64,000 nucleotides of DNA from NCBI RefSeq assembly GCF_028713515.1, contig NZ_JAQTOD010000001.1, positions 744,001 through 808,000 on the forward strand, in the 5' to 3' direction. The position numbers and the translations under genes are program-made. Origin of the DNA: Sulfurimonas sp. (GTDB taxonomy: Bacteria > Campylobacterota > Campylobacteria > Campylobacterales > Sulfurimonadaceae). Under the pieces are notes generated by a model. It was not told where the DNA came from and ran no database searches. It worked only from the letters and a program-made list of their open reading frames with translations. Each line of letters opens with the position of its first letter. Within the stretch, counting starts at the first letter, position 1. This document shows positions 1 to 64,000 of this stretch, one piece after another.

Positions 1-183
1 CATAAAATGGCCAGGAGTGTATGGGTACTTATTCATGACCAAAAAGCAAAATTCATCTCTATATAAAACATGTAACTCTTCGTCAAGCGGCTCATTTTGG
101 CTTATATGGCAAAAAACACAGCCCTCAACATCATGACTTTTTATATACTCATCCCGCCATGGGGCATACAAAATATCTTTCAT
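1..183 (-). CDS. HIT-family hydrolase/transferase, 3' part outside the window
   Basis: Only the first 61 codons are present; the gene runs off the left edge. The ATG at 183 is preceded by AAAGGA. The visible protein begins MKDILYAPWR and has a CxxC pair (CVFC, near residues 22-25), then a segment ending in NKYPYTPGHFM. This is the usual N-terminal part of HIT-domain nucleotide hydrolases/AMP transferases of the Ap4A-phosphorylase/FHIT type, where CxxC helps bind zinc and the tyrosine-proline-x-x-proline-glycine-H segment precedes the core. The catalytic histidine triad would lie beyond the edge and cannot be checked. It is the last gene of the minus-strand block that starts with fapA, 47 bp downstream of murF. 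Confidence 0.85.
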   Translation of the reverse strand, partial: MKDILYAPWRDEYIKSHDVEGCVFCHISQNEPLDEELHVLYRDEFCFLVMNKYPYTPGHFM

Positions 184-230
184 AATAATCCTTTATAAAA
201 ATAGACTTTTTCAATAAAAAACAGTGTTAC

Positions 231-1676
231 CTAGATAAAGTTTGGAGCATCATTTGCGAACAAGATTATATCTCCAGAGGCTGTCTCTTGTGCTAAAACA
301 TCTACTAACTTGGATTTATCATGCAGCATAATTTTATTTTTTACTTTCAGATGCTTATCAAAAAGTTCCGCGTTTAGTTTGCCTGTGACTATAACTATGT
401 CAAAAACTTCGTTTATCGCATCTATGAGTTTTATGTTTAGCTCGTCACTACTCTCAACCAAACCAGGTGTTACTATAACTTTTCTGCCATTATGGAGTGA
501 ACAGAGTCTTACGCCCTCAAGCATTCCCTCTATATTTCCATTATATCCATCATCAAGTATTATTTTTCCACCTGCAACTATTTTTTGAAGTCTATGTTCA
601 ACTGGAGCTAACTTGCTAACTGCTAATTTTATATCTTCATTACTCATGCCAAACTCTTTAGCAATTCTCACACTAACCGCTATGTTCATTGTCTGAAAAG
701 AGCCTAATATGCTTGTGTGAAGAGATAAAATCTCTCCATCAAGTTCTAAATCAAAGCTGGTTCCATATAGATTTGAGTCAACATTTTGAATCTCATCCCC
801 AAAAAAAATCACTTTATCATGTGGCTCATCTGTTACAGAGTAGTGTATAAACGCTCTCTCTAGCCTAGGGGAGTGTATGATTTCTAGCTTTGTTGTGATA
901 ATATTTTTAAGAGTTTTAAAATACTCTATATGTGCTAGGCCAATCTTTCCAACAACAACTCTTTGTGGCTCTAAAAATGAAGTGATTTCATATATATCGC
1001 CACTCTCTCTGGCTCCTGCCTCACAAATATAAATCTCTGTATCAAGTGGTAAAGACTCATTTACATCTCTGATAATCCCACCGATGGTGTTTACACTTCT
1101 AGGAGTTGCATAAACCCTAAACTTTTTACTTAGTATCTCTGCCATAAAATTTTTAATGCTAGTCTTACCATAACTTCCAGTGATGGCTATAATCTGAAGG
1201 TTGGCAATACTTTGAAGCCTTTTTTTTGCCTCTCTTTTAAATGCCATAAACAGAAATTTTTCTATCAAAAAACTACCCATATAAGCAGTAGCTAAAGGCA
1301 TAAACACACTGTAAACATGACATGCTGATTTCAGAGTACATAACACATCAAAAAGCAACACCAAAGAGATAAGAAGAATTAGAAATCTCTTGACTCTCCA
1401 AGTTAAAATAAGCTTCTTATCCAATTTTTTATGCCAAATAAACATAGCTGGCAACAGTATTAGATAAAAAAACAGGTAAAAATAGTCATGAAATGCGTAA
1501 TATGCAACGAATGGGATTAGAAAGTAAAAAATATGCCATAGCGGCTTGTGGTGCTTTAAAATAACGCGAGAGAGTCTGTAGTCATACCATTGAAGATTTG
1601 TTATAAGATACCAGCCAAGCGTGGTTACAAAAAATACATTTGTGACAAAAGCCACCAAGATTTCATAGTTTTGCAT
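231..1676 (-). CDS. murF: UDP-N-acetylmuramoyl-tripeptide--D-alanyl-D-alanine ligase (MurF)
   Basis: MurF adds D-Ala-D-Ala to the UDP-MurNAc-tripeptide, the last cytoplasmic step of peptidoglycan precursor synthesis. The 481-residue protein has an unusual N-terminal region of about 140 residues with several hydrophobic segments, then the Mur-ligase ATP loop GSYGKT at residues 167-172 and a Mur-ligase central domain including KIGLAHIEYF, and a C-terminal ligase domain with LDDGYNGN. From family knowledge, membrane-attached MurF N-termini occur in Campylobacterota, so the extension is probably genuine. The ATG at 1676 directly abuts the stop of the upstream hydrolase gene. Ddl, which makes its D-Ala-D-Ala substrate, is encoded two genes upstream in the same operon. 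Confidence 0.93.
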   Translation of the reverse strand: MQNYEILVAFVTNVFFVTTLGWYLITNLQWYDYRLSRVILKHHKPLWHIFYFLIPFVAYYAFHDYFYLFFYLILLPAMFIWHKKLDKKLILTWRVKRFLILLISLVLLFDVLCTLKSACHVYSVFMPLATAYMGSFLIEKFLFMAFKREAKKRLQSIANLQIIAITGSYGKTSIKNFMAEILSKKFRVYATPRSVNTIGGIIRDVNESLPLDTEIYICEAGARESGDIYEITSFLEPQRVVVGKIGLAHIEYFKTLKNIITTKLEIIHSPRLERAFIHYSVTDEPHDKVIFFGDEIQNVDSNLYGTSFDLELDGEILSLHTSILGSFQTMNIAVSVRIAKEFGMSNEDIKLAVSKLAPVEHRLQKIVAGGKIILDDGYNGNIEGMLEGVRLCSLHNGRKVIVTPGLVESSDELNIKLIDAINEVFDIVIVTGKLNAELFDKHLKVKNKIMLHDKSKLVDVLAQETASGDIILFANDAPNFI

Positions 1677-2411
1677 CTAGTGCTCCAATGTTTTTAAAAA
1701 TGTCTCTTCTATATTTTTAGATATATCTTTAGCGTTTTTCATAAAGAAGTAGTGATCACCACTATAGACTATGAGTTTGGAGTCTTTTATAAGGCTCTTC
1801 ATAGTCTCTCCAGAGCTAAGTGGAGTTGCGCTGTCCTCCGCTCCCCAACAAAGAAGAGCCTTTCCGCCATAGAGAGAAAACTCTTCGGAAAAATCTTCAT
1901 TAACTACATTTTTAAATGTCTGATACATCGGCTCACTCAGCGCTTTTGCATCAGCTGCCACAAAAAATTCTCTAAATTTTGATAGTCCTAATGATTTTAA
2001 AAGTTTAAATATCACTATCTTTGTTCTAACTTTAAGAGATTTTGGCACATAGATGCCAGCGCTTGATACCAGAACAAGCACTTGAGGCTCTAAAATAAGC
2101 GCCACTTTTCCACCAAAAGAGTGCCCTAAAATAATATCTTTAGATGCATTTAGATGAACCATTAAAAGCTCTACTGCTCTTGCATAGTCTCTCGTAGTTA
2201 AAGGCAAGTTGCATGTGCTTCCTCCAAACCCTGGCAAATCAATATAAATGTGGCGAAAACTATCCATATATGGTGAAAATGATTGCTTCATCAATCCCTT
2301 GTTGCTACCCCAACCATGCAAAACAATCAAATCAATTTTTGCGTTAGGATTTACAATTTCATAACTAATATCCAAGGTGTGATGATTAAATAAAATAGAT
2401 TTTACCGCCAC
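1677..2411 (-). CDS. alpha/beta-hydrolase
   Basis: This is a 244-residue alpha/beta-hydrolase fold protein. It shows an oxyanion-hole motif LHGWGS (residues 31-36) and a nucleophile elbow GHSFGG with Ser98. Likely acid and histidine residues follow in WGAEDSATP and in YSGDHYFF near the C-terminus, so the triad looks complete. The substrate is unknown. Its place between ddl and murF, with a one-base TAGTG overlap with ddl and zero spacing to murF, suggests translational coupling and a cell-envelope role, but that is inference. The start is GTG at 2411, preceded by AGG at a suitable distance; no ATG gives a complete fold. Confidence 0.8.
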   Translation of the reverse strand: MAVKSILFNHHTLDISYEIVNPNAKIDLIVLHGWGSNKGLMKQSFSPYMDSFRHIYIDLPGFGGSTCNLPLTTRDYARAVELLMVHLNASKDIILGHSFGGKVALILEPQVLVLVSSAGIYVPKSLKVRTKIVIFKLLKSLGLSKFREFFVAADAKALSEPMYQTFKNVVNEDFSEEFSLYGGKALLCWGAEDSATPLSSGETMKSLIKDSKLIVYSGDHYFFMKNAKDISKNIEETFLKTLEH

Positions 2412-3448
2412 TATTTACCTTTTGCTTTAGAGATTGAGTGAATGTACTCGTAGTTTACTTTTACTCTTTTTGTGTGCGGCAGTGAGTTTGCAAGAAGAGC
2501 TATAGACTCTTTAAAATCTGCAAATAGATAGTTTGCCATAGAACCAGGGATTGGATTTATCTCATTTAAGAGCACCTCGCCGTCAACTACAAAAAAGTCA
2601 CATCTTATAAGTGAGCCTTCAAAAAGATTTCTATAGATTTTTTCAAAATTAATTCTTAGTTTTAGCTCCAACTCTTCATCAACATCGGCTTTTAAAACCT
2701 GCTCGCTTCTTGAGAAATCCATATATTTTTTCTCAAAATCCAAAAATTCCTCTTTATGTGGCTCTTCAACTATTGAGAAATACATTTTACCATCTGCCAT
2801 AAAGCCTGCTAAGTTGTACTCTTTTACACCGTTTAAAAATGGTTCAACTATAATATTTTTATCATACTCAAATGCACTATCTAGAGCGTAACTAAGTTCA
2901 CTATCCTCTTTTACAATACTCACTCCAATAGAGCTTCCAAGACAAGCTGGTTTCACTATAACAGGATATTGGATATTTATATTTTTATGCTCACTTAAAC
3001 TTAGCTCTTCATGAGCCACGCTTTTTACACCTCTTGCACTGCAGAGCCATTTTGTGTATCTTTTATCATAAGAAAACACACTCGCATCAACTCTTGGTCC
3101 AATGTATCTGATAGAGAAAAAGTCCAAAAGTGCAGCAATTGTTCCATCTTCTCCATCGGCACCATGTATGAGATTTAAAACCGTACCTGTGTGTAAAACT
3201 GACGAGAAGAGAGTTTTTTGAACAAAACCGCCATTTGTCAAAGAGAGTTGCGGCATTTTTTTATGCAAACCTTTTGAAAAAGTGACAGCCTTCATGCTTG
3301 ATGAGTCTATCAAATAAAAGAGATGGTCTTGATCACAAAAGATAAAATCTAAATCAAATCCTGCTAATTTTCCCTTTACTGTTATCGCACTCACGATGCT
3401 AATCTCATGCTCAAAACTAGCGCCGCCAAATAAAATTGTTAATTTCAA
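2411..3448 (-). CDS. ddl: D-alanine--D-alanine ligase
   Basis: Ddl joins two D-alanines with ATP for the peptidoglycan stem peptide. The protein is 345 residues, normal for the family. It has the N-terminal FGGASFEHEIS segment, the central ATP-grasp region with VVKPACLGSSIGVS, and the metal-binding motif NEINPIPGSM near the C-terminus. The start is a TTG at 3448 with AAGGA six bases upstream, and no better ATG exists before the conserved start of the fold. The stop codon overlaps the GTG of the hydrolase by one base. It sits with murF and ruvA in one minus-strand operon. Confidence 0.93.
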   Translation of the reverse strand: MKLTILFGGASFEHEISIVSAITVKGKLAGFDLDFIFCDQDHLFYLIDSSSMKAVTFSKGLHKKMPQLSLTNGGFVQKTLFSSVLHTGTVLNLIHGADGEDGTIAALLDFFSIRYIGPRVDASVFSYDKRYTKWLCSARGVKSVAHEELSLSEHKNINIQYPVIVKPACLGSSIGVSIVKEDSELSYALDSAFEYDKNIIVEPFLNGVKEYNLAGFMADGKMYFSIVEEPHKEEFLDFEKKYMDFSRSEQVLKADVDEELELKLRINFEKIYRNLFEGSLIRCDFFVVDGEVLLNEINPIPGSMANYLFADFKESIALLANSLPHTKRVKVNYEYIHSISKAKGK

Positions 3449-3461
3449 TATTTTTCCTTAA

Positions 3462-4031
3462 TTAAATTGTTTGTAGAAGTCTAAGAGCTTCTTTTACGAG
3501 AGAAGCCGTATCACTGCCAACGCTGCAAGAACTGAGCGCATTTGAGATTTTATCTTTTTTAAACCCTAGAGATTCCAGCGCTTCACTTGCTTGAGAATAG
3601 GCTAGATTTTGTGGTTCACCTTTTGTCATAAGCAGTTCAACATCAAAACCATTTAGCTCTACCAAAATACGCCCTGCACTCTTTGGTCCAATTCCTGGAA
3701 CTCTCTGCACCGCTTTTATATCGCTAGAGCTTATTACGGTTGCAAATTGAGACGGCGTATAAGTCGAGCAGATTGCCATCGCTACCTTTGGACCAACTCC
3801 ATTTATTTTTATAAGTTTCTCAAAAAGATTTTTCTCGCCACTCTCTAAAAAGCCATATAAAAGTTGAGCATCTTCACGAATAATGTGGGAGATAAACAAT
3901 TTTACCTCATCTTTTGGAAGTGCTGAAAATGTTTGCAGAGATATAAAAACCTCATACACAACGCCATTAACCTCAACATGCACAAAAGACGGCTCTTTTT
4001 TTTCAACCTTGCCATTTAATCCAACTATCAT
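3462..4031 (-). CDS. ruvA: Holliday junction branch migration protein RuvA
   Basis: RuvA binds four-way DNA junctions and recruits the RuvB motor during recombination and repair. The 189-residue protein begins with the OB-fold segment MIVGLNGKV. It has two helix-hairpin-helix motifs, [12 protein letters not shown] (about residues 73-84) and [12 protein letters not shown] (about 110-121), and a small C-terminal RuvB-binding domain with LVKEALRLL. Length and domain order match the family. It lies 13 bp upstream of ddl and 12 bp downstream of fapA on the same strand. ruvB and ruvC are not in the window. Confidence 0.95.
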
Positions 4032-4043
4032 CCTAAACTAACC

Positions 4044-5957
4044 TCACTCATGTACTGGTTTAATTTCAAAAGTTCCCTCTTCTGTTTCAACAAGAGCAAA
4101 AATCTGCTCTGTTGAACCCTCAAACGGCTTATATACTATGTCTATTGATGGGCTTACTAACTTAAAAATCAACTCATTATATCCATTCCATTTATCTCTA
4201 TTTATAATTCTTGCTTCAAATATACTCTCTTGAAAAGAGGCAATTTTCATTGTTAAATATTTAAATCTCTCCTGCTTTTCAATATATTCTTTTTTTATTA
4301 ACTCTAAGTGCTCTTGAATTTTTTGAAATTGTTTATACTTATCAACAAAAGACGCTGGCATTGCAATCTTGTTTTGCTGATAGTGAATTAATTTTTTTCT
4401 TATCTCATTGAATGCAGCTGTGTTATCTTTTACTAACTTTTCATATTTAACTATCTCTTTAGCAATCTCTTTGGTCTCTTTTCCAAGCTCATCTATGTTA
4501 TCCATATTTTCTGAAAATAGCTCCTCTTTTTCTTTATGAACCAGCGGATCTATTGTAAAAATATTTTCACTTCCTTGTAATTTTTTAATCTCTATAAGCT
4601 TTGAAGCGGTCGCTTTAACATGTGAACCACAGAGAGAAATTTCTATCTCTTGACCTCTTATATCTCCTCCGACTGCTTGTCCGATTGAAACCATTCTACC
4701 TCTAACTTCTCCAGATTCTAATCGTCCAATTTTAATATTTTTACCAACTGCTAAACCTTTATGTACTGTTATTGTCAGCTCATCTGCATTAACTTCTGAT
4801 GTTTTGTGGGTTTGACCATTTATAGTTGCTCTTCTTGCTCTAACTTTTACTCTGGCTCCAATATTCCCCTCTACATCTATTTGATTTACTTCAACTTCCA
4901 TTCCTTCACCAATAGCATCTTTTTCAAAATCACTCTCTTTTACATTCAAAGCTATATCAGAATCTAAACCAGAGACGATTGAGCCAGTTGTTTTAAAATC
5001 TATGGTATTCACTTGCAAATCTGACTTTATCTGATAAACTCCATTTTCTAAAACTATGTACCCACTTTTTTTAGCAACATACTCTATAGTGTCTGCCTTC
5101 TCTATAACACTTATTGTATCATCAACGCCAAATGAAGGGGCATATCTAACAAATGGTTCCATTGGATCTAAAAACTCTCCAGAGCAGTTTCTACCAGGCT
5201 GACCTTTTTTTGGCTTTATATACTCAATAAGCAGATTGCCTTCGCCAACACCATTAATAAAACCTCTTTTGGAGTAATCAATAGCACCATTAATCGGCTG
5301 CGTTGTGTCCTTTTTATAGTGAAAAATCAGATTGTCGTGTATTGTTGCTACCGGCTCATGAGACTCGGCAATAAGGAGGGTTATAGATTTATCATAGCTT
5401 AAAGTTCCATCTACTTTTGCTTGTGCTGAAATCTTTAAAACAAGTTCTTTGAGCATTTTGTCAAATACATAGATTAAAATTCCAGCACGAACTTTACTTT
5501 TATTTATATAGTCCACAAACTCTTTCTCAAATGTTTTATCAACTTTAATTTTCGAACCTGCTTTTATACTTAGATATATCTTGCACTTTGTTGCATTTGC
5601 ACCGACTGCTGAGTTAAAATTTTTAAAAATAGAATCATTTTCTCTTAAAAATATTTTAACTTCATATATCTGTTTTATCTGAAAATTTTTATTTAAAATT
5701 TCAGCATCATCGCTTATCTTATGAAGCATTTCATCATCAATTAATTCCCAATCTGCTTCACTCTTTTCTTTGTTGGTTCTGGTATATGTTTCAACTTCAA
5801 GTATTTTAAAATCCAATGTATTTGGTGATATATTATGTCTTTTTGCAAGCTCAGCAATCTCTTTTGCAACAAATTGTGTTTTAATAATTGTTGGATGTAC
5901 GGTTATTGGTTTTTGAATGACATTATCATTTTTTTCAAATAGTCCCACTGCACCCAT
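4044..5957 (-). CDS. fapA: FapA/DUF342-family protein (flagellar assembly protein A-like)
   Basis: The 637-residue protein matches the DUF342/FapA family. It has an N-terminal region of mixed fold, a long central run of short beta-strands around residues 350-460 rich in glycine and valine (probably a right-handed beta-helix, e.g. IGRLESGEVRGRMVSIGQAVGGDIRG), and a charged C-terminal coiled coil (about 475-590). FapA-type proteins influence flagellar assembly or placement in some proteobacteria, and the biochemical role is not settled. It is the first gene of the minus-strand operon ending in murF and the HIT gene, divergent from murJ. The symbol is used by family, not by proven function. Confidence 0.75.
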   Translation of the reverse strand: MGAVGLFEKNDNVIQKPITVHPTIIKTQFVAKEIAELAKRHNISPNTLDFKILEVETYTRTNKEKSEADWELIDDEMLHKISDDAEILNKNFQIKQIYEVKIFLRENDSIFKNFNSAVGANATKCKIYLSIKAGSKIKVDKTFEKEFVDYINKSKVRAGILIYVFDKMLKELVLKISAQAKVDGTLSYDKSITLLIAESHEPVATIHDNLIFHYKKDTTQPINGAIDYSKRGFINGVGEGNLLIEYIKPKKGQPGRNCSGEFLDPMEPFVRYAPSFGVDDTISVIEKADTIEYVAKKSGYIVLENGVYQIKSDLQVNTIDFKTTGSIVSGLDSDIALNVKESDFEKDAIGEGMEVEVNQIDVEGNIGARVKVRARRATINGQTHKTSEVNADELTITVHKGLAVGKNIKIGRLESGEVRGRMVSIGQAVGGDIRGQEIEISLCGSHVKATASKLIEIKKLQGSENIFTIDPLVHKEKEELFSENMDNIDELGKETKEIAKEIVKYEKLVKDNTAAFNEIRKKLIHYQQNKIAMPASFVDKYKQFQKIQEHLELIKKEYIEKQERFKYLTMKIASFQESIFEARIINRDKWNGYNELIFKLVSPSIDIVYKPFEGSTEQIFALVETEEGTFEIKPVHE

Positions 5958-6038
5958 CCTAAAAATAAATTTATAAAATTAAACCGTTCATTTTAATCAA
6001 ATATTTGTTAAACTTTCGTAAAAATCACAAAGAAGCCC

Positions 6039-7445
6039 ATGATTAGAGCAATATTTACAAATAGTTTTGGAATTTTAGTATCAAGAATTTTGGGTTTCAT
6101 ACGAGATTTGATGACAGCAGCAGCTCTTGGTGCAAATATATACAGTGACATATTTTTCATAGCATTTAAGCTCCCAAATCTTTTTCGTCGTATCTTTGCT
6201 GAAGGTGCTTTTACACAGGTTTTTATCCCAGCGTTTGCTCGCTCTATCCATAAAAGCGTATTTTCGGCAAATATATTTTTACTTTTTTCTTCCATCATAC
6301 TCATAATAACTCTTCTAGTAAATTTACTTCCTGCACTTGCAACAAAGTTAATCGCAGTTGGATTTAACGATGCAACAATAGAGCTAGCGGCACCGTTTGT
6401 GGCCATAAACTTCTGGTATCTGCCACTAATCTTTATGGTTACTTTTTTGAGCACAATGCTGCAATATAAACACCACTTCGCAACTTCAGCATTTTCAACT
6501 GCGCTCTTAAATATATCACTAATTTTGGCTCTAATTCTCTCAAAAGATAAATCTCAAAGTGAAATAGTTTACTATCTAAGTTTTGGCGTTGTTATCGGCG
6601 GGATTGCTCAACTAGCTGTCCACATCATTGCTGTGAAAAAACTAGGACTTATGGGTATTTTACTTGGTGGATTTAAGTACCTAAGAGTAAAATCAAAGAT
6701 TATAAAAAAAGATACAAGAAAGTTCCGTAGAGAATTTTTTCCAGCCATGTGGGGGAACTCAACTGCTCAAATTAGTGGATTTTTAGATACTTTCTTAGCT
6801 TCTGTTTTAACGGCTGGATCTATCTCTTATCTCTACTATGCTAACCGTATTTTTCAACTCCCACTCGCTCTTTTTGCCATCGCCACCTCTATAGCTCTGT
6901 TTCCGCAAATCTCAAAATATCTTAAAAACTCGGATGAGAAAAAAGCTTTAGCCTTTTTAACAAAAGCGTTCTGGTTTTTAGCATTCCTGCTGACGATGAG
7001 CACATTAGGTGGATATATCCTAGCCTACGAAATGGTTCATTTTTTCTTTGAGCGAGGTGCTTTTACGGCTGAAAATACGCAAACAACAACGACTGTTTTG
7101 CAGATGTATATGATTGGACTGCTTCCATTTGGACTACAAAAACTATTTTTACTCTGGATATATGCAAAACAGATGCAACTAAGAGCCGCTAAAATAGCTA
7201 CAATCTCACTGGTTTTTTATGTAGCTCTTAGCTTAGCGTTAATTAAACCGATGGGCGTCGAAGGCTTAGCATTTGCAACAACTGCAAGCGGAATTGTTGG
7301 TTTTATACTGACCATAAAAGCCTTTGGAACAAAAGATTTTTTTAGTATGTTTCACTCAAAATACTCGCTATATTTACTTGTATCTATACCTATTTTATCT
7401 ATAATATTTCTAATAATCAAAAGGTTTCTTCATGCATATATTTGA
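6039..7445 (+). CDS. murJ: lipid II flippase MurJ
   Basis: MurJ moves undecaprenyl-linked lipid II across the inner membrane for peptidoglycan synthesis. The 468-residue protein is almost wholly hydrophobic, with about 12-14 membrane helices. It carries the family N-terminus (FGILVSRILGFIRDLMTAAALG), the ADAFFVAF-like segment SDIFFIAFKLPNLFRRIFAEGAF, and FFERGAFTAENT in the second half. It starts with ATG at 6039 after an AAGAAG element and overlaps the cysS start by 14 bp. Its substrate is built with the products of murF and ddl, encoded just across the divergent promoter region. Confidence 0.94.
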   Translation: MIRAIFTNSFGILVSRILGFIRDLMTAAALGANIYSDIFFIAFKLPNLFRRIFAEGAFTQVFIPAFARSIHKSVFSANIFLLFSSIILIITLLVNLLPALATKLIAVGFNDATIELAAPFVAINFWYLPLIFMVTFLSTMLQYKHHFATSAFSTALLNISLILALILSKDKSQSEIVYYLSFGVVIGGIAQLAVHIIAVKKLGLMGILLGGFKYLRVKSKIIKKDTRKFRREFFPAMWGNSTAQISGFLDTFLASVLTAGSISYLYYANRIFQLPLALFAIATSIALFPQISKYLKNSDEKKALAFLTKAFWFLAFLLTMSTLGGYILAYEMVHFFFERGAFTAENTQTTTTVLQMYMIGLLPFGLQKLFLLWIYAKQMQLRAAKIATISLVFYVALSLALIKPMGVEGLAFATTASGIVGFILTIKAFGTKDFFSMFHSKYSLYLLVSIPILSIIFLIIKRFLHAYI

Positions 7446-8832
7446 TTCTGTACAGAAAACAAAACGAAAATTCACTCCAATGGTTGAAGGCAAAGTTTCG
7501 CTCTATGTATGTGGTCCGACTGTTTATGATGATGCTCATCTAGGACATGCAAAAAGTGCCTTGGTTTTTGACCTTTTAGTGCGTGTTTTAGAAGCAAATG
7601 GATACAGTGTAATCTATGCAAGAAATATAACCGATATTGATGACAAAATAATCAAAAAAGCACAAGAACAAAACAGAACCATAAAAGAGATTACGGATTT
7701 TTACACAACTGCTTATCATAGAGAAATGGCGTTTCTTGGTATAAAAAAACCTGATATTGAGCCAAAAGCAACAGAATCACTTAATGCCATGTTTGAACTT
7801 ATTCAAAAACTCATAGATAACAAACACGCTTATAAAACCGAAGATGGCGATGTCTATTTTGACACAGCATCTGATAGCAAGTACCTCACTCTTTCAAATA
7901 GAGTTCAAGATGAGGGCGATAAATTCCAAAGGGTTGAGAGTTCGTCCATGAAGAAAAATAGTGCTGATTTTGCTCTATGGAAGAGCGTCAATGATGGTGG
8001 TGTTTCATTTAACTCACCATTTGGCTCTGGTCGTCCAGGGTGGCACATAGAGTGTTCTGCCATGATAGAAAAACATTTTGTAACTGTAAGTAGTCCTTAT
8101 GCCATCGACATTCACGGTGGCGGAGCTGACCTGCTCTTTCCACATCACGAAAACGAAGCTGCTCAAACTAGATGTGCAACCTCTCATCCTCTGGCAAACT
8201 ACTGGATGCATAACGGTTTTGTAAATATTGATGGCGAGAAGATGAGCAAAAGCTTGGGAAATAGTTTTTTTCTCAAAGATGCTCTAAAAGCATATGATGG
8301 CGAGGTTTTAAGATTTTATCTTCTTAGCACACACTACAGAAGCAACTTTAATTTCAACGAAGATGATCTATTGTCTTCAAAAAAACGCCTAGATAGGATT
8401 TATAGACTCAAAAAACGCCTTTTTGGTTTAGCTAACGCGTATGAGAGAACAGCTTTTTGTGAGAAACTGTTAGATACTTTAAGCGATGATCTGAACATCT
8501 CAAGCGCACTAGCCCTGATAGATGAGATGATAAGCTCTGCAAATGAGACGCTAGATACAGCAGGGAAACATAAAGAGTTAAAAAAAGAGACGCTCTCAAA
8601 TCTAACATACATAGAAAAAATTCTTGGCTTTGGGGCTAAAAATCCGTTTGAATATTTTCAATTTGGTTTGAATGAAGATGCAAAAGCAAAAATTGCCGAA
8701 CTTATCATAAAGAGAGATGAGGCAAAAAAAGCAAAAGATTTCGCCTTATCTGACACTATTCGTGATGAAATTTTATCTTTTGGAGTTAGCTTGATGGATA
8801 CTCCAAACGGTACTTTTTGGGAGAGAACTTAA
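7432..8832 (+). CDS. cysS: cysteinyl-tRNA synthetase
   Basis: This class I synthetase charges tRNA-Cys. The 466-residue protein has the HIGH-type motif HLGHA (near residue 37) after CGPTVYDDA, zinc-ligand cysteines (C27 and the segment WHIECSAM followed by PHHENE), and the KMSKS loop in GEKMSKSLGN. Length and order are normal for CysS. The first 14 bases lie inside the end of murJ, so the two genes are probably cotranscribed and coupled. A strong inverted repeat begins at its stop codon and probably ends the transcript. Confidence 0.97.
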   Translation: MHIFDSVQKTKRKFTPMVEGKVSLYVCGPTVYDDAHLGHAKSALVFDLLVRVLEANGYSVIYARNITDIDDKIIKKAQEQNRTIKEITDFYTTAYHREMAFLGIKKPDIEPKATESLNAMFELIQKLIDNKHAYKTEDGDVYFDTASDSKYLTLSNRVQDEGDKFQRVESSSMKKNSADFALWKSVNDGGVSFNSPFGSGRPGWHIECSAMIEKHFVTVSSPYAIDIHGGGADLLFPHHENEAAQTRCATSHPLANYWMHNGFVNIDGEKMSKSLGNSFFLKDALKAYDGEVLRFYLLSTHYRSNFNFNEDDLLSSKKRLDRIYRLKKRLFGLANAYERTAFCEKLLDTLSDDLNISSALALIDEMISSANETLDTAGKHKELKKETLSNLTYIEKILGFGAKNPFEYFQFGLNEDAKAKIAELIIKRDEAKKAKDFALSDTIRDEILSFGVSLMDTPNGTFWERT

Positions 8833-8852
8833 CAAAACCAACTGGTTTTGTT
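8831..8852 (+). terminator. hairpin after cysS, probable rho-independent terminator
   Basis: AACAAAACC, loop AACT, GGTTTTGTT forms a perfect 9-bp stem starting in the cysS stop codon. The right arm is T-rich but no long T run follows, so termination strength is uncertain. Confidence 0.6.
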
Positions 8853-8870
8853 CTGCTATATTGATAGTTT

Positions 8871-9620
8871 ATGAATATAAAAACACTTATAAGCAACAAC
8901 AAAAAGGCTCTTATCGCATCGCTTATTTTTCACATAATACTTATAGCTCTCTATTTTTTTTACTTTTATAGTTTCCAGAAAAAAGAGCAAGGGAAGATAG
9001 CTATACCAATGAAGTGTATTTGCAACTGCGATATGCCGAAGTGTCCAATGAACAAAAACAAGAAACTGCAAGAACCAAAAAAGAGTATTGTTAAGGAGAG
9101 CGTAATAACCCAAAAAATAGTTGTTAAAAAACAAGCTATTCAAGAGGCAGTAAGCGAGACTTCTTTAGTAAAAAAAGAGTTTATTCAAGAGAAGATTATC
9201 CAAATACAGCCAGCAGAGACAAAGCTTTTGCATCTGCAACCAACAAAAGCACCATCTATAGAACAATATACTCACGAGATAACAAAAAAAAGTGAACCAA
9301 TTACGCCAAAACAGATACAAAAAGAGCAAGACGACGAGTTTATGACAACAAATTTCTCATCAATCAGAGATATGGCAACCAAAAATCTATACTATCCAAA
9401 TAGAGCCCAAAAAATGGGCTGGGGAGGAACAACAGAGATAAAAATGATCATAGACACAAACGGAAAGCTCCTAGATGCTACCATCAACAAATCCTCAGGA
9501 AGAGAGCTTTTAGACAACTCAGCACTAGAGTCTGTACTCTCGCTTAAAGATGAAATTTTGCCGAAGCCAAAAAAAGTCACAACCCTAATACTGCCAATAT
9601 CTTTCTCGATTAAAAAGTAG
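8871..9620 (+). CDS. TonB-like energy transducer with periplasmic cysteine cluster
   Basis: This is a 249-residue protein with one N-terminal membrane helix (about 13-34) containing the SxxxH pattern of TonB (S17, H21), a charged Lys/Glu/Gln-rich linker, and a C-terminal TonB domain (about 170-249) with YYPNRAQKMGWGG and SSGRELLDNSALESV. TonB couples inner-membrane proton-motive force, through ExbB/ExbD, to outer-membrane receptors. No exbB, exbD or receptor gene is adjacent, so the partner is unknown. The unusual part is a cysteine cluster just after the membrane helix (C49, C51, C53, C58), not a standard TonB feature. The Shine-Dalgarno sequence is weak (TTGATAGTTT before the ATG). Confidence 0.8.
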   Translation: MNIKTLISNNKKALIASLIFHIILIALYFFYFYSFQKKEQGKIAIPMKCICNCDMPKCPMNKNKKLQEPKKSIVKESVITQKIVVKKQAIQEAVSETSLVKKEFIQEKIIQIQPAETKLLHLQPTKAPSIEQYTHEITKKSEPITPKQIQKEQDDEFMTTNFSSIRDMATKNLYYPNRAQKMGWGGTTEIKMIIDTNGKLLDATINKSSGRELLDNSALESVLSLKDEILPKPKKVTTLILPISFSIKK

Positions 9621-9626
9621 CATAAA

Positions 9627-10553
9627 ATGAAAATAGAAGAACTAAAAAATCATCTACAAAATAACTCAAAAAATTTATCAAACGAGTTCAAACGCCTTTT
9701 TCATGGACGCGGTGGAGTCTATGATGAGTGGAGTTTTTTAACTATTGACTCTATTGATAAAATACTTAGCGTGGCACTATATTTTGAGATACAAAGCGGG
9801 CTTGAGACAGAGCTTATCGGCATGTTAAAAGAGTATATTCAAAGCACATCCCACACAATCATAATCCTCCAAAGACGCTATAAAAGTGGCTCTCCAACTG
9901 AAGTTATAGTTGGTGAGTTAAAAGAGGATATTTTTGTAGTTGAAAATGGTATGAAGATAAAACTGAACCTACGCTCAAACCAAAATAGTGGTTATTTTGC
10001 CGACATGAAAAATGGCAGGGAGTTTGTAAGAGAAAATTCTAAAGACAAAAATGTACTAAATCTATTCTCCTATACTTGCGCTTTTAGCATTGCTGCTATG
10101 CTTGGCGGGGCAAAAAGTGTTGTAAATGTTGACATGAGCAAAAGTGCGCTCACAACTGGAAGAGCAAATCATCATCTAAATAACCTAGAGACTAAAAATG
10201 TTTCGTTTTTACCGTACAACATACTTAAATCATTCTCTGGCATAAGAAGAAAAGGGCTATATGAGCTTATCATAATTGACCCGCCAACACTGCAAAAAGG
10301 GAGTTTTGAGGCTTCAAAAGATTATATAAAAATCATCGCGAAACTCTCGCAATTGGCGAGTGACAATTGCACTGTTTTGGCATGCCTAAACTCACCAGAT
10401 TTAGATTCATCTTATCTAATAGAGCTATTTAAAGAGGTCGCGCCAGAGTTTAGTTTTGTAAAAAGAGTTCAAAATCTAGAAGAATTTGCAAACATAAATG
10501 AAGAGAGAGGCTTAAAAAATTTAGTTTTTGAGAAAACTGCCTCTTATGTATAA
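9627..10553 (+). CDS. class I SAM-dependent methyltransferase, RlmI/RlmK-like
   Basis: The 308-residue protein resembles the SAM_MT domain of RlmI/RlmK-type rRNA cytosine or guanine methyltransferases. It has FHGRGGVYDEWSFLTID near the N-terminus, the SAM-binding motif NLFSYTCAFSIAAMLGGAKSV (about residues 139-159) with the acidic VDMS strand end, and motif IV as IIDPPTLQKGSF (about 212-223). An N-terminal PUA domain typical of RlmI is not evident, so the exact target (rRNA or other) cannot be named. It starts 6 bp after the tonB-like gene and overlaps the deacetylase start by 8 bp, pointing to one transcript. Confidence 0.78.
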   Translation: MKIEELKNHLQNNSKNLSNEFKRLFHGRGGVYDEWSFLTIDSIDKILSVALYFEIQSGLETELIGMLKEYIQSTSHTIIILQRRYKSGSPTEVIVGELKEDIFVVENGMKIKLNLRSNQNSGYFADMKNGREFVRENSKDKNVLNLFSYTCAFSIAAMLGGAKSVVNVDMSKSALTTGRANHHLNNLETKNVSFLPYNILKSFSGIRRKGLYELIIIDPPTLQKGSFEASKDYIKIIAKLSQLASDNCTVLACLNSPDLDSSYLIELFKEVAPEFSFVKRVQNLEEFANINEERGLKNLVFEKTASYV

Positions 10554-11313
10554 AATCAAAAAACAGAGTTCTACTCTTAAATTTATATATCTATTTTTTA
10601 TGGCTTCTGCTCTTCTAGCTGATTCTGCACCCAAACAGTGGGGGGAGAGTGTTACAGGAGTAATCAAATCTTTTAACACAACAAAAAAAGAGATAGCTCT
10701 TACTTTTGATGCATGTGGTGGAAGTGTGCAGAGTTCTCAATATGACGCACAACTAATCAAATTTTTAAGCGACAACCATATTCCTGCCACACTTTTTATT
10801 AACCTACGATGGATTGACTCAAATCCTAAAATATTCCTAGAACTTGCCTCAAGTCCAAATTTTGAAATTGCCAATCATGGATCCAGACATAAACCTCTCT
10901 CTATGAACGCAAAAGCCGCTTATGGTATTATTGGAACCTCTTCAAAAGCCGAAATAATCGAAGAGATAGATGAAAACAGTAGAAAAATATTTGCACTAAC
11001 AGGTAAAAAACCAACTTTCTTCAGAGCAGGAACCGCTCACTATGATGAGCAGGCAGTTGAAATTGCTCTCTCAAGTGGAGTTAAAGTTATCGGCTTTTCT
11101 GTACTGGGAGATGCTGGTGCTTCATATGACGCTTTAAAAGTTGCACAACAAATCAAAAGTGCACATGCTGGTGATATTACTATTGCCCACATGAACCATC
11201 CAGAATCAGGAACAAGAGAGGGGTTTATTGAGGCTATAAATGCCTTACGCAAAGAGGGGTTTATTTTTGTGCGTCTTAGTGATATAAAAGATTCTCTAGT
11301 GCGACTTCCCTAG
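10546..11313 (+). CDS. exported polysaccharide deacetylase (NodB fold)
   Basis: This is a carbohydrate esterase family 4-like protein of about 255 residues. A hydrophobic signal-like segment (FIYLFFMASALLA) is followed by the NodB core: TFDACGG (first catalytic/metal motif, with Asp) and HGSRH (metal-binding histidines), then FRAG and GDITIAHMNHP. It probably removes acetyl groups from a cell-envelope polymer in the periplasm; the substrate is unknown. I prefer ATG 10546, which overlaps the methyltransferase stop by 8 bp, over TTG 10528, because it gives a shorter leader and a standard start codon. It is convergent with apbE. Confidence 0.82.
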   Translation: MYKIKKQSSTLKFIYLFFMASALLADSAPKQWGESVTGVIKSFNTTKKEIALTFDACGGSVQSSQYDAQLIKFLSDNHIPATLFINLRWIDSNPKIFLELASSPNFEIANHGSRHKPLSMNAKAAYGIIGTSSKAEIIEEIDENSRKIFALTGKKPTFFRAGTAHYDEQAVEIALSSGVKVIGFSVLGDAGASYDALKVAQQIKSAHAGDITIAHMNHPESGTREGFIEAINALRKEGFIFVRLSDIKDSLVRLP

Positions 11314-11343
11314 ATTTATCAATACAGAAAAAGATTTTAGTTT

Positions 11344-12264
11344 TTAAAAAAAATCTACAACTACACCATCAGGCAATTCGCTCTTAATTATCTCCCTACT
11401 GTTTAAAACCAAAACAAAGCTGATCTTTTCACGCCGAAGCAGAGCAATGGCATCTTTTAGACTCATAATAGAAACTGCTGTAGCCATTGCATCAAGTCGT
11501 GTGTTGTCACCATTATCCATTAAAGTAACTGATGCGAAGAGTTGTTCGGATTTGCCTGTTTTTGGATTAAGTAGATGATTGTGTGTTTTGTTTTTTATAA
11601 ACCTCTCATAATTTCCGCTCGTGCTAACTGCAAAAATAGGAAGCACTGAGTGGATGGTTGCGAATGTTTTATTTGGTGAAAATGGGTCAGTTATAGCAAT
11701 TTCACATACTCCAATACAGCCAATGTCACCACTTGCTGCCACTACTGCTCTATCAACTCCTCTTTTTTTTAGAAGTTCAATAGACAAGTCAACCGCGTAA
11801 CCTTTTGCAATTCCGCCCAAATCCACAATCGCTCCATGAGATAAAAATGCGTAATCCTCTTTGATAGTCAGTTTGTCCGCTCCAACATTTACGAGCGCTC
11901 TTTTGAGCTCGGTTTTATTTGGAACTCTCTCGTTTCCACCAAAGCGATATGCTCCATGGCTAAGTGCTCCGATTGTCACATCAAAAACACCGTTTGTTAA
12001 TTTTGAAATCTCCAAAGATCTCTCAAGTAGAGTTTTTGTTTGCGAAGTTAACTGCAACTTGCCATATCTGTTTAATCTTGAGATTTCGGAGTTGCTTTTA
12101 TATGTTGATAGGCTCTCATCCAGCTCTTTAAATAGACTAAACACTGCATCAGTAGCATTTTCATCATCTATCTTAACACTTATCATGGTTCCCATATGAA
12201 CTTGCATTCGCTCACTAGAAAAAAGAGTTAAAGCCATAAAAAATAGAATTAAAATTAGTCTCAT
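11344..12264 (-). CDS. apbE: FAD:protein FMN transferase (ApbE)
   Basis: ApbE attaches FMN covalently to a threonine or serine of exported proteins, using FAD and Mg2+. The 306-residue protein has an N-terminal signal sequence (LILILFFMALTLFSS) without a lipobox cysteine. It has the family motifs MGTMISV, GALSHGAYRFGG, DLGGIAKGYAVD, AASGDIG, TSGNYERF, and NTRLDAMATAVSIM with the metal-binding aspartate. It is divergent from, and 108 bp away from, the FMN-binding protein gene at 12373, whose product contains a typical ApbE target sequence. The pair therefore very probably work as enzyme and substrate in the periplasm. Confidence 0.93.
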   Translation of the reverse strand: MRLILILFFMALTLFSSERMQVHMGTMISVKIDDENATDAVFSLFKELDESLSTYKSNSEISRLNRYGKLQLTSQTKTLLERSLEISKLTNGVFDVTIGALSHGAYRFGGNERVPNKTELKRALVNVGADKLTIKEDYAFLSHGAIVDLGGIAKGYAVDLSIELLKKRGVDRAVVAASGDIGCIGVCEIAITDPFSPNKTFATIHSVLPIFAVSTSGNYERFIKNKTHNHLLNPKTGKSEQLFASVTLMDNGDNTRLDAMATAVSIMSLKDAIALLRREKISFVLVLNSREIIKSELPDGVVVDFF

Positions 12265-12333
12265 AATTGCATCTTATCATATTTATTACTTTTTTCGCTT
12301 GTTTAATAAAAGAGTTTTTCTATCCTCTTTAAG

Positions 12334-12339
12334 TATAAT
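12334..12339 (+). promoter_or_regulatory. -10 element for the FMN-binding protein operon
   Basis: A perfect TATAAT lies 33 bp before the TTG start at 12373 in the apbE/FMN-protein divergent region, with T-rich DNA upstream. No clear -35 is seen, which is usual for Campylobacterota vegetative promoters. Confidence 0.45.
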
Positions 12340-12372
12340 TATACTCTTACATCAAAATATAGGAGTTATCTC

Positions 12373-12888
12373 TTGAATAAAATAACACTACTTTTACTTC
12401 TCTCTTTCTCATTGGGTACTGCACAAAATCTAGGCGATCCAGTGGCTATAACTGGGCGTACATTTGGCATGAAATCTATTGAGACAAAAAATATAAACTT
12501 GAACGATGCTCAAATAGGACAGTTATCAACTGCATCAAAACAGAAAATCGATACAAAACTTTATCGTGTTTTCATCGCAAAAAATGGCTCTAAAGTTGCA
12601 GGATATGGCGTACTTGTTAACAAAAAAATACGAACAAAAAATGCAGTTACTCTTTATCTTATTACAACTGATAAAAAAATCAAATCTATTGAGATAGTGG
12701 CATTCAATGAGCCAGCAGAGTATCTTCCGAGTAAAACTTGGCTAGAGCTGTTTGATAACAAAAGCGAAAGTAATCCTCTTATGTTAAATCAAGACATTCC
12801 AGCTAAAACGGGTGCTACACTCTCAGCTAGAGCAATTACTGATGGCGCAAGAGTAGCATTAGCACTACTAAAAATTACAAAGCTGTAA
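12373..12888 (+). CDS. exported FMN-binding domain protein, likely ApbE substrate
   Basis: This 171-residue protein has an N-terminal signal peptide (MNKITLLLLLSFSLGTA) and an FMN-binding domain of the RnfG/NqrC type. The motif KTGATLSARAITDGAR (about residues 142-157) matches the flavinylation consensus [ST]GA[TS]xS, so the threonine of GAT is the likely phosphoester-linked FMN site. The start is TTG at 12373 with AGGAG at 12361-12365. apbE lies divergently upstream, and two small membrane-protein genes follow at 3 bp and 0 bp spacing. It is probably a periplasmic one- or two-electron carrier; the electron donor and acceptor are unknown. Confidence 0.85.
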   Translation: MNKITLLLLLSFSLGTAQNLGDPVAITGRTFGMKSIETKNINLNDAQIGQLSTASKQKIDTKLYRVFIAKNGSKVAGYGVLVNKKIRTKNAVTLYLITTDKKIKSIEIVAFNEPAEYLPSKTWLELFDNKSESNPLMLNQDIPAKTGATLSARAITDGARVALALLKITKL

Positions 12889-12891
12889 AAC

Positions 12892-13371
12892 ATGAAATTT
12901 ATCGCCGGTAAAAAACTCTCTGACAACAAAACTCTTCGAGCAACTATACTTTGGATGCTTTTTGCGTTAATCGTTGCTATGTCGTTAAGTATTGTCACAA
13001 AAGGCATAGAGTTTGGATTTGCTCCAGATGAGTGGATAAAAAGAGTTATTGGGAATGAGGCGGAGTTTATCGAACCACTTGGATTTAAAGATCTGCTACT
13101 TGGTGTTCATACTGATCTTTTTGGACTAATTATCACTTTTATTATGATTGCATCACTCTATACTCGAACCGCACACAGCGAAGTAGTAAAAATTGGCTAT
13201 ATGATTTTATCTATCGCCACACTACTTATTTATCCGATTGGGCTACTTCTTTCTGGAATGCTTGGGGGCACAGGAGTTGTCCTATCACTAGGTGCTTTTA
13301 CTATCTTCCATCTACTAGCCATAATCGCTTCACTAGATTTGATAATAGCAATAATGAGAAAAAGATACTAA
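12892..13371 (+). CDS. small four-helix membrane protein of unknown function
   Basis: I do not recognise a family. The 159-residue protein has about four membrane helices (roughly 17-36, 66-90, 98-122, 126-155). Histidines lie at the start of helix 2 (H73), after it (H95), and inside helix 4 (H140). Histidines facing each other across helices can bind heme b, but nothing here proves that. The ATG follows the FMN-protein stop by 3 bp, and its own stop directly precedes the next ATG, so the three genes form an operon. Context suggests a membrane partner of the flavoprotein. Confidence 0.7.
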   Translation: MKFIAGKKLSDNKTLRATILWMLFALIVAMSLSIVTKGIEFGFAPDEWIKRVIGNEAEFIEPLGFKDLLLGVHTDLFGLIITFIMIASLYTRTAHSEVVKIGYMILSIATLLIYPIGLLLSGMLGGTGVVLSLGAFTIFHLLAIIASLDLIIAIMRKRY

Positions 13372-13809
13372 ATGAATACTCGCCTACTCTCTTTTTTAGC
13401 TCTTGGTTTTAGTGCACTTACAATCCTCCAAGCACTCCTTGGAACACTACTGTTTTACCACACTATCGGCTTCTCACTAGATGCAATCAACAACTACTAC
13501 GCCCCAAAATCCTTGCATGGCTTGCTAGAAGTTCTACTTCCGCACACTCTTTTTATCTCAATCGCACTAATGGCAATCACACATTTTTTAAGCTTTATCC
13601 AAACTATTAGCGAAAACACAAAACGCATAGCAACTCACACACTGTTTCTTCTTTTTGTTTTAGATCAAAGCTCAGTGCTCCTAATAGCTTCAGGCTTTGA
13701 GATATTTGCCATCGTAAAACTTTTTGCCTCTACCATGTTTCAAATCTCGCTCTCTTTAGTTTGGATAGTTATGTTTAAGCATACTTTAAAAGCAGTAGAG
13801 AAAAATTAA
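13372..13809 (+). CDS. small four-helix membrane protein of unknown function
   Basis: This is an unrecognised 145-residue protein with about four membrane helices (roughly 5-28, 50-75, 85-107, 112-137). Histidines stand at residues 30, 49, 58 and 71; H58 and H71 lie 13 residues apart on the predicted second helix, a spacing also seen for heme ligands in cytochrome b helices. The match is suggestive only. It starts immediately after the stop of the preceding membrane-protein gene and ends the flavoprotein operon. The next gene downstream is the NapC-type cytochrome, after a 316-bp gap. Confidence 0.7.
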   Translation: MNTRLLSFLALGFSALTILQALLGTLLFYHTIGFSLDAINNYYAPKSLHGLLEVLLPHTLFISIALMAITHFLSFIQTISENTKRIATHTLFLLFVLDQSSVLLIASGFEIFAIVKLFASTMFQISLSLVWIVMFKHTLKAVEKN

Positions 13810-14125
13810 CAGCTCATACATATAATGTAAAATCTTTAAAGCTCGTCTATAAAAAATATTTTTTTGCTCTTCTGCTGCTTCTATTTTTTACTTCTCAAAA
13901 AACATAAAATTATTTAAAGTATAGATTTAAAAAATATTTTTTTCTTCAATTTCAATAAAAAAATTTAATTATATTATCACAAAATAGAGCCTATTGTAGG
14001 GCTTTTTCAGGATTTTATAGAAATTTTACATATTACATTTAATTATTATAAAAAAATTTATTTAATCAGGTATTTTTTGATACAATTAATAAATAAATTA
14101 AAAAAATGTAAAAAAAGGGGCTTTC
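13810..14125 (+). promoter_or_regulatory. AT-rich leader of the multiheme cytochrome operon
   Basis: No gene is seen. The 316 bp are extremely AT-rich and hold two copies of the self-complementary A/T tract AAAAAATATTTTTTT (13851-13865 and 13929-13943). They also contain a weak imperfect hairpin followed by T5 (13986-14007) that could attenuate or terminate transcription. An extended -10-like TGATACAAT has its hexamer at 14081-14086, 39 bp before the cytochrome ATG. A GGGG element lies 6 bp before that ATG. Assignments are by eye and tentative. Confidence 0.4.
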
Positions 14126-14761
14126 ATGGAATATGAAGATCACACAAACAAATTCGAAAAACCAAAAAGAAAATTTTGGTTTGGATGGAAAGGAGTAGGT
14201 ATATTACTTAGTGGCGGAGTGATAGCTGGGCTAGTTATTTCATTTATTACAGTTGTAGCAGTTCAAGAAACATCAGGGGTAAATTTCTGCTCTGCATGTC
14301 ACTCAATGAAGCCTATGGCAGATGCGTATAGAAACGATGTCCATGGCGGATATGGGCATGTTGGTGTTATGGCAAAATGTACAGATTGCCATCTACCTCA
14401 TGAATCTACGATGGGTTATTTGGTTCAAAAAATCAGAACTGGGTGTTGGGATGTTTGGGTAGAGACAACGCATGACACCTCTAAGATTGATTGGCATGAA
14501 AAACGAGATGAACGACGCAACTGGGTATATGATTCTGGATGTCTTCATTGTCACGAAAATCTTCTTCGAGGAACTCGCCCTAATAAAAAAGCATTTACTG
14601 CGCATAAGGCATACTTTGCTAAAAAACTAGTCGTTATGGGAAATGAGGGAAAAGAGTTGGCAAGATGTGTTGATTGTCATAAACATGTAGGACATTATCA
14701 ACTTGAAAAACATCTTCCTGAGGCCCCTGAAACTCTTGCTGACACAGTTAAGTCAGAGTAG
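14126..14761 (+). CDS. NapC/NirT-family membrane-anchored tetraheme cytochrome c
   Basis: This is a quinol-oxidising tetraheme cytochrome of the NapC/NirT/NrfH family. The 211-residue protein has one N-terminal membrane anchor (about 25-48) and four CXXCH sites: CSACH, CTDCH, CLHCH and CVDCH. The first is followed by Ser-Met (CHSM), as in NrfH where that methionine ligates heme 1. Such proteins take electrons from menaquinol and hand them to periplasmic cytochromes. It heads a run of five cytochrome genes and is probably their quinol entry point. No nitrate, nitrite, TMAO or sulfite reductase gene lies next to it, so the terminal acceptor is not identified. Confidence 0.93.
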   Translation: MEYEDHTNKFEKPKRKFWFGWKGVGILLSGGVIAGLVISFITVVAVQETSGVNFCSACHSMKPMADAYRNDVHGGYGHVGVMAKCTDCHLPHESTMGYLVQKIRTGCWDVWVETTHDTSKIDWHEKRDERRNWVYDSGCLHCHENLLRGTRPNKKAFTAHKAYFAKKLVVMGNEGKELARCVDCHKHVGHYQLEKHLPEAPETLADTVKSE

Positions 14762-14775
14762 TTTGGAGGATGGTT

Positions 14776-15330
14776 ATGAAAAAATTTAGTAAAAAACAGA
14801 TAATTGCTACTATTATGGCAGTGATATTTATTGTAGCGTTTGTGCTTATGGGAGTGCCTGAAAAACTAGGTCGTCTTGCGGTTATAACTAAAGATATAGC
14901 AACAAACATGATAAACGCTACTCATGGTGATCCTCGTCCACTTGAAGAGATGACAACTGCTTATATCAAAGCCAATACAGGCACAACAAAAGATATAGAT
15001 TATAAATATCTCCCTGAAGCACTTAAGCCATTCAAAGAGCATGTTCACTCCCCTTTTAGAATGGGAGCTTGTGCTGTCTGTCATGCACCAAATCGCTCTA
15101 AGCCGGCAGCAATTGTAACTCACACCGTTAGTGAGCTCTGCTACAAGTGTCATACTCCAGTTGATGGCATTAAGCCTAATGGAAAAGAACTTGACTGCAA
15201 TAAGTGTCATAGTCCGCATCATGCAGATAAAGAGAAGTTAATTCGAAATACAGTTACTGAAATTACATGTCCAGCAGGGAAGTTTGATGCCGAGACAACA
15301 CTGCCTGAGATAAAGCATAGTAGTCACTAA
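14776..15330 (+). CDS. membrane-anchored triheme cytochrome c
   Basis: The protein of about 184 residues has an N-terminal membrane helix (about 8-26) and a periplasmic part with three CXXCH motifs (CAVCH, CYKCH, CNKCH), the last followed by SPHHAD as in doubled-CXXCH proteins. The segment LKPFKEHVHSPFRMGACAVC is clearly related to the first heme region of the next gene product, so the two are paralogues, this one being the short form. I chose ATG 14776 because the GGAGG at 14765-14769 is 6 bp upstream of it but abuts the alternative ATG at 14770. Its partner and function are unknown. Confidence 0.85.
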   Translation: MKKFSKKQIIATIMAVIFIVAFVLMGVPEKLGRLAVITKDIATNMINATHGDPRPLEEMTTAYIKANTGTTKDIDYKYLPEALKPFKEHVHSPFRMGACAVCHAPNRSKPAAIVTHTVSELCYKCHTPVDGIKPNGKELDCNKCHSPHHADKEKLIRNTVTEITCPAGKFDAETTLPEIKHSSH

Positions 15331-15357
15331 AGCAAAAACAAAAAAGAAGAGTCAATA

Positions 15358-16881
15358 ATGATAAAAAAACATGGCACAAAAACGATTATTTTCTTACTAC
15401 TACTAATTGGAACAGTTGCGCTTTACCAAGTGGATGCTGGAAAAAAATTTGGTCGTTTCATCACTGTAATGAAAGATATTAGTATTAAAGTACTCAATGG
15501 CGAGCCGGAGCAGATAGTAGAAATTAGTGATGATGAACTAGCTGAAGTTAATGTAAGACAGATTGCCAGCGATCTTGAGGGTAAAAAGCGAGGAGAATCT
15601 GAAGCAGAACATACACCAGCAGCTCCCACTAAAATACCAAGAGACGAAATTCGTGCCGAAGAGCGACCTACTCACACTAAAACAATGATTAAAGAAGCAA
15701 AACTCATTGATTTAAAAGATATTCCAGCCAAACTAAAACCACTTAAAAAATATATGCATGAACCATTTAAAATGGGTGCATGTCAGATATGTCATATCCC
15801 AAAGGGAGATAATCCTGCGGCTCTAGTTAAAAATAACATTCATGAGATATGTTATGAGTGTCATAAAACAAAATACACAAAAGAGTTTGACCATAAACCA
15901 GTAAAAGATGGACAATGCACAAAATGTCATGACCCTCATCAATCAGACACACCAAAATTACTCAAAGGTATTTCAGTAAACGACACATGTCTTAAATGTC
16001 ACGATAAAGTAAATGGAGCAAAAGGTGTAACAAAATTTATCACCATGAATGGCAAATACAAGCACAAGCCGGCCGAAAAAAGCTGTTTAGAGTGTCATGA
16101 TCCACATACTTCAAACTATAAAACACTAATGAAAAAAGAGGTTGGTCTTGAGTTTTGCCTTGATTGTCATAGCTCCATAAAAGATCATAAAGATATGCGT
16201 AAATGGATAAATAGTGCGAAATATAAACATGGCGCAGTTGATGATAGCAAAGGAAAATGTCTTGAGTGTCATGACCCACACTCATCAAATCATCCAAATA
16301 TTCTCAAAAAAGATTCAGTACAGGTTTGTCTAGAGTGTCACAACAAATCACTTAAATCTAAAGAAGATGGTGGAACAATGATGAATATAGCTCAACATCT
16401 AAAAGAAAATCCAAACTGGCACAAGCCAATTAAAGAAGCAGACTCCAAAGATGGGGGATGTAATGCTTGTCATGATGCACATGGATCAGATAATTTCAGT
16501 ATTCTTAAAAAATCATTTACCAAAAATTTCTATGCTGATCTTGAAAATAAAGATTTTTTCTGTTTTAAATGCCACAAAGAGACTAAGATAACGGAACGAT
16601 TCACAACAAATAGTGATGTTACAAAATTTCGTGATGGAGATATAAATCTTCATTACCTGCATGTCAATGATAAAAAAGGTCGCTCTTGCCGCGCCTGCCA
16701 TGATGAGCATGCGTCGAAAAATAAACATTTAATTCGTGACTATACTGATTTTAATAGTATAAAGTTTCCGCTTCGATTTATAGATGGGCCAAATGGTGGC
16801 TCTTGTGCCCCAGCTTGTCACAAGAAATTTGAATATGACCGAAGCACGCCCAAAGGCATTGGTCAAAAAGATAGCAAATAA
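15358..16881 (+). CDS. membrane-anchored dodecaheme-like cytochrome c (11 CXXCH + 1 CX3CH)
   Basis: The 507-residue protein has an N-terminal membrane helix (about 8-24), a spacer of about 100 residues rich in charged residues, then heme sites in series. Eleven are CXXCH (CQICH, CYECH, CTKCH, CLKCH, CLECH, CLDCH, CLECH, CLECH, CNACH, CFKCH, CRACH) and the twelfth is CAPACH at residues 483-488, a CX3CH. Several sites are followed by DPHxS, the doubled-CXXCH pattern. The N-terminal heme region is paralogous to the preceding protein. It is probably an electron wire on the outer face of the inner membrane or reaching across the periplasm. The stop overlaps the next start by 1 bp. Confidence 0.88.
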   Translation: MIKKHGTKTIIFLLLLIGTVALYQVDAGKKFGRFITVMKDISIKVLNGEPEQIVEISDDELAEVNVRQIASDLEGKKRGESEAEHTPAAPTKIPRDEIRAEERPTHTKTMIKEAKLIDLKDIPAKLKPLKKYMHEPFKMGACQICHIPKGDNPAALVKNNIHEICYECHKTKYTKEFDHKPVKDGQCTKCHDPHQSDTPKLLKGISVNDTCLKCHDKVNGAKGVTKFITMNGKYKHKPAEKSCLECHDPHTSNYKTLMKKEVGLEFCLDCHSSIKDHKDMRKWINSAKYKHGAVDDSKGKCLECHDPHSSNHPNILKKDSVQVCLECHNKSLKSKEDGGTMMNIAQHLKENPNWHKPIKEADSKDGGCNACHDAHGSDNFSILKKSFTKNFYADLENKDFFCFKCHKETKITERFTTNSDVTKFRDGDINLHYLHVNDKKGRSCRACHDEHASKNKHLIRDYTDFNSIKFPLRFIDGPNGGSCAPACHKKFEYDRSTPKGIGQKDSK

Positions 16882-17861
16882 TGAGCAAAATAATTAAAAA
16901 GATATTTATATCAACTATAATGGTAAGCACAACATTCTCTCTGCTGATGGGTGCAGAGAGCATAGAAATCTCTCCTTCAATTGATAAAAAAATCTTTCAT
17001 GAGCAGTATGTGTCAGTTACTGTTAAACTAAACAACAAAAACATCTCAAAAGTACTAATAGTTACTGACAAAAATGAACATTACCCCATAGAATTAACCA
17101 CCCAATGTGACAATGTATGCTCCAAAATAATAAAACTTCGTCTTGGAGAGAACTCTATTCGCGTTGAGGGATATATTGGCGAGGAGCTGGCTTATGAAGT
17201 AAAAAATGAGCTCTACTGCGCCTCACAAGCTTTCAGAGAGTACAAAGAAGCTCCGATTAAATATAAAGAGCGCTTTTTTCACACCGATAAAAATGAAAAA
17301 CTATGTGCAGAATGTCACGATATGAGCAATAATGAACAAAAAAAAGTTGCTTTTGTTGATGTCAAAGACTCCAACTGTTTTGTTTGCCATAAAGCAATTA
17401 CATTAGATAGATATGCCCATGCTCCATCAGCAAACTGGCTATGTACAAGTTGTCATACCGGAGAGATAGAAAATAAGAGTAAAAACATAATTGAGAAATC
17501 TAAATTTATCGCTCCCAAACAGATTGCATCTGCTTGTTTTTCTTGCCATGACAAAAACAAGCAGAGTTGGGACACAAAAAAACACAAACATTTTCCAGTT
17601 GAAGCTGGAATGTGTACAAGATGCCACAACCCTCACTCTTCTGACAACAAGATGTTTTTGCGAGTAAATTCTAGCTTCTTATGTCTAGAGTGTCATGCCG
17701 ATAAAAAATTATCCCAACAAATACGAGGAAACTCAAAATGTCCAGGAGAACAAAAAGATGGCTGCACGGAGTGTCACAATCCTCATGCGTCAGATTATCG
17801 CTTTTTATTAAAGTCTCCACATGTAGATAAAAAAATAGATAATAACATCAAAGGAAAATAA
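16881..17861 (+). CDS. exported heptaheme cytochrome c with N-terminal beta domain
   Basis: The 326-residue protein has a signal peptide (residues 1-24), a heme-free domain of about 90 residues with alternating short strands (probably Ig-like), and seven CXXCH motifs: CAECH, CFVCH, CTSCH, CFSCH, CTRCH, CLECH and CTECH, two of them followed by NPHxS. It is a close paralogue of the next gene product: heme order, spacing and flanking words (SNCF, NWLCTSCH, CTRCHNPHSS, CHNPHASD) agree. It lies in a chain with 1-bp overlaps on both sides. It is probably a periplasmic or surface electron carrier; the acceptor is unknown. Confidence 0.87.
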   Translation: MSKIIKKIFISTIMVSTTFSLLMGAESIEISPSIDKKIFHEQYVSVTVKLNNKNISKVLIVTDKNEHYPIELTTQCDNVCSKIIKLRLGENSIRVEGYIGEELAYEVKNELYCASQAFREYKEAPIKYKERFFHTDKNEKLCAECHDMSNNEQKKVAFVDVKDSNCFVCHKAITLDRYAHAPSANWLCTSCHTGEIENKSKNIIEKSKFIAPKQIASACFSCHDKNKQSWDTKKHKHFPVEAGMCTRCHNPHSSDNKMFLRVNSSFLCLECHADKKLSQQIRGNSKCPGEQKDGCTECHNPHASDYRFLLKSPHVDKKIDNNIKGK

Positions 17862-18838
17862 TGCGTTTTACTCTTATGCTTTCATTTATTTTTTCATTTT
17901 CCACTTTATGGGGTGAAGTTGGTGCCATAAAACTCATTACTCCAATACCATCGACTATATATCACGAAGAGACAGCATCTGTTGTTGTTACTTTTGTCTC
18001 ACCACTCATCGATGGCGTTATTATCTCTGCTGAATCAAACCAAAGCAGCAAAATTATTCGTCAAAAAGAGAGGAATAGTTACTGTAAAACGGTACAACTA
18101 GCTCCCGGAGAAAACAAAATAACTGTAAGTGGATTTGGAAAAGATGGGACAATAGAAAATATTTCAGTGCTTATTTTTCATGATATTGTGTCGGAAAAGA
18201 TATACAAATATCCTCCAGAAAAGTATATGGAAGAGAGTTTTCATACTCCAACAAATGAACGGTTCTGCTCTTCATGTCATAAAATGGAGGTCAATGAGAT
18301 TCCAAAGATTGCCTTTGAAAATCCAGCAGACTCTAACTGTTTTCAGTGCCACCAAAAACTCACAACGCGTAAATATGGTCATGCACCGGCAATAAACTGG
18401 CTCTGCACATCTTGCCATGAAATAAAAAAAGAGCTAGGCGATTCAAAGTTTACTCTCCCCTCCATGATTGGCAAAACATGCCTAAAGTGTCATGATAAAG
18501 AGAGCCAAAAGTGGGAAACAAAACGATTTCATCATATGCCAGTGGACTCAGAAAAGTGTACACGATGTCACAATCCTCACTCATCTGAGAATAAATTTTA
18601 TCTAAAGGCTAAACCGTGGGACATCTGCACTTCATGTCATATAGACAAACGAGAAGGAAAGCATGTTATCAACACTTTTGGCAACAAAAATCATCCAACT
18701 CGCGATAAACCAGACCCTTCTCGTCCAGGAAAAGAGATTGAATGTATCAGCTGTCACAATCCACATGCCTCCGACTCTGCGTCACTTATAGATGCAAAAA
18801 GCCCAATGAGTATCTGCATAAAATGCCATAAAAAATAG
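17861..18838 (+). CDS. exported octaheme cytochrome c with N-terminal beta domain
   Basis: The 325-residue protein has a signal peptide (about 1-18), an Ig-like heme-free domain of about 100 residues, and eight CXXCH motifs: CSSCH, CFQCH, CTSCH, CLKCH, CTRCH, CTSCH, CISCH and CIKCH. The first seven correspond in order to those of the upstream paralogue, and the eighth is an addition at the extreme C-terminus. It is the last gene of the cytochrome operon and converges on the DJ-1 gene 20 bp away without an obvious terminator hairpin. Tandem duplication followed by divergence is the simplest origin. Confidence 0.87.
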   Translation: MRFTLMLSFIFSFSTLWGEVGAIKLITPIPSTIYHEETASVVVTFVSPLIDGVIISAESNQSSKIIRQKERNSYCKTVQLAPGENKITVSGFGKDGTIENISVLIFHDIVSEKIYKYPPEKYMEESFHTPTNERFCSSCHKMEVNEIPKIAFENPADSNCFQCHQKLTTRKYGHAPAINWLCTSCHEIKKELGDSKFTLPSMIGKTCLKCHDKESQKWETKRFHHMPVDSEKCTRCHNPHSSENKFYLKAKPWDICTSCHIDKREGKHVINTFGNKNHPTRDKPDPSRPGKEIECISCHNPHASDSASLIDAKSPMSICIKCHKK

Positions 18839-18858
18839 CAAAATTCAGAGATTGTAGA

Positions 18859-19413
18859 TTAGCATTCATTAGACAATAAATCAGATTGCACCTTTGCATA
18901 AGTATCATAACCTGCTAATTTTTTAACAATAGCAAGGGCAAAGTAGATAGAAGTAGCTGGGCCACGAGAGGTTATGATGTTTGCACTCTCTACGACCATC
19001 TGTTTTGAGTCATACCCTTCTGCTGAGATCTCATCTTCAATTCCTGGATAGCAAGTATACCCATCTTTGAGCACTCCTGCGACGCTAAGGGCATATGGAG
19101 CGGCACATATTGCCCCAATCTCCTTGCCTTGGATATTCATCTCCCTAAGAATATGATTAACAGCCTTATCGGATGCAAGTGTTTTAGTTGCATCCCATCC
19201 ACCTGGAAGGACTATCATATCAAGCTTATCTGCACTCAAACCAGCAATAGATCGATCAGTCTGAATTACAATTCCATGCGCACCACGCACTAAAAGATTT
19301 TCAGTGAGTGACCCCATAATTACATTTATTCCACCTCGACGCAGTACATCTATGATAGTAATAGCCTCAATCTCTTCAAAACCAGTAGCAATAGGAACAA
19401 GAACTTGTGACAT
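18859..19413 (-). CDS. DJ-1/PfpI (ThiJ)-family protein
   Basis: The protein of about 184 residues has the DJ-1/PfpI flavodoxin-like fold. It has the conserved glutamate in ATGFEEIEA near the N-terminus, and the nucleophile elbow GAICAAPYAL with the reactive cysteine (near residue 103). Members act as glyoxalases/deglycases, chaperones or oxidative-stress sensors, and the exact activity cannot be told from sequence. I take ATG 19413 as the start because GGAG lies six bases upstream of it; the in-frame ATG at 19425 contains part of that ribosome-binding site. It is the last gene before the convergent cytochrome operon. Confidence 0.87.
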   Translation of the reverse strand: MSQVLVPIATGFEEIEAITIIDVLRRGGINVIMGSLTENLLVRGAHGIVIQTDRSIAGLSADKLDMIVLPGGWDATKTLASDKAVNHILREMNIQGKEIGAICAAPYALSVAGVLKDGYTCYPGIEDEISAEGYDSKQMVVESANIITSRGPATSIYFALAIVKKLAGYDTYAKVQSDLLSNEC

Positions 19414-19475
19414 GTTAAACTCCATTTTGATAATTTGATTTTATCATTGTACTCTCAAATTATAAAATTTTATAG

Positions 19476-19871
19476 TTAGTTTTTACTTGATATATCTTTT
19501 ATCCATCCCTCAAGTACTTTGTGAAGAGTCTCATTTGGAACTTCCAAAATAGAGATATCAAAATGATCATCAAACTCACAAACACCAATACTTCTGGGAC
19601 GAACAGCTAAAATTTTACTTGTTGGAATCTCTTTTCCAAAACAAAAAATTAGATTTTTAGCATCAATTATCCCATCAGCCACAGTTCCATCACTAAAGGA
19701 TTTTGTGTGTGAGAAGTGGTCAAAAATTGCTATAAAAGTAGCAATTGGATGAGACTCGATCTTTTGTTTTAAAAACAGAAAAATCTCATCAATATTTTTA
19801 AAACTTGTCTCAGTTTTTAAAATCTCCATTGTAAAAATTGGATATTTATCTTTAAATTGCATCTGTTTCAT
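19476..19871 (-). CDS. conserved small cytoplasmic protein of unknown function
   Basis: I do not recognise this 131-residue protein with confidence. It has no signal peptide or membrane segment. Visible features are a start MKQMQFKDKYPIF, a predicted helix (NIDEIFLFLKQKIESH), a hydrophobic strand ATFIAIFDHFSHT, a single cysteine in LIFCFG, and an acidic C-terminal part. It follows nnrS after 48 bp on the same strand and is probably the distal gene of that operon, so a link with nitrogen-oxide or metal metabolism is possible but unproven. The Shine-Dalgarno (AGAGAG) is modest and preceded by a pentamer repeat. Confidence 0.65.
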   Translation of the reverse strand: MKQMQFKDKYPIFTMEILKTETSFKNIDEIFLFLKQKIESHPIATFIAIFDHFSHTKSFSDGTVADGIIDAKNLIFCFGKEIPTSKILAVRPRSIGVCEFDDHFDISILEVPNETLHKVLEGWIKDISSKN

Positions 19872-19880
19872 TTTTCTCTC

Positions 19881-19900
19881 TTTTATTTTATTTTATTTTA
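19881..19900 (+). repeat. (TTTTA)x4 pentanucleotide repeat
   Basis: Four exact copies of TTTTA lie in the 48-bp spacer between nnrS and the unknown gene, 10 bp upstream of the latter's ATG. Copy-number change by slippage could alter spacing or structure of its translation start. Confidence 0.8.
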
Positions 19901-19919
19901 TTATCACAAAAAAACTAAG

Positions 19920-21161
19920 TTAGCCTTTTATCCCATCCGCTCTTGGCGCCATTAAAAACCCAAAGAAAACTTTCATATAAAGCACAAAAGGTATCACAAA
20001 GAGAACTGCTGAATAAGCGTAAAACTCACTTGTGTACTCTGGAAAAAATGGAATCAAACCTCGCAGGAAAGTTGCTGCTACTATCAAACCTATCATGAGA
20101 TGTGTGTAAATATTTGATGTCAGGTGTCGTCCGGTATGAATCCAGCCTATAATTATCATAACCACAAGATACGCCAAACCTATTCCACCACTTGTTATAA
20201 AATGTCTAAAATGATTTATTCCATTTATATTAACATTTAAAATATCCCACCCCATAAGAGCGTAACCAACAGAAAGCATCAGATAAATCAGAGCAAGATA
20301 TATAACAAACGGTTGGTTTAAAATGAACTCATCTTTTAGTTTATAATCCGCTGTAATAGCGAGAATCGCGGCACCAGTTGCGAGTCCCAGCCAACCTAGT
20401 GCAGAGTTATTTGGATATAAAAACTCAACAATAGTAAAAAGTGAGATAGCGAAAATGGCAAGATTTGTTTTTGGCGGTCGTGAGATAAAAGTGTCATCTA
20501 TCCCTTTGTCCTCCATCAACTCGTTCACTGCCTCCATGTTTACTCTTCTCATGGCCAAAAGAACCAAAACAACGATTGCTCCAGCGGCAACTTTTAGTAT
20601 ATCTAAACTAGAACTCTTTGCAAAACCAAGCTCAGATGCAAAGAACCATACTTCAATAGCAAAAATAGCCACAAGTGTGTAACCAATAGAAGCGTGTCTT
20701 TGGAGCTTGTCTAAAACCGCATCTTTTGCAAACCAGATAATCCAGCCAAGCATTGAAAGATTTAAAAAAGCCGCCAGATATATACCCGTTACATCAATCA
20801 TCCAAAAGCTTAAGCGTCCAGCGAGCCATAAAATCATAATATATTTTAGTCTCTTACCGACAAATGGCACCATTCCTGGAAAAAGCTCAGGCAAACCTGT
20901 TGAGAGAAATGCCAAAGTTCCGGCAGTTAAAATCCCAAAAAGCATCTCATAAATATGCCAAGTTAAGATATTGCCGATAAAAGGGATATAAATCACACCA
21001 CTCCAAAGAGCTCCCCAAAGAGTCATTGAGATTATCATATATGGAGCGAGCAGTAGAAAGATGGGTCTAAATCCATAAGCTAAATATGGCGGAATATCCT
21101 TCTCATCGGGATAGTAGAGATAGTGACTTGTAGCATGGAGTTTCTCTTGTTCTTGGCTCAC
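19920..21161 (-). CDS. nnrS: NnrS-family heme-copper membrane protein
   Basis: NnrS is a polytopic membrane protein linked to nitric-oxide tolerance and denitrification; purified members contain heme and copper. This 413-residue copy shows the usual start of the family (YLAYGFRPIFLLLAPYMIISM), about 12 hydrophobic helices, and conserved histidines such as TWHIYEMLFG, GINHFRHFITSGG and GWIHTGRHLTSN. The GTG start at 21161 shares its G with the TAG stop of the ATPase gene (TAGTG), with GAGG eight bases upstream. It is therefore translated together with an ABC importer, a less common arrangement. Confidence 0.93.
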   Translation of the reverse strand: MSQEQEKLHATSHYLYYPDEKDIPPYLAYGFRPIFLLLAPYMIISMTLWGALWSGVIYIPFIGNILTWHIYEMLFGILTAGTLAFLSTGLPELFPGMVPFVGKRLKYIMILWLAGRLSFWMIDVTGIYLAAFLNLSMLGWIIWFAKDAVLDKLQRHASIGYTLVAIFAIEVWFFASELGFAKSSSLDILKVAAGAIVVLVLLAMRRVNMEAVNELMEDKGIDDTFISRPPKTNLAIFAISLFTIVEFLYPNNSALGWLGLATGAAILAITADYKLKDEFILNQPFVIYLALIYLMLSVGYALMGWDILNVNINGINHFRHFITSGGIGLAYLVVMIIIGWIHTGRHLTSNIYTHLMIGLIVAATFLRGLIPFFPEYTSEFYAYSAVLFVIPFVLYMKVFFGFLMAPRADGIKG

Positions 21162-21898
21162 TATTTCATCCTCAACTCAAATGTATCTATTATCTCTTCA
21201 TCTTGAAGTATCTTTGCACTCTGCTCATAAACAAACGCATCATCCCTCTCATGTTGAGGCAGAGTATAAGAGAATTTTTTTACTATATGCCCCGGATCTG
21301 CTTTTAAAAGCAGTATCTCATCACTTAATCTTATTGCTTCCATCAAATCATGAGTGATAAAAAGTATACTAATCTCTTTTTTGCTTATCATATCTATAAG
21401 AATCGTTTGCAACTCTTTTTTAAGCCCTATATCAAGAGCAGAGAACGGCTCATCAAGAAACAAAAGTGACGGTTTCAGAACTAAAGCTCTGGCAAAACTG
21501 ACTCTCTGCTTCATTCCACCACTCAGATCTTTTGGAAACTTCTCAAAATCTCGTTCCTCTAGCCCAAATCTAAGCGCTATCTTTTTTGATTCCTCTATAG
21601 CATCTCTTCGTCTGTATCCAGCCGCCAAAAGCCCCATAGAGATATTGTCAATTACATTTTTCCATGGAAGAAGTCGCGCCTCTTGAAAAGCAAAAGAGCT
21701 ACTTACAAATGAGTTTGTAACACTTCCCTCCTGCACATCCATGAGGTCTGCACAAAGATGAAGAAGTGTTGTTTTACCGCCGCCACTAGGACCAACGATG
21801 GAGAGAACTTCACCTTTTTGCAGAGTAAAATTTATATTTTGTAAAATTTTTGTAAACCCAAAACTGTGGTTTAAGTTTTTAACCTCTAATCTCTCCAT
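21161..21898 (-). CDS. ABC importer ATPase, SsuB/TauB/NrtD-like
   Basis: The 245-residue ABC ATPase has Walker A GPSGGGKTT (about residues 36-44), Q-loop FAFQEARLLPW, signature LSGGMKQR, Walker B LLFLDEPFSALD and the switch histidine in ITHDLMEA. The FQEARLLPW form is typical of the nitrate/sulfonate/taurine/bicarbonate importer subfamily. It overlaps the permease gene by 13 bp and nnrS by 1 bp. The substrate cannot be read from the ATPase; possibilities include sulfonates, thiamine-precursor-like compounds or nitrogen oxyanions. Confidence 0.92.
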   Translation of the reverse strand: MERLEVKNLNHSFGFTKILQNINFTLQKGEVLSIVGPSGGGKTTLLHLCADLMDVQEGSVTNSFVSSSFAFQEARLLPWKNVIDNISMGLLAAGYRRRDAIEESKKIALRFGLEERDFEKFPKDLSGGMKQRVSFARALVLKPSLLFLDEPFSALDIGLKKELQTILIDMISKKEISILFITHDLMEAIRLSDEILLLKADPGHIVKKFSYTLPQHERDDAFVYEQSAKILQDEEIIDTFELRMK

Positions 21899-22668
21899 AA
21901 TTCAACTTCTCTCTTGATAGGCTCTAGAATAATGTACTCAATAAACATAAGCGAGCCTATCATTATCACAACGATTGCTAGCGCAGTCGGCGTATCAAGC
22001 TGACTTCTTGCAACCGCCAGAGAAGCCCCTATGCCGTTGCTTGTAGCGAGTAGTTCCGCCATGATAACTATCTTCCAAGCCATGCCAAGTCCACTCACCC
22101 AAGCAGGAAAAACATAAGAAAATATATGCGGAAAATAGACATCAAAGAATTTCATGTGCCATGGAAACTTAAAACTCTTTGCCATCTCTTTTAACTCTCC
22201 ATCAAGAGTACGAGTTCCCTGAAGTGCTCCAACAAAAACGATAGGAAACGAGGCTACAATTACCGTAAAAATTACCGTCTCATCGCCCATGCCAAACCAT
22301 ATCATCGCCAATACTATCCAAGCAATCGGTGGCATACCAACTAAAATAGTAACAATTGGGCGGCTCATCATCGACGCCGTTGCAAAAAAACCAGCCAAAA
22401 GTCCAAGAGAAGTGCCCAAAACAAGCGAAAGACCGAAGCCTATTGATGCACGGTAAAGCGTAGTTTTTATCTCTGTGATAACACTCTCATCACTAAGCAT
22501 CACAGAAAGAGTTTTAAATGTCTCAAGCGGTGATGGCAAAACTAAATCGCCATAAACCTGATTTCCTGCGTCCCAAAACGCAATGAAAAGAAGTATGGAA
22601 GCAACCGCTCCCCAGCCACTCCAAAGATAGGCAGGAAAATCTTTAAGGATTTTTAGCGCAAATTTCAC
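21886..22668 (-). CDS. ABC importer permease, SsuC/TauC-like
   Basis: The 260-residue integral membrane protein has about six helices and the EAA loop of the BPD_transp_1 family (EMAKSFKFPWHMKFFDVYFPHIFSYVF, about residues 156-182), which contacts the ATPase. Its start LKDFPAYLWSGWGAVASILLFIAFW and VLPSPLETFKTL resemble SsuC/TauC/NrtB permeases. It starts 2 bp downstream of the binding-protein stop and overlaps the ATPase start by 13 bp. It is a single permease subunit, so a homodimer is expected. Confidence 0.92.
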   Translation of the reverse strand: MKFALKILKDFPAYLWSGWGAVASILLFIAFWDAGNQVYGDLVLPSPLETFKTLSVMLSDESVITEIKTTLYRASIGFGLSLVLGTSLGLLAGFFATASMMSRPIVTILVGMPPIAWIVLAMIWFGMGDETVIFTVIVASFPIVFVGALQGTRTLDGELKEMAKSFKFPWHMKFFDVYFPHIFSYVFPAWVSGLGMAWKIVIMAELLATSNGIGASLAVARSQLDTPTALAIVVIMIGSLMFIEYIILEPIKREVELWRD

Positions 22669-22670
22669 TC

Positions 22671-23657
22671 TTACAGTCCGTAGTAGAAGCTATTTTGCGG
22701 TAGTTTGCCACCTATACTTTTTGGATCTTCACTTTTTAGCACATTAAAGAAAAACTCCAACTCTTTTTTGGAATCCACCGCACTAACATTTTTGAGTCTT
22801 ACATGAGAAATCGAGTCAGCTACGCCATCTGCGTTTAACATAGAAATCGACTTTGCAACAAGCGCTCCAGCCTCTTTCGGATGAGATTTGTACCAAGTGA
22901 GCGATTTGTCATACTCCTCTTGAAATCTCTTGATAACATTTTTATCTTTCATCTTACCAGTTACCGCTACACCAGCTTCAGGAATATCGCCATTTGTATT
23001 AAACACCCTGCCCCACTCATTTTGCAGGTCCACACTTCTGTATAAATCAGGTGCAACCATACTGATTGGGAAAGATTTTGTCTTACGAAGAGCCATAGAG
23101 ATAGCAGGTTCAGCCAATAGCGAGTGGTCAATTCTGCGCATAATCAACATCTGCATAGCATCTATCGGGCTACTTACATAAACCAGCTCAAAATCTTTTT
23201 TAGGGTCTAAGCCCTCTTTTTTAAGCAGTTGCATAAAAACAAGATCTGGCATGTCAGCGCGAAACGGAACCGCTATCTTTTTGCCTCTGAAATCTTTTAG
23301 TGTTTTCATCGTACTATCACGGCTAATCATGCCTAAAATACCCCATACAGAGACATTTAGCAACTTTATATCTACGCCCTTGTTGTTTAAAGTTGCCGCT
23401 GTGTTTGTGGGAAGTGCCACAAAATCAACTTCATTTTTGATGGTCATGGCACGAAGTTCATCTGGATTTTTCCACAATCTAAACTCAACCTTGTTGGCAA
23501 CATCTTTAAGTGCTCCTGTCTCAATCATATGCAAAATCGGATGAGAAACAGATGCAAAAGGCCCTGCGATAACGATTTTATCAAGCTTTTCACTAGCTCC
23601 AGCTGTGTCAAGCAAAAGTGTAACTACCATAAAATATATATAGATAATTTTTTTCAT
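22671..23657 (-). CDS. ABC importer substrate-binding protein, NMT1/SsuA-like
   Basis: The 328-residue protein has a signal peptide (about residues 1-21, ending TAGAS) without a lipobox, and the periplasmic binding fold of the NMT1/THI5/SsuA group (VDFVALPTNTAATLNNKG, DFRGKKIAVPFRADMPDLVF, LLAEPAISMAL). It is the first gene of an operon SBP-permease-ATPase-nnrS-unknown. The ligand is not evident; the link to nnrS suggests something tied to nitrogen-oxide respiration or to a metal/cofactor for it, which is inference. AGGA lies 6 bases before the ATG, and a CRP/FNR-like promoter lies just upstream. Confidence 0.9.
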   Translation of the reverse strand: MKKIIYIYFMVVTLLLDTAGASEKLDKIVIAGPFASVSHPILHMIETGALKDVANKVEFRLWKNPDELRAMTIKNEVDFVALPTNTAATLNNKGVDIKLLNVSVWGILGMISRDSTMKTLKDFRGKKIAVPFRADMPDLVFMQLLKKEGLDPKKDFELVYVSSPIDAMQMLIMRRIDHSLLAEPAISMALRKTKSFPISMVAPDLYRSVDLQNEWGRVFNTNGDIPEAGVAVTGKMKDKNVIKRFQEEYDKSLTWYKSHPKEAGALVAKSISMLNADGVADSISHVRLKNVSAVDSKKELEFFFNVLKSEDPKSIGGKLPQNSFYYGL

Positions 23658-23684
23658 TTTTATTCCTGATTTTTAAAGTTTAAC

Positions 23685-23727
23685 ATAATAGCATTCTTTG
23701 ATAACTGTTATCATTGACTTCAATCAA
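23685..23727 (-). promoter_or_regulatory. putative CRP/FNR-family activated promoter of the ABC-nnrS operon
   Basis: Read on the minus strand, TTGATTGAAGTCAA (23714-23727) matches the CRP/FNR consensus TTGAT-N4-ATCAA in 9 of 10 positions. It is followed 23 bases later by TATTAT (23685-23690), a good -10. The box centre would be near -42 of the implied start site, the class II activator position. NnrS genes are often under FNR-family nitric-oxide sensors, which fits. Prediction only. Confidence 0.5.
23699..23713. promoter_or_regulatory. 15-bp perfect palindrome, candidate operator
   Basis: TGATAAC-T-GTTATCA has perfect 7-bp arms around one base. It sits between the CRP/FNR-like box and the -10 element, covering the -35 region, a position suited to a repressor. 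No T run follows, so it is not a terminator for the upstream tRNA. Confidence 0.5.
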
Positions 23728-23773
23728 TATAGCCATTTTATTTTTTGGATGATGTTAAATTTGCTTATAGAGA

Positions 23774-23849
23774 TGGTGGACCCTAGCGGGATCGAACCGC
23801 TGACCTCTTCACTGCCAGCGAAGCGCTCTCCCAGCTGAGCTAAGGGCCC
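23774..23849 (-). tRNA. tRNA-Ala (GGC anticodon)
   Basis: A 76-base cloverleaf is seen on the minus strand. The acceptor stem GGGCCCT/AGGGTCC includes the G3-U70 pair that marks alanine tRNAs. The D arm is GCTCAGCTGGGAGAGC, the anticodon stem CTTCG/TGAAG (one G-U) has loop CTGGCAG giving anticodon GGC, and the T arm contains GGTTCGATCC. The discriminator is A, and CCA is encoded. It reads GCC/GCU codons. Confidence 0.97.
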
Positions 23850-23868
23850 AAATTATTTTGGAGCCACT

Positions 23869-23897
23869 ATTATATGACATAGTTGTAAAAAAATCAA
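23869..23897 (-). promoter_or_regulatory. promoter of tRNA-Ala
   Basis: On the minus strand TTGATT, a 17-bp spacer and a perfect TATAAT end about 19 bp before the tRNA 5' end. This is a near-consensus sigma-70 promoter at the expected distance. Confidence 0.7.
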
Positions 23898-24013
23898 CTA
23901 TTTTAAACAGATATGAATACGGATTAACTAAATTTTCAATAATAAAAGATAAATAGATAATTTACTACTATTAAATTTTATACTTATAATTAATATTTAA
24001 TTTTTTTATGTAC

Positions 24014-24047
24014 AATTGAGGAGAAATTACAAAAATTGAGCAGAAAT
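24014..24047 (+). repeat. imperfect 14-bp direct repeat at the TolC-gene start
   Basis: AATTGAGGAGAAAT (24014-24027) and AATTGAGCAGAAAT (24034-24047) differ at one base and lie 20 bp apart. The second copy carries the weak ribosome-binding site and the AT of the start codon; the first holds the better GAGGAG. Confidence 0.7.
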
Positions 24048-25335
24048 GAAATACAAAAAATCCATTATTTTAACGATTTTACTAGCTTTAAATGGAGACT
24101 GCGCTTCGCTTAGTCTAGAAGAAGCAATAAGCAAAACGCTCAAATCTCACCCTGACATGCAGATTGCAAATCTTAATCAACAAAGCACAATACTTGATTC
24201 AAAGAGTACACTCTCCGCTTTGCGCCCAAAGATAGATTTTAACGCAAATTACTATCCAACCAAAACACTAGTAATGCCATCCGCTGGCACTTTTGCAACT
24301 CGTCAAAGTGATGCACTTCACGCTGATATTACTGCGAGCTATACACTTTGGGATGCTGGACGCTCATGCAACCGTTACAATGCAGCACTTCTTAAAAATA
24401 GAGAAGCAGATTCAAATCTTGATGAGGCTAAAAACACTCTCGTTGAGCAGGTAATCGCTCGTTATTACACTTTGGCATATCTAAAATACCAGATTATCAG
24501 TGCTGAGCAGTCCGTTGAGTTTTACGAAGCTCAATACTCTCGCTCAGTTAATATGCGAAAAAGCGGGTTAAGAACAGAAGCGGATGAGTCGCGTTTTTTT
24601 GCCTCTTTAAGTGAGGCAAAAGATAGACTTGAGTCAGTTCGCACAGAGACACAAAAAGCCAAACTCTCTCTTGAACTTTTAGTTGGAAACGATGAGGCAT
24701 TGGATGTTGAAAAAGAGGAGTTAGAAAAATTTTTAAGCACTATAAAAGTAGTTAAAAATGCAGATACCCTCAGGGGACAACTATCTGAAAATAACCCAAG
24801 ATTAAAATCACTAAAAGCCGTTATTGAGCAAACAAAACTAAACTCAAACGCAAGTGATAAAGAGGGCTATGGAACTATCTCTCTTATGGCATCTTATGGC
24901 TATGACGACTCTATCTCATCTTATGATAGCTCACAAGTTGGCGTTGTTGGTGTAATTCCAATCTATGATGGCGGAAAACTCTCCTCTCAGGCACAAAAAA
25001 GCCGTATTGGCATCTCTAGCGCACAAAAAGAGTATGAGAGCAGAGAGAAAATTTTATGGCAGGAACTCTTTGGTGCTTATAGTGATTTTTCTCGTTTTGA
25101 TGAGACTATTGTCGCTAAAATGAGCGTAATCAACTCAACACAAAAAGCTCTTGATCTAATCACTGGACGATACACACAAGGACTAGCAACATTTGTGGAT
25201 GTGCTTGAGTCTCGTAGTGTTTTAGATAATGCACAATCAGAACTCTCAGCAGCAAAACTTCAAAAAGTAGCTGCGTGGGCACATATGCAACGACTATTAA
25301 ATCAACCTCAAAACTCTATTGTTTTAGTACCATAA
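24046..25335 (+). CDS. TolC-family outer-membrane efflux protein
   Basis: The 429-residue protein has an N-terminal signal sequence (about 1-20), then two repeats of the outer-membrane efflux domain with long amphipathic helices: LSLEEAISKTLKSHPDMQIA near the start and YTQGLATFVDVLESRSVLDNAQSELSAA near the end, the usual family signature. It forms the trimeric channel of a tripartite exporter. It is the first of four plus-strand genes (TolC, HlyD, permease, ATPase) and probably exports a hydrophobic compound, peptide or lipid; the substrate is unknown. The start codon lies in the second copy of a short direct repeat. Confidence 0.92.
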   Translation: MKYKKSIILTILLALNGDCASLSLEEAISKTLKSHPDMQIANLNQQSTILDSKSTLSALRPKIDFNANYYPTKTLVMPSAGTFATRQSDALHADITASYTLWDAGRSCNRYNAALLKNREADSNLDEAKNTLVEQVIARYYTLAYLKYQIISAEQSVEFYEAQYSRSVNMRKSGLRTEADESRFFASLSEAKDRLESVRTETQKAKLSLELLVGNDEALDVEKEELEKFLSTIKVVKNADTLRGQLSENNPRLKSLKAVIEQTKLNSNASDKEGYGTISLMASYGYDDSISSYDSSQVGVVGVIPIYDGGKLSSQAQKSRIGISSAQKEYESREKILWQELFGAYSDFSRFDETIVAKMSVINSTQKALDLITGRYTQGLATFVDVLESRSVLDNAQSELSAAKLQKVAAWAHMQRLLNQPQNSIVLVP

Positions 25336-25346
25336 AGGATTTAAAA

Positions 25347-26492
25347 ATGACATTTAAAAAAATTAAACCATTTATTGTTGGCGGAGCAACCGTAGCTTTG
25401 ATTGCAACAATTGGCTACAACAAAGTATATCTGCCTAAAATAACACACGAATTTGCAATGCCAACAGAGAAGGCATTTATGCAGAGTATCAGTGGTGTCG
25501 GAACACTTGAAGCAAAAGAAGTTATCACTCTTGCCCCTAAAACAACTTCCAAGATAGAAACACTTTTTGCAGATGAGGGCGACATAGTAACAAAAGGCTC
25601 CATACTTGCAAAAATGGAGCTCTCAGAACTTGATGCAAATCTAAAAGAGAGTTCGGCAACAATTGAGAAAAATCGTGCTCAAATGGCTTCTCAAAGAGCA
25701 CAAATAGCAGATTATCAAGCAAAAAAAGATTTAGCCGATGCAACGCTTGCTCGTTATAAAACTTTGATAAAAGGTGGATATGTCACTCAAGCAGAGCTAG
25801 ATAGCGTGGAAGCCTCAGCAAGAAGCGCAAACGCGCAACTCTTAAATGCCAAAGAGACTCTTAACCAATCCCAACATGAGATAGAGCGCTCTATCGCATC
25901 TCGCGGTGCACTTAACGCAAAAGTTGATGATTTGTCTCTTCGTTCTAGCATTGATGGGATAGTAATCTCACGCGACGCCGAAAAAGGAAGCACCGTAAAT
26001 ACTGGGATGAGTGTTTTTAAGATTGCTGATCCTAAAAAAGTATGGGTAAAAGTATATATTGATGAGCATCAGGCTGGAGCGTTAAAAGTAGGACAAAAAG
26101 CAATCGTAACCCTTAGATCTATAAAAAACCAAGAGTTTGGAGCTACCATAAGCAGAATTAGCGTTACAAGCGACCGCATAACAGAAGAGAGAGTTGTCTA
26201 TCTTACTCTAGATAAAAACCCAGACACTATTCATCTCGGCGAACAGGCTGAGGGTAAAATAATTATCTCTTACTACCCAAAAATATTGACTATGCCAGCC
26301 AATACGGTCATTTCAACAAAAGATGGTAGTGGGGTTTGGATTGAGAAGGATTCAAAAGCTGTTTTTTATCCGCTAAAAGTGATAGAGCGAAATAGCGAGG
26401 GAGAAGTTGCTGTCTCCGGAATAAACAAATCACAAAAAGTAATTATTATGGATGAGAGGGAAGTTAAAACCGGAGACAAGGTTCGTTTATGA
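25347..26492 (+). CDS. HlyD/MacA-family periplasmic adaptor
   Basis: This is a 381-residue membrane-fusion protein. It has an N-terminal membrane anchor (about 8-26), a biotinyl-lipoyl-like first half (VITLAPKTTSKIETLFADEGDIVTKGSILAKM), a coiled-coil hairpin (about 85-185) and second half (IDGIVISRDAEKGSTVNTGMSVFKIADPKKVWVKVYID), then beta-barrel and membrane-proximal domains. I start at ATG 25347, which has AAGGA upstream and begins after the TolC stop. A longer in-frame reading from 25275 would overlap that gene and disturb the membrane anchor. It links the TolC channel with the FtsX-type permease. Confidence 0.9.
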   Translation: MTFKKIKPFIVGGATVALIATIGYNKVYLPKITHEFAMPTEKAFMQSISGVGTLEAKEVITLAPKTTSKIETLFADEGDIVTKGSILAKMELSELDANLKESSATIEKNRAQMASQRAQIADYQAKKDLADATLARYKTLIKGGYVTQAELDSVEASARSANAQLLNAKETLNQSQHEIERSIASRGALNAKVDDLSLRSSIDGIVISRDAEKGSTVNTGMSVFKIADPKKVWVKVYIDEHQAGALKVGQKAIVTLRSIKNQEFGATISRISVTSDRITEERVVYLTLDKNPDTIHLGEQAEGKIIISYYPKILTMPANTVISTKDGSGVWIEKDSKAVFYPLKVIERNSEGEVAVSGINKSQKVIIMDEREVKTGDKVRL

Positions 26493-27625
26493 TTAATCTC
26501 GCTCAAAGAGATATTGCCCACTCTTTAGGTAAATTTATAACAACCGCACTTGGTGTTGGGATGCTAATCGGAGTAGTTTTGATTATGCTTGGCGTTTATC
26601 GTGGACTAGTTCATGATGCGATGATTGTGCCAAATGACATAGCGCCTAATCTGTGGGTTGTCCAAAAAGATACGCTCGGACCATTTGCTGAAAACTCAAG
26701 AATGCACGAGGATTTTAAATATTCACTAAAGGGATTCTCTGGAGTAAAAGAGGTTAACCCGCTAACTTTTCAGAGTATTCAGATTCCTCAAGGTGTAAAG
26801 CCTGTTCGTGTTTTTGCGCTTGGCTATGACACGCGTACTTCATTTCAACCATATCACCTCATAAAAGGGCGTCCTATTGCTACGCCGTTCAATGAGATTA
26901 TTGTAGATTCTAAAACAAATTTTAAACTTGATGACTCTATTAGCCTTGGGCGTAATATCTACAGAGTAGTTGGACTAACACATAAAGCGGTTTCATTTGG
27001 TGGCGATCCTATGATTTATCTGGATTTAAAAGAGGCGCAAGAGTTGCAATTTCTCTTTAGTAATGCGCAGATTCGTAATGACCGCGAAAGACAAAGTGCT
27101 TCCAGTGCAACAGCTATGGTAAACAGTTTTACTTTAAAACTATATCCTGGCATAAATCCAGCAGAAGTCGCAAAAGAGATAAAGCGATGGAAGCATCTTG
27201 AGTGCTTTAATGCCAAAGAACAAGAAGACATCTTAACCAAAAATGTTATAGAGCGCTCTGCTAAACAGATTGGAATGTTTACGGTTATTTTACTTATAGT
27301 CGCCTCTGTTATCATTTCACTAATCATCTACACTATGACAATTGGAAAGATAAAAGAGATAGCCATTCTTAAACTCATCGGCGCTTCAAACTTTACAATC
27401 ACAAAAATGATTGCTCAACAATCACTTCTTCTTGGTGCTATTGCTTTTATTGGTGGGAATATTTTTGCTCAACTAACCGCGGATAAATTTCCAAAAACAA
27501 TCATTTTGCTCACAGATGATGCTTTGAAACTCATGGTTGTTGTTATTATTGTCAGTATTTTATCATCGCTCTCAGGCATAAGAACTGCGCTTCGCATAGA
27601 TCCTGCCAGCGCGATAGGAGGGTAA
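26489..27625 (+). CDS. ABC exporter permease, MacB/DevC-type FtsX family
   Basis: The 378-residue protein has four membrane helices in the arrangement of type VII (FtsX-like) exporters: one near residues 15-38, then a periplasmic domain of about 230 residues, then three near 262-285, 305-330 and 345-368. MTIGKIKEIAILKLIGASNFTI is the conserved FtsX cytoplasmic stretch. It lacks a fused ATPase, which is encoded by the next gene, as in DevBCA-like systems and unlike classical MacB. It overlaps the adaptor stop by 4 bp (ATGA). Confidence 0.9.
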   Translation: MINLAQRDIAHSLGKFITTALGVGMLIGVVLIMLGVYRGLVHDAMIVPNDIAPNLWVVQKDTLGPFAENSRMHEDFKYSLKGFSGVKEVNPLTFQSIQIPQGVKPVRVFALGYDTRTSFQPYHLIKGRPIATPFNEIIVDSKTNFKLDDSISLGRNIYRVVGLTHKAVSFGGDPMIYLDLKEAQELQFLFSNAQIRNDRERQSASSATAMVNSFTLKLYPGINPAEVAKEIKRWKHLECFNAKEQEDILTKNVIERSAKQIGMFTVILLIVASVIISLIIYTMTIGKIKEIAILKLIGASNFTITKMIAQQSLLLGAIAFIGGNIFAQLTADKFPKTIILLTDDALKLMVVVIIVSILSSLSGIRTALRIDPASAIGG

Positions 27626-27626
27626 A

Positions 27627-28334
27627 TTGAGACAGAGTGTTATAAAAATGCAGAATATCAGTAAAACTTATGGAAGCGGTGATAGTGCAGTAACTGCAAT
27701 CAAAGAGGCTTCATTTGAGATATACGCAGGTGAAACGGTAGCTCTTTTGGGACCTAGTGGTTCAGGAAAGACAACACTCATCACGATGATTGGGTGCATT
27801 ACGGAACCTAGTGGTGGCAAACTACACTTAAATGAAAAACTAATCTATGACACAAAGTGGCAGATCAAAGACACTCGTCGCCTACGCCGTGAAAATATCG
27901 GTTTTATTTTTCAATCGCACAATCTCATCCCTTTTTTAAATGTAAGAGAAAATGTAACTATTGTACCGCAAATGAATGGTGTTGCCATTAAAGATGCAAA
28001 CAAAAAAGCAAAAGAGCTTCTGGATTATCTCGGAGTTGGAGAAAAATTAGAAAATATGCCCTCTCAGCTCTCAGGCGGACAAAGTCAAAGAGTAGCCATC
28101 GCAAGGTCGCTATCTAACAATCCAAAAATTATCCTAGCCGACGAGCCAACAGCAGCACTTGATGGACAACGAGCACTCTCGGTTATGCAACTGCTTAAAA
28201 AACTCTCAGCTGAGCAAGGAGTTGCAATTGTAGTTGTAACGCATGATGAGCGAATGTTGCCACTTTTTGACAGAATTTTAAGAGTTGAGGATGGATTTGT
28301 TAAAGAAGATAAAGAGATTAAAGAATTTAGCTAA
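27627..28334 (+). CDS. ABC exporter ATPase, LolD/DevA/MacB-like
   Basis: The 235-residue ATPase has Walker A GPSGSGKTT (about 38-46), Q-loop FIFQSHNLIPFLNVRENV, signature QLSGGQSQRVAIARSL, Walker B IILADEPTAALD and switch histidine VVTHDERM. This pattern is typical of LolD/MacB-type ATPases that power mechanotransmission. The start is TTG at 27627 with a strong AGGAGG five bases upstream; the first ATG (27648) lacks such a site. It ends the tripartite export operon. Confidence 0.92.
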   Translation: MRQSVIKMQNISKTYGSGDSAVTAIKEASFEIYAGETVALLGPSGSGKTTLITMIGCITEPSGGKLHLNEKLIYDTKWQIKDTRRLRRENIGFIFQSHNLIPFLNVRENVTIVPQMNGVAIKDANKKAKELLDYLGVGEKLENMPSQLSGGQSQRVAIARSLSNNPKIILADEPTAALDGQRALSVMQLLKKLSAEQGVAIVVVTHDERMLPLFDRILRVEDGFVKEDKEIKEFS

Positions 28335-28369
28335 AATTGCAAATAAATATAAAATTTTTATAGGCAGTT

Positions 28370-30589
28370 ATGAAAACAGATAAATTATCAAAAACAGAAA
28401 TTATTATAAACCAACTGGATTTAAATGAACATATAAACTCTTTTAAAAGTTTTTTCTCAAGAGAGAGCGAGCTTTATATCGAGGGCGACCAAGAGCTTCA
28501 CTATCGCTACATAAAGGCACTTGATGCTATAGAGTTTAAGGCACCGCCAAAGGTTGCTGACTTTACAAACATAAAACTTCATCTACTAAAACATGGTATT
28601 TTAAACTTTGAGCAGATTTTTGAGATAGTAAAAGTTGTTAGATACTTTCGCTATTTTAAAAGCAGGGAAGTTGATGGAATCATCGGCGAATGGATGAGTA
28701 AGTTTGTTATAGATGTAAAGTTCACAGAGGTCGAGAAGTATTTTACTCATGATGGAAAATTTGAAGAGAATCTGGACACAAATCTTTTTGGTTTAAGTGC
28801 GAAGATAAAAGAGCATAAAAATAACATAAATGACTCTCTAAGAAGACTTACAACCAGCTCAAAACTCTCCTCTTATCTCATTGACACGCAAGTCCATCTC
28901 ATAAATGATGAAGAGTGTCTTTTGGTTCGTGGCGGTTTTAACCATGTTCTAAAAGGTGCTCTTATTGGACGAAGCAGCAGCGGTGGTTTTTATGTCTCTC
29001 CTGACACTATCTTAAAAGCAAAAGAGCAGATTCGCTATATAAATCAAGAGCGAGAAGCCATCTTTTACAGTTATGCAAAAGAGTTTTCTATCAAATTTTT
29101 TGACCTTCAGCCATTCATATCTTTCATAGACAAAGAGTTTACAAAGTTTGACAACTATCAGGCAAGAGTTCTTTTTGCAAGAAGTTCAAATTTGCAGATT
29201 GTTAAGTCAAAAAAAGATTCAAAGATTGTCTTAGATGGCTTTATCCACCCTGCTCTGCATAAAGCAAAGCCCATATTTGTGGACTTTTCTAAAAATATTT
29301 TGATGATTACAGGTGTAAATGCTGGTGGAAAAACTATGCTCTTGAAATCAATTCTATCATCTGTGTTTATGGCAAAATATATAATTCCTATGAAATTAAA
29401 CGAGAATAACTCACATATTGGCTCATTTAAAAACATCCTAGCTATTATTGATGACCCTCAAAATGTAAAAAATGACATCTCAACATTTGCTGGACGGATG
29501 CAGGAATTTTCTAAGATTTTTGATTACAACAACTCTCTTGTTGGAGTTGATGAGATAGAACTAGGAACCGATAGCGACGAAGCAGCGGCACTTTTTAAGG
29601 TTATGCTTAGCGAACTGATACAAAGAGGACACAAAATAGTTGTAACAACCCATCACAAACGCCTAGCCGCACTAATGGCTGATCGTGATGATGTTGAGCT
29701 TATGGCGGCTATCTATGATGAAACAAACAGAACCCCTACTTATGAGTTTATCCATGGGATTATTGGTAAAAGTTACGCATTTGAAACTGCGAGTCGCTAT
29801 GGAATCTCAAACAAGATAGTTAGTGAAGCAAAGAAGGTTTACGGCGACAACAGCGAAAAACTAAATATACTTATAGAGCGAGGCTCACAACTAGAGAGAG
29901 AGTTAAGACAAAAACATAAAGTTGTTGACGAGAGAATAGAAAAGTTAAAAATACAAGAACTAGAGCTAAAAGAGCAGAGACAAAGAGATTTTGATGAGCT
30001 TCAAAAACAGAAAGATTCCCTAATTCACAGTTATGAGATTGCCATAAATGAAGCAAAATCTGCCGCAAAAGCTGGCGATATCAAAGCTATTCATAGAGCT
30101 ATGGATAAGGCAAACAAAAAGCTGCCTCCTCCGCCAAAAGAGCAACCAAAAGTAGATGTTGCGTTTAAGATGGGAGATGTTGTAAAGTATCACGCCCAAA
30201 AAGGGACAATAGTTGCTATTAACGATAAAAAAGATGCAATTATAGAGATTGACGGAATGAGAGTCAGAGTCAAAACAACACAACTAAAACATACTAAAAT
30301 AGTAAGCTGCAAGCCAAATACCGATATAAAAGTAAGTGTAGAAAAAAGAGCTGGATTAAAATGCGACTTGCATGGTCTAAGAGCCGATGAAGCAACAGAA
30401 GTGCTTGACAAATTTTTATCAGATGCGCTGCTTGCTGGCTGGGATGAAGTTATAGTTTACCATGGCATCGGTACTGGAAAGCTCTCTTATGCAGTTAAAA
30501 ATTTCCTTAGTGTTCATCCTAGTGTTAAAAAGTTTGAAGATGCACCGCAAAGTATGGGTGGATTTGGGGCTAAAATAGTATCGCTTTAG
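28370..30589 (+). CDS. mutS2: endonuclease MutS2
   Basis: The 739-residue MutS2 has a MutS-type core without mismatch-binding domain I, Walker A GVNAGGKTM (about residues 316-324), Walker B SLVGVDEIELGTDSDEA, and a coiled-coil region (about 500-590). It ends in a C-terminal Smr nuclease domain (about 660-739) with CDLHGLRADEA and YHGIGTGKL. MutS2 proteins restrain recombination, process oxidative DNA lesions or act on collided ribosomes, depending on species. The domain set is complete. It follows the exporter operon by 35 bp and converges on pgaD with 3 bp between the stops. Confidence 0.95.
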   Translation: MKTDKLSKTEIIINQLDLNEHINSFKSFFSRESELYIEGDQELHYRYIKALDAIEFKAPPKVADFTNIKLHLLKHGILNFEQIFEIVKVVRYFRYFKSREVDGIIGEWMSKFVIDVKFTEVEKYFTHDGKFEENLDTNLFGLSAKIKEHKNNINDSLRRLTTSSKLSSYLIDTQVHLINDEECLLVRGGFNHVLKGALIGRSSSGGFYVSPDTILKAKEQIRYINQEREAIFYSYAKEFSIKFFDLQPFISFIDKEFTKFDNYQARVLFARSSNLQIVKSKKDSKIVLDGFIHPALHKAKPIFVDFSKNILMITGVNAGGKTMLLKSILSSVFMAKYIIPMKLNENNSHIGSFKNILAIIDDPQNVKNDISTFAGRMQEFSKIFDYNNSLVGVDEIELGTDSDEAAALFKVMLSELIQRGHKIVVTTHHKRLAALMADRDDVELMAAIYDETNRTPTYEFIHGIIGKSYAFETASRYGISNKIVSEAKKVYGDNSEKLNILIERGSQLERELRQKHKVVDERIEKLKIQELELKEQRQRDFDELQKQKDSLIHSYEIAINEAKSAAKAGDIKAIHRAMDKANKKLPPPPKEQPKVDVAFKMGDVVKYHAQKGTIVAINDKKDAIIEIDGMRVRVKTTQLKHTKIVSCKPNTDIKVSVEKRAGLKCDLHGLRADEATEVLDKFLSDALLAGWDEVIVYHGIGTGKLSYAVKNFLSVHPSVKKFEDAPQSMGGFGAKIVSL

Positions 30590-30592
30590 TTA

Positions 30593-31036
30593 CTATTTTA
30601 TTGAAATTTGATTCTCTAAATCTACTATATGTCCATGGTTATCATGATGTATAGTTATTAGTTGAGTATCCATTGACTCTTTTAGTTTCTCACTATCTAC
30701 TTTGAAATAATCTGCATACTCATCAAACTCATAAATCAGATGTTCGCTTGGGGCAACATGTCGGTTTAACCATGACAAAATAAATAAAACGATCGGAGTA
30801 GCGACCAACATCACTACTGCGTGTTCAAATGTTACTGCCGAAACTTCATCAAAAATAACTGATGATATCTCATCAGCAGGTGCATCCAAGTTAATCATTT
30901 TATAAAAAACATGAAATAGTGGTTTCCAAAGATATATCCAACCAGCCCACAATAAAACAGTCACCGCGTCCCAAACCAATTTCTTACGAAGAGGCAACTC
31001 ATGGCGCTTATTGATAATCAAAGTTTCATGATTCAT
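30593..31036 (-). CDS. pgaD: PgaD-like subunit of poly-GlcNAc synthase
   Basis: The 147-residue protein has two membrane helices (about 25-45 and 72-93) and a short cytoplasmic tail, and matches PgaD in size and layout. PgaD associates with the PgaC glycosyltransferase, and their contact responds to cyclic-di-GMP in Escherichia coli. The N-terminal RHELPLRKKLVWDAVTVLLWAGWIYLW is typical. It overlaps the pgaC end by 4 bp. It is the last gene of the pgaBCD operon; sequence conservation in this small family is low, so the name also depends on context. Confidence 0.85.
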   Translation of the reverse strand: MNHETLIINKRHELPLRKKLVWDAVTVLLWAGWIYLWKPLFHVFYKMINLDAPADEISSVIFDEVSAVTFEHAVVMLVATPIVLFILSWLNRHVAPSEHLIYEFDEYADYFKVDSEKLKESMDTQLITIHHDNHGHIVDLENQISIK

Positions 31037-32355
31037 ATATCAACCTTCATGGAGGATTTGTCTTCGGTGTTTGTTAGCTGTTGATGAACACCCCTATCTG
31101 GACTAACCCATCTAGCACGAGTTTTTTTGCCAAATATAACCTTTGGAAGCGCAACAACGGCCGTAAAAAGATTTAAAAACCAAAAAGCAAATGGATACCA
31201 AATCATCCAAAAATAATTTTTTCCCAAGCCTTTATCATAATGACCATCTAGCCATTTACTAATTGCAAACTGTATTAGACATGCGCCAATCAAAATTACG
31301 CTACCTTGATCAGGCAAAATTGGTGATTCATTAGGCATCAGATAGTTAACTGGAACAAACAGACCAACAATCCACACCAAGATAACCAAAACCATACTGT
31401 AAGCCCAAATCATACTCAACATCAACTCAATCATAAGCCCCCAAAGATGTGTCTGTTTATGCAAAAACAGAACTCTAAAGTTTTTAAACATTACCTGAGC
31501 ACCACCCATTGCCCAACGAAGGCGTTGATTCCATAATCCTTTGATAGTCTCTGGCATTAAAATCCAGACTAAAGATTTAGGCTCAAAACGAACATCCCAA
31601 CCATTTCTCTGTAGCTTCCATGTTATATCAATATCTTCAGTCAACATATCAGGGCTCCAGTAACCAACTTCATGAACTGCAGATTTTCTAAAGCCAGCAA
31701 TTACACCAGAAATCGTAAATAGACGCCCAAAGCTTCTTTGTGCTCGCTTTATCATACCAACAATAGAAGAGAACTCTCCAACTTGTATTTTGCCAAGCAG
31801 GCTTGTACGGTTTCGTATTCTTGGATTGCCAGTTACGGCTGCTACTTGCGGATAATGCACAAAATGTTTAGCCATCCAGTAGAGGCAATATGGATCAATC
31901 AGGGCATCTCCATCTATGCAAACAAGATACTCATATTTTGCTAAAAGTGCTCCAGCTTGAAGCCCTAATGCTTTACCTTGATTTTGTGCTAAGTTGACAA
32001 CTTTCAGTCTTGGATTATTTTTTGCAAGCCCCACCAATATCTCTAGCGTGTTATCTTTGCTTCCATCATTGATAGCTATTACCTCAAAATCAGGATATAT
32101 AACATTAAGAGCATAAGAGATTGTCTCAATAGCATTTTGACCTTCGTTGTAACATGGAATTAGGATAGATACGCCAGGCCAACTCTCGCCAACTTCGAGT
32201 TCTGGAATCGTCTGATTAACATACTTTCTCTCATTTTTAAAGTAAAAAAATATAGCGCCAATCATCCATAGAGTTGACATGAAGAGCGGATAGTAAAATA
32301 CATAACCAAGAACTGCATGCCAAACAAAGTGCCACAATACATAAAAATCTGTCAA
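31033..32355 (-). CDS. pgaC: poly-beta-1,6-N-acetylglucosamine synthase PgaC
   Basis: This is a processive family-2 glycosyltransferase of 440 residues, the same size as E. coli PgaC. It has two N-terminal and three C-terminal membrane helices around a cytoplasmic GT-A domain with the aspartates of AINDGSKDN, CIDGDALIDP and the TEDIDITWKL motif, and the product-binding QRLRWAMGG. It polymerises UDP-GlcNAc into poly-GlcNAc and drives it across the inner membrane. The gene is preceded by pgaB (9 bp gap) and overlaps pgaD. Confidence 0.94.
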   Translation of the reverse strand: MTDFYVLWHFVWHAVLGYVFYYPLFMSTLWMIGAIFFYFKNERKYVNQTIPELEVGESWPGVSILIPCYNEGQNAIETISYALNVIYPDFEVIAINDGSKDNTLEILVGLAKNNPRLKVVNLAQNQGKALGLQAGALLAKYEYLVCIDGDALIDPYCLYWMAKHFVHYPQVAAVTGNPRIRNRTSLLGKIQVGEFSSIVGMIKRAQRSFGRLFTISGVIAGFRKSAVHEVGYWSPDMLTEDIDITWKLQRNGWDVRFEPKSLVWILMPETIKGLWNQRLRWAMGGAQVMFKNFRVLFLHKQTHLWGLMIELMLSMIWAYSMVLVILVWIVGLFVPVNYLMPNESPILPDQGSVILIGACLIQFAISKWLDGHYDKGLGKNYFWMIWYPFAFWFLNLFTAVVALPKVIFGKKTRARWVSPDRGVHQQLTNTEDKSSMKVDI

Positions 32356-32364
32356 AAACTATCC

Positions 32365-34386
32365 TTACTTATTTGATGTGACATTGCTTGGCACTATCGT
32401 GTGCATTCGTAATGGTTTTTTTGTAAAATCTTCTCTTATTGCATCTGCATTGGGGATGTTTTTATACTGATTATCAGGATAATACGCGATGTGATGCACA
32501 CCTAAGTCATAAAGATGTCTTATGGTCTGACTAAGCTCAGAAGATGAGATAGCCTCACTATTTTTTCTCCAATCTACACTCTGCAGCTCCATAACCGTGC
32601 GCTCTAAACCGCACTTATCCTCTTTTACTCTTTTTACAATATTATCATAGAACTCTGTCGAATTGCTTGCTTGTTCCATATATGGCATCGCCATAATCGC
32701 TGTGTAATCATATTTTTTTATTGAATCTTTTAATGACTGAGCATACCACTCCTCTGCGTTATCACTTAGTGCAACTTGTGCGTATAGATTGCGAGCTGTC
32801 TTGAGCCCTGGTTGCTCATTTCTTACAATCTGAGCCAATTCCATTGCAAAATCATCCAAATACTCAGTTTTGAGTCTTGTCCACTTAGCAAACTGCTTTT
32901 TATCTGCTCTTATTTTGGCAACACTTTGTGATAATCCCCACTTCTTGTATTGCAATCTAGCTGCTTTGCTGTCATCTTCAAAATCAGACAGAGTCACATC
33001 ATCATGAAATATTATTCCATCAATATAAACTGATTTTGCCAAATCCTCATAAATCTCTTTAATCACTTTTTGTGCTTTTGGAGAAAATGGAGAGAGTCGT
33101 GGATACCCCATGTTTAGGTGGGTTGGATCAACTTGCAGTGTTACTACCAAATCTTTTGCGGCAGGACTATTTTTAGGTAACTCCCAAGCTATGACAGGCA
33201 TCCAAGCATAGATTCGTTTCACTTGTGTGCGAGTTGCTATCTGCCAAGATACTCTGTTGAACAGATTGGCGCGCATTGGTATATTTCGATTTGGAAAATA
33301 GACATAATCCGCCGCACCATTGGCATCAGGGTCGGCGAAGGCTTGAAGATAAACTGTATTTATTCCCAGCTTTTTTATTCTATCAAGCAAACCACCGAGA
33401 TTTTTTTCTTGTTGATTTGGATCTGGATCATAAATATAATCTAAGTCAATATGCGCCGCCTTTGTTGTGCGAGCATCGTCTGTGAAATTAGCATTTCTCA
33501 CCAACATATTTAGTTTTAAATCAGGAAGTGTCATTTTCCCTTCAACCAATATTCGTCGAAGTCTAGATAGTGGCGTAATCTTTGTGTTACTTCCATCATC
33601 TAGCGTTAGTCCAATAGGCATCCCTAACTTATTTGCGATTTTAGTTACTTTGGTGTTATAGTATCCATATGGCCAAACCATCACGCGAGGTTTTTGTCCT
33701 GTGTATTGCTTTAAAAAATTACTGTTTTCCAGTAAATCATCATGAACTCGTTGTTCATAACATGTCTCATCCTCACAAACTTGTTTATCTGGAAACCATT
33801 GACGAGTTCTAACTGCCGGCTGTTTGTTGCCTTGAGGATTTCCAAGTATCCCTTTGTGTGCTAAATATGAATGACTAGCAATCTCAACTAAACCGCTAGC
33901 AACCATCTCTTTAATCTCTTTTTGACTTAAAAACTTACTTCGGTCAATCATATGCCCATCAAAATCCACCTTCTCTTTTGACTTTAACCAACCGCCAACA
34001 AGCGCGATTACTGTTGGAATTTTATATTTTTTCAAAACAGGATAAGCATTGGCATAAACAGACTGATAACCATCATCAAAAGTAAGCAAAACTGCCTTAT
34101 CTGGCAATAATTTTGAATTTTTTCGATATCTTAAAATATCATCCACACTAACGAAGTGGTATCCATTATCTATAAACCAGCGTATCTGCTCATTAAAATG
34201 TTCTGGAGTAACCGTATATGTTGAGTCTAGTGTCTCGCCTTTAGCGGCTATTTCGTGATAACTTAGTATTGTAAACTCATTGACATTTTGATCTCTACTG
34301 CAAATATTTGGCAACTCGTTTGCCACCACAGAACCGCTCACAACAACCATTAATGCAAAGATTAGTTTTAACATTGGTTTTAACAT
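32365..34386 (-). CDS. pgaB: poly-beta-1,6-N-acetylglucosamine N-deacetylase PgaB
   Basis: The 673-residue two-domain protein has an N-terminal NodB deacetylase (about 40-290) with TILSYHEI, LTFDDGYQSVYANAYPVL and ASHSYLAHKG. A C-terminal glycoside-hydrolase-like domain (about 310-640) has IDLDYIYDPDPNQQEKNLGGL and GIIFHDDVTLSDFED. It deacetylates and trims poly-GlcNAc before export. E. coli PgaB is an outer-membrane lipoprotein, but this signal region (LKLIFALMVVVSGSVVANEL) has no lipobox cysteine, so the protein is probably soluble periplasmic. No pgaA porin gene lies upstream, where E. coli has it; 34387-34593 is non-coding. Confidence 0.93.
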   Translation of the reverse strand: MLKPMLKLIFALMVVVSGSVVANELPNICSRDQNVNEFTILSYHEIAAKGETLDSTYTVTPEHFNEQIRWFIDNGYHFVSVDDILRYRKNSKLLPDKAVLLTFDDGYQSVYANAYPVLKKYKIPTVIALVGGWLKSKEKVDFDGHMIDRSKFLSQKEIKEMVASGLVEIASHSYLAHKGILGNPQGNKQPAVRTRQWFPDKQVCEDETCYEQRVHDDLLENSNFLKQYTGQKPRVMVWPYGYYNTKVTKIANKLGMPIGLTLDDGSNTKITPLSRLRRILVEGKMTLPDLKLNMLVRNANFTDDARTTKAAHIDLDYIYDPDPNQQEKNLGGLLDRIKKLGINTVYLQAFADPDANGAADYVYFPNRNIPMRANLFNRVSWQIATRTQVKRIYAWMPVIAWELPKNSPAAKDLVVTLQVDPTHLNMGYPRLSPFSPKAQKVIKEIYEDLAKSVYIDGIIFHDDVTLSDFEDDSKAARLQYKKWGLSQSVAKIRADKKQFAKWTRLKTEYLDDFAMELAQIVRNEQPGLKTARNLYAQVALSDNAEEWYAQSLKDSIKKYDYTAIMAMPYMEQASNSTEFYDNIVKRVKEDKCGLERTVMELQSVDWRKNSEAISSSELSQTIRHLYDLGVHHIAYYPDNQYKNIPNADAIREDFTKKPLRMHTIVPSNVTSNK

Positions 34387-34542
34387 ACAGTATCTCTCTT
34401 CACTATTATTAATATAACTACACTCATTGGACTTTTATAAAAATTTATATTTATATTGTATCTCAACTCCTCTTTTAAATCTCCAATATTTTAGTAAAAT
34501 TATCGCTAATATATAGTTTTTACAGCAAAGTGCTTGCATAAA

Positions 34543-34571
34543 TTGATTAATTTTTATGGTTCTGATAAAAT
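34543..34571 (+). promoter_or_regulatory. promoter of the BaiN-like gene
   Basis: TTGATT, 17 bp, TAAAAT, ending 22 bp before the ATG at 34594, which has AAGGA upstream. This has good sigma-70 form. Confidence 0.5.
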
Positions 34572-34593
34572 GTACTCACAAGGAATATAGTAT

Positions 34594-35784
34594 ATGAAAA
34601 AAGTAGCGATTGTTGGCGGTGGAGCTTCTGGACTTATTTGCGCCATATTTTGTGCCAAAGAATCTTTGATTGTGGATGTTTATGAGCAAAACTCAAGATG
34701 TGCCAAAAAGATTTTAGTCTCTGGAAATGGGCGTTGTAACATAACAAATAAGAATCTCTCATCAAGCGACTATTTTTCAGAAAATTCATTATTTGTAGAG
34801 TTTGCCATAAAAGAGTTTGGATTTATAGGATTTGAAAAATTTTGCCAAAGCATAGGTCTTTTACTTGATATCAAAGATGATGGACGAGCTTATCCGCTGA
34901 GTAATGAGGCAAAAAGTGTCGCATCACTTCTTGTGAACCACGCTAAAAATCTCGGTGTAAATTTTCACACAGACACAAAAATCTCTGATATAAAAAAACT
35001 TCTGTATGACTATGATGCGGTAGTCGTCGCTACTGGCTCTGAAGCAGCCTCTCATCTTGGCGGAAATAGAGATGGAGTTAATTTTGCACAGGAGTTTGGA
35101 CACAACATCATTCCCACTTATCCATCACTAGTTCAACTACATTTAAACTCTCAAATAGCAAAAAAAATGAGCGGAGCCAAAATTGATGGTGAAGTAACGC
35201 TGCTTATAAATAATAAAAAAGAGCTCTCATGCAGTGGCGATATACTTTTTACAGATTATGGCGCCTCTGGTTTTGCCATCTTAGATATCTCTCAACGAGC
35301 AAGCATTGCTTTAATGGAGTTTTCAAGCGTTGCTATAGCCATAAATCTACTTCCAAAATTTGATGCTCAAAAACTGTCAAACCATATAAATAAAATGGCT
35401 TTATCGGAGCCAAAATTTAGCATTATTGATATTTTAAGCGGACTTATTCCTATTAAAATCGCAGTTGGAATATTGGAAGATTTAAAAATTCAAACATTAA
35501 TAAGCGGGGATGAAATCGGGATAAAACTCAGTAAAAAAATAGCAAATTCTCTTTTATCTTGGCGCTTTGAAGTAACAGATACACACAGTTTCCGTCACGC
35601 AGAAGTAAGCGGCGGTGGAATCGATACAAGCGAAATAAACCCAAAAACTTTTGAATCGCTAAAACAAAAAAACCTCTACTTCTGCGGAGAAGTTTTAGAT
35701 GTAGTAGGTCGCCGTGGCGGCTACAACTTCGCCTTTGCATGGGCAAGCGGGTACTTAGCGGCTAGGAATATAGCAAAATCATAA
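34594..35784 (+). CDS. NAD(P)/FAD-dependent oxidoreductase, HI0933/BaiN (YhiN) family
   Basis: This is a 396-residue flavoprotein. The FAD-binding Rossmann motif is VAIVGGGASGLICAIF at the N-terminus, followed by the family signature KKILVSGNGRCNITNKNL (residues 38-55), a second nucleotide strand VVVATGSEAASHLGG, and the C-terminal FCGEVLDVVGRRGGYNFAFAWASGYLAA that closes the FAD site. Physiological substrates of the family are mostly unknown; some members reduce steroid intermediates. It stands alone on the plus strand, and its stop directly abuts that of the convergent beta-lactamase gene. Confidence 0.9.
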   Translation: MKKVAIVGGGASGLICAIFCAKESLIVDVYEQNSRCAKKILVSGNGRCNITNKNLSSSDYFSENSLFVEFAIKEFGFIGFEKFCQSIGLLLDIKDDGRAYPLSNEAKSVASLLVNHAKNLGVNFHTDTKISDIKKLLYDYDAVVVATGSEAASHLGGNRDGVNFAQEFGHNIIPTYPSLVQLHLNSQIAKKMSGAKIDGEVTLLINNKKELSCSGDILFTDYGASGFAILDISQRASIALMEFSSVAIAINLLPKFDAQKLSNHINKMALSEPKFSIIDILSGLIPIKIAVGILEDLKIQTLISGDEIGIKLSKKIANSLLSWRFEVTDTHSFRHAEVSGGGIDTSEINPKTFESLKQKNLYFCGEVLDVVGRRGGYNFAFAWASGYLAARNIAKS

Positions 35785-36510
35785 CTACTCTTTAGCTCTA
35801 AAATAGTCTAAAGCTATCCGCTTTGCCTCTGCTCCGTTTGCTCCCTCGCCTTTTATATTAAAAACAAAAACTTTTCCGCTTTGCCCGTTTTCTATAAAAC
35901 CGACAAACCATCCTATACCGCCGCAGCTTCCCGTTTTTGCGGCGATCGTGTATCCATCTTTTTTTTCTATGGTCATAATATCTTTTACCGTATTTATGTT
36001 CTGTTGCAAAAACAAAAGATCGTTGCGAACAAATCTCGAGAGAAAATCAATCTGTTCATTCGGTGAGATGGCAAGACTTCCGCTTCCTAACCAAAAGTCG
36101 CTAAGAGTGCGTGATGTATCCATATTACCGTATTTAGTCCCCTTAACATATTCTGCCATTCTCTTATAACCTATGCGTCTTGCCATCTCTTGATAGAACC
36201 AAACGGTAGATTCCGCGATAGCCGAGCGCATAGAGTGATCACGATTCCACGCCTCATACTCACGCACAACCCCATCCCACTTTATACTCTCATTCTCATC
36301 TTCTACGGCTTTTACTTCAAGAGCTATCAAGCTGTTTAAGATTTTAAATGTAGAACACGGCGAGTATCTCTCATTTTCACGCTCTCCGAAAACAACTCTT
36401 TTAGAGCTGTTTAGATCTAGTATAACAGCACTTCCGTCATACTTTCCAAAATTTGGTTCGACTGCAAAAAGAGCTATCTGGATGATAGAAAATAGTAAAA
36501 ACTTTAGCAT
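35785..36510 (-). CDS. class D beta-lactamase (OXA family)
   Basis: The 241-residue serine beta-lactamase has all class D motifs: STFK with nucleophile S53 and carboxylatable K56, SxV as STV (101-103), YGN (127-129) and KTG (192-194) followed by a GWFVGFIE strand. The N-terminal hydrophobic segment (FLLFSIIQIALFAVEP) is a signal peptide. Class D enzymes hydrolyse penicillins and are intrinsic in several Campylobacterota, so this need not be a recent gain. It lies 14 bp downstream of the dGTPase gene on the same strand, with no mobile-element sequence nearby. Confidence 0.93.
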   Translation of the reverse strand: MLKFLLFSIIQIALFAVEPNFGKYDGSAVILDLNSSKRVVFGERENERYSPCSTFKILNSLIALEVKAVEDENESIKWDGVVREYEAWNRDHSMRSAIAESTVWFYQEMARRIGYKRMAEYVKGTKYGNMDTSRTLSDFWLGSGSLAISPNEQIDFLSRFVRNDLLFLQQNINTVKDIMTIEKKDGYTIAAKTGSCGGIGWFVGFIENGQSGKVFVFNIKGEGANGAEAKRIALDYFRAKE

Positions 36511-36524
36511 AAATACTCCTTTGC

Positions 36525-37862
36525 TTAGCTCCCCATCCCATTGAGCTGATTTGCAACATACATCGCGTGGTTGTCCGTCATGCCGACGATGTAGTCGATA
36601 ACCCTTTGGTACATATTGTAGAGACTCTGAGTTTTTTGAGGTCTGTTTTCGCCCATAAGTTCCAGTGCTCTCTTGTTTCCAAAAGAGAGTTTTGTCTCGT
36701 CGCCTTTTTTATAAAATTCGTATGTGGCATGCATCAAGTTTTCTAGCAGAGTTTCTATAATATTGTAAGCTCCGAGTTCTAGTTCTATCTTTCTTTTTTC
36801 GTTAAATATTTTTGCGCTTCCAAGCCGTTTTGCTTCTTTGATGGCGGTTTTAAACTCATGTTTTTTAAAGAGTTCAATCAAATCTTTCGGCTGTTCATCG
36901 CTTACTACGGCATCAAAATTCTCTTCAAAAATTTCCATCGTATGAACGGCTAAAAGGTGTATGGATATAGCAACAAGTCTTGAGACTTTTTTAGTATCCT
37001 CAATGCTACTCTCTGAGTATATTTTCGCAACCTCATCTTCACCGCAGATAAGGGTAAAGATATTTTTTAAATCCGTAAGCGTTATGATTTTCAGCTCTAG
37101 TGCATCTTGCAAATCCAACAAACCATAGCAGATATCGTCTGAGGCCTCCATAAGATAAGAGAGAGGATGTCTTTTAAAAGTTCCGTCTGCTCTAATCAAT
37201 CCGAGTTCGCTAAAAAGGAGTTTAAAAAAAGCAGATTCACTTTGAAAATAGTTAAACTTTGATTTACCGATATTTTTGCAGTTGCTTGAAGAGTGCGGAT
37301 ACTTTACCAAAGCTCCGAGTGTCGCAAAAGTAAGATTCATTCCGCCGCCAAAAAGATTATTTTCTATTTGAGTGACAACTCTGAAACTTTGAGCATTTCC
37401 GTCAAGATGGATAAAATCTTCTATCTCATTTTGTGAGAGTTCTTTTAAAAAATCCTCATTCCTATTTGTCTCAAACCACTCTTTTATAACCTCTTCTCCC
37501 GCATGTCCAAAAGGCGGATTTCCGATGTCGTGTGCCAAACAAGCAGTCTGGATGATGTATGCGACATCGTAAGGGTTTATCTCTATGTGCGGATACTTTT
37601 TACTCAAAAATTCTCCGACCCTAAGCCCTAAACTTCTGCCGACACTTGCAACTTCAAGGCTGTGTGTTAATCTGTTGTGAACATGGTCGTTTTTTGAGAG
37701 CGGATGAACCTGTGTCTTTTTTGATAGTCTTCTAAATGAGTTTGAAAAAATTATTCTGTCGTAGTCTTTATGAAAACTGCTTCTGTAGTACTCCTGATTT
37801 TCATCCTCTTTTATCTCGCTATGAGAGTAGTATCTTTTTTTCAAGAGTAACATCTGCCACAT
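36525..37862 (-). CDS. dgt: deoxyguanosinetriphosphate triphosphohydrolase (dGTPase)
   Basis: This is an HD-superfamily dNTP triphosphohydrolase of 445 residues, releasing triphosphate from dGTP or other dNTPs and so adjusting nucleotide pools. It has RDYDRI-like SFHKDYDRIIFSNSFRRLSKKTQV near the N-terminus, the metal histidine in NRLTHSLEVASVGR, the HD motif in LAHDIGNPPFGHAGE, and a long helical C-terminal half. The ATG at 37862 has GGAG five bases upstream. It is followed by the class D beta-lactamase and is divergent from lemA. Substrate preference cannot be told from sequence. Confidence 0.92.
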   Translation of the reverse strand: MWQMLLLKKRYYSHSEIKEDENQEYYRSSFHKDYDRIIFSNSFRRLSKKTQVHPLSKNDHVHNRLTHSLEVASVGRSLGLRVGEFLSKKYPHIEINPYDVAYIIQTACLAHDIGNPPFGHAGEEVIKEWFETNRNEDFLKELSQNEIEDFIHLDGNAQSFRVVTQIENNLFGGGMNLTFATLGALVKYPHSSSNCKNIGKSKFNYFQSESAFFKLLFSELGLIRADGTFKRHPLSYLMEASDDICYGLLDLQDALELKIITLTDLKNIFTLICGEDEVAKIYSESSIEDTKKVSRLVAISIHLLAVHTMEIFEENFDAVVSDEQPKDLIELFKKHEFKTAIKEAKRLGSAKIFNEKRKIELELGAYNIIETLLENLMHATYEFYKKGDETKLSFGNKRALELMGENRPQKTQSLYNMYQRVIDYIVGMTDNHAMYVANQLNGMGS

Positions 37863-37980
37863 TTTGTCTCCGTATATAGTGGTTTTATGATGTTATCATA
37901 CAGAAACAAAACTTCAAAAATAGAAATTTCAACCCTTTTTGGATAGACTACCCTACTAACCTCATACAAAGGATTTAAAC

Positions 37981-38535
37981 ATGTCGACAACACTTATTGT
38001 TTTAATTGTTATTGCTCTTATCTTAGTTTTGATCTACAACTCTCTTGTTGCAAAAAAGAATCAGGTTGAAAATATCTTTGCAAGTGTCGATACGGTTCTT
38101 AAAAAACGCTACGACCTCATCCCGAATCTTGTTGCATCCGTAGGCAAATATATGGAACATGAAAAATCACTTCTAGCTGAGGTTACAAAGCTTAGAGCTG
38201 ACGCTTCCAGACCAAATATCAATGAAGCACAAAAGATTGCACTTGATGCAAAAGTAAGCTCTGCTCTTGGCTCTATTATGGTGGCAGTTGAGAGTTATCC
38301 TGAGCTAAAAGCAAATGAAACTATGATGCACCTGCAACGCTCTTTAAATGAGGTTGAAGAGCAGATTTCTGCGGCAAGAAGAGCTTACAATCAGGCAGTA
38401 ACAGACTATAACAACGCTATTGAGATGATTCCAACTAGTATAATGGCATCTATCATAAACTACAAAAGAAAAGATGTTTTTATTGTAATCGAGAGTCAAA
38501 GAGAAAATGTGTCAGTTAAAGAGCTTTTTAACTGA
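37981..38535 (+). CDS. lemA: LemA-family protein
   Basis: The 184-residue LemA protein has one N-terminal membrane helix (about 3-22), then the signature NQVENIFASVDTVLKKRYDLIPNLVASVGKY and a helical-bundle domain with LQRSLNEVEEQISAARRAYNQAVTDYNNAI. LemA proteins are common and poorly understood, often paired with a DUF3137 or TPM/GalDH-type partner, as here. AAAGGA precedes the ATG. It is the first gene of a three-gene set. Confidence 0.94.
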   Translation: MSTTLIVLIVIALILVLIYNSLVAKKNQVENIFASVDTVLKKRYDLIPNLVASVGKYMEHEKSLLAEVTKLRADASRPNINEAQKIALDAKVSSALGSIMVAVESYPELKANETMMHLQRSLNEVEEQISAARRAYNQAVTDYNNAIEMIPTSIMASIINYKRKDVFIVIESQRENVSVKELFN

Positions 38536-38569
38536 TGTTATGCACTAAAACAAATTATCTGTTTAACAT

Positions 38570-39511
38570 ATGAAAAACATAAGCGAACTAACTGATTATT
38601 ACTATAAGGAGCTATTTCCACTCCTTCAAAAACTAGAAACCGACAGAACAAATCTAAAACATAGAGTTATAGTAGTCGGGGTAATCATAGGTGCAATCGC
38701 AATTATTATAGCCTCTATACTCAAGAGTCATTTTGAGATTGTTATTTTTGCATATATTGGAATTATGACGATTTTATACAAGTCAATGACCAAAGATTAC
38801 ACAGCGGAGTTCAAACAAGGCGTCATCAAACCACTTATTGGCGAAATTGGAGAAAAGCTTATCTACTCGCAAGATGGGTACCTATCTGAGCTTATATTTG
38901 AGCGCTCAACTCTTTTCAACAAAGCAGATAAATTTAGCGGAAACGATTTAGTTAGAGGCGAAGTTGATGGCGTAAATATTGAGTTTTCAGACATTCACGC
39001 ACAAGAGAAGAGAAAAAACTCTAAAGGCGGCTCAGAACTTATAACAATCTTCAAAGGGCTTTTTATTGTCTCTGAGTTTAATAAAAACTTTATAGGCAAA
39101 ACAGTTGTGCTTCCAGACTCCGCACAAGGCACATTTGGCAACATCATCGGTAACTGGTTACAATCAAAAAATGCTTCAAGAGATGAGCTTGTAAAGATGG
39201 ACAGTGTGGAGTTTGAAAAAGAGTTTGTTGTCTACTCGTCCGATCAGATAGAGGCAAGATATATCCTCTCACACTCACTTATGGAGAAGTTTTTGCAGCT
39301 CAAAAACAGATCACAAAGAAGAGTATCCATCTCTTTTGTTGGTAGTAAAATCTACATAGCAATCTCTTACGACAAAGATCTCTTTGAGCCAGTTGTCTTT
39401 AGCTCGCTATTGGATCACAAGACGGCAATGGAGTATGTAAAAACGCTTCACTTAGCTATTGGCGTAGTAAAAGAGTTAAAATTAAATGAGAAGATTTGGA
39501 GTAAAAAATGA
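38570..39511 (+). CDS. DUF3137 membrane protein
   Basis: The 313-residue protein has two adjacent membrane helices (about 31-50 and 54-70) followed by a cytoplasmic domain in which EVDGVNIEFSDIHAQ and IFKGLFIVSEFNKNFIGKTVVLPD match the DUF3137 family. These proteins are regular genomic partners of LemA; no activity is known. It lies 34 bp after lemA and overlaps the EI24 gene by 4 bp. Confidence 0.85.
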   Translation: MKNISELTDYYYKELFPLLQKLETDRTNLKHRVIVVGVIIGAIAIIIASILKSHFEIVIFAYIGIMTILYKSMTKDYTAEFKQGVIKPLIGEIGEKLIYSQDGYLSELIFERSTLFNKADKFSGNDLVRGEVDGVNIEFSDIHAQEKRKNSKGGSELITIFKGLFIVSEFNKNFIGKTVVLPDSAQGTFGNIIGNWLQSKNASRDELVKMDSVEFEKEFVVYSSDQIEARYILSHSLMEKFLQLKNRSQRRVSISFVGSKIYIAISYDKDLFEPVVFSSLLDHKTAMEYVKTLHLAIGVVKELKLNEKIWSKK

Positions 39512-40305
39512 ACAGTGAACTTGGAATATTTAAACAGAGTATAAAAGATTTTTTAACGAAAGATATGCTTAAACTCGCCACCCTGCCCTTTATTTTTACG
39601 ATTATTTTGATGTTTGTACTTTTCTTTACTTTTTATGGAACTCTAATCCAGCACATAGGCGTTCTTGACTTTCAAAGCACTCAAACAACTATCCAAAACG
39701 GCGTCCCTCACACTGAAAATATCTCAGCAAAGTTTGATGGAAGCACTATTTTAAACTTCCTAACAACCCACATATTAGCATCTTGGATGGCATCGTTTTT
39801 ACTTTTTTTTGTTGGTATGATTTTCACGCTCTACATCTCTGTTTTTGTAGCCATTCTAGCCATAGGATTTCTAACTCCCACAATTCTAAAAAAAATCCAT
39901 CAAAAACATTACAATGATGTAGAGATGATTGGTTACTCAAACATCATTGAAGCGATGTTTTTACTTGTCAAGTACCTCTTTTTTATGATTTTATTTTTCA
40001 TAGCCTTAACGCCGTTTTACTTCATCCCTATCATAAATATCATAGCTTTTAACCTCCCACTCTACTATTTTTTTCACAAAATGATGCTCTATGACATCTC
40101 ATCAAACATCTCAACAGAAAAAGAGTTCAAACAGATAAGCTTTTTTAATTCAAAAAGTTTAAGAGTAAAAACCTTAACGCTCTACCTTATATCTCTAATC
40201 CCTTTTGCTATATTCTTTGGAGCGGTTTTTTTTGTCATATACTTGGGACATAGCTATTTTCTGGAAGTCAGAGGGATTCGCGCCACAAAGAGTATTGAAG
40301 ATTAA
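39508..40305 (+). CDS. EI24/CysZ-type membrane protein
   Basis: The 265-residue membrane protein has four or more hydrophobic helices and the EI24-domain layout: N-terminal FKQSIKDFLTKDMLKLATLPFIFTII, a middle segment LFFIALTPFYFIPIINIIAFNLPLYYFFHKMMLYDI and a positively charged loop after it. CysZ members carry sulfate; others have no known role, and no cys genes are nearby. It overlaps the DUF3137 gene by 4 bp and, convergently, the 3' end of the helicase gene by 4 bp. Confidence 0.78.
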   Translation: MNSELGIFKQSIKDFLTKDMLKLATLPFIFTIILMFVLFFTFYGTLIQHIGVLDFQSTQTTIQNGVPHTENISAKFDGSTILNFLTTHILASWMASFLLFFVGMIFTLYISVFVAILAIGFLTPTILKKIHQKHYNDVEMIGYSNIIEAMFLLVKYLFFMILFFIALTPFYFIPIINIIAFNLPLYYFFHKMMLYDISSNISTEKEFKQISFFNSKSLRVKTLTLYLISLIPFAIFFGAVFFVIYLGHSYFLEVRGIRATKSIED

Positions 40306-42386
40306 TCTCTATCTTCCTTATCTGTGTCTTTCATAACCATAGCCCTATATGCTTCATCTTTAGGAACCAAACCCGCCTCATATAAAAACTGCGATGGTAG
40401 GAAATTTGTTTTTTTAATCTTGTCATATTTTGCATAGCTTAGGTAGAGTATATCTTTTGCTCTTGTCACTGCCACATAAAATAGTCTTCTCTCCTCTTCG
40501 AGCGAGCCGCCTCGTTGCATCAATTTTCTATTTGGGAATCTTCCATCCATCAAATCAACCACAAAAACCTCTTTAAATTCCAAACCTTTTGAGGCATGCA
40601 CACTCAGCAGATTTACTCCCTCGCCTTGCGTTAAATCTGACGAGCCTAAAATCATGGCATTTAAAAACCTATCATGTTGCGAGTATGGCTTTGAGAGTTC
40701 TTCCAAGAGAACCATTTTTCTGCTTATTCTTGAGAGTGACTCCTCTTTTTGTTTCTCATCTATCGTGCCATCTTTTAGTGTTGATCTCTGGTTTGCTAAA
40801 ATTTCAGAAATATTTTTATATATGGCGGAATGTGAGATCTTTTTTACAATAACACGAGGCTCTTTTACACCTTTTAAATCACGAAAAAGAAGATAAAAGT
40901 CATATAAAAACATAGCATTATCTTTCGTGAGCTTTGGATGTTTTAAAATCGGGTTCTTCATGAACTTATCTTCAAATCCAAGTTTTGCAAATTTTCCAAC
41001 GCTTCCAAGCTCCAAAAAATCATCAAACAGTCCTAGCTGCTGGTTTAACTTTCTCTTTTCAAAAGGGTTGTTTATAGATTCATTAGGCGCATAAAGTCCA
41101 TAAAACATGCTCCCATGTCCAAGAGTTTTTAGCCCGATATAAAGCTCTTTTGCCGTGGCACTCCCCACCCCTTTTGCAAACTCAAAAAGGTGTATAAACG
41201 ACATCATGTCCGCCTCATTTACAAGCAGAGTATAGAAATCCAAAATAGCCTTAACCTCACGAGAGTCAAAAAAGCTAGTTCCGCCCTTTCTTTTACATGG
41301 GATTCCAAGTTCACGAAGTCCAACTTCTATGCCATCCGCAGAGGAGTTGTTTCTAAAAATTACCGCTATCTCTTCTCTTGGGGTCTGAGAGTCCCTTATT
41401 TGCGCCGCCATGGCATGGTACTGGTCAAAAAGTTCATCATACGCCAGAAGCTTTGGAGCCTGAGAGTTCTGTTCTCTTGTAACTTCTAATTTTTTTGGAT
41501 AAATCCTCTCATTATGTTCTATAACTCTCGTGGCAAGAGAGAGAATAGGAACGGTTGAGCGGTAGTTTTTTGTAAGAGTATGAACTGTTGCGTTTGGAAA
41601 TTTTGTAGTAAACGAGCCGATAATTGAGATATCAGCACCATTAAAAGCATAAATGCTCTGGTCATAATCACCGACACAAAAAATTGAAGGCAGATTCATC
41701 GCATCTATAAGAGTTCCTTGAAGCGCATTTGTATCTTGATACTCATCAACAAGCACCTCTTTATAGCCTAAATCTCTGTTCTTGCACATCTCTCTAAAGT
41801 GCAAAAGCAAATCATTAAAGTTTACAAAACCATACTCTTTCTTTAAACTCTCAAACTCATCAACTATATCAGCATAAATCATCGCAAAAAATTCATGCTC
41901 CGGGTACCTATTTTTAACCCAATCCTCAAAATGGTTCTGCAGTTCTGTATTTTGGTAAAAGGAGTAAACATCATAAAGATAATTTCCGCCATAAGGTGCC
42001 ACCTCTGCACCGATGTGCCCAAACGATCGTTTTTCATAAACACTTCTAAAGAGAGTTTTTAGCTCTCTCTGTTGTTTTAAAACTATCTTTTTATTATCTT
42101 TTTTTAGCCATCTATAACTAACTGCATGAAAAGTCCCGGCGTCTATCTTTGAGGCAATATCTTTACCAAAATAGTTAGCAACCCTATCAATCATCTCAGC
42201 TGCCGCTTTATTGGTAAAAGTAAGAAGCAGGATTTGTGAAGGCTCTACACCTTGCCCTAAAAGATAGGCGATACGACCAACTATAGTAGAAGTTTTACCG
42301 GTACCGGCAGAGGCGATAATGAGGTTTTGAGGCTCTTTGGAAGTCGCTGCTGCATACTGCTCTTCATTTAAACGAGAAAGTGGCAA
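40302..42386 (-). CDS. UvrD/Rep-family ATP-dependent DNA helicase
   Basis: This is a 694-residue superfamily 1A helicase. It has the Q motif region LNEEQYAAA, Walker A IASAGTGKTSTIVGRIAYLL (about 25-44), motif Ia LTFTNKAAAEM, Walker B VLVDEYQDTNALQ, motif III GDYDQSIYAFNGAD, motif IV YRST, motif V LLSVHASKGLEF and motif VI EERRLFYVAVTRAK. It unwinds 3'-5' in repair or replication restart; Rep, UvrD and PcrA roles cannot be separated here. Its 3' end overlaps the EI24 gene by 4 bp on the opposite strand. Confidence 0.95.
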   Translation of the reverse strand: MPLSRLNEEQYAAATSKEPQNLIIASAGTGKTSTIVGRIAYLLGQGVEPSQILLLTFTNKAAAEMIDRVANYFGKDIASKIDAGTFHAVSYRWLKKDNKKIVLKQQRELKTLFRSVYEKRSFGHIGAEVAPYGGNYLYDVYSFYQNTELQNHFEDWVKNRYPEHEFFAMIYADIVDEFESLKKEYGFVNFNDLLLHFREMCKNRDLGYKEVLVDEYQDTNALQGTLIDAMNLPSIFCVGDYDQSIYAFNGADISIIGSFTTKFPNATVHTLTKNYRSTVPILSLATRVIEHNERIYPKKLEVTREQNSQAPKLLAYDELFDQYHAMAAQIRDSQTPREEIAVIFRNNSSADGIEVGLRELGIPCKRKGGTSFFDSREVKAILDFYTLLVNEADMMSFIHLFEFAKGVGSATAKELYIGLKTLGHGSMFYGLYAPNESINNPFEKRKLNQQLGLFDDFLELGSVGKFAKLGFEDKFMKNPILKHPKLTKDNAMFLYDFYLLFRDLKGVKEPRVIVKKISHSAIYKNISEILANQRSTLKDGTIDEKQKEESLSRISRKMVLLEELSKPYSQHDRFLNAMILGSSDLTQGEGVNLLSVHASKGLEFKEVFVVDLMDGRFPNRKLMQRGGSLEEERRLFYVAVTRAKDILYLSYAKYDKIKKTNFLPSQFLYEAGLVPKDEAYRAMVMKDTDKEDRD

Positions 42387-42451
42387 ATCAACTCCTACAA
42401 AGATTTTAAGAGTGAGATTGTACTAAGATAAGCTTGATTTTGATTTATTGC

Positions 42452-42473
42452 AAAAATGCTCCAAAAGGAGCAT
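42452..42473 (-). terminator. rho-independent terminator of the rubrerythrin gene
   Basis: On the minus strand ATGCTCC, loop TTTT, GGAGCAT is a perfect 7-bp stem followed by TTTT, starting 6 bp after the rubrerythrin stop. Confidence 0.85.
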
Positions 42474-42478
42474 CTTGG

Positions 42479-42976
42479 TTAAATTTGAACAAATGCAGAT
42501 GGTTTAACGCCACATACTGGGCAGTTTTCAGTTGGCATTCCCAACTCTATATAGCCACATATAGGACAAAGATAAATTCCTATCTCTTCAATATCTTTGC
42601 CCTCTTTAACTGCCGCAAATGCTTTTTTATAAAGCTCAGCATGAACTTTCTCGGCTTCAAGAGCATAACCAAACATTTTTTTTGCTTTATGATTTTCTGC
42701 TACTGCTTGCTCATACATTGGTGGATACATATTTTCAAACTCATAAGTCTCCCCACCTATTGCTGCTTCTAGATTTTCTAGCGTTGAGCCTATCTTGTCC
42801 ATCGCTTTTAAATGTCCTTCTGCGTGGATTTTCTCTGCTTCTGCCGTTGTACGGAAAAGTTTTGCAATATTTGTAAATCCATCTTTTTCTGCCTGTTTTG
42901 CAAATGCACTATATTTTTGGTATGCTCCGCTCTCTCCGCTAAACGCTACTTCTAAATTCTCTTTTGTATTTGGCAT
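42479..42976 (-). CDS. rbr: rubrerythrin
   Basis: The 165-residue non-heme iron peroxidase has an N-terminal four-helix ferritin-like domain with the diiron ligands (E-x-x-Y in FSGESGAYQKYSAFAKQAEKDG, AEAEKIHAEGHLKAM, EKVHAELYKKAF). A C-terminal rubredoxin-like domain has two CxxC pairs (CPIC and CPVC). It reduces hydrogen peroxide in the cytoplasm of microaerophiles and anaerobes. AGGGG lies upstream of the ATG, and a clean terminator follows. It appears to be a single-gene transcript, and its promoter region shows no clear PerR-type box by eye. Confidence 0.95.
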   Translation of the reverse strand: MPNTKENLEVAFSGESGAYQKYSAFAKQAEKDGFTNIAKLFRTTAEAEKIHAEGHLKAMDKIGSTLENLEAAIGGETYEFENMYPPMYEQAVAENHKAKKMFGYALEAEKVHAELYKKAFAAVKEGKDIEEIGIYLCPICGYIELGMPTENCPVCGVKPSAFVQI

Positions 42977-43057
42977 ATTTACCCCTAAATGTTTTGCTAA
43001 TTATTCTATCTCTATTAAACTTAATTAAAAAGAGTTCTAAATATTTAGCATTGATAG

Positions 43058-44665
43058 CTAATTTCCTTTTACTTGATTTCTTCCACTCTCTTTTGCTTCA
43101 TAAAGCAATTCATCTGCCTCTTTAAATAGTGCGTCCATGTTTCCAAGCTCAGAAGCATAACCACACACTAGCCCCATAGAAGCTGTTATATACTTGCTCG
43201 CACTGCTATATTCATGAGTTATTTTAAGATTTTCAATATCGTCTCTTACCCTATTTGCAAACAATAAAGCTTTCTCTTTTGTATCTACCTTATAGACAAG
43301 CCCAAACTCCTCACCCCCCAAACGAAATGCCATATCACCTGCTCTTTGCAAAGATCTTTTCAAACAAGCCGCAAACTTTATAAGCACATTATCCCCCGCT
43401 TGATGTCCATAGTTGTCATTATACTGCTTGAAGTGGTCTATATCCATCAACAAAAAGCAAACTATTTTGTAATCTCTTTTTGCGTCCTCTAATATCTTTG
43501 GAAAAGTATTATTAAAGTGTCGTCTATTAAAAATATTTGTAAGTCCGTCAGTGATGCTTATCTCTTCTATTCGCTTTTTATCGGTGATATCATAACGAAG
43601 TCCTTTATAACCTATGATTCCACCATCTTTTGAGAGGCTTGGCTCTATAATGGCATCTACCCAATAATATCCGCCATCTTTTTTGCGGTTTTTAATCTCT
43701 CCTCTCCATACTTTTTTATGGGTAACTGTATCCCATAACTCTTTATACAAACTATCAGGCATACTAGGATCTCTTAAAATTCGATGGTTTTTTCCTAAAA
43801 GTTCCTCTTTTGTATATCCAGATATCTCACAAAAAGCTTGAGAAGCTGCAATGATATTTCCCTTCGTATCAGTTGCAGAAGAGATTACATGTTGATCTAC
43901 AATCGCATTAAATTCACTAATTTCTTCAATTTGTTTGAGGTTTAAAAAAATATTGAGCACTTTTATACTAAGTTCTTCAGGTAAAATAGGTTTTATAATA
44001 AGATCGTCTGCTCCATGTTTATATAGCTGTACTTTAAGTTCATCTGCACTCTCACTTATTATAATAATGAGTACTAATTTAGTAAATCTACTATCAGTTT
44101 TAAGTACTTTTGTAAACTCTAAGCCACCCATTATAGGCATATTGTAGTCACTAATAACCAAAGAGATGTTTCTTTTTTTGTCTAAAATCTTAAGGGCTTC
44201 TTTTCCATTTTGTGCCACCACTACACGAAGCAAAAGTTTTTCTAAAATCTTCTTTACATACAAAGCCATACTTTGAGAATCTTCTACTAAAAGCACCTCT
44301 TTATCTCTTGCATACATCAGCCCATCTATGAGCCTTTTTAGATAAAACAAACCATTGGTATCTTTGATAACATAATCTATAATATTTGAGTAAAGATTAC
44401 TTTGTAAAAGTGCACTTTGAACATTAGAACTAAAAACAATAGTAGGTATATTTTCTTTTGCCAAATAGTTCAACATCTCCATATCTGGAGCATCTGTTAA
44501 AATTAAATTAGTCAAGACCACGAAAACTTTGTGTACTTGCATAAAGACTTGCGCTTCCGCCATAGAGCTTGCCTCATATATCCCCAAGCCAACAATAGGT
44601 GACAACATCTTTCTAATAAGGTTTAAAGTTACTTTTGAACTATCAACAACTAGAATTTTTTTCAT
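43058..44665 (-). CDS. REC-REC-PAS-GGDEF response regulator, diguanylate cyclase
   Basis: The 535-residue soluble signalling protein has a first receiver (1-120) with Asn53 where the phosphoacceptor Asp should be (VLTNLIL), so it is probably not phosphorylated. The second receiver (about 122-240) is intact: acidic pair at 128-129, Asp173 in VISDYNMP and lysine in IIKPI. A PAS domain (about 255-370) has GYTKEELLGKNHRILRD and a PAC segment. The GGDEF domain (about 375-533) has an active-site GGEEF and an inhibitory RxxD (RAGD) five residues before it. It should make cyclic-di-GMP in response to a histidine kinase. No kinase gene is adjacent. Confidence 0.92.
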   Translation of the reverse strand: MKKILVVDSSKVTLNLIRKMLSPIVGLGIYEASSMAEAQVFMQVHKVFVVLTNLILTDAPDMEMLNYLAKENIPTIVFSSNVQSALLQSNLYSNIIDYVIKDTNGLFYLKRLIDGLMYARDKEVLLVEDSQSMALYVKKILEKLLLRVVVAQNGKEALKILDKKRNISLVISDYNMPIMGGLEFTKVLKTDSRFTKLVLIIIISESADELKVQLYKHGADDLIIKPILPEELSIKVLNIFLNLKQIEEISEFNAIVDQHVISSATDTKGNIIAASQAFCEISGYTKEELLGKNHRILRDPSMPDSLYKELWDTVTHKKVWRGEIKNRKKDGGYYWVDAIIEPSLSKDGGIIGYKGLRYDITDKKRIEEISITDGLTNIFNRRHFNNTFPKILEDAKRDYKIVCFLLMDIDHFKQYNDNYGHQAGDNVLIKFAACLKRSLQRAGDMAFRLGGEEFGLVYKVDTKEKALLFANRVRDDIENLKITHEYSSASKYITASMGLVCGYASELGNMDALFKEADELLYEAKESGRNQVKGN

Positions 44666-44929
44666 CTTTTTACAACCTCAAAAGAACTGCTAAACTAGAC
44701 AATTAAAATAATAACGAAAGCACATACCAACCTACCAACCTACCTAGCTTCTTATAAGTTTAATTTTATATCAATAGATTGTATTCCTTGTATTCTTTAG
44801 GCATTATTAAATATATTTTCATTCCCATCAGTAACATATAAAGCTCATAAAACTCTTGTCTAAGCAAAGCCTCACTACACTTTAGCTACAATCGCGAACT
44901 TTTAAATTAGAAAAATCAAGGTATTTAAT

Positions 44930-47557
44930 ATGTCGAACAGCTACGAACCACAAGAAACTGAAGATAAATTTTACAAAATTTGGGAAGAGAGAGGCTACTT
45001 TGAAGTAGACGCAAACAGCGCTGTCGTAGAAGAAGGGAAAACTTTTTCTATCATGATGCCTCCTCCAAATGTAACTGGTCGTCTTCATATCGGTCATGCA
45101 CTTACATTTACACTTCAAGATATTATTACTCGATATAAAAGAATGGATGGATATAAAACTCTTTGGCAACCAGGAACAGACCATGCGGGAATCGCAACAC
45201 AAAATGTGGTTGAAAAACAGCTCCTAGCCGAGGGCACTACAAAAGAAGAGATAGGTAGAGAAGCATTTTTAAAACGCGCATGGGAGTGGAAAGCAGAATC
45301 TGCTGGCATCATGACAAGCCAACTCCGCAAAATGGGTGTAAGTCCTGCGTGGAAAAGAGAGCGATTTACTATGGATGATGGGCTTCAAAAATCCGTTAAA
45401 GAGGCTTTTGTTCATCTTTACAATCAAGGGCTAATCGTTCGTGGAAATTATATGGTAAATTGGTGTACACATGATGGCGCACTTAGTGATATAGAAGTTG
45501 AGCATGAAGATCATGATGGAAAGTTTTACCATATTCGCTACCCATTTGCCGACGACAGCGGATTTGTAGAGGTTGCAACTACTAGACCTGAGACCTACTT
45601 TGGAGACAGTGCAGTTATGGTTCATCCTGATGATGAGCGTTATAAACACTTAATCGGTAAAAAAGTAAAACTTCCACTAACAGATAGAGAAGTGACAATC
45701 ATCGCAGACACTCATGTAGCCATAGATTTTGGAACTGGCGTGGTTAAAGTTACTCCCGCACATGACCAAAACGACTATGAAGTTGGAAAACGACATGACT
45801 TAGAGTTTATCACTGTTTTTGATGAAAAAGGTATCTTGAATGAGTACGCTGGAGAGTTTGAAGGTTTAGAGCGTTTAGAGGCTCGTGACATCATAGTAAA
45901 GAGACTTGATGAAGAAGGCTTTATAGTTAAAATAGAAGACCATAAACATCAAGTAGGACACTGTTACAGATGTAAAAACATTGTTGAGCCATATATCTCA
46001 AAACAGTGGTTTGTAAGAAGCGAAGTAGCAAAAAAATCTATCAAGAAAACAAACAACGGCGAAGCTAAGTTTTTCCCTCCTCACTGGATAAACTCATATA
46101 ACTCTTGGATGGGAGATTTGCGTGATTGGTGTATCTCTCGTCAACTTTGGTGGGGACATCAGATTCCTGTATTTTACTGCGGGGATTGTGAGCATGAGTG
46201 GGCAAGTCTAAAAGATAGTGAAGAAGCATGTCCAAAATGTGCCTCTAAAAATATCTCTCAAGACCAAGATGTACTTGATACTTGGTTTAGCTCAGCTCTT
46301 TGGCCTTTTTCTACTCTTGGATGGGGGAATGGCGATACAGACATGGACAAACTCTTTAGTTCAAAAGATATGCAAGAGTTCTATCCAAACTCACTCTTAA
46401 TCACTGGCTTTGATATCCTCTTTTTCTGGGTTGCTAGAATGATGATGATGGGTGAGAGTTTTATAGGCGAGTTACCATTTAACCATATCTACCTTCACGC
46501 GCTTGTTCGTGATGAACATGGTCAAAAAATGAGTAAATCCAAGGGTAATGTTATCGACCCACTTGATATGGTTGAGAAGTACAGCGCTGATATTCTTCGC
46601 TTCACTCTAGCAATCTCGGCGGCACAAGGTCGCGATATCAGAATGAGTAATGAAAAACTTGAACTTACTCGTAACTTTACAAACAAACTTTACAACGCGG
46701 CAAAATTCTTACAAATGAATGTTGAAATATTTCCAGATCTAAAAGGTTTTTGTGTTGAGAGTTCACTTGGTCGCTACATGTTATCTCGCCTGAACATGGC
46801 AACTGCAGAGGTTCGTTCATGTATGGATGAGTACAGATTTAACGATGCAGCAACTGTGCTTTATCGCTTCTTATGGAATGAATTTTGTGACTGGGGAATT
46901 GAGCTTAGTAAGGCAGATAAAGGCGCTATTGTTGAGCTTGGAGCGATTTTTAAAGAGGGAATGAAGCTTCTTCATCCGTTTATGCCGTTCATTACAGAGT
47001 ATCTCTACCATGAACTAAGTGGTACTACACTTGAAAGCTCTGAGTCTATCATGATTAAAAAGTATCCTTTCAAAACAAAAAAACGTCAAAAAGATGAGGC
47101 TAGATTTGAACTGATTATGGACGCCATTATCTCCATAAGAAGAGCCAAGATTTTAGTTGATTTGGCAAACCAAAAGATTGAGAAGGCTTTTGTTAAGATA
47201 GATAGCATCAGCGAAGATGACAAAGCTATGATGCTTCCGTTTATCGCAAAATTGGCGAAAGTTGAAATTATTGAGTTTTGTGATGCAAAAATTGCAGATG
47301 CAGTTAGTGATATTGCGGATAGCTGTGAGACATTTATCCCAACCAAAAGTATAGATTTAGCACCAATTATCAGCCGCCTAACAAAGCAGAATGAGAAACT
47401 TCAAAAAGAGATAGATAAGCTGGTTGGCATGCTAAACAATGAACGATTTGTAGCAAACGCGCCAGAGGATGTTCTGGCTAAAAACAGAGAACTTCTAGCT
47501 GACGCAGAGAGTAAGCAAGCAAAAGTCGCAGAGCAGTTAAACTCTCTTATCAAATAA
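44930..47557 (+). CDS. valS: valyl-tRNA synthetase
   Basis: This is a class I synthetase of 875 residues charging tRNA-Val. It has the HIGH motif in PPPNVTGRLHIGHAL (about 44-58), the CP1 editing domain with the TTRPETYFGD segment, a zinc-like CGDCEHEW...CPKC cluster (near 417-440), KMSKSKGN (about 533-540) and a C-terminal coiled coil (LTKQNEKLQKEIDKLVGML) typical of ValS. AAGG precedes the ATG. It is transcribed alone; the 264 bp upstream contain only short repeats and AT-rich DNA. Confidence 0.97.
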   Translation: MSNSYEPQETEDKFYKIWEERGYFEVDANSAVVEEGKTFSIMMPPPNVTGRLHIGHALTFTLQDIITRYKRMDGYKTLWQPGTDHAGIATQNVVEKQLLAEGTTKEEIGREAFLKRAWEWKAESAGIMTSQLRKMGVSPAWKRERFTMDDGLQKSVKEAFVHLYNQGLIVRGNYMVNWCTHDGALSDIEVEHEDHDGKFYHIRYPFADDSGFVEVATTRPETYFGDSAVMVHPDDERYKHLIGKKVKLPLTDREVTIIADTHVAIDFGTGVVKVTPAHDQNDYEVGKRHDLEFITVFDEKGILNEYAGEFEGLERLEARDIIVKRLDEEGFIVKIEDHKHQVGHCYRCKNIVEPYISKQWFVRSEVAKKSIKKTNNGEAKFFPPHWINSYNSWMGDLRDWCISRQLWWGHQIPVFYCGDCEHEWASLKDSEEACPKCASKNISQDQDVLDTWFSSALWPFSTLGWGNGDTDMDKLFSSKDMQEFYPNSLLITGFDILFFWVARMMMMGESFIGELPFNHIYLHALVRDEHGQKMSKSKGNVIDPLDMVEKYSADILRFTLAISAAQGRDIRMSNEKLELTRNFTNKLYNAAKFLQMNVEIFPDLKGFCVESSLGRYMLSRLNMATAEVRSCMDEYRFNDAATVLYRFLWNEFCDWGIELSKADKGAIVELGAIFKEGMKLLHPFMPFITEYLYHELSGTTLESSESIMIKKYPFKTKKRQKDEARFELIMDAIISIRRAKILVDLANQKIEKAFVKIDSISEDDKAMMLPFIAKLAKVEIIEFCDAKIADAVSDIADSCETFIPTKSIDLAPIISRLTKQNEKLQKEIDKLVGMLNNERFVANAPEDVLAKNRELLADAESKQAKVAEQLNSLIK

Positions 47558-47563
47558 TATTGG

Positions 47564-47585
47564 CTCTGCCCCTTATGGGTCAGAG
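47564..47585. terminator. hairpin between convergent valS and chemoreceptor genes
   Basis: CTCTG-C-CCC, loop TTAT, GGG-T-CAGAG forms a two-part stem with one mismatch between the two stop codons. Neither side has a strong T run, so a bidirectional terminator role is only likely, not certain. Confidence 0.45.
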
Positions 47586-47591
47586 TATTCA

Positions 47592-49553
47592 TTAAGTTCT
47601 AAACACCTCTATTTTAGCATGAAGAGCGCCTGTCATAGAGTTTAAATGTTCGGCAGCAGCAGCAATCTCTTCAACATTTCTAGCATTTTGTGAAGAGATT
47701 TTATTTATCTCCGATACTTGTGTAACAATAGACTCTACATCTAGTCCAGCCTTTTGAAAATCCATAACGGTTTTATCGCTTGCCATCACTGCCTCTTTTA
47801 CAATCGAAACGCTCATATTTATATTTCTCTCAACATCTGAGGCACTATCTACTAATCCCTGAATCTCTTGCGAATTATCACTCATTTGGCCACTCACATC
47901 CATGATGGACTGCACTATTATATTTATAGTTGCATTTATCTCAGTAAGTGAACGCTGTGTTCTTTCTGCTAGTTTTCTAACTTCATCAGCTACAACCGCA
48001 AAACCTCTACCATGTTCGCCAGCCCTTGCTGCCTCTATTGCCGCATTAAGCGCAAGAAGATTTGTTTGGTCTGCAATATCAGAGATAATACCTAAGATAT
48101 TTTTTACTTCATTTGCTTCATGAGACAGAGTTTGCATTTTTCCTGCCAACTCCGTCTCAAGTTCTGCACTCTGTTGCACTTTTATTGTAAGCAATACAAT
48201 TTCACTTCTTGCAGAATCTAGATTGTCATTTGCTCTAATAATATCCTTTTTACTCTCTTGCGCATCATAAATTGCTCTTTGTATCTCATCTTTTACATCA
48301 TTTGCCTTTTTAGTTGCCTTGTCTATTACGATTACAGACTTACCAACATTTTCTCCAACTCCAACTGCAGTAGTGGATAACTCATGGGCAATAGAAGCAT
48401 TTTCGCTTGAACTTATTTTTGAGGTTTCTATAAGATCTTTTAGTTTTAAAATAAGACTATTAAAACTCTGCGCCATTTGAGAAAGCTCAAGTGGCGCATT
48501 CTCGTCAGCCTTTATAGTTAAATCATGATTTGAACCAATTACAAGAAGTGTATTTTTAAAATCATCAATTGGTTTTGAGATAGAATATTTCACAAGAAAA
48601 AATATAAAGAATGCAAAGATAAAAATACCCACAAAAAGCCCAATCGCTAACATTGTTATGTTTAAAGAGGCTTCTTCTATTTTTCTATCTATTTGATTAT
48701 AAATATTTTTATATAACTCAATTTCAACTTCTCTAAGCATATCAATGGAAGTTGTAGCATATGAGAACCAAACAGATGGTTCAACTCCAAAATTACCACT
48801 CACTCCTTTTGATTTTGCTATATCAATCATAGCAACTGTTTTATCTACAGCCTCACCTTTGTAGCTATTTTCATAAAACTTCTTAATTTCATCAGGCGCC
48901 AAAGCAATAAACTTTCTTATGTTTACACCATATGCACCAAAACTTCCAGAAAATTTAAAATATGTATCTCCAGTAAACTCATTCTTAGTGAAAGCACCAT
49001 TTAAATTTGCTCTTATTTGACCTAAATTCTCTTTTGCTGAAGCTAAATGAGTATATGCTTGAATCGTGTTTCTGCTTTGTCTATCTTCCATATTTGATGG
49101 GATTACCGTTGTGATATCTACAATAGAAACAATAATTTTTGTAAAGTAGGCTCCGGTATCAGGAGCACTTATATTAAGTGAATCAATAGAAGTTCTTTTT
49201 TTACTAAATTCATTTAAACTGCTTAAAACAGAAGTGTCTCCTTTTGTTTTTTCATATATCTTATTAACTTCAGAAATTGCATTATCAACTTTTCCTCTAA
49301 TATCAGATAGTTTATCTGCATTTTTTACTCCGCCACTAGCAACAAATCCAACACTAAGACCTCTTTCTATCTGCATAAAATGGATAGCTTTTGCCAAAGA
49401 CTCTGCTTCTAGAATACGATTTTTTGTTATCTCAAGATTCTCTTTTACACCAATATCGTAAGCTATTTTACCTGCAGACAACACCAAAACAACCAAAATT
49501 GGAACTACTGTCAATGCAAATAATCTAATTTTTAAACTTATACTCTTCATCAT
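47592..49553 (-). CDS. methyl-accepting chemotaxis protein with NIT sensor domain
   Basis: The 653-residue chemoreceptor has a first membrane helix (about 9-28), then a long periplasmic helical domain of the nitrate/nitrite-sensing NIT type ([22 protein letters not shown] and [12 protein letters not shown]), a second helix (about 300-322), a HAMP-like segment ([16 protein letters not shown]) and a cytoplasmic signalling domain (about 400-653) with the hairpin-tip [20 protein letters not shown] and [11 protein letters not shown]. It signals to CheA. NIT domains bind nitrate/nitrite in some proteins, so the ligand here is suggested but not shown. No C-terminal CheR-tether pentapeptide is seen. 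Confidence 0.92.
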
Positions 49554-49732
49554 GCCTCGTTTGTTTGAATTTTATTTTTTATAATCTAAAACACACCAAT
49601 AAATCAATTCACCAATCAAAGATTTATCCATTTTACAATAGAAATTTCACCTATGCTTTATTATGAAAAAGTAGTTATCTAATTCATATGTATAGTAATA
49701 TCAAAAGATAACTTCTTATTCTAGCCCACATA

Positions 49733-50944
49733 CTAAGTATAGTTAACCTCGGCTTTAGGCTCACCAAAATAGTAACCTTGTGAGTAGTCAATTTCAAGCT
49801 CTTCAATTTTTGCTTGGACTTCTGCACTGTGGACAAATTCGGCTATTATTTTTATATTACTTTTTTTACATAGAAAAACTATTGACTCAACAATAATCAG
49901 ACTATTTTTATCTTCTAAAATATTTTTTATAAATGAGCCATCTATTTTTAGATAGTCTGGTGAAAATTCCAAAAGCCTAGAAAAATTTGAACTTCTACTT
50001 CCAAAATCATCAATTGCAATTTTAAAGCCATGATATCTAAGCGAATTTAGTTGTAATAAAATTTCTGGTGAATCTAACGAATCTATATCTTCAAGTATCT
50101 CCAGCACCACTCTGGATGGATTTATATTATATTTTCTAGATTGTTTCAATAAGAAATTCTCTAAATAATTTAAGTATAAATCTGCATTCGTGATATTAAT
50201 AGAAAACTCATAATCATTATTTGAAAACATTTTAAAACTCTGCTCAATCATCGTCCTTGTAACAAGAGACAATGTGCCCGTAAGCTTTGAAGCCTCCATA
50301 AACCTATATGGAGAGATAATAGTTTCCTCATCGCGAATTCTTACCAAACACTCATATTTTTCTATTTTTTTTGTTTTATTGTTAATTATTGGTTGAAAAA
50401 ATGGCTGCAAGCTTTCATTTTCAAAAGCATCTCTTAATTTATTTATCCAATAAACATTCTCTTTTTGTTTTTTTATAAATTCAGAATTAGAATCATATAT
50501 CTTAGATGATCCTCTGCTGTGTTCTCTAAGTTCTTTTATAGCCGTTCTTGCATGGTTTAGGATATTATTTCCTTTGCCAATCGAGATACCAACACTAATA
50601 GAAGCTTTAACGGAAATATCATCAACATCTATATCTATTTGATTGAAAAAAGAGATCATTGATTCTGCCATATTAGATAATTGCTTTGTGTCTAGCATCT
50701 CTAAATTAACAATCGCGAACTCATCAAAATTAATCCTAAATACTCTTGAAAGTGCTGGTTTTGAGATATCTATAAGTCTTGATATTTCTATCAAAACCCT
50801 ATCTCCAAAGTCAAAACCATACATATTATTGAAATTACTAAAATTATCTACATCAACTAGAAGCAGGTTTGCGTACGGAATCTCATCCAGATATTTTATA
50901 AGAGCAGATCTCTCATCTATATCTACAATTTTGCCACAGTTCAT
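49733..50944 (-). CDS. degenerate-GGDEF plus EAL domain protein (likely phosphodiesterase)
   Basis: The 403-residue cytoplasmic protein has no membrane segment. The N-terminal GGDEF-fold domain (about 10-155) has INFDEF in place of GGDEF and is probably not a cyclase. The EAL domain (about 168-403) has ECLVRI in place of EAL but keeps the glutamate, the asparagine of NITNADL, VLEILED, DDFGSRSS, DYLKIDG, the AEFVH glutamate and SQGYYFG, so cyclic-di-GMP hydrolysis is possible. It begins 7 bp after the transglutaminase-fold gene, downstream of flgH, and is therefore probably cotranscribed with both. Confidence 0.87.
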   Translation of the reverse strand: MNCGKIVDIDERSALIKYLDEIPYANLLLVDVDNFSNFNNMYGFDFGDRVLIEISRLIDISKPALSRVFRINFDEFAIVNLEMLDTKQLSNMAESMISFFNQIDIDVDDISVKASISVGISIGKGNNILNHARTAIKELREHSRGSSKIYDSNSEFIKKQKENVYWINKLRDAFENESLQPFFQPIINNKTKKIEKYECLVRIRDEETIISPYRFMEASKLTGTLSLVTRTMIEQSFKMFSNNDYEFSINITNADLYLNYLENFLLKQSRKYNINPSRVVLEILEDIDSLDSPEILLQLNSLRYHGFKIAIDDFGSRSSNFSRLLEFSPDYLKIDGSFIKNILEDKNSLIIVESIVFLCKKSNIKIIAEFVHSAEVQAKIEELEIDYSQGYYFGEPKAEVNYT

Positions 50945-50951
50945 TTTTACT

Positions 50952-52505
50952 TCAATCTTTTTTTACAAAAATAAAGCTTTGCGGTTTAACTGCTTTGTAC
51001 TTTGGCATACTCATACCAATATTTGCATTAATGTATGTTGGATCAGCTACCACAAATTGCTTAGCTTCAACATTTACTTTATCACCGTCTAACGGCACAT
51101 AGATAGCTGTTGCCATATGATCATCATATTTCACACCAACAATCGACACATTAAAAAGTTCCTTCATAAGGTATGAGTATAAAATAGCACGGTCTTCACA
51201 ATCTGATTTGCTAAAAAAGAGTGTCTCTTGCGCAAACATAACCTTTTCTCTACCAAATTGTTGATCATCTTGCTCATACACAAAAGATTTTTGAACAAAA
51301 CTAAGAACAAAATTCATAGCATCGCTCGCCTGTTTACCGTCTATATATTTTTTAAGTGCAGGAACTAGAGCTTTATATGTTGCAGTATCAACTGGTGCAT
51401 TAAAAAATGTATCATAGTCAGCTTGAGGATAAGTTGCCATAAAATCAATTAAATTTTTATTGTAGTTATATGGAACTTTATACTCTTTCCCAGCTTGAGA
51501 AAAACTCAAAGTTTTACTCTCTAATTTTTGTTCAAATTTTGGAAGTGAATCTAGAGATAAATTCAGAGGTTTCGTAGATCCTGGGTAATCTTGCTCATAA
51601 GAGTAAAGCTTTCCTACACTCCCTTTTGCATAATTATCAACCACATAGTACTTTTTACCTCCAAAGTTATAACTTGGAGTTGAGTATATAATCTTTTTTG
51701 AGTAGTGCATAACCACAACATGCTTCTCTGCAAAACCTACTTTTACAGCGAAACCGAGCTTATTAAAAAGAAACCAACTAAGAAGCTTTGCATCATCTTG
51801 ATCTTTGTGGATTGCATTTGAAAGCTTCACAACAAGCAGATAAATACCCCAATCATTAAGATTCATCTCTTTTGAAGTTCTAATGACATCAGAGACTAAA
51901 TCTTGATGTTCACTAGATGCTGCCGCACTAAAAAAGTTTGATATTCCTTGTTGATTTTGAGGATAAAATGAAGCTTTTTTAAGCTCTTTTGAAACATTAA
52001 AGCCAAGAGTGGAGCCATAAAATTCGATAGTTATATCTTTTTGCTTTATAGCTTCAGCTATTTTTTTATCAATCTTTGGCTCTGCAATTACTATTGGGAG
52101 TACTTTTGATATCTCTTTAGATGGCGTTTTAACAGCCTCTTTTACTGGCTGAGTTATTGGTTCTTTTACGGCTTCTGGTTCTATGATTTTTTTAATTTGA
52201 ATTGTGATTTTTGGACCAACTGGTTTTGCTTCCATTGGCTTGGCTGGCGGTATCTCTTTTGGTTTTGGTTCTTTATAGAGGGGTGTTCCCTTATAAGCTT
52301 CATAACCCTTCCATTGCTCTTCTAAATACTTGTTAAAGGCGTTGTCTCTCTCATCTTTATATGACTTAAAAGAGTCGGCTTGTGACTTTTTAAAATCCTC
52401 AAAACTATCTTTTGCACTAAGCGCACTAAACGATACTATTAATATTAAACTAAAATGGCCAAATAGCTTGAATAATCTTGGTTCCCCAGCCCTGTTTTGT
52501 TGCAC
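50952..52505 (-). CDS. exported transglutaminase-fold protein with hendecad repeats
   Basis: The 517-residue protein has a signal peptide (about 14-31), then an 11-residue aromatic repeat (residues 33-76, aromatic pairs at 35/38, 46/49, 57/60 and 68/71), a Pro/Lys/Glu-rich linker (78-150), and a large C-terminal domain. The domain carries a transglutaminase-like triad: Cys436 in KSDCEDRA, His463 in YDDHMATA and Asp488 in VADPTY. Such proteins are proteases, peptidases or crosslinkers. The GTG start at 52505 overlaps the flgH end by 56 bp; no downstream start codon keeps the signal peptide. The position between flgH and an EAL gene suggests an envelope or flagellar role, by inference. Confidence 0.82.
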   Translation of the reverse strand: MQQNRAGEPRLFKLFGHFSLILIVSFSALSAKDSFEDFKKSQADSFKSYKDERDNAFNKYLEEQWKGYEAYKGTPLYKEPKPKEIPPAKPMEAKPVGPKITIQIKKIIEPEAVKEPITQPVKEAVKTPSKEISKVLPIVIAEPKIDKKIAEAIKQKDITIEFYGSTLGFNVSKELKKASFYPQNQQGISNFFSAAASSEHQDLVSDVIRTSKEMNLNDWGIYLLVVKLSNAIHKDQDDAKLLSWFLFNKLGFAVKVGFAEKHVVVMHYSKKIIYSTPSYNFGGKKYYVVDNYAKGSVGKLYSYEQDYPGSTKPLNLSLDSLPKFEQKLESKTLSFSQAGKEYKVPYNYNKNLIDFMATYPQADYDTFFNAPVDTATYKALVPALKKYIDGKQASDAMNFVLSFVQKSFVYEQDDQQFGREKVMFAQETLFFSKSDCEDRAILYSYLMKELFNVSIVGVKYDDHMATAIYVPLDGDKVNVEAKQFVVADPTYINANIGMSMPKYKAVKPQSFIFVKKD

Positions 52506-53172
52506 GCTCTACATCTCCCTCTGTTTTATATAAAATTTTTGCTTCACTAATCTTTGAAGAGCTAATCTTATTGTATTGGTCAATATCATATGGGCGGATA
52601 ACACCACCTATTTGTATCATCTGCTTTTGATCATCAACTAAAATTTCTCTCTTTCCAGAGATAAAATAATTCCCATTTTGTAAAACTTTTATTATTCTAG
52701 CCGAAACAGTTGTGTTAAAAGCTGCGTCTTTTGTGGCACTTCCTTGCCCTTTATAAGCATTGTTTGAAGTACTATTAAACCCAATATTTGCTAATCCGTT
52801 TACCTTCCCAACAGCAGAACTAACTGCCGCATTTGCGCCAGTTGAAGTAAAAGCGCCACCACCCAAAGCCGATGTATCACTCTCGCTTAGCTGTTTTGAA
52901 CCAGTGTTTGAACTTTTCGCACTCTCTGAAATCACAACAGTTACTATATCGTTGACATGCATAGCTTTATGATCTGAAAAGAGTGGATTATCGCCCTGCC
53001 CAAAGATACTACCAACTGCACCAAAATCTTTTTTGTCTTCAAGTGAAGGCATCTGCTCAACATAAACCGGCGGTTTAAAATCCATCTCAGGGTCTGTCAA
53101 ATTTGCAGTGCATCCAGATGTAAAAAGTATAACACAAAAAGTTATGGTATAGAATAAAAAAGTTTTTTTCAT
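52450..53172 (-). CDS. flgH: flagellar L-ring protein FlgH
   Basis: FlgH forms the outer-membrane L-ring of the flagellar basal body. The 240-residue protein has a lipoprotein signal (FCVILFTSGC; Cys21 lipidated) and conserved FlgH segments: GSIFGQGDNPLFSDHKAMHVNDIVTVVISESAKS, FNTTVSARIIKVLQNGNYFISGKREI, and NKISSSKISEAKILYKTEGDVERATKQGWGTKII at the C-terminus. No other ring or rod gene is adjacent; it heads an operon with the transglutaminase-fold and GGDEF/EAL genes. It is divergent from the yqeY-like gene. Confidence 0.96.
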   Translation of the reverse strand: MKKTFLFYTITFCVILFTSGCTANLTDPEMDFKPPVYVEQMPSLEDKKDFGAVGSIFGQGDNPLFSDHKAMHVNDIVTVVISESAKSSNTGSKQLSESDTSALGGGAFTSTGANAAVSSAVGKVNGLANIGFNSTSNNAYKGQGSATKDAAFNTTVSARIIKVLQNGNYFISGKREILVDDQKQMIQIGGVIRPYDIDQYNKISSSKISEAKILYKTEGDVERATKQGWGTKIIQAIWPF

Positions 53173-53234
53173 AGTTATCGCTTTAGTTTTTTGTTATAAT
53201 GATAGCAATAACAGTTCCACAAAAAGGCATAAAT

Positions 53235-53678
53235 ATGAGCTTAAGAGAGAAAATTAGTGAAGATGTAAAAGAGGCAATGAAAGCCAAAGATACAAAAAAA
53301 AGAGATGCGTTAAGACTTTTAATGAGTGCTTTTAAGCAGATAGAAGTTGATGAGAGAAAAGAGTTAAACGATGAAGATATTATCAAAATCATACAAACTC
53401 AAGTTAAAAGAAGAGACGACGCAGCTTCTCAGTTTAAAAGTGCGGGACGAAATGATTTAGTACAGATAGAACTTGATGAAATAGCTATCTATATGCCATA
53501 CTTACCAAAACAACTGAGTGACGATGAGTTAAGCAGTGCTCTAAAAAAGATAATAAGCAGAGTTGGAGCAACAAGCGCAAAAGATATGGGAAAAGTTATG
53601 GGTACTGCCTCGAAAGAACTCTCTGGAGTAGCAGATGGAAAAAGAGTAAGTGAGTGTGTAAAAACTCTTTTGAGCTAA
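53235..53678 (+). CDS. yqeY: GatB/YqeY-domain protein
   Basis: The 147-residue protein matches the YqeY family, related to the C-terminal tRNA-recognising part of GatB. It has the conserved N-terminal SLREKISEDVKEAMKAKDTKKRDALRLLMSAFKQIEVDER and YLPKQLSDDEL, then GKVMGTASKELSGVADGKRVSECVK. Its role is not firmly known, possibly tRNA or translation related. I use ATG 53235 with AAAGG upstream; the longer reading from 53199 adds twelve residues absent from the family. It stands alone on the plus strand, convergent with the sensor cyclase. Confidence 0.88.
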   Translation: MSLREKISEDVKEAMKAKDTKKRDALRLLMSAFKQIEVDERKELNDEDIIKIIQTQVKRRDDAASQFKSAGRNDLVQIELDEIAIYMPYLPKQLSDDELSSALKKIISRVGATSAKDMGKVMGTASKELSGVADGKRVSECVKTLLS

Positions 53679-53735
53679 ACACCATCTGCAAAACTACTTT
53701 TACTATAAGCATTAAGCCTATAGTAAAACGGTATT

Positions 53736-55580
53736 TTAAAAATCTTCTCCCTGGAACATCTCTGCTTTGAACTCAACTATTTTATTTCTTCCTGTACTTT
53801 TTGCCACATAAAGGGCAGTGTCAGCATACTTGATACATTTCCAAATAGTATCGCCATCAGTTGGGAATTTAGCCATTCCGATACTCATTGTTTTTTTGAG
53901 TTTTTCACTATGTCCAACATCAAAAGAGAGAGCCGCAAACTCAGAATGAATCTTTTTAGCTACCATCATAGCGCCCTCATCAGTAGGATTGTTGAGTATG
54001 ACAACAAACTCTTCCCCACCATAACGGATTGCCAAATCAGCTGAACGAATATTTTCTTTTAATACTTTAGAGAGAGCCACAATAACTTTATCTCCGACAT
54101 CATGTCCATATGTATCATTGACCATCTTAAAGAAGTCAACATCAATCATCATAATTGTATAGCCTATTTTATTTCTGTTTGCTTGACTCATAATCTTGTC
54201 AATAGTCTCTTCTAAAAATCTTCTGTTATATAATCCAGTCATACCATCTCTAAGTGAAGTATCTCTTAATTTCTCCATAAGAATCTGACTCTCTATAACA
54301 GGTTTTGCTGCTTCTAAATAGTGTTTAATACTTGCGATATTTTTTTTCATCATATGCACTTCATCTATATTTTCAGATGTCATTGACACAGTTAGAGAAA
54401 TATCATGATTTATGTTAAAAGGTATACAAACATAATTAATATTTTCATTAATGCAAGCTTGACACAAGTTTGGAAACTCTGTTGAAATCGTTACACTATT
54501 TGTTCTGTATGCTCTACAATTTGTTGCATCTTTATTTGTTTTCTCAAAACATATATTTTTATCTTCGGTACTAAAGATTAACTTTCTCTCAGAAGTAATA
54601 TTGTTTGTCTCATAAAAAGCAAAATGACCAACATGATATTTTAGTTTTAAAATATCTATAATTCTTCTATAAACTTCATCTTTTGAGGCATCAAGCTCTA
54701 TGGTTTTTTTGAACTTATATATATCAGAGAGTTCGTTGATGATTGTTTTTGCCTCATGAAGTGGGTCTGCCGATGAGACACATCCTTGAGGGATAAAGGT
54801 TGCAAGATTGTACTTAATATCACCGAAAGTCTCTTGCATTTTACTAAAGAGTGAGTTCATCTGCTCAACAACATCTTTAGCATCTCCGCCGACTTTTGTC
54901 TCAAAATTATGAGTAAAATCTCCACTGTATGCTTTTTTAATACCATCTTGAAGATTTGAGAAGAGTTTCATATATGGAGAAACATATCGGTTAATCAGGA
55001 AAAGAACGACGACAATAAATAGTAAATTGATACCGAAAATTTTCAAAATAGTCATCATGCCACTATTTCTCATATCACTTATATCAAACTCCATGCTTAC
55101 AATTCCAAGCGTGTCACCTTTTTGCACATTATGACAAGTCAAGCAGTTTGTATCACCAATTGGAGCTGTTGCTTTGTATGGAATTGTTACCCTGAGTATC
55201 GTACTATCTGCGTTTTCTGTTATCTTCTTTATACTATTACCACTTAGCAGAACTTCTTTATCTATTGCATCTCTTACATTTTCAGTATAAAGACCTTTTC
55301 CATACTGCTTAACAACACCTTCTCCTCTTGCTATCCATAATGACTTTACATTATTACTTGTTTCAATTTTATTTAAAAAGTATTCTCGTTTGTCCATTAT
55401 GCCATTAACCATATGAGCCGTTAGCCCGTCTTTTACAATATTGGCGGCCATCTGTGATTTTTCAATAGCGCTATTTATACTATAATCTCTAAAGTTGAGA
55501 GAAATATTAATTATCGTAGCCGCCGTTAAGCCTAGCAGCATAAAAGTTACAACGAGTAAAAGTCTTGCTTTTGTGGTCAT
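53736..55580 (-). CDS. membrane diguanylate cyclase with periplasmic heme-c motif
   Basis: The 614-residue protein has membrane helices at about 7-27 and 177-196. They bracket a periplasmic sensor domain with a CXXCH site (C146-LTC-H150), as in Tll0287/DUF3365-like heme-c sensors. A HAMP-like stretch (about 197-250) follows, then a cytoplasmic GAF-like domain (about 290-440) rich in cysteines (CFEKTN, NCRAY, LCQACI, YVCIPF). The GGDEF domain (about 450-605) has catalytic GGEEF at 521-525 and an inhibitory RSAD upstream. It should adjust cyclic-di-GMP to redox state or a gas ligand. It is a monocistronic gene convergent with yqeY. Confidence 0.9.
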   Translation of the reverse strand: MTTKARLLLVVTFMLLGLTAATIINISLNFRDYSINSAIEKSQMAANIVKDGLTAHMVNGIMDKREYFLNKIETSNNVKSLWIARGEGVVKQYGKGLYTENVRDAIDKEVLLSGNSIKKITENADSTILRVTIPYKATAPIGDTNCLTCHNVQKGDTLGIVSMEFDISDMRNSGMMTILKIFGINLLFIVVVLFLINRYVSPYMKLFSNLQDGIKKAYSGDFTHNFETKVGGDAKDVVEQMNSLFSKMQETFGDIKYNLATFIPQGCVSSADPLHEAKTIINELSDIYKFKKTIELDASKDEVYRRIIDILKLKYHVGHFAFYETNNITSERKLIFSTEDKNICFEKTNKDATNCRAYRTNSVTISTEFPNLCQACINENINYVCIPFNINHDISLTVSMTSENIDEVHMMKKNIASIKHYLEAAKPVIESQILMEKLRDTSLRDGMTGLYNRRFLEETIDKIMSQANRNKIGYTIMMIDVDFFKMVNDTYGHDVGDKVIVALSKVLKENIRSADLAIRYGGEEFVVILNNPTDEGAMMVAKKIHSEFAALSFDVGHSEKLKKTMSIGMAKFPTDGDTIWKCIKYADTALYVAKSTGRNKIVEFKAEMFQGEDF

Positions 55581-55906
55581 TTTTAATCACTTTACTAAAA
55601 AATTTATTGCTTATATTATCTGAAAAAAATAAAAAAAGACTTTAACACTATTGACATGTTTTTAATTATAAAACTACTTTTTAATGCTATTTATTTTAAT
55701 TCTATTATCAACATTATAAATTCTTATAAAGAGAGAGATAGAAATATAACTCTCTTAAAAATATTATTTTTTCAACCCAAATAAGAGTTATAAAATAGAT
55801 TTAATAGTTCAAATAAAGTAAGTAGATGATAATATTTCGGCTCATCGACAAGCTTGCGTTTAGAGCAGTCCAAAAATATAAGAAAAATTAAGGTAAAAAA
55901 ACAAAC
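55581..55906. other. 326-bp AT-rich intergenic region upstream of mqnE and the sensor cyclase
   Basis: No gene is seen. It carries divergent promoters by position. The one visible element is an inverted repeat AAGAGAG/CTCTCTT (55729-55735 and 55750-55756, 14-base loop) followed by AT-rich DNA. The last 60 bp before mqnE are less AT-rich and may form a short leader. Confidence 0.5.
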
Positions 55907-56968
55907 ATGAATTTAAAAGATAAAATTTTAACAGGCAAGAGAGTCTCATTTGATGAGGCATTAACCCTATATGATATAGATTTGTTTGATTTGGGCGATT
56001 TGGCGGATAACATCAGAAAAAAGATGCACGGTAAAAAAACATATTTCAACATAAATCGTCATATAAATCCAACCAATGTTTGCGCAGATGTGTGTAAATT
56101 TTGCGCATACAGCGCCACTAGAAAAAATCCAAACCAATACACTATGACTCATGAGCAGATTATGGATATTGTAAAAGATATAGATTCTCGCGGGATAAAA
56201 GAGGTGCATATTGTCTCTGCACATAACCCAAATACTGGGCTGGAGTGGTACTTAGAAATATTTAAAAAAATTAAAACTGCTTATCCGCATCTTCATATAA
56301 AAGCACTCACTGCAGCTGAAGTTGATTTTTTGTCTCGCGAATATGGCAAAAGCTATGAAGAGATTCTTGATTTGATGGTTGAAAATGGTGTTGATTCTAT
56401 GCCAGGTGGCGGAGCGGAGATATTTGATGAGAAAGTTCGTGACTTCATCTGTAAAGGCAAAGTTACATCCGATCAGTGGCTTGATATTCATCAAAAGTGG
56501 CATGAACGCGGCAAGAAAAGTAATGTTACTATGCTTTTTGGACATGTAGAGAGTAGAGCAAATCGCATAGACCATATGATGAGAATCAGAGAGCTTCAAG
56601 ATGTCACTGGCGGTTTCAACTGCTTCATCCCGCTTGTTTATCAGACTGAAAACAACTACCTAACCATAAAAGAACCACTGACTGCAAATGAGATTTTAAG
56701 AACCATGGCAATCTCTAGAATAGTCTTAGATAATGTACCAAATCTAAAAGCGTATTGGGTTACTTCAACTATAAATCTAGCTTTAGTGGCGCAGGAGTTT
56801 GGTGCAAATGACCTTGATGGAACTATAGAAAAAGAGTCCATAAATTCTGCTGCTGGCGCAAAAAGTGCAAATGGAGTTGATCTGGATGAGCTTGTCGGGG
56901 TTATAAAAAATAGTGGTTTTACGCCAGTTGAGCGCGATAGTCTATACAATGAGATAAAAGTCTGGTAA
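55907..56968 (+). CDS. mqnE: aminofutalosine synthase MqnE
   Basis: This radical SAM enzyme of the futalosine route to menaquinone joins a chorismate-derived enolpyruvyl benzoate with SAM to give aminofutalosine. The 353-residue protein has the 4Fe-4S motif C59-ADV-C63-KF-C66 after NINRHINPTNV, and the family marks MPGGGAEIFDEKVR and GFNCFIPLVYQTENN. MqnC is similar, but the GGGAEIF form fits MqnE better. Menaquinone is the only respiratory quinone known in Campylobacterota, so this gene supplies the quinol used by the NapC-type cytochrome. pglB follows after 15 bp. Confidence 0.93.
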   Translation: MNLKDKILTGKRVSFDEALTLYDIDLFDLGDLADNIRKKMHGKKTYFNINRHINPTNVCADVCKFCAYSATRKNPNQYTMTHEQIMDIVKDIDSRGIKEVHIVSAHNPNTGLEWYLEIFKKIKTAYPHLHIKALTAAEVDFLSREYGKSYEEILDLMVENGVDSMPGGGAEIFDEKVRDFICKGKVTSDQWLDIHQKWHERGKKSNVTMLFGHVESRANRIDHMMRIRELQDVTGGFNCFIPLVYQTENNYLTIKEPLTANEILRTMAISRIVLDNVPNLKAYWVTSTINLALVAQEFGANDLDGTIEKESINSAAGAKSANGVDLDELVGVIKNSGFTPVERDSLYNEIKVW

Positions 56969-56983
56969 TTTGAGGATACAAAA

Positions 56984-59092
56984 TTGAGTACATTAACACG
57001 AGAGACAAAACTAACACTTCTTTATATATTTATAGCTCTTCTTTTCTCTATTGCGGCTAGAATGATTTGGTACTACCAATTTTATGGCTATGAGCCATTT
57101 ATACATGATGGTCAGTTTATGATAAACACAAATGATGGCTACTATTGGGCAGAGGGAGCAAGAGACATCTTAGCTGGACATCATGAGCTAAATGATCTAT
57201 CCCCAGTCACCGAAGTGGTATCAAAATTTGCAGCATTTTTTGCTTATATATTGCCATTCTCATTTGAAACCATTATCCTTTTTATGCCAATGGTGCTCGG
57301 CTCTCTTGTTGTAATACCAATAATTCTTATAGGTAAAAGTTTAAAAAATCTAGAGCTTGGTTTTATTGCTGCACTACTGGCAAGCATTGCAAATAGCTAT
57401 TATAATAGAACAATGATAGGCTACTTTGACACAGATATGCTAAATATAGTTCTTCCTATGTTTTTATTGTGGTCAATAATTTGGGCAATAAAAACAGACG
57501 AAGAGAAATATCTGCTCATAACAGCACTTGATATTTTAGTCTATAGATTGTGGTATCCACAGAGCTATTCACTGGAATTATCATTTTTTACTCTTATACT
57601 CTTTTATGTGCTAGTTTTTGATAGAAAAAATTTATTTAACTATAAACTCTTAGCAATTATGATGATTGCTATGCTAAACATTGACATATATATAAGATTT
57701 CCGCTGATTACTGCTATATATTTCGTATATAAACAGAATAAATTTGATAAATTTGTTTATTATATATTGGGAGTCTCAATCATTTTATTTTTTGTTTCCG
57801 GCGGTTTTAATCCTGTTTGGGATCAATTAAAAGGATATGTTTTCAAAGATGCTCTAATCGTAGGTGAGCATGGAATGAGGCTCCATTTCTTCTCGGTTAT
57901 GCAAACAGTCAGGGAAGCCGGTCATATTCCTTTTGAAGTTTTTGCGCAGAGGATAAGTGGAAGCGTTATCGTTTTTGCTCTCTCTATTGTTGGCTATATC
58001 TATCTTGTTTTTAGGCACAAAGTGATGCTTATTGCTATTCCTCTTATTGGGCTTGGTTTTTTGGCGAGCGTTGGTGGACTTAGATTTACTATCTACGCCG
58101 TACCTATCTTGGCTTTTGGTGTTGCATTTTTGATAACAGAAGTTGCTAGATTTATACCAAATATTAAAATAAAAATCTTGACTATATTTACACTCACGGT
58201 TGTGATTTTATCTCCAAATATCCAGCATATAGTGGAGTATAGAGTTCCGACCGTATTTAACTCTGATGAAGTTAAGGTTTTAGAGATGCTAAAAGCAAAA
58301 GCATCCAGAGAAGATTATGTTGTTGCATGGTGGGATTTTGGTTATCCTATCCGCTATTATGCTGACATGAAAACACTGATTGATGGCGGAAAACATGATG
58401 GAAGTGTAAATTTTCCAGTTAGTTTTATGCTGACAAATCCTGCCGAATTATCAGCAAAAATAGCAAGACTTGATGTCGAATATACCGAAAAAGGTTTCAA
58501 AAAAAATGCAGAGACAAACGAAACAGCTACCTCAAACATAGAACAAATAAGTAAGGATTATGGTTACGACGACACTAATGATTTTCTATACTCACTCCAA
58601 ACAGATATAAAACTTCCACAAAAAACAAGAGATATCTATTTTTATCTACCATTTAGAATGTTAAGTATCTACTCAACTGTTGCCTCTTTTTCAAATATAA
58701 ACCTTATGAATGGGGAGATGGGCAAAGAGCCAAATCTCTATAGCAGCAACAATTTTGAACAAAAAGGTGATATTGTTGACCTAGGAAATGGCTTTTTATT
58801 TAACACAAAAGAAAAAACGATAACTGTCTCAAAAGAGAAAATCCCACTAAAGAGGTTTGTTCAAACAGGATATGACAAAGAACTTAACTTTAGTAAAAGA
58901 GTGGATGTTTTTAATGAGAGCGCAAACTTAAGCATAATATATATGTCAAGCTATAATACTTTTTTAGTCCTTGATGAGAAGACATACAACTCGCTATATA
59001 TCCAGTTGATGGTGCTTGAAGAGTATAATAAATCGCTATTTGAACTAGTTGTACAAAATCCACATGCAAAAGTTTATAAGCTAAAAATTTAA
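56984..59092 (+). CDS. pglB: oligosaccharyltransferase PglB (STT3 family)
   Basis: This is a single-subunit STT3 enzyme that moves lipid-linked glycan to asparagine in D/E-x-N-x-S/T sequons on the periplasmic side. The 702-residue protein has about 13 membrane helices in the first 430 residues and a catalytic aspartate D51 in NTNDGYYWAEGARD. The external-loop segment TVREAGHIPFEVFAQRISGS has the glutamate and arginine, and the WWDFG sequon-binding motif is at 449-453. Campylobacter PglB is about 713 residues. The start is TTG at 56984, with GAGGA seven bases upstream. It is followed by galU, pgi and pglF in one direction. Confidence 0.95.
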   Translation: MSTLTRETKLTLLYIFIALLFSIAARMIWYYQFYGYEPFIHDGQFMINTNDGYYWAEGARDILAGHHELNDLSPVTEVVSKFAAFFAYILPFSFETIILFMPMVLGSLVVIPIILIGKSLKNLELGFIAALLASIANSYYNRTMIGYFDTDMLNIVLPMFLLWSIIWAIKTDEEKYLLITALDILVYRLWYPQSYSLELSFFTLILFYVLVFDRKNLFNYKLLAIMMIAMLNIDIYIRFPLITAIYFVYKQNKFDKFVYYILGVSIILFFVSGGFNPVWDQLKGYVFKDALIVGEHGMRLHFFSVMQTVREAGHIPFEVFAQRISGSVIVFALSIVGYIYLVFRHKVMLIAIPLIGLGFLASVGGLRFTIYAVPILAFGVAFLITEVARFIPNIKIKILTIFTLTVVILSPNIQHIVEYRVPTVFNSDEVKVLEMLKAKASREDYVVAWWDFGYPIRYYADMKTLIDGGKHDGSVNFPVSFMLTNPAELSAKIARLDVEYTEKGFKKNAETNETATSNIEQISKDYGYDDTNDFLYSLQTDIKLPQKTRDIYFYLPFRMLSIYSTVASFSNINLMNGEMGKEPNLYSSNNFEQKGDIVDLGNGFLFNTKEKTITVSKEKIPLKRFVQTGYDKELNFSKRVDVFNESANLSIIYMSSYNTFLVLDEKTYNSLYIQLMVLEEYNKSLFELVVQNPHAKVYKLKI

Positions 59093-59141
59093 GCCCCCGT
59101 TGGATAAAATTTTTAGCAAAAGCGAGCAAAAGGTTCTAAAT

Positions 59142-59975
59142 ATGCCAAAAGATAAAACAAAAATAAAAAAATGTCTCTTTCCGGCCGCTGGATATGGAAC
59201 AAGATTTCTTCCTGCCACAAAAGCAATCCCAAAAGAGATGTTACCAGTACTTACAAAACCACTTTTGCAGTATGGAGTAGAAGAGGCAATAAGTGCAGGA
59301 ATAGAGACAATGGCAATAGTCACTGGTCGCGGAAAAAGAGCCATAGAGGATCACTTCGATGTATCTTATGAGCTAGAGCATCAGATAAAAGGGACATCAA
59401 AAGAGCACTATTTAACAGAGATTAGAGATGTTATAGAAAAATGTACATTTTCATATACTAGGCAGATTGAAATGAAGGGTTTGGGTCATGCAATTCTTTG
59501 TGGTGAAACTCTTATCGGCAATGAACCTTTTGCTGTAATCCTAGCCGACGATTTGTGTGATAATGATGGAGACTCAGTACTATCTCAAATGGTAAAACTA
59601 TACGATAAGTACAGATGCTCCATTGTTGCAGTCGAAGAAATTCCACTAGAAGATAGTAATAAGTATGGCATTGTAACTGGAAAAACAGAAGAAGACGGTG
59701 CTATTAGAATTACAGATATGGTTGAAAAGCCAGACCCAAAAGATGCACCATCAAATCTAGCTATTATCGGCAGATATATCTTGACTCCAGATATTTTTGA
59801 CATCTTGCAAGAGACAAAACCTGGCAAAGGTGGAGAGATTCAGATAACCGATGCATTGCTTGTCCAAGCGAAAAAAGGCGGAGTAATCGCCTATAAATTT
59901 AAAGGCAAGAGATTTGATTGCGGAAGCATAGATGGTTTTGTGGAAGCTACAAATTATTTTTATGAAAAATGGTAA
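59142..59975 (+). CDS. galU: UTP--glucose-1-phosphate uridylyltransferase
   Basis: The 277-residue nucleotidyltransferase makes UDP-glucose from UTP and glucose-1-phosphate. It has CLFPAAGYGTRFLPATKAIPKEMLPV (UTP-binding, residues 9-34), the catalytic VILADDLC, and VEKPDPKDAPSNLAIIGRYILTP. I choose ATG 59142, with AAGG eight bases upstream. A longer TTG-started reading from 59100 adds residues not typical of GalU. It lies between pglB and pgi and probably supplies sugar nucleotides for surface glycans. Confidence 0.94.
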   Translation: MPKDKTKIKKCLFPAAGYGTRFLPATKAIPKEMLPVLTKPLLQYGVEEAISAGIETMAIVTGRGKRAIEDHFDVSYELEHQIKGTSKEHYLTEIRDVIEKCTFSYTRQIEMKGLGHAILCGETLIGNEPFAVILADDLCDNDGDSVLSQMVKLYDKYRCSIVAVEEIPLEDSNKYGIVTGKTEEDGAIRITDMVEKPDPKDAPSNLAIIGRYILTPDIFDILQETKPGKGGEIQITDALLVQAKKGGVIAYKFKGKRFDCGSIDGFVEATNYFYEKW

Positions 59976-59982
59976 CAACTAG

Positions 59983-61191
59983 ATGAAATATTTTAGCAAC
60001 TTTAATCCAACCCTATCAGATAAAAACATATTTGATCAAATAGTAAAAGAAAAAGAGCATATAGGCTACTATAATCTTGCAACTCAAGACACAACTCTTT
60101 TTAAGAAGTATGCAAAAACCATCAAACAGTCCAATATAGTTGTCATAGGAATTGGTGGGAGTACACTTGGCACTTATGCAATATATAAATTTTTAAAACA
60201 CTCAAAAAAGCTCGACAAAAAACTATATTTTTTAGAAACAACTGATCCAATAGATATAAAATCAAAAGTTGAAGCTATAGACCTACACGACACGCTCTTT
60301 GTTGTTATATCAAAATCAGGAACAACAGTTGAGACAGTTTCCATTTTAAAGTATATAAACTCTCTTATTAAATGCGACAAAAACAATACACTAATCATAA
60401 CAGAGAGTGACTCTAAGCTAAACGAATATGCAAAAGCAAATAATATGAAATGTTTTGAGATACCAAAAAATGTAGGTGGGCGATTTTCTGTTTTTAGTGC
60501 GGTTGGCTTAGTCCCGCTTGCTATCGTTGGCATAGATATTGACGAGCTACTTCATGGCGCTAAAGATGTTTACAACTCGTTTTTCTTGAAAGAGGAGAGC
60601 TATAAAAGAGTACTTAAAAAAGCTAGATTTTTTGTAGAGTATAAAAATAGTTTCAATATAAATGTAGTTTTTTCTTACTCATCAAGACTTGAAGGTTTCA
60701 ACAAATGGTATATCCAACTTTGGGGCGAGAGTCTTGGCAAGATAGATATCAACAACTCAAGACAAGGCTTAACTCCAATAGGAATCATAGGACCCATAGA
60801 CCAACACTCGTTTTTACAGCTAATAGTTGAGGGCAAAAGAGACAAAACAGTAACGGTTATAAAAATAGATGATTTTGACAGTGATTTGATAATTCCACCA
60901 ATAAAGCTAGAAGGACTCTCTGAGCTTAATTATCTGGATAACATAAAATTTTCATCCCTCATAAACAAACAAGCGGATGCTACAATAGAGTCCATAAATA
61001 ACCTGCAAGATATCCCCTGCGATGTAATCACCATAGGCGGGGTAAGCGAGAGAAGTTGCGCCGGGCTTATGTATGAGTATGAGCTTCTAACATCAGTTTG
61101 TGCAAAATTTATGCACATTGACGCGTATGATCAGCCAGGAGTAGAAGCTGGAAAAATTATACTAAAAGAGAAGCTAGAACACAAATACTAA
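59983..61191 (+). CDS. pgi: glucose-6-phosphate isomerase, short type
   Basis: The 402-residue enzyme interconverts glucose-6-phosphate and fructose-6-phosphate. It is shorter than the E. coli enzyme, as usual in Campylobacterota. It shows the sugar-phosphate SIS fold with VIGIGGSTLGTYAIYKF, FVVISKSGTTVETVSI, GGRFSVFSAVGLVPLAIVGID, and the C-terminal AYDQPGVEAGKI that closes the active site. It starts 7 bp after galU and its stop overlaps the pglF ATG by one base, so pgi belongs to the glycan operon. Confidence 0.95.
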   Translation: MKYFSNFNPTLSDKNIFDQIVKEKEHIGYYNLATQDTTLFKKYAKTIKQSNIVVIGIGGSTLGTYAIYKFLKHSKKLDKKLYFLETTDPIDIKSKVEAIDLHDTLFVVISKSGTTVETVSILKYINSLIKCDKNNTLIITESDSKLNEYAKANNMKCFEIPKNVGGRFSVFSAVGLVPLAIVGIDIDELLHGAKDVYNSFFLKEESYKRVLKKARFFVEYKNSFNINVVFSYSSRLEGFNKWYIQLWGESLGKIDINNSRQGLTPIGIIGPIDQHSFLQLIVEGKRDKTVTVIKIDDFDSDLIIPPIKLEGLSELNYLDNIKFSSLINKQADATIESINNLQDIPCDVITIGGVSERSCAGLMYEYELLTSVCAKFMHIDAYDQPGVEAGKIILKEKLEHKY

Positions 61192-62942
61192 TGAACATAG
61201 ATAAAAAAATACTAAATATTTTAGCAATAATAGCACTATCGTCAATTACATTTTTATGGACATTTTTTATATTTCATATTCAAGTTGATCTGATTGTTAT
61301 TTTTAGTGTCATATCTATTCGCCTTATGGCTTCATTTTTGATTTTTAATGACTACTCACTCTCTTGGTCCAAAGCCTCACAAAAGACATTTCTCACAAAG
61401 AGCTTTGTTTATATAGTTGCCTTTTTGATCTCTGTCCCACTCTTTTATACAAAGATTACAATTGCTTTTTTGGCTTCTGAACTCTTCTTATATCTTTTTA
61501 GTATTAACTTTGCTATGTATTTTTACCATTATCTAATAAACAAAAGTAATGTCATAAAAACAAAGTCAGTGGTAATTTATGGTGCTGGCAATGATGGAAT
61601 CAAACTGAGTTATGAACTTGCAAATAGTGAATACAAAATTAAATTTTTCATAGATGATGACAAAGCTTTACAAAACCGTTCAATAGACTCTATTCCTATA
61701 CTTTCGAGAGAAAAGTTTAAAGAAAAAACTGTTAATAAAAAAGTTGATTTACTTGCTATCGCGACTACACATAAAGATAAAACAAAAGAGATATATGATG
61801 ATCTGCGTAATCTATTTTTAGAAATTAAAATTCTATCATCTGCCGATAATATACTAGAAGATGGCAGGCTACAATCCGAGCTAAAAAATATCTCCATAGA
61901 AGACCTTTTAGCTCGCTATCCAAAGGATTTAGATAAAGAAAAAATTGCTCTATTCATTAAAGAAAAAGTTGTTTTAGTTACAGGTGCTGGCGGAAGTATT
62001 GGTCGTGAAATATGTAAACAACTCCAAAGATATGGTGCAAGAAAAATAGTTGCAATTGATAATAGTGAGTATAACCTCTATGCCCTGCTTGAGGAGATAA
62101 AAGGTGTAGAGTGCGTTGGAATTATGCAAAATGTAGTAAACAGAGATATTTTAGAGAATAGCTTTAAGACACATAGGCCTCAAATTGTAATTCATGCAGC
62201 AGCGTATAAACATGTATCACTAGTTGAAGATAATATACAAGAGAGTATTATAAACAATGTTATAGGCACTAAAAATATTATTGATCTATCTATAAAATAT
62301 AACACAGAGAAGTTTGTGTTAATATCAACAGACAAAGCGGTAAGACCTACAAGCATAATGGGGGCAACTAAGCGAATCTGCGAGCTTTATGCCCAAAACG
62401 CAGTTTCTTCAGAAAACTCTCCTGTTTACGAAGAAAAAAATAAGACAGAGATTGTGTCAGTTAGATTTGGTAATGTATTGGGAAGCAGTGGCAGTGTGAT
62501 TCCAAAGTTCAAGTCCCAAATAGAAAATGGTAACAATATAACAGTAACCCATCCTGATGTCACAAGATTCTTCATGCTTATCTCAGAGGCCTGTGAACTT
62601 GTACTTCAAGCTGCTTCTATTGGTAAGGGAGGAGAGATATTTATCCTTGATATGGGAGACTCTGTAAAAATTGTAGATTTAGCTAAAAAAATGATTGAAC
62701 TTAGCAATAAAGAGAACATAAAGATAGAGTTTATCGGCTTGCGCTCAGGAGAAAAACTCTTTGAAGAGTTACTTGTAGATGAAGCTGACTATACAACTGA
62801 GTATAACTCTATTACAGTTGCAAAGCCTACAAAATACAATATATGCAAGCTAAATGCAGATATAGAAGAGCTACTTTGTATTGACAATAAGCTGAAAAAA
62901 TTAAAAGAAATTGTTCCTGAATTTAATCATTTTGTAAATTAA
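61191..62942 (+). CDS. pglF: UDP-GlcNAc 4,6-dehydratase, membrane type (PglF/CapD-like)
   Basis: The 583-residue protein has four N-terminal membrane helices (about 8-125) and a degenerate first Rossmann domain (VVIYGAGNDGIKLSYEL, about 128-144). The active extended SDR domain starts at VVLVTGAGGSIGREICKQL (about 257-275) and contains STDKAVRPTSIMGATKRICE, where catalytic Asp-Lys and Met replace the usual Tyr, as in PglF/WbpM. It makes the 4-keto-6-deoxy precursor of bacillosamine-type sugars used by N-glycosylation. It is the last gene of the pglB-galU-pgi-pglF run; the pglC, pglD and pglE partners are not in the window. Confidence 0.92.
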   Translation: MNIDKKILNILAIIALSSITFLWTFFIFHIQVDLIVIFSVISIRLMASFLIFNDYSLSWSKASQKTFLTKSFVYIVAFLISVPLFYTKITIAFLASELFLYLFSINFAMYFYHYLINKSNVIKTKSVVIYGAGNDGIKLSYELANSEYKIKFFIDDDKALQNRSIDSIPILSREKFKEKTVNKKVDLLAIATTHKDKTKEIYDDLRNLFLEIKILSSADNILEDGRLQSELKNISIEDLLARYPKDLDKEKIALFIKEKVVLVTGAGGSIGREICKQLQRYGARKIVAIDNSEYNLYALLEEIKGVECVGIMQNVVNRDILENSFKTHRPQIVIHAAAYKHVSLVEDNIQESIINNVIGTKNIIDLSIKYNTEKFVLISTDKAVRPTSIMGATKRICELYAQNAVSSENSPVYEEKNKTEIVSVRFGNVLGSSGSVIPKFKSQIENGNNITVTHPDVTRFFMLISEACELVLQAASIGKGGEIFILDMGDSVKIVDLAKKMIELSNKENIKIEFIGLRSGEKLFEELLVDEADYTTEYNSITVAKPTKYNICKLNADIEELLCIDNKLKKLKEIVPEFNHFVN

Positions 62943-63000
62943 AATTATTCAATTATAAAAACCAAAATGGCTTGTTTGTCGATGTTATTTATACTTTTTG

Positions 63001-63029
63001 TTGATAAAAATATAAAAATCAGATAAAAT
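63001..63029 (+). promoter_or_regulatory. upstream promoter candidate for rodA
   Basis: TTGATA, 17 bp, TAAAAT, about 87 bp before the TTG start. This is good sigma-70 form in AT-rich DNA, where chance matches are common. Confidence 0.4.
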
Positions 63030-63069
63030 CTCAAAAAAACAAAGAGTTTCTTCTTTCGTGTTAGATTTC

Positions 63070-63097
63070 TTGACATTTATCACAGAAGTTCTATAAA
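63070..63097 (+). promoter_or_regulatory. proximal promoter candidate for rodA
   Basis: A perfect -35 TTGACA, 16 bp, TATAAA. It would give a leader of only about 10 bases before the TTG at 63116, containing GGGG as ribosome-binding site. Confidence 0.45.
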
Positions 63098-63115
63098 TTT
63101 TATGGGGTTGTAATT

Positions 63116-64000
63116 TTGTGGAGAATTGATAAGCGGATATTGGCACAATTTGATTTTTTTTCTATTGTCCTAATCATCCCTCTTGTGCTTACTTCAAACT
63201 GGCTAATTAACGAAGCAGTTCAAATGCTTGCTCAAAAACAACTAGCCTATATTGGTGTTGCAACTTTATCATTTATTGGTATCTTTTTCCTACCAATTCG
63301 TAAAATGAACTGGTTAATTCCGCTTGTATATTGGACTGCAATCGCCCTCCTTTTGGGAGTTGAGGTTTTTGGTCACTCAAGACTTGGTGCTCAAAGATGG
63401 ATAGATATACCATTCATTAATGCAACAATCCAACCCTCTGAGTTTGTAAAACCTGCCCTTATTTTGATGTTGGCTTACCTTATAAATAAAAAACCACCAC
63501 CAATCAACGGATACAGAATAAAAGATTTTTTAAAAATAAGTTTTTACATAATTCTTCCATTTATCTTAATTGCCAAAGAGCCAGACCTAGGAACAGCAGT
63601 CGTTATCTTTCTTCTTTGTTATAGCGTCCTTTTTTTTATAGGGGTTTACTGGAAGATATGGGCTTTTATCTTTAGTGCAATGCTTCTATTTTCACCAATT
63701 GCATATAAGTTTTTACTGCACGATTATCAAAAAGAGAGGATTACGGATTTTATAGGCAAAAAACCATCTTATCATGTGCAACAATCAATAATCGCAATAG
63801 GTTCAGGTGGGTTAACTGGCAAAAGCAAAGAAGACTCAACGCAGACACAGATGAAGTTTTTACCAATTGCTACAAGCGATTTTATATTTGCTTATCTTGT
63901 CGAGAGAACAGGTTTTTTGGGTGCTTTTGGGATAATATCTATCTATATCATACTTATACTGCATCTCATAAGCTTAAGCATATTTAGCAGTGATTACTAT
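63116..64000 (+). CDS. rodA: peptidoglycan glycosyltransferase RodA (5' part, truncated by window edge)
   Basis: A 295-codon reading frame is open to the right edge. RodA is a SEDS-family glycan polymerase that builds the side-wall peptidoglycan of rod cells. Visible are the start LWRIDKRILAQFDFFSIVL, about eight membrane helices, QRWIDIPFINATIQPSEFVKPALIL, the EPDLGTA motif with the conserved aspartate, and KFLPIATSDFIFAYLVERTGFLGAFG. TSDFIF in place of TDFIFA, and the short cytoplasmic N-terminus, favour RodA over FtsW. The start is TTG at 63116 after a GGGG element; no ATG lies in frame upstream of the conserved start. Confidence 0.9.
   Translation, partial: MWRIDKRILAQFDFFSIVLIIPLVLTSNWLINEAVQMLAQKQLAYIGVATLSFIGIFFLPIRKMNWLIPLVYWTAIALLLGVEVFGHSRLGAQRWIDIPFINATIQPSEFVKPALILMLAYLINKKPPPINGYRIKDFLKISFYIILPFILIAKEPDLGTAVVIFLLCYSVLFFIGVYWKIWAFIFSAMLLFSPIAYKFLLHDYQKERITDFIGKKPSYHVQQSIIAIGSGGLTGKSKEDSTQTQMKFLPIATSDFIFAYLVERTGFLGAFGIISIYIILILHLISLSIFSSDYY

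Follow-up and report, generated by a model that had tools for sequence, protein, structure and literature searches.

Five consecutive multiheme cytochrome genes, A to E (positions 14126 to 18838), lie in the window, the 64 kb stretch of DNA analysed here (C1:744001-808000 of a 2.0 Mb host genome in 5 contigs). We propose that this cassette probably encodes the inner half, in the inner membrane and periplasm, of an extracellular electron transfer chain running from menaquinol to the outer membrane, and that the outer half is supplied by an unlinked conduit locus. A sequence-only reading had taken the cassette for a complete route; it is better described as the inner half of one, with its probable outer half at C1:218.7-233 kb (L033, L049). 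This conduit was overlooked because it lies ~530 kb from the cassette, on the same chromosome.

The cassette and its quinol entry protein

The coordinates, reading frames and plus-strand orientation of the five genes are as the sequence-only reading gave them. Gene A (14126..14761, 4 CXXCH) encodes a membrane-anchored tetraheme quinol dehydrogenase that forms its own sub-clade in the NapC/NirT/NrfH family. It is followed by genes for a triheme cytochrome with an N-terminal membrane anchor (B, 14770..15330, 3 CXXCH), an MtrA-like cytochrome in which a linker follows the membrane anchor (C, 15358..16881, 11 CXXCH), a secreted cytochrome with homology to E throughout (D, 16881..17861, 7 CXXCH) and a second secreted cytochrome with an N-terminal FN3/Ig-like beta-sandwich at residues ~21-109 (E, 17861..18838, 8 CXXCH). 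The 33 CXXCH sites of the cassette compare with ~0.004 expected by chance in 1555 aa, and no open reading frame outside A-E in the 64 kb window contains more than one. Genes A and B are separated by 8 bp and B and C by 27 bp, and the 1-bp overlaps described earlier among the last three genes are two TAATG junctions, C-D and D-E. A promoter scan 5' of gene A gave nothing beyond chance level.

To the sites already described we add a CAPACH (CX3CH) motif in gene C, which 26 of 28 orthologs and all 34 of the 34 conduit paralogs share. Its conservation suggests that the cassette could hold 34 hemes, 12 of them in gene C. The CXXCH counts are themselves well conserved across orthologs: 4 in A (27/27), 3 in B (26/26), 11 in C (24/28), 7 in D (23/23) and 8 in E (19/24). 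The close relatives belong to the Sulfurimonadaceae, and among named matches the MAG Sulfuricurvum sp. STC_37 comes nearest (79% on gene C).

The match of gene A to PF03264 (E 1.2e-29; 103.7 bits against a cut-off of 24.1) supports the earlier suggestion that a NapC/NirT-type quinol protein feeds the periplasmic multihemes, and gene A is the only NNT protein above cut-off in the host genome. Its N-terminus is hydrophobic in the alignment. Residues M49, K82 and D89 of NrfH (2j7a_C) align with M61, K102 and D109 of gene A, which are invariant in 18 orthologs (the Lys/Asp invariance being taken from the A3 column list). We take Met49 of NrfH to be a heme-1 ligand, and Lys82 and Asp89 to be menaquinol-site residues. 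Gene A nonetheless falls below every equivalog cut-off, including that of TIGR03153 (NrfH; 63.5 bits vs 134.2), and in 397 Campylobacterota genomes its clade stands apart at 361-411 bits vs <=235 for all other proteins.

Genes B and C are 33% identical and have similar N-terminal anchor regions, which look uncleaved; that of B is a strong hydrophobic segment without a lipobox. The products of D and E look secreted. The best PDB match of gene C (E 1.4e-11) is 6r2q_A, which is likewise the best match of gene E and which we take to be the MtrA chain of the Mtr complex, despite its differing deposited name. Gene C scores 112.4 against the MtrA/DmsE decaheme family TIGR03508, below the cut-off of 192.2, and its 11 CXXCH plus CX3CH differ from the ten hemes of that family. 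The AF2 model of gene E, reliable for the N-terminal domain only and not for the heme part, shows an FN3/Ig-like sandwich there (pLDDT ~88; VIA Z ~11), with many FN3/Ig folds among its matches and no particular function indicated.

The region 5' of gene A (11344-13809) encodes an ApbE flavin transferase whose gene is divergent from those of a periplasmic FMN-binding protein and of two small membrane proteins that lack a Pfam match. We rejected the idea that these genes belong to the operon, because the FMN-binding protein is found in 36 of 99 relatives, in most cases where the cassette is absent, and shows no linkage to it. Possibly these genes form a flavinylated redox module that is common in the genus.

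A probable outer-membrane conduit locus on the same chromosome

A search of the host genome with gene E leads to paralogs at C1:219-221 kb. They belong to the conduit locus, which contains, in order, genes for a monoheme cytochrome c, an 11-heme protein, an 8-heme protein, a tetraheme protein, an NHL lipoprotein, a SurA/PPIC PPIase, a 585-aa barrel, a second NHL protein, a 10-heme protein, a small protein and CcsBA. The 11-heme and 8-heme proteins are paralogs of cassette genes C and E. The tetraheme protein matches OmcE (7tfs, E 1.6e-27), with the 4 CXXCH and all 8 His conserved; by sequence it is a member of the OmcE (nanowire) family, and it is predicted to form filaments. Resemblance to OmcE is also seen in the N-terminal 240 residues of the 10-heme protein (3e-25), a presumed surface cytochrome.

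An AF2 model of the homologous barrel of STC_37 (L102) has ~28 strands (pLDDT 88.9). MtrB (6r2q_B) is its first-ranked Foldseek match (E 6.9e-10), whereas the VIA alignment gives it a Z of 16.2 vs 20 for siderophore receptors. Since VIA-align shows no preference for MtrB, we describe this protein just as a large outer-membrane barrel. Judged from this model and from the order of its genes, the second locus is a porin-cytochrome conduit, with a predicted large barrel and multiheme cytochromes whose localisation is presumed. All PF09699 (Paired_CXXCH) multihemes of the host genome are encoded in the cassette and the conduit, apart from one OmcE-like protein on C2. That protein (G000:C2:148738-149286; L141:8739-9287, minus strand) is an isolated tetraheme of 182 aa with an OmcE-like C-terminal half, and similar short forms occur in G420. 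One conduit locus of a relative (L042:4797-12563) carries two 10-heme genes that score alike against the reference and are separated by genes for a spermidine-synthase-like membrane protein and an NHL protein.

Conservation and co-inheritance of the two loci

The A-B-C-D-E order is kept in ~20 loci of several genera, so that the five genes do stay together across Campylobacterota, and gene order and heme counts are both conserved in Sulfurimonas, Sulfuricurvum, Hydrogenimonas and other Campylobacterales. In relatives the cassette and the conduit are neighbours. The last gene of the conduit operon of STC_37 (L050, L102) is that for CcsBA, and A-B-C-D-E comes immediately after it; in L054 the conduit lies directly 3' of the cassette; and in L069, L070 and L074 the two converge. 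The distance between nearest gene starts of cassette and conduit is ~6-9 kb in one Sulfurimonas group, and both loci fall within ~20 kb in G139 and G097. Both are also present in G136, which, like G139, is a near-complete or complete genome from another genus.

Conduit genes are found in 23 of 24 named Campylobacterota genomes with the cassette. Among 397 Campylobacterota genomes, the gene A clade is present in 8 and OmcE in 11, with an overlap of 8 (hypergeometric p 1.2e-14, a value that disregards the shared ancestry of the genomes). The converse pattern also occurs: two complete congeners (G032:C1:2233000-2252900, L048; G055:C1:2455000-2474900, L047) have the conduit and OmcE and lack the cassette, which implies another quinol entry or electron source in those organisms. 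A quick tree places gene C and the conduit 11-heme protein in sister clades (support 100 and 95), and among 23 genomes their distances are correlated (Mantel r 0.96, 0/5000), partly reflecting shared species history. The simplest history would be an old duplication of conduit subunits that gave rise to the cassette relay. Two loci are of mixed composition. In L073, p_mono and p_11h are followed directly by a gene C homolog with 13 CXXCH and then by D and E, a result of recombination between the loci or of misassembly. In L075, from a Persephonella MAG (Aquificota), broken-up copies of both cassette and conduit genes lie side by side, through either inter-phylum transfer or a binning error.

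Because the conduit is present in the host genome and adjoins the cassette in relatives, the terminal partner probably lies outside the cell and is not a missing periplasmic reductase. We rejected a reductase encoded nearby: a PF02335 search found no NrfA in the host genome, and, in agreement with the sequence-only reading, no molybdoenzyme or copper enzyme adjoins the cassette. It is improbable, too, that the cassette by itself makes up a periplasmic reductase of some soluble compound, in which D and/or E would be the catalytic multiheme subunits. Such enzymes are often served by NapC/NrfH proteins, and in three of the next-best-scoring genomes the closest other NapC clade in Campylobacterota adjoins an octaheme cytochrome of ~450 aa, then a PPIase-like gene (L135:8242-10208, L136:8119-10094, L143:7768-9685); we presume this cytochrome to be of the eHao type, which it resembles. 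Genes D and E, however, show no similarity to an octaheme reductase or NrfA in the features looked for: the cassette proteins contain no CXXCK, as had been noted before, and neither D nor E has a Cytochrom_C552 domain match. The paralogy of C and E to conduit subunits and the near-perfect co-occurrence with the conduit also argue against a soluble substrate. Orthology to a characterised reductase complex, which the earlier reading had named as evidence that would count against it, did not emerge, and a role for gene E as a tetrathionate/hydroxylamine octaheme enzyme was rejected when family searches gave no support. The high heme density and the absence of a catalytic subunit might instead suggest that the cytochromes store electrons in the periplasm or buffer stress, outside any respiratory route. 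We regard this as very improbable for an operon that is headed by a quinol entry protein and co-inherited with an outer-membrane conduit.

Proposed electron route and its setting

Based on its family and its conserved site residues, gene A is expected to draw electrons from the quinol pool. A heme relay across the periplasm would then be formed by the inner-membrane-anchored B and C and the secreted D and E, whose Ig-like domains may serve in docking; the anatomy of the proteins is consistent with such an arrangement. We propose that electrons pass from quinol to A, to B and C, to D and E, and on to the 11-heme and 8-heme proteins of the conduit, from which they would reach the barrel, the 10-heme protein and OmcE. 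Outward flow would be the usual direction, and the final acceptor is likely to be a solid, a partner cell or another extracellular acceptor.

NapC/NrfH-type proteins and Mtr-like conduits can operate in both directions. Fe(II), sulfide minerals, a partner cell or a cathode could donate electrons that travel inward through the conduit to quinone or to cytochrome oxidases and finally reach nitrate or oxygen. We consider inward flow rather unlikely, and yet a serious rival, because the gene inventory of the host genome (obtained from family searches) includes NapA and heme-copper oxidase-type genes and lacks NrfA, [NiFe] hydrogenase and SoxB, the last two being donor enzymes common in its relatives. 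Against it, sulfide may still be a donor here; Kmv11, a relative with the same cassette, is reported to possess Sqr, Sox and hydrogenase (PMC7565565).

The components of the proposed outward route resemble those of Mtr, Oet and OmcE systems. Like CymA-MtrCAB of Shewanella, the two loci combine NapC-type quinol entry, MtrA-like periplasmic cytochromes and an outer-membrane barrel. The inner module here, however, has five genes, including one for an anchored 11/12-heme protein, and falls below DmsE/MtrA-family cut-offs, and OmcE-type filament proteins take the place of MtrC/OmcA. A barrel, a beta-propeller, a PPIase, multihemes and putative filament cytochromes are shared with the OetABI/OmcX-OmcS-like clusters of Geobacter and of ANME-partner sulfate reducers, the latter of which also have genes for a beta-propeller and a PPIase (PMC10553843, PMC5539420). 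What differs is the Campylobacterota host, the OmcE-type filament protein and the 11/8-heme subunits, of which the cassette has a dedicated duplicate. The conduit tetraheme, a putative filament protein, has the 4 CXXCH and 8 His of the OmcE filaments of Geobacter sulfurreducens (7tfs). In Geobacter the rise of such filaments is 34 A (PMC12954529). Gene A belongs to the same family as the quinol proteins of NrfHA and NapC-eHao in Campylobacterota and has the same quinol-site residues, whereas its clade is separate, NrfA is missing from the genome and no octaheme reductase adjoins it.

We suggest, tentatively, that a lineage of sulfur-cycling Campylobacterota may build OmcE-type extracellular cytochrome nanowires, which would be charged or discharged through a dedicated quinol relay of five genes derived from duplicated 11-heme and 8-heme conduit subunits joined to an NrfH-type protein. 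If this is true, Campylobacterota would have in the two loci a set of genes for exchanging electrons with minerals, electrodes or other cells. Oxidation of sulfide with solid MnO2 has been reported for Sulfurimonas relatives (PMC9122950 and works cited there). These relatives are also reported to correlate with cable bacteria, in a study that arrived at "no complete pcc" and a possible "undetected porin" for one Sulfurimonas genome (PMC11748539). The genome of Kmv11, which carries both cassette and conduit, was published without mention of either (PMC7565565). Indeed, reports on Kmv11, on Sulfurimonas from cable-bacteria sediment and on S. pluma do not describe the two-locus arrangement, and no description of it in Campylobacterota was found in the literature searched, which leaves out most subscription papers and preprints. 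The two loci are now a defined candidate gene set, with the gene A clade, gene C and OmcE as markers that standard HMM cut-offs miss.

Elsewhere in the window, positions 47592-49553 encode a chemotaxis receptor with a NIT domain (nitrate/nitrite sensing), and an N-glycosylation/sugar locus at 56984-62942 encodes a PglB-type oligosaccharyltransferase together with PGI-like and PseB-like proteins.
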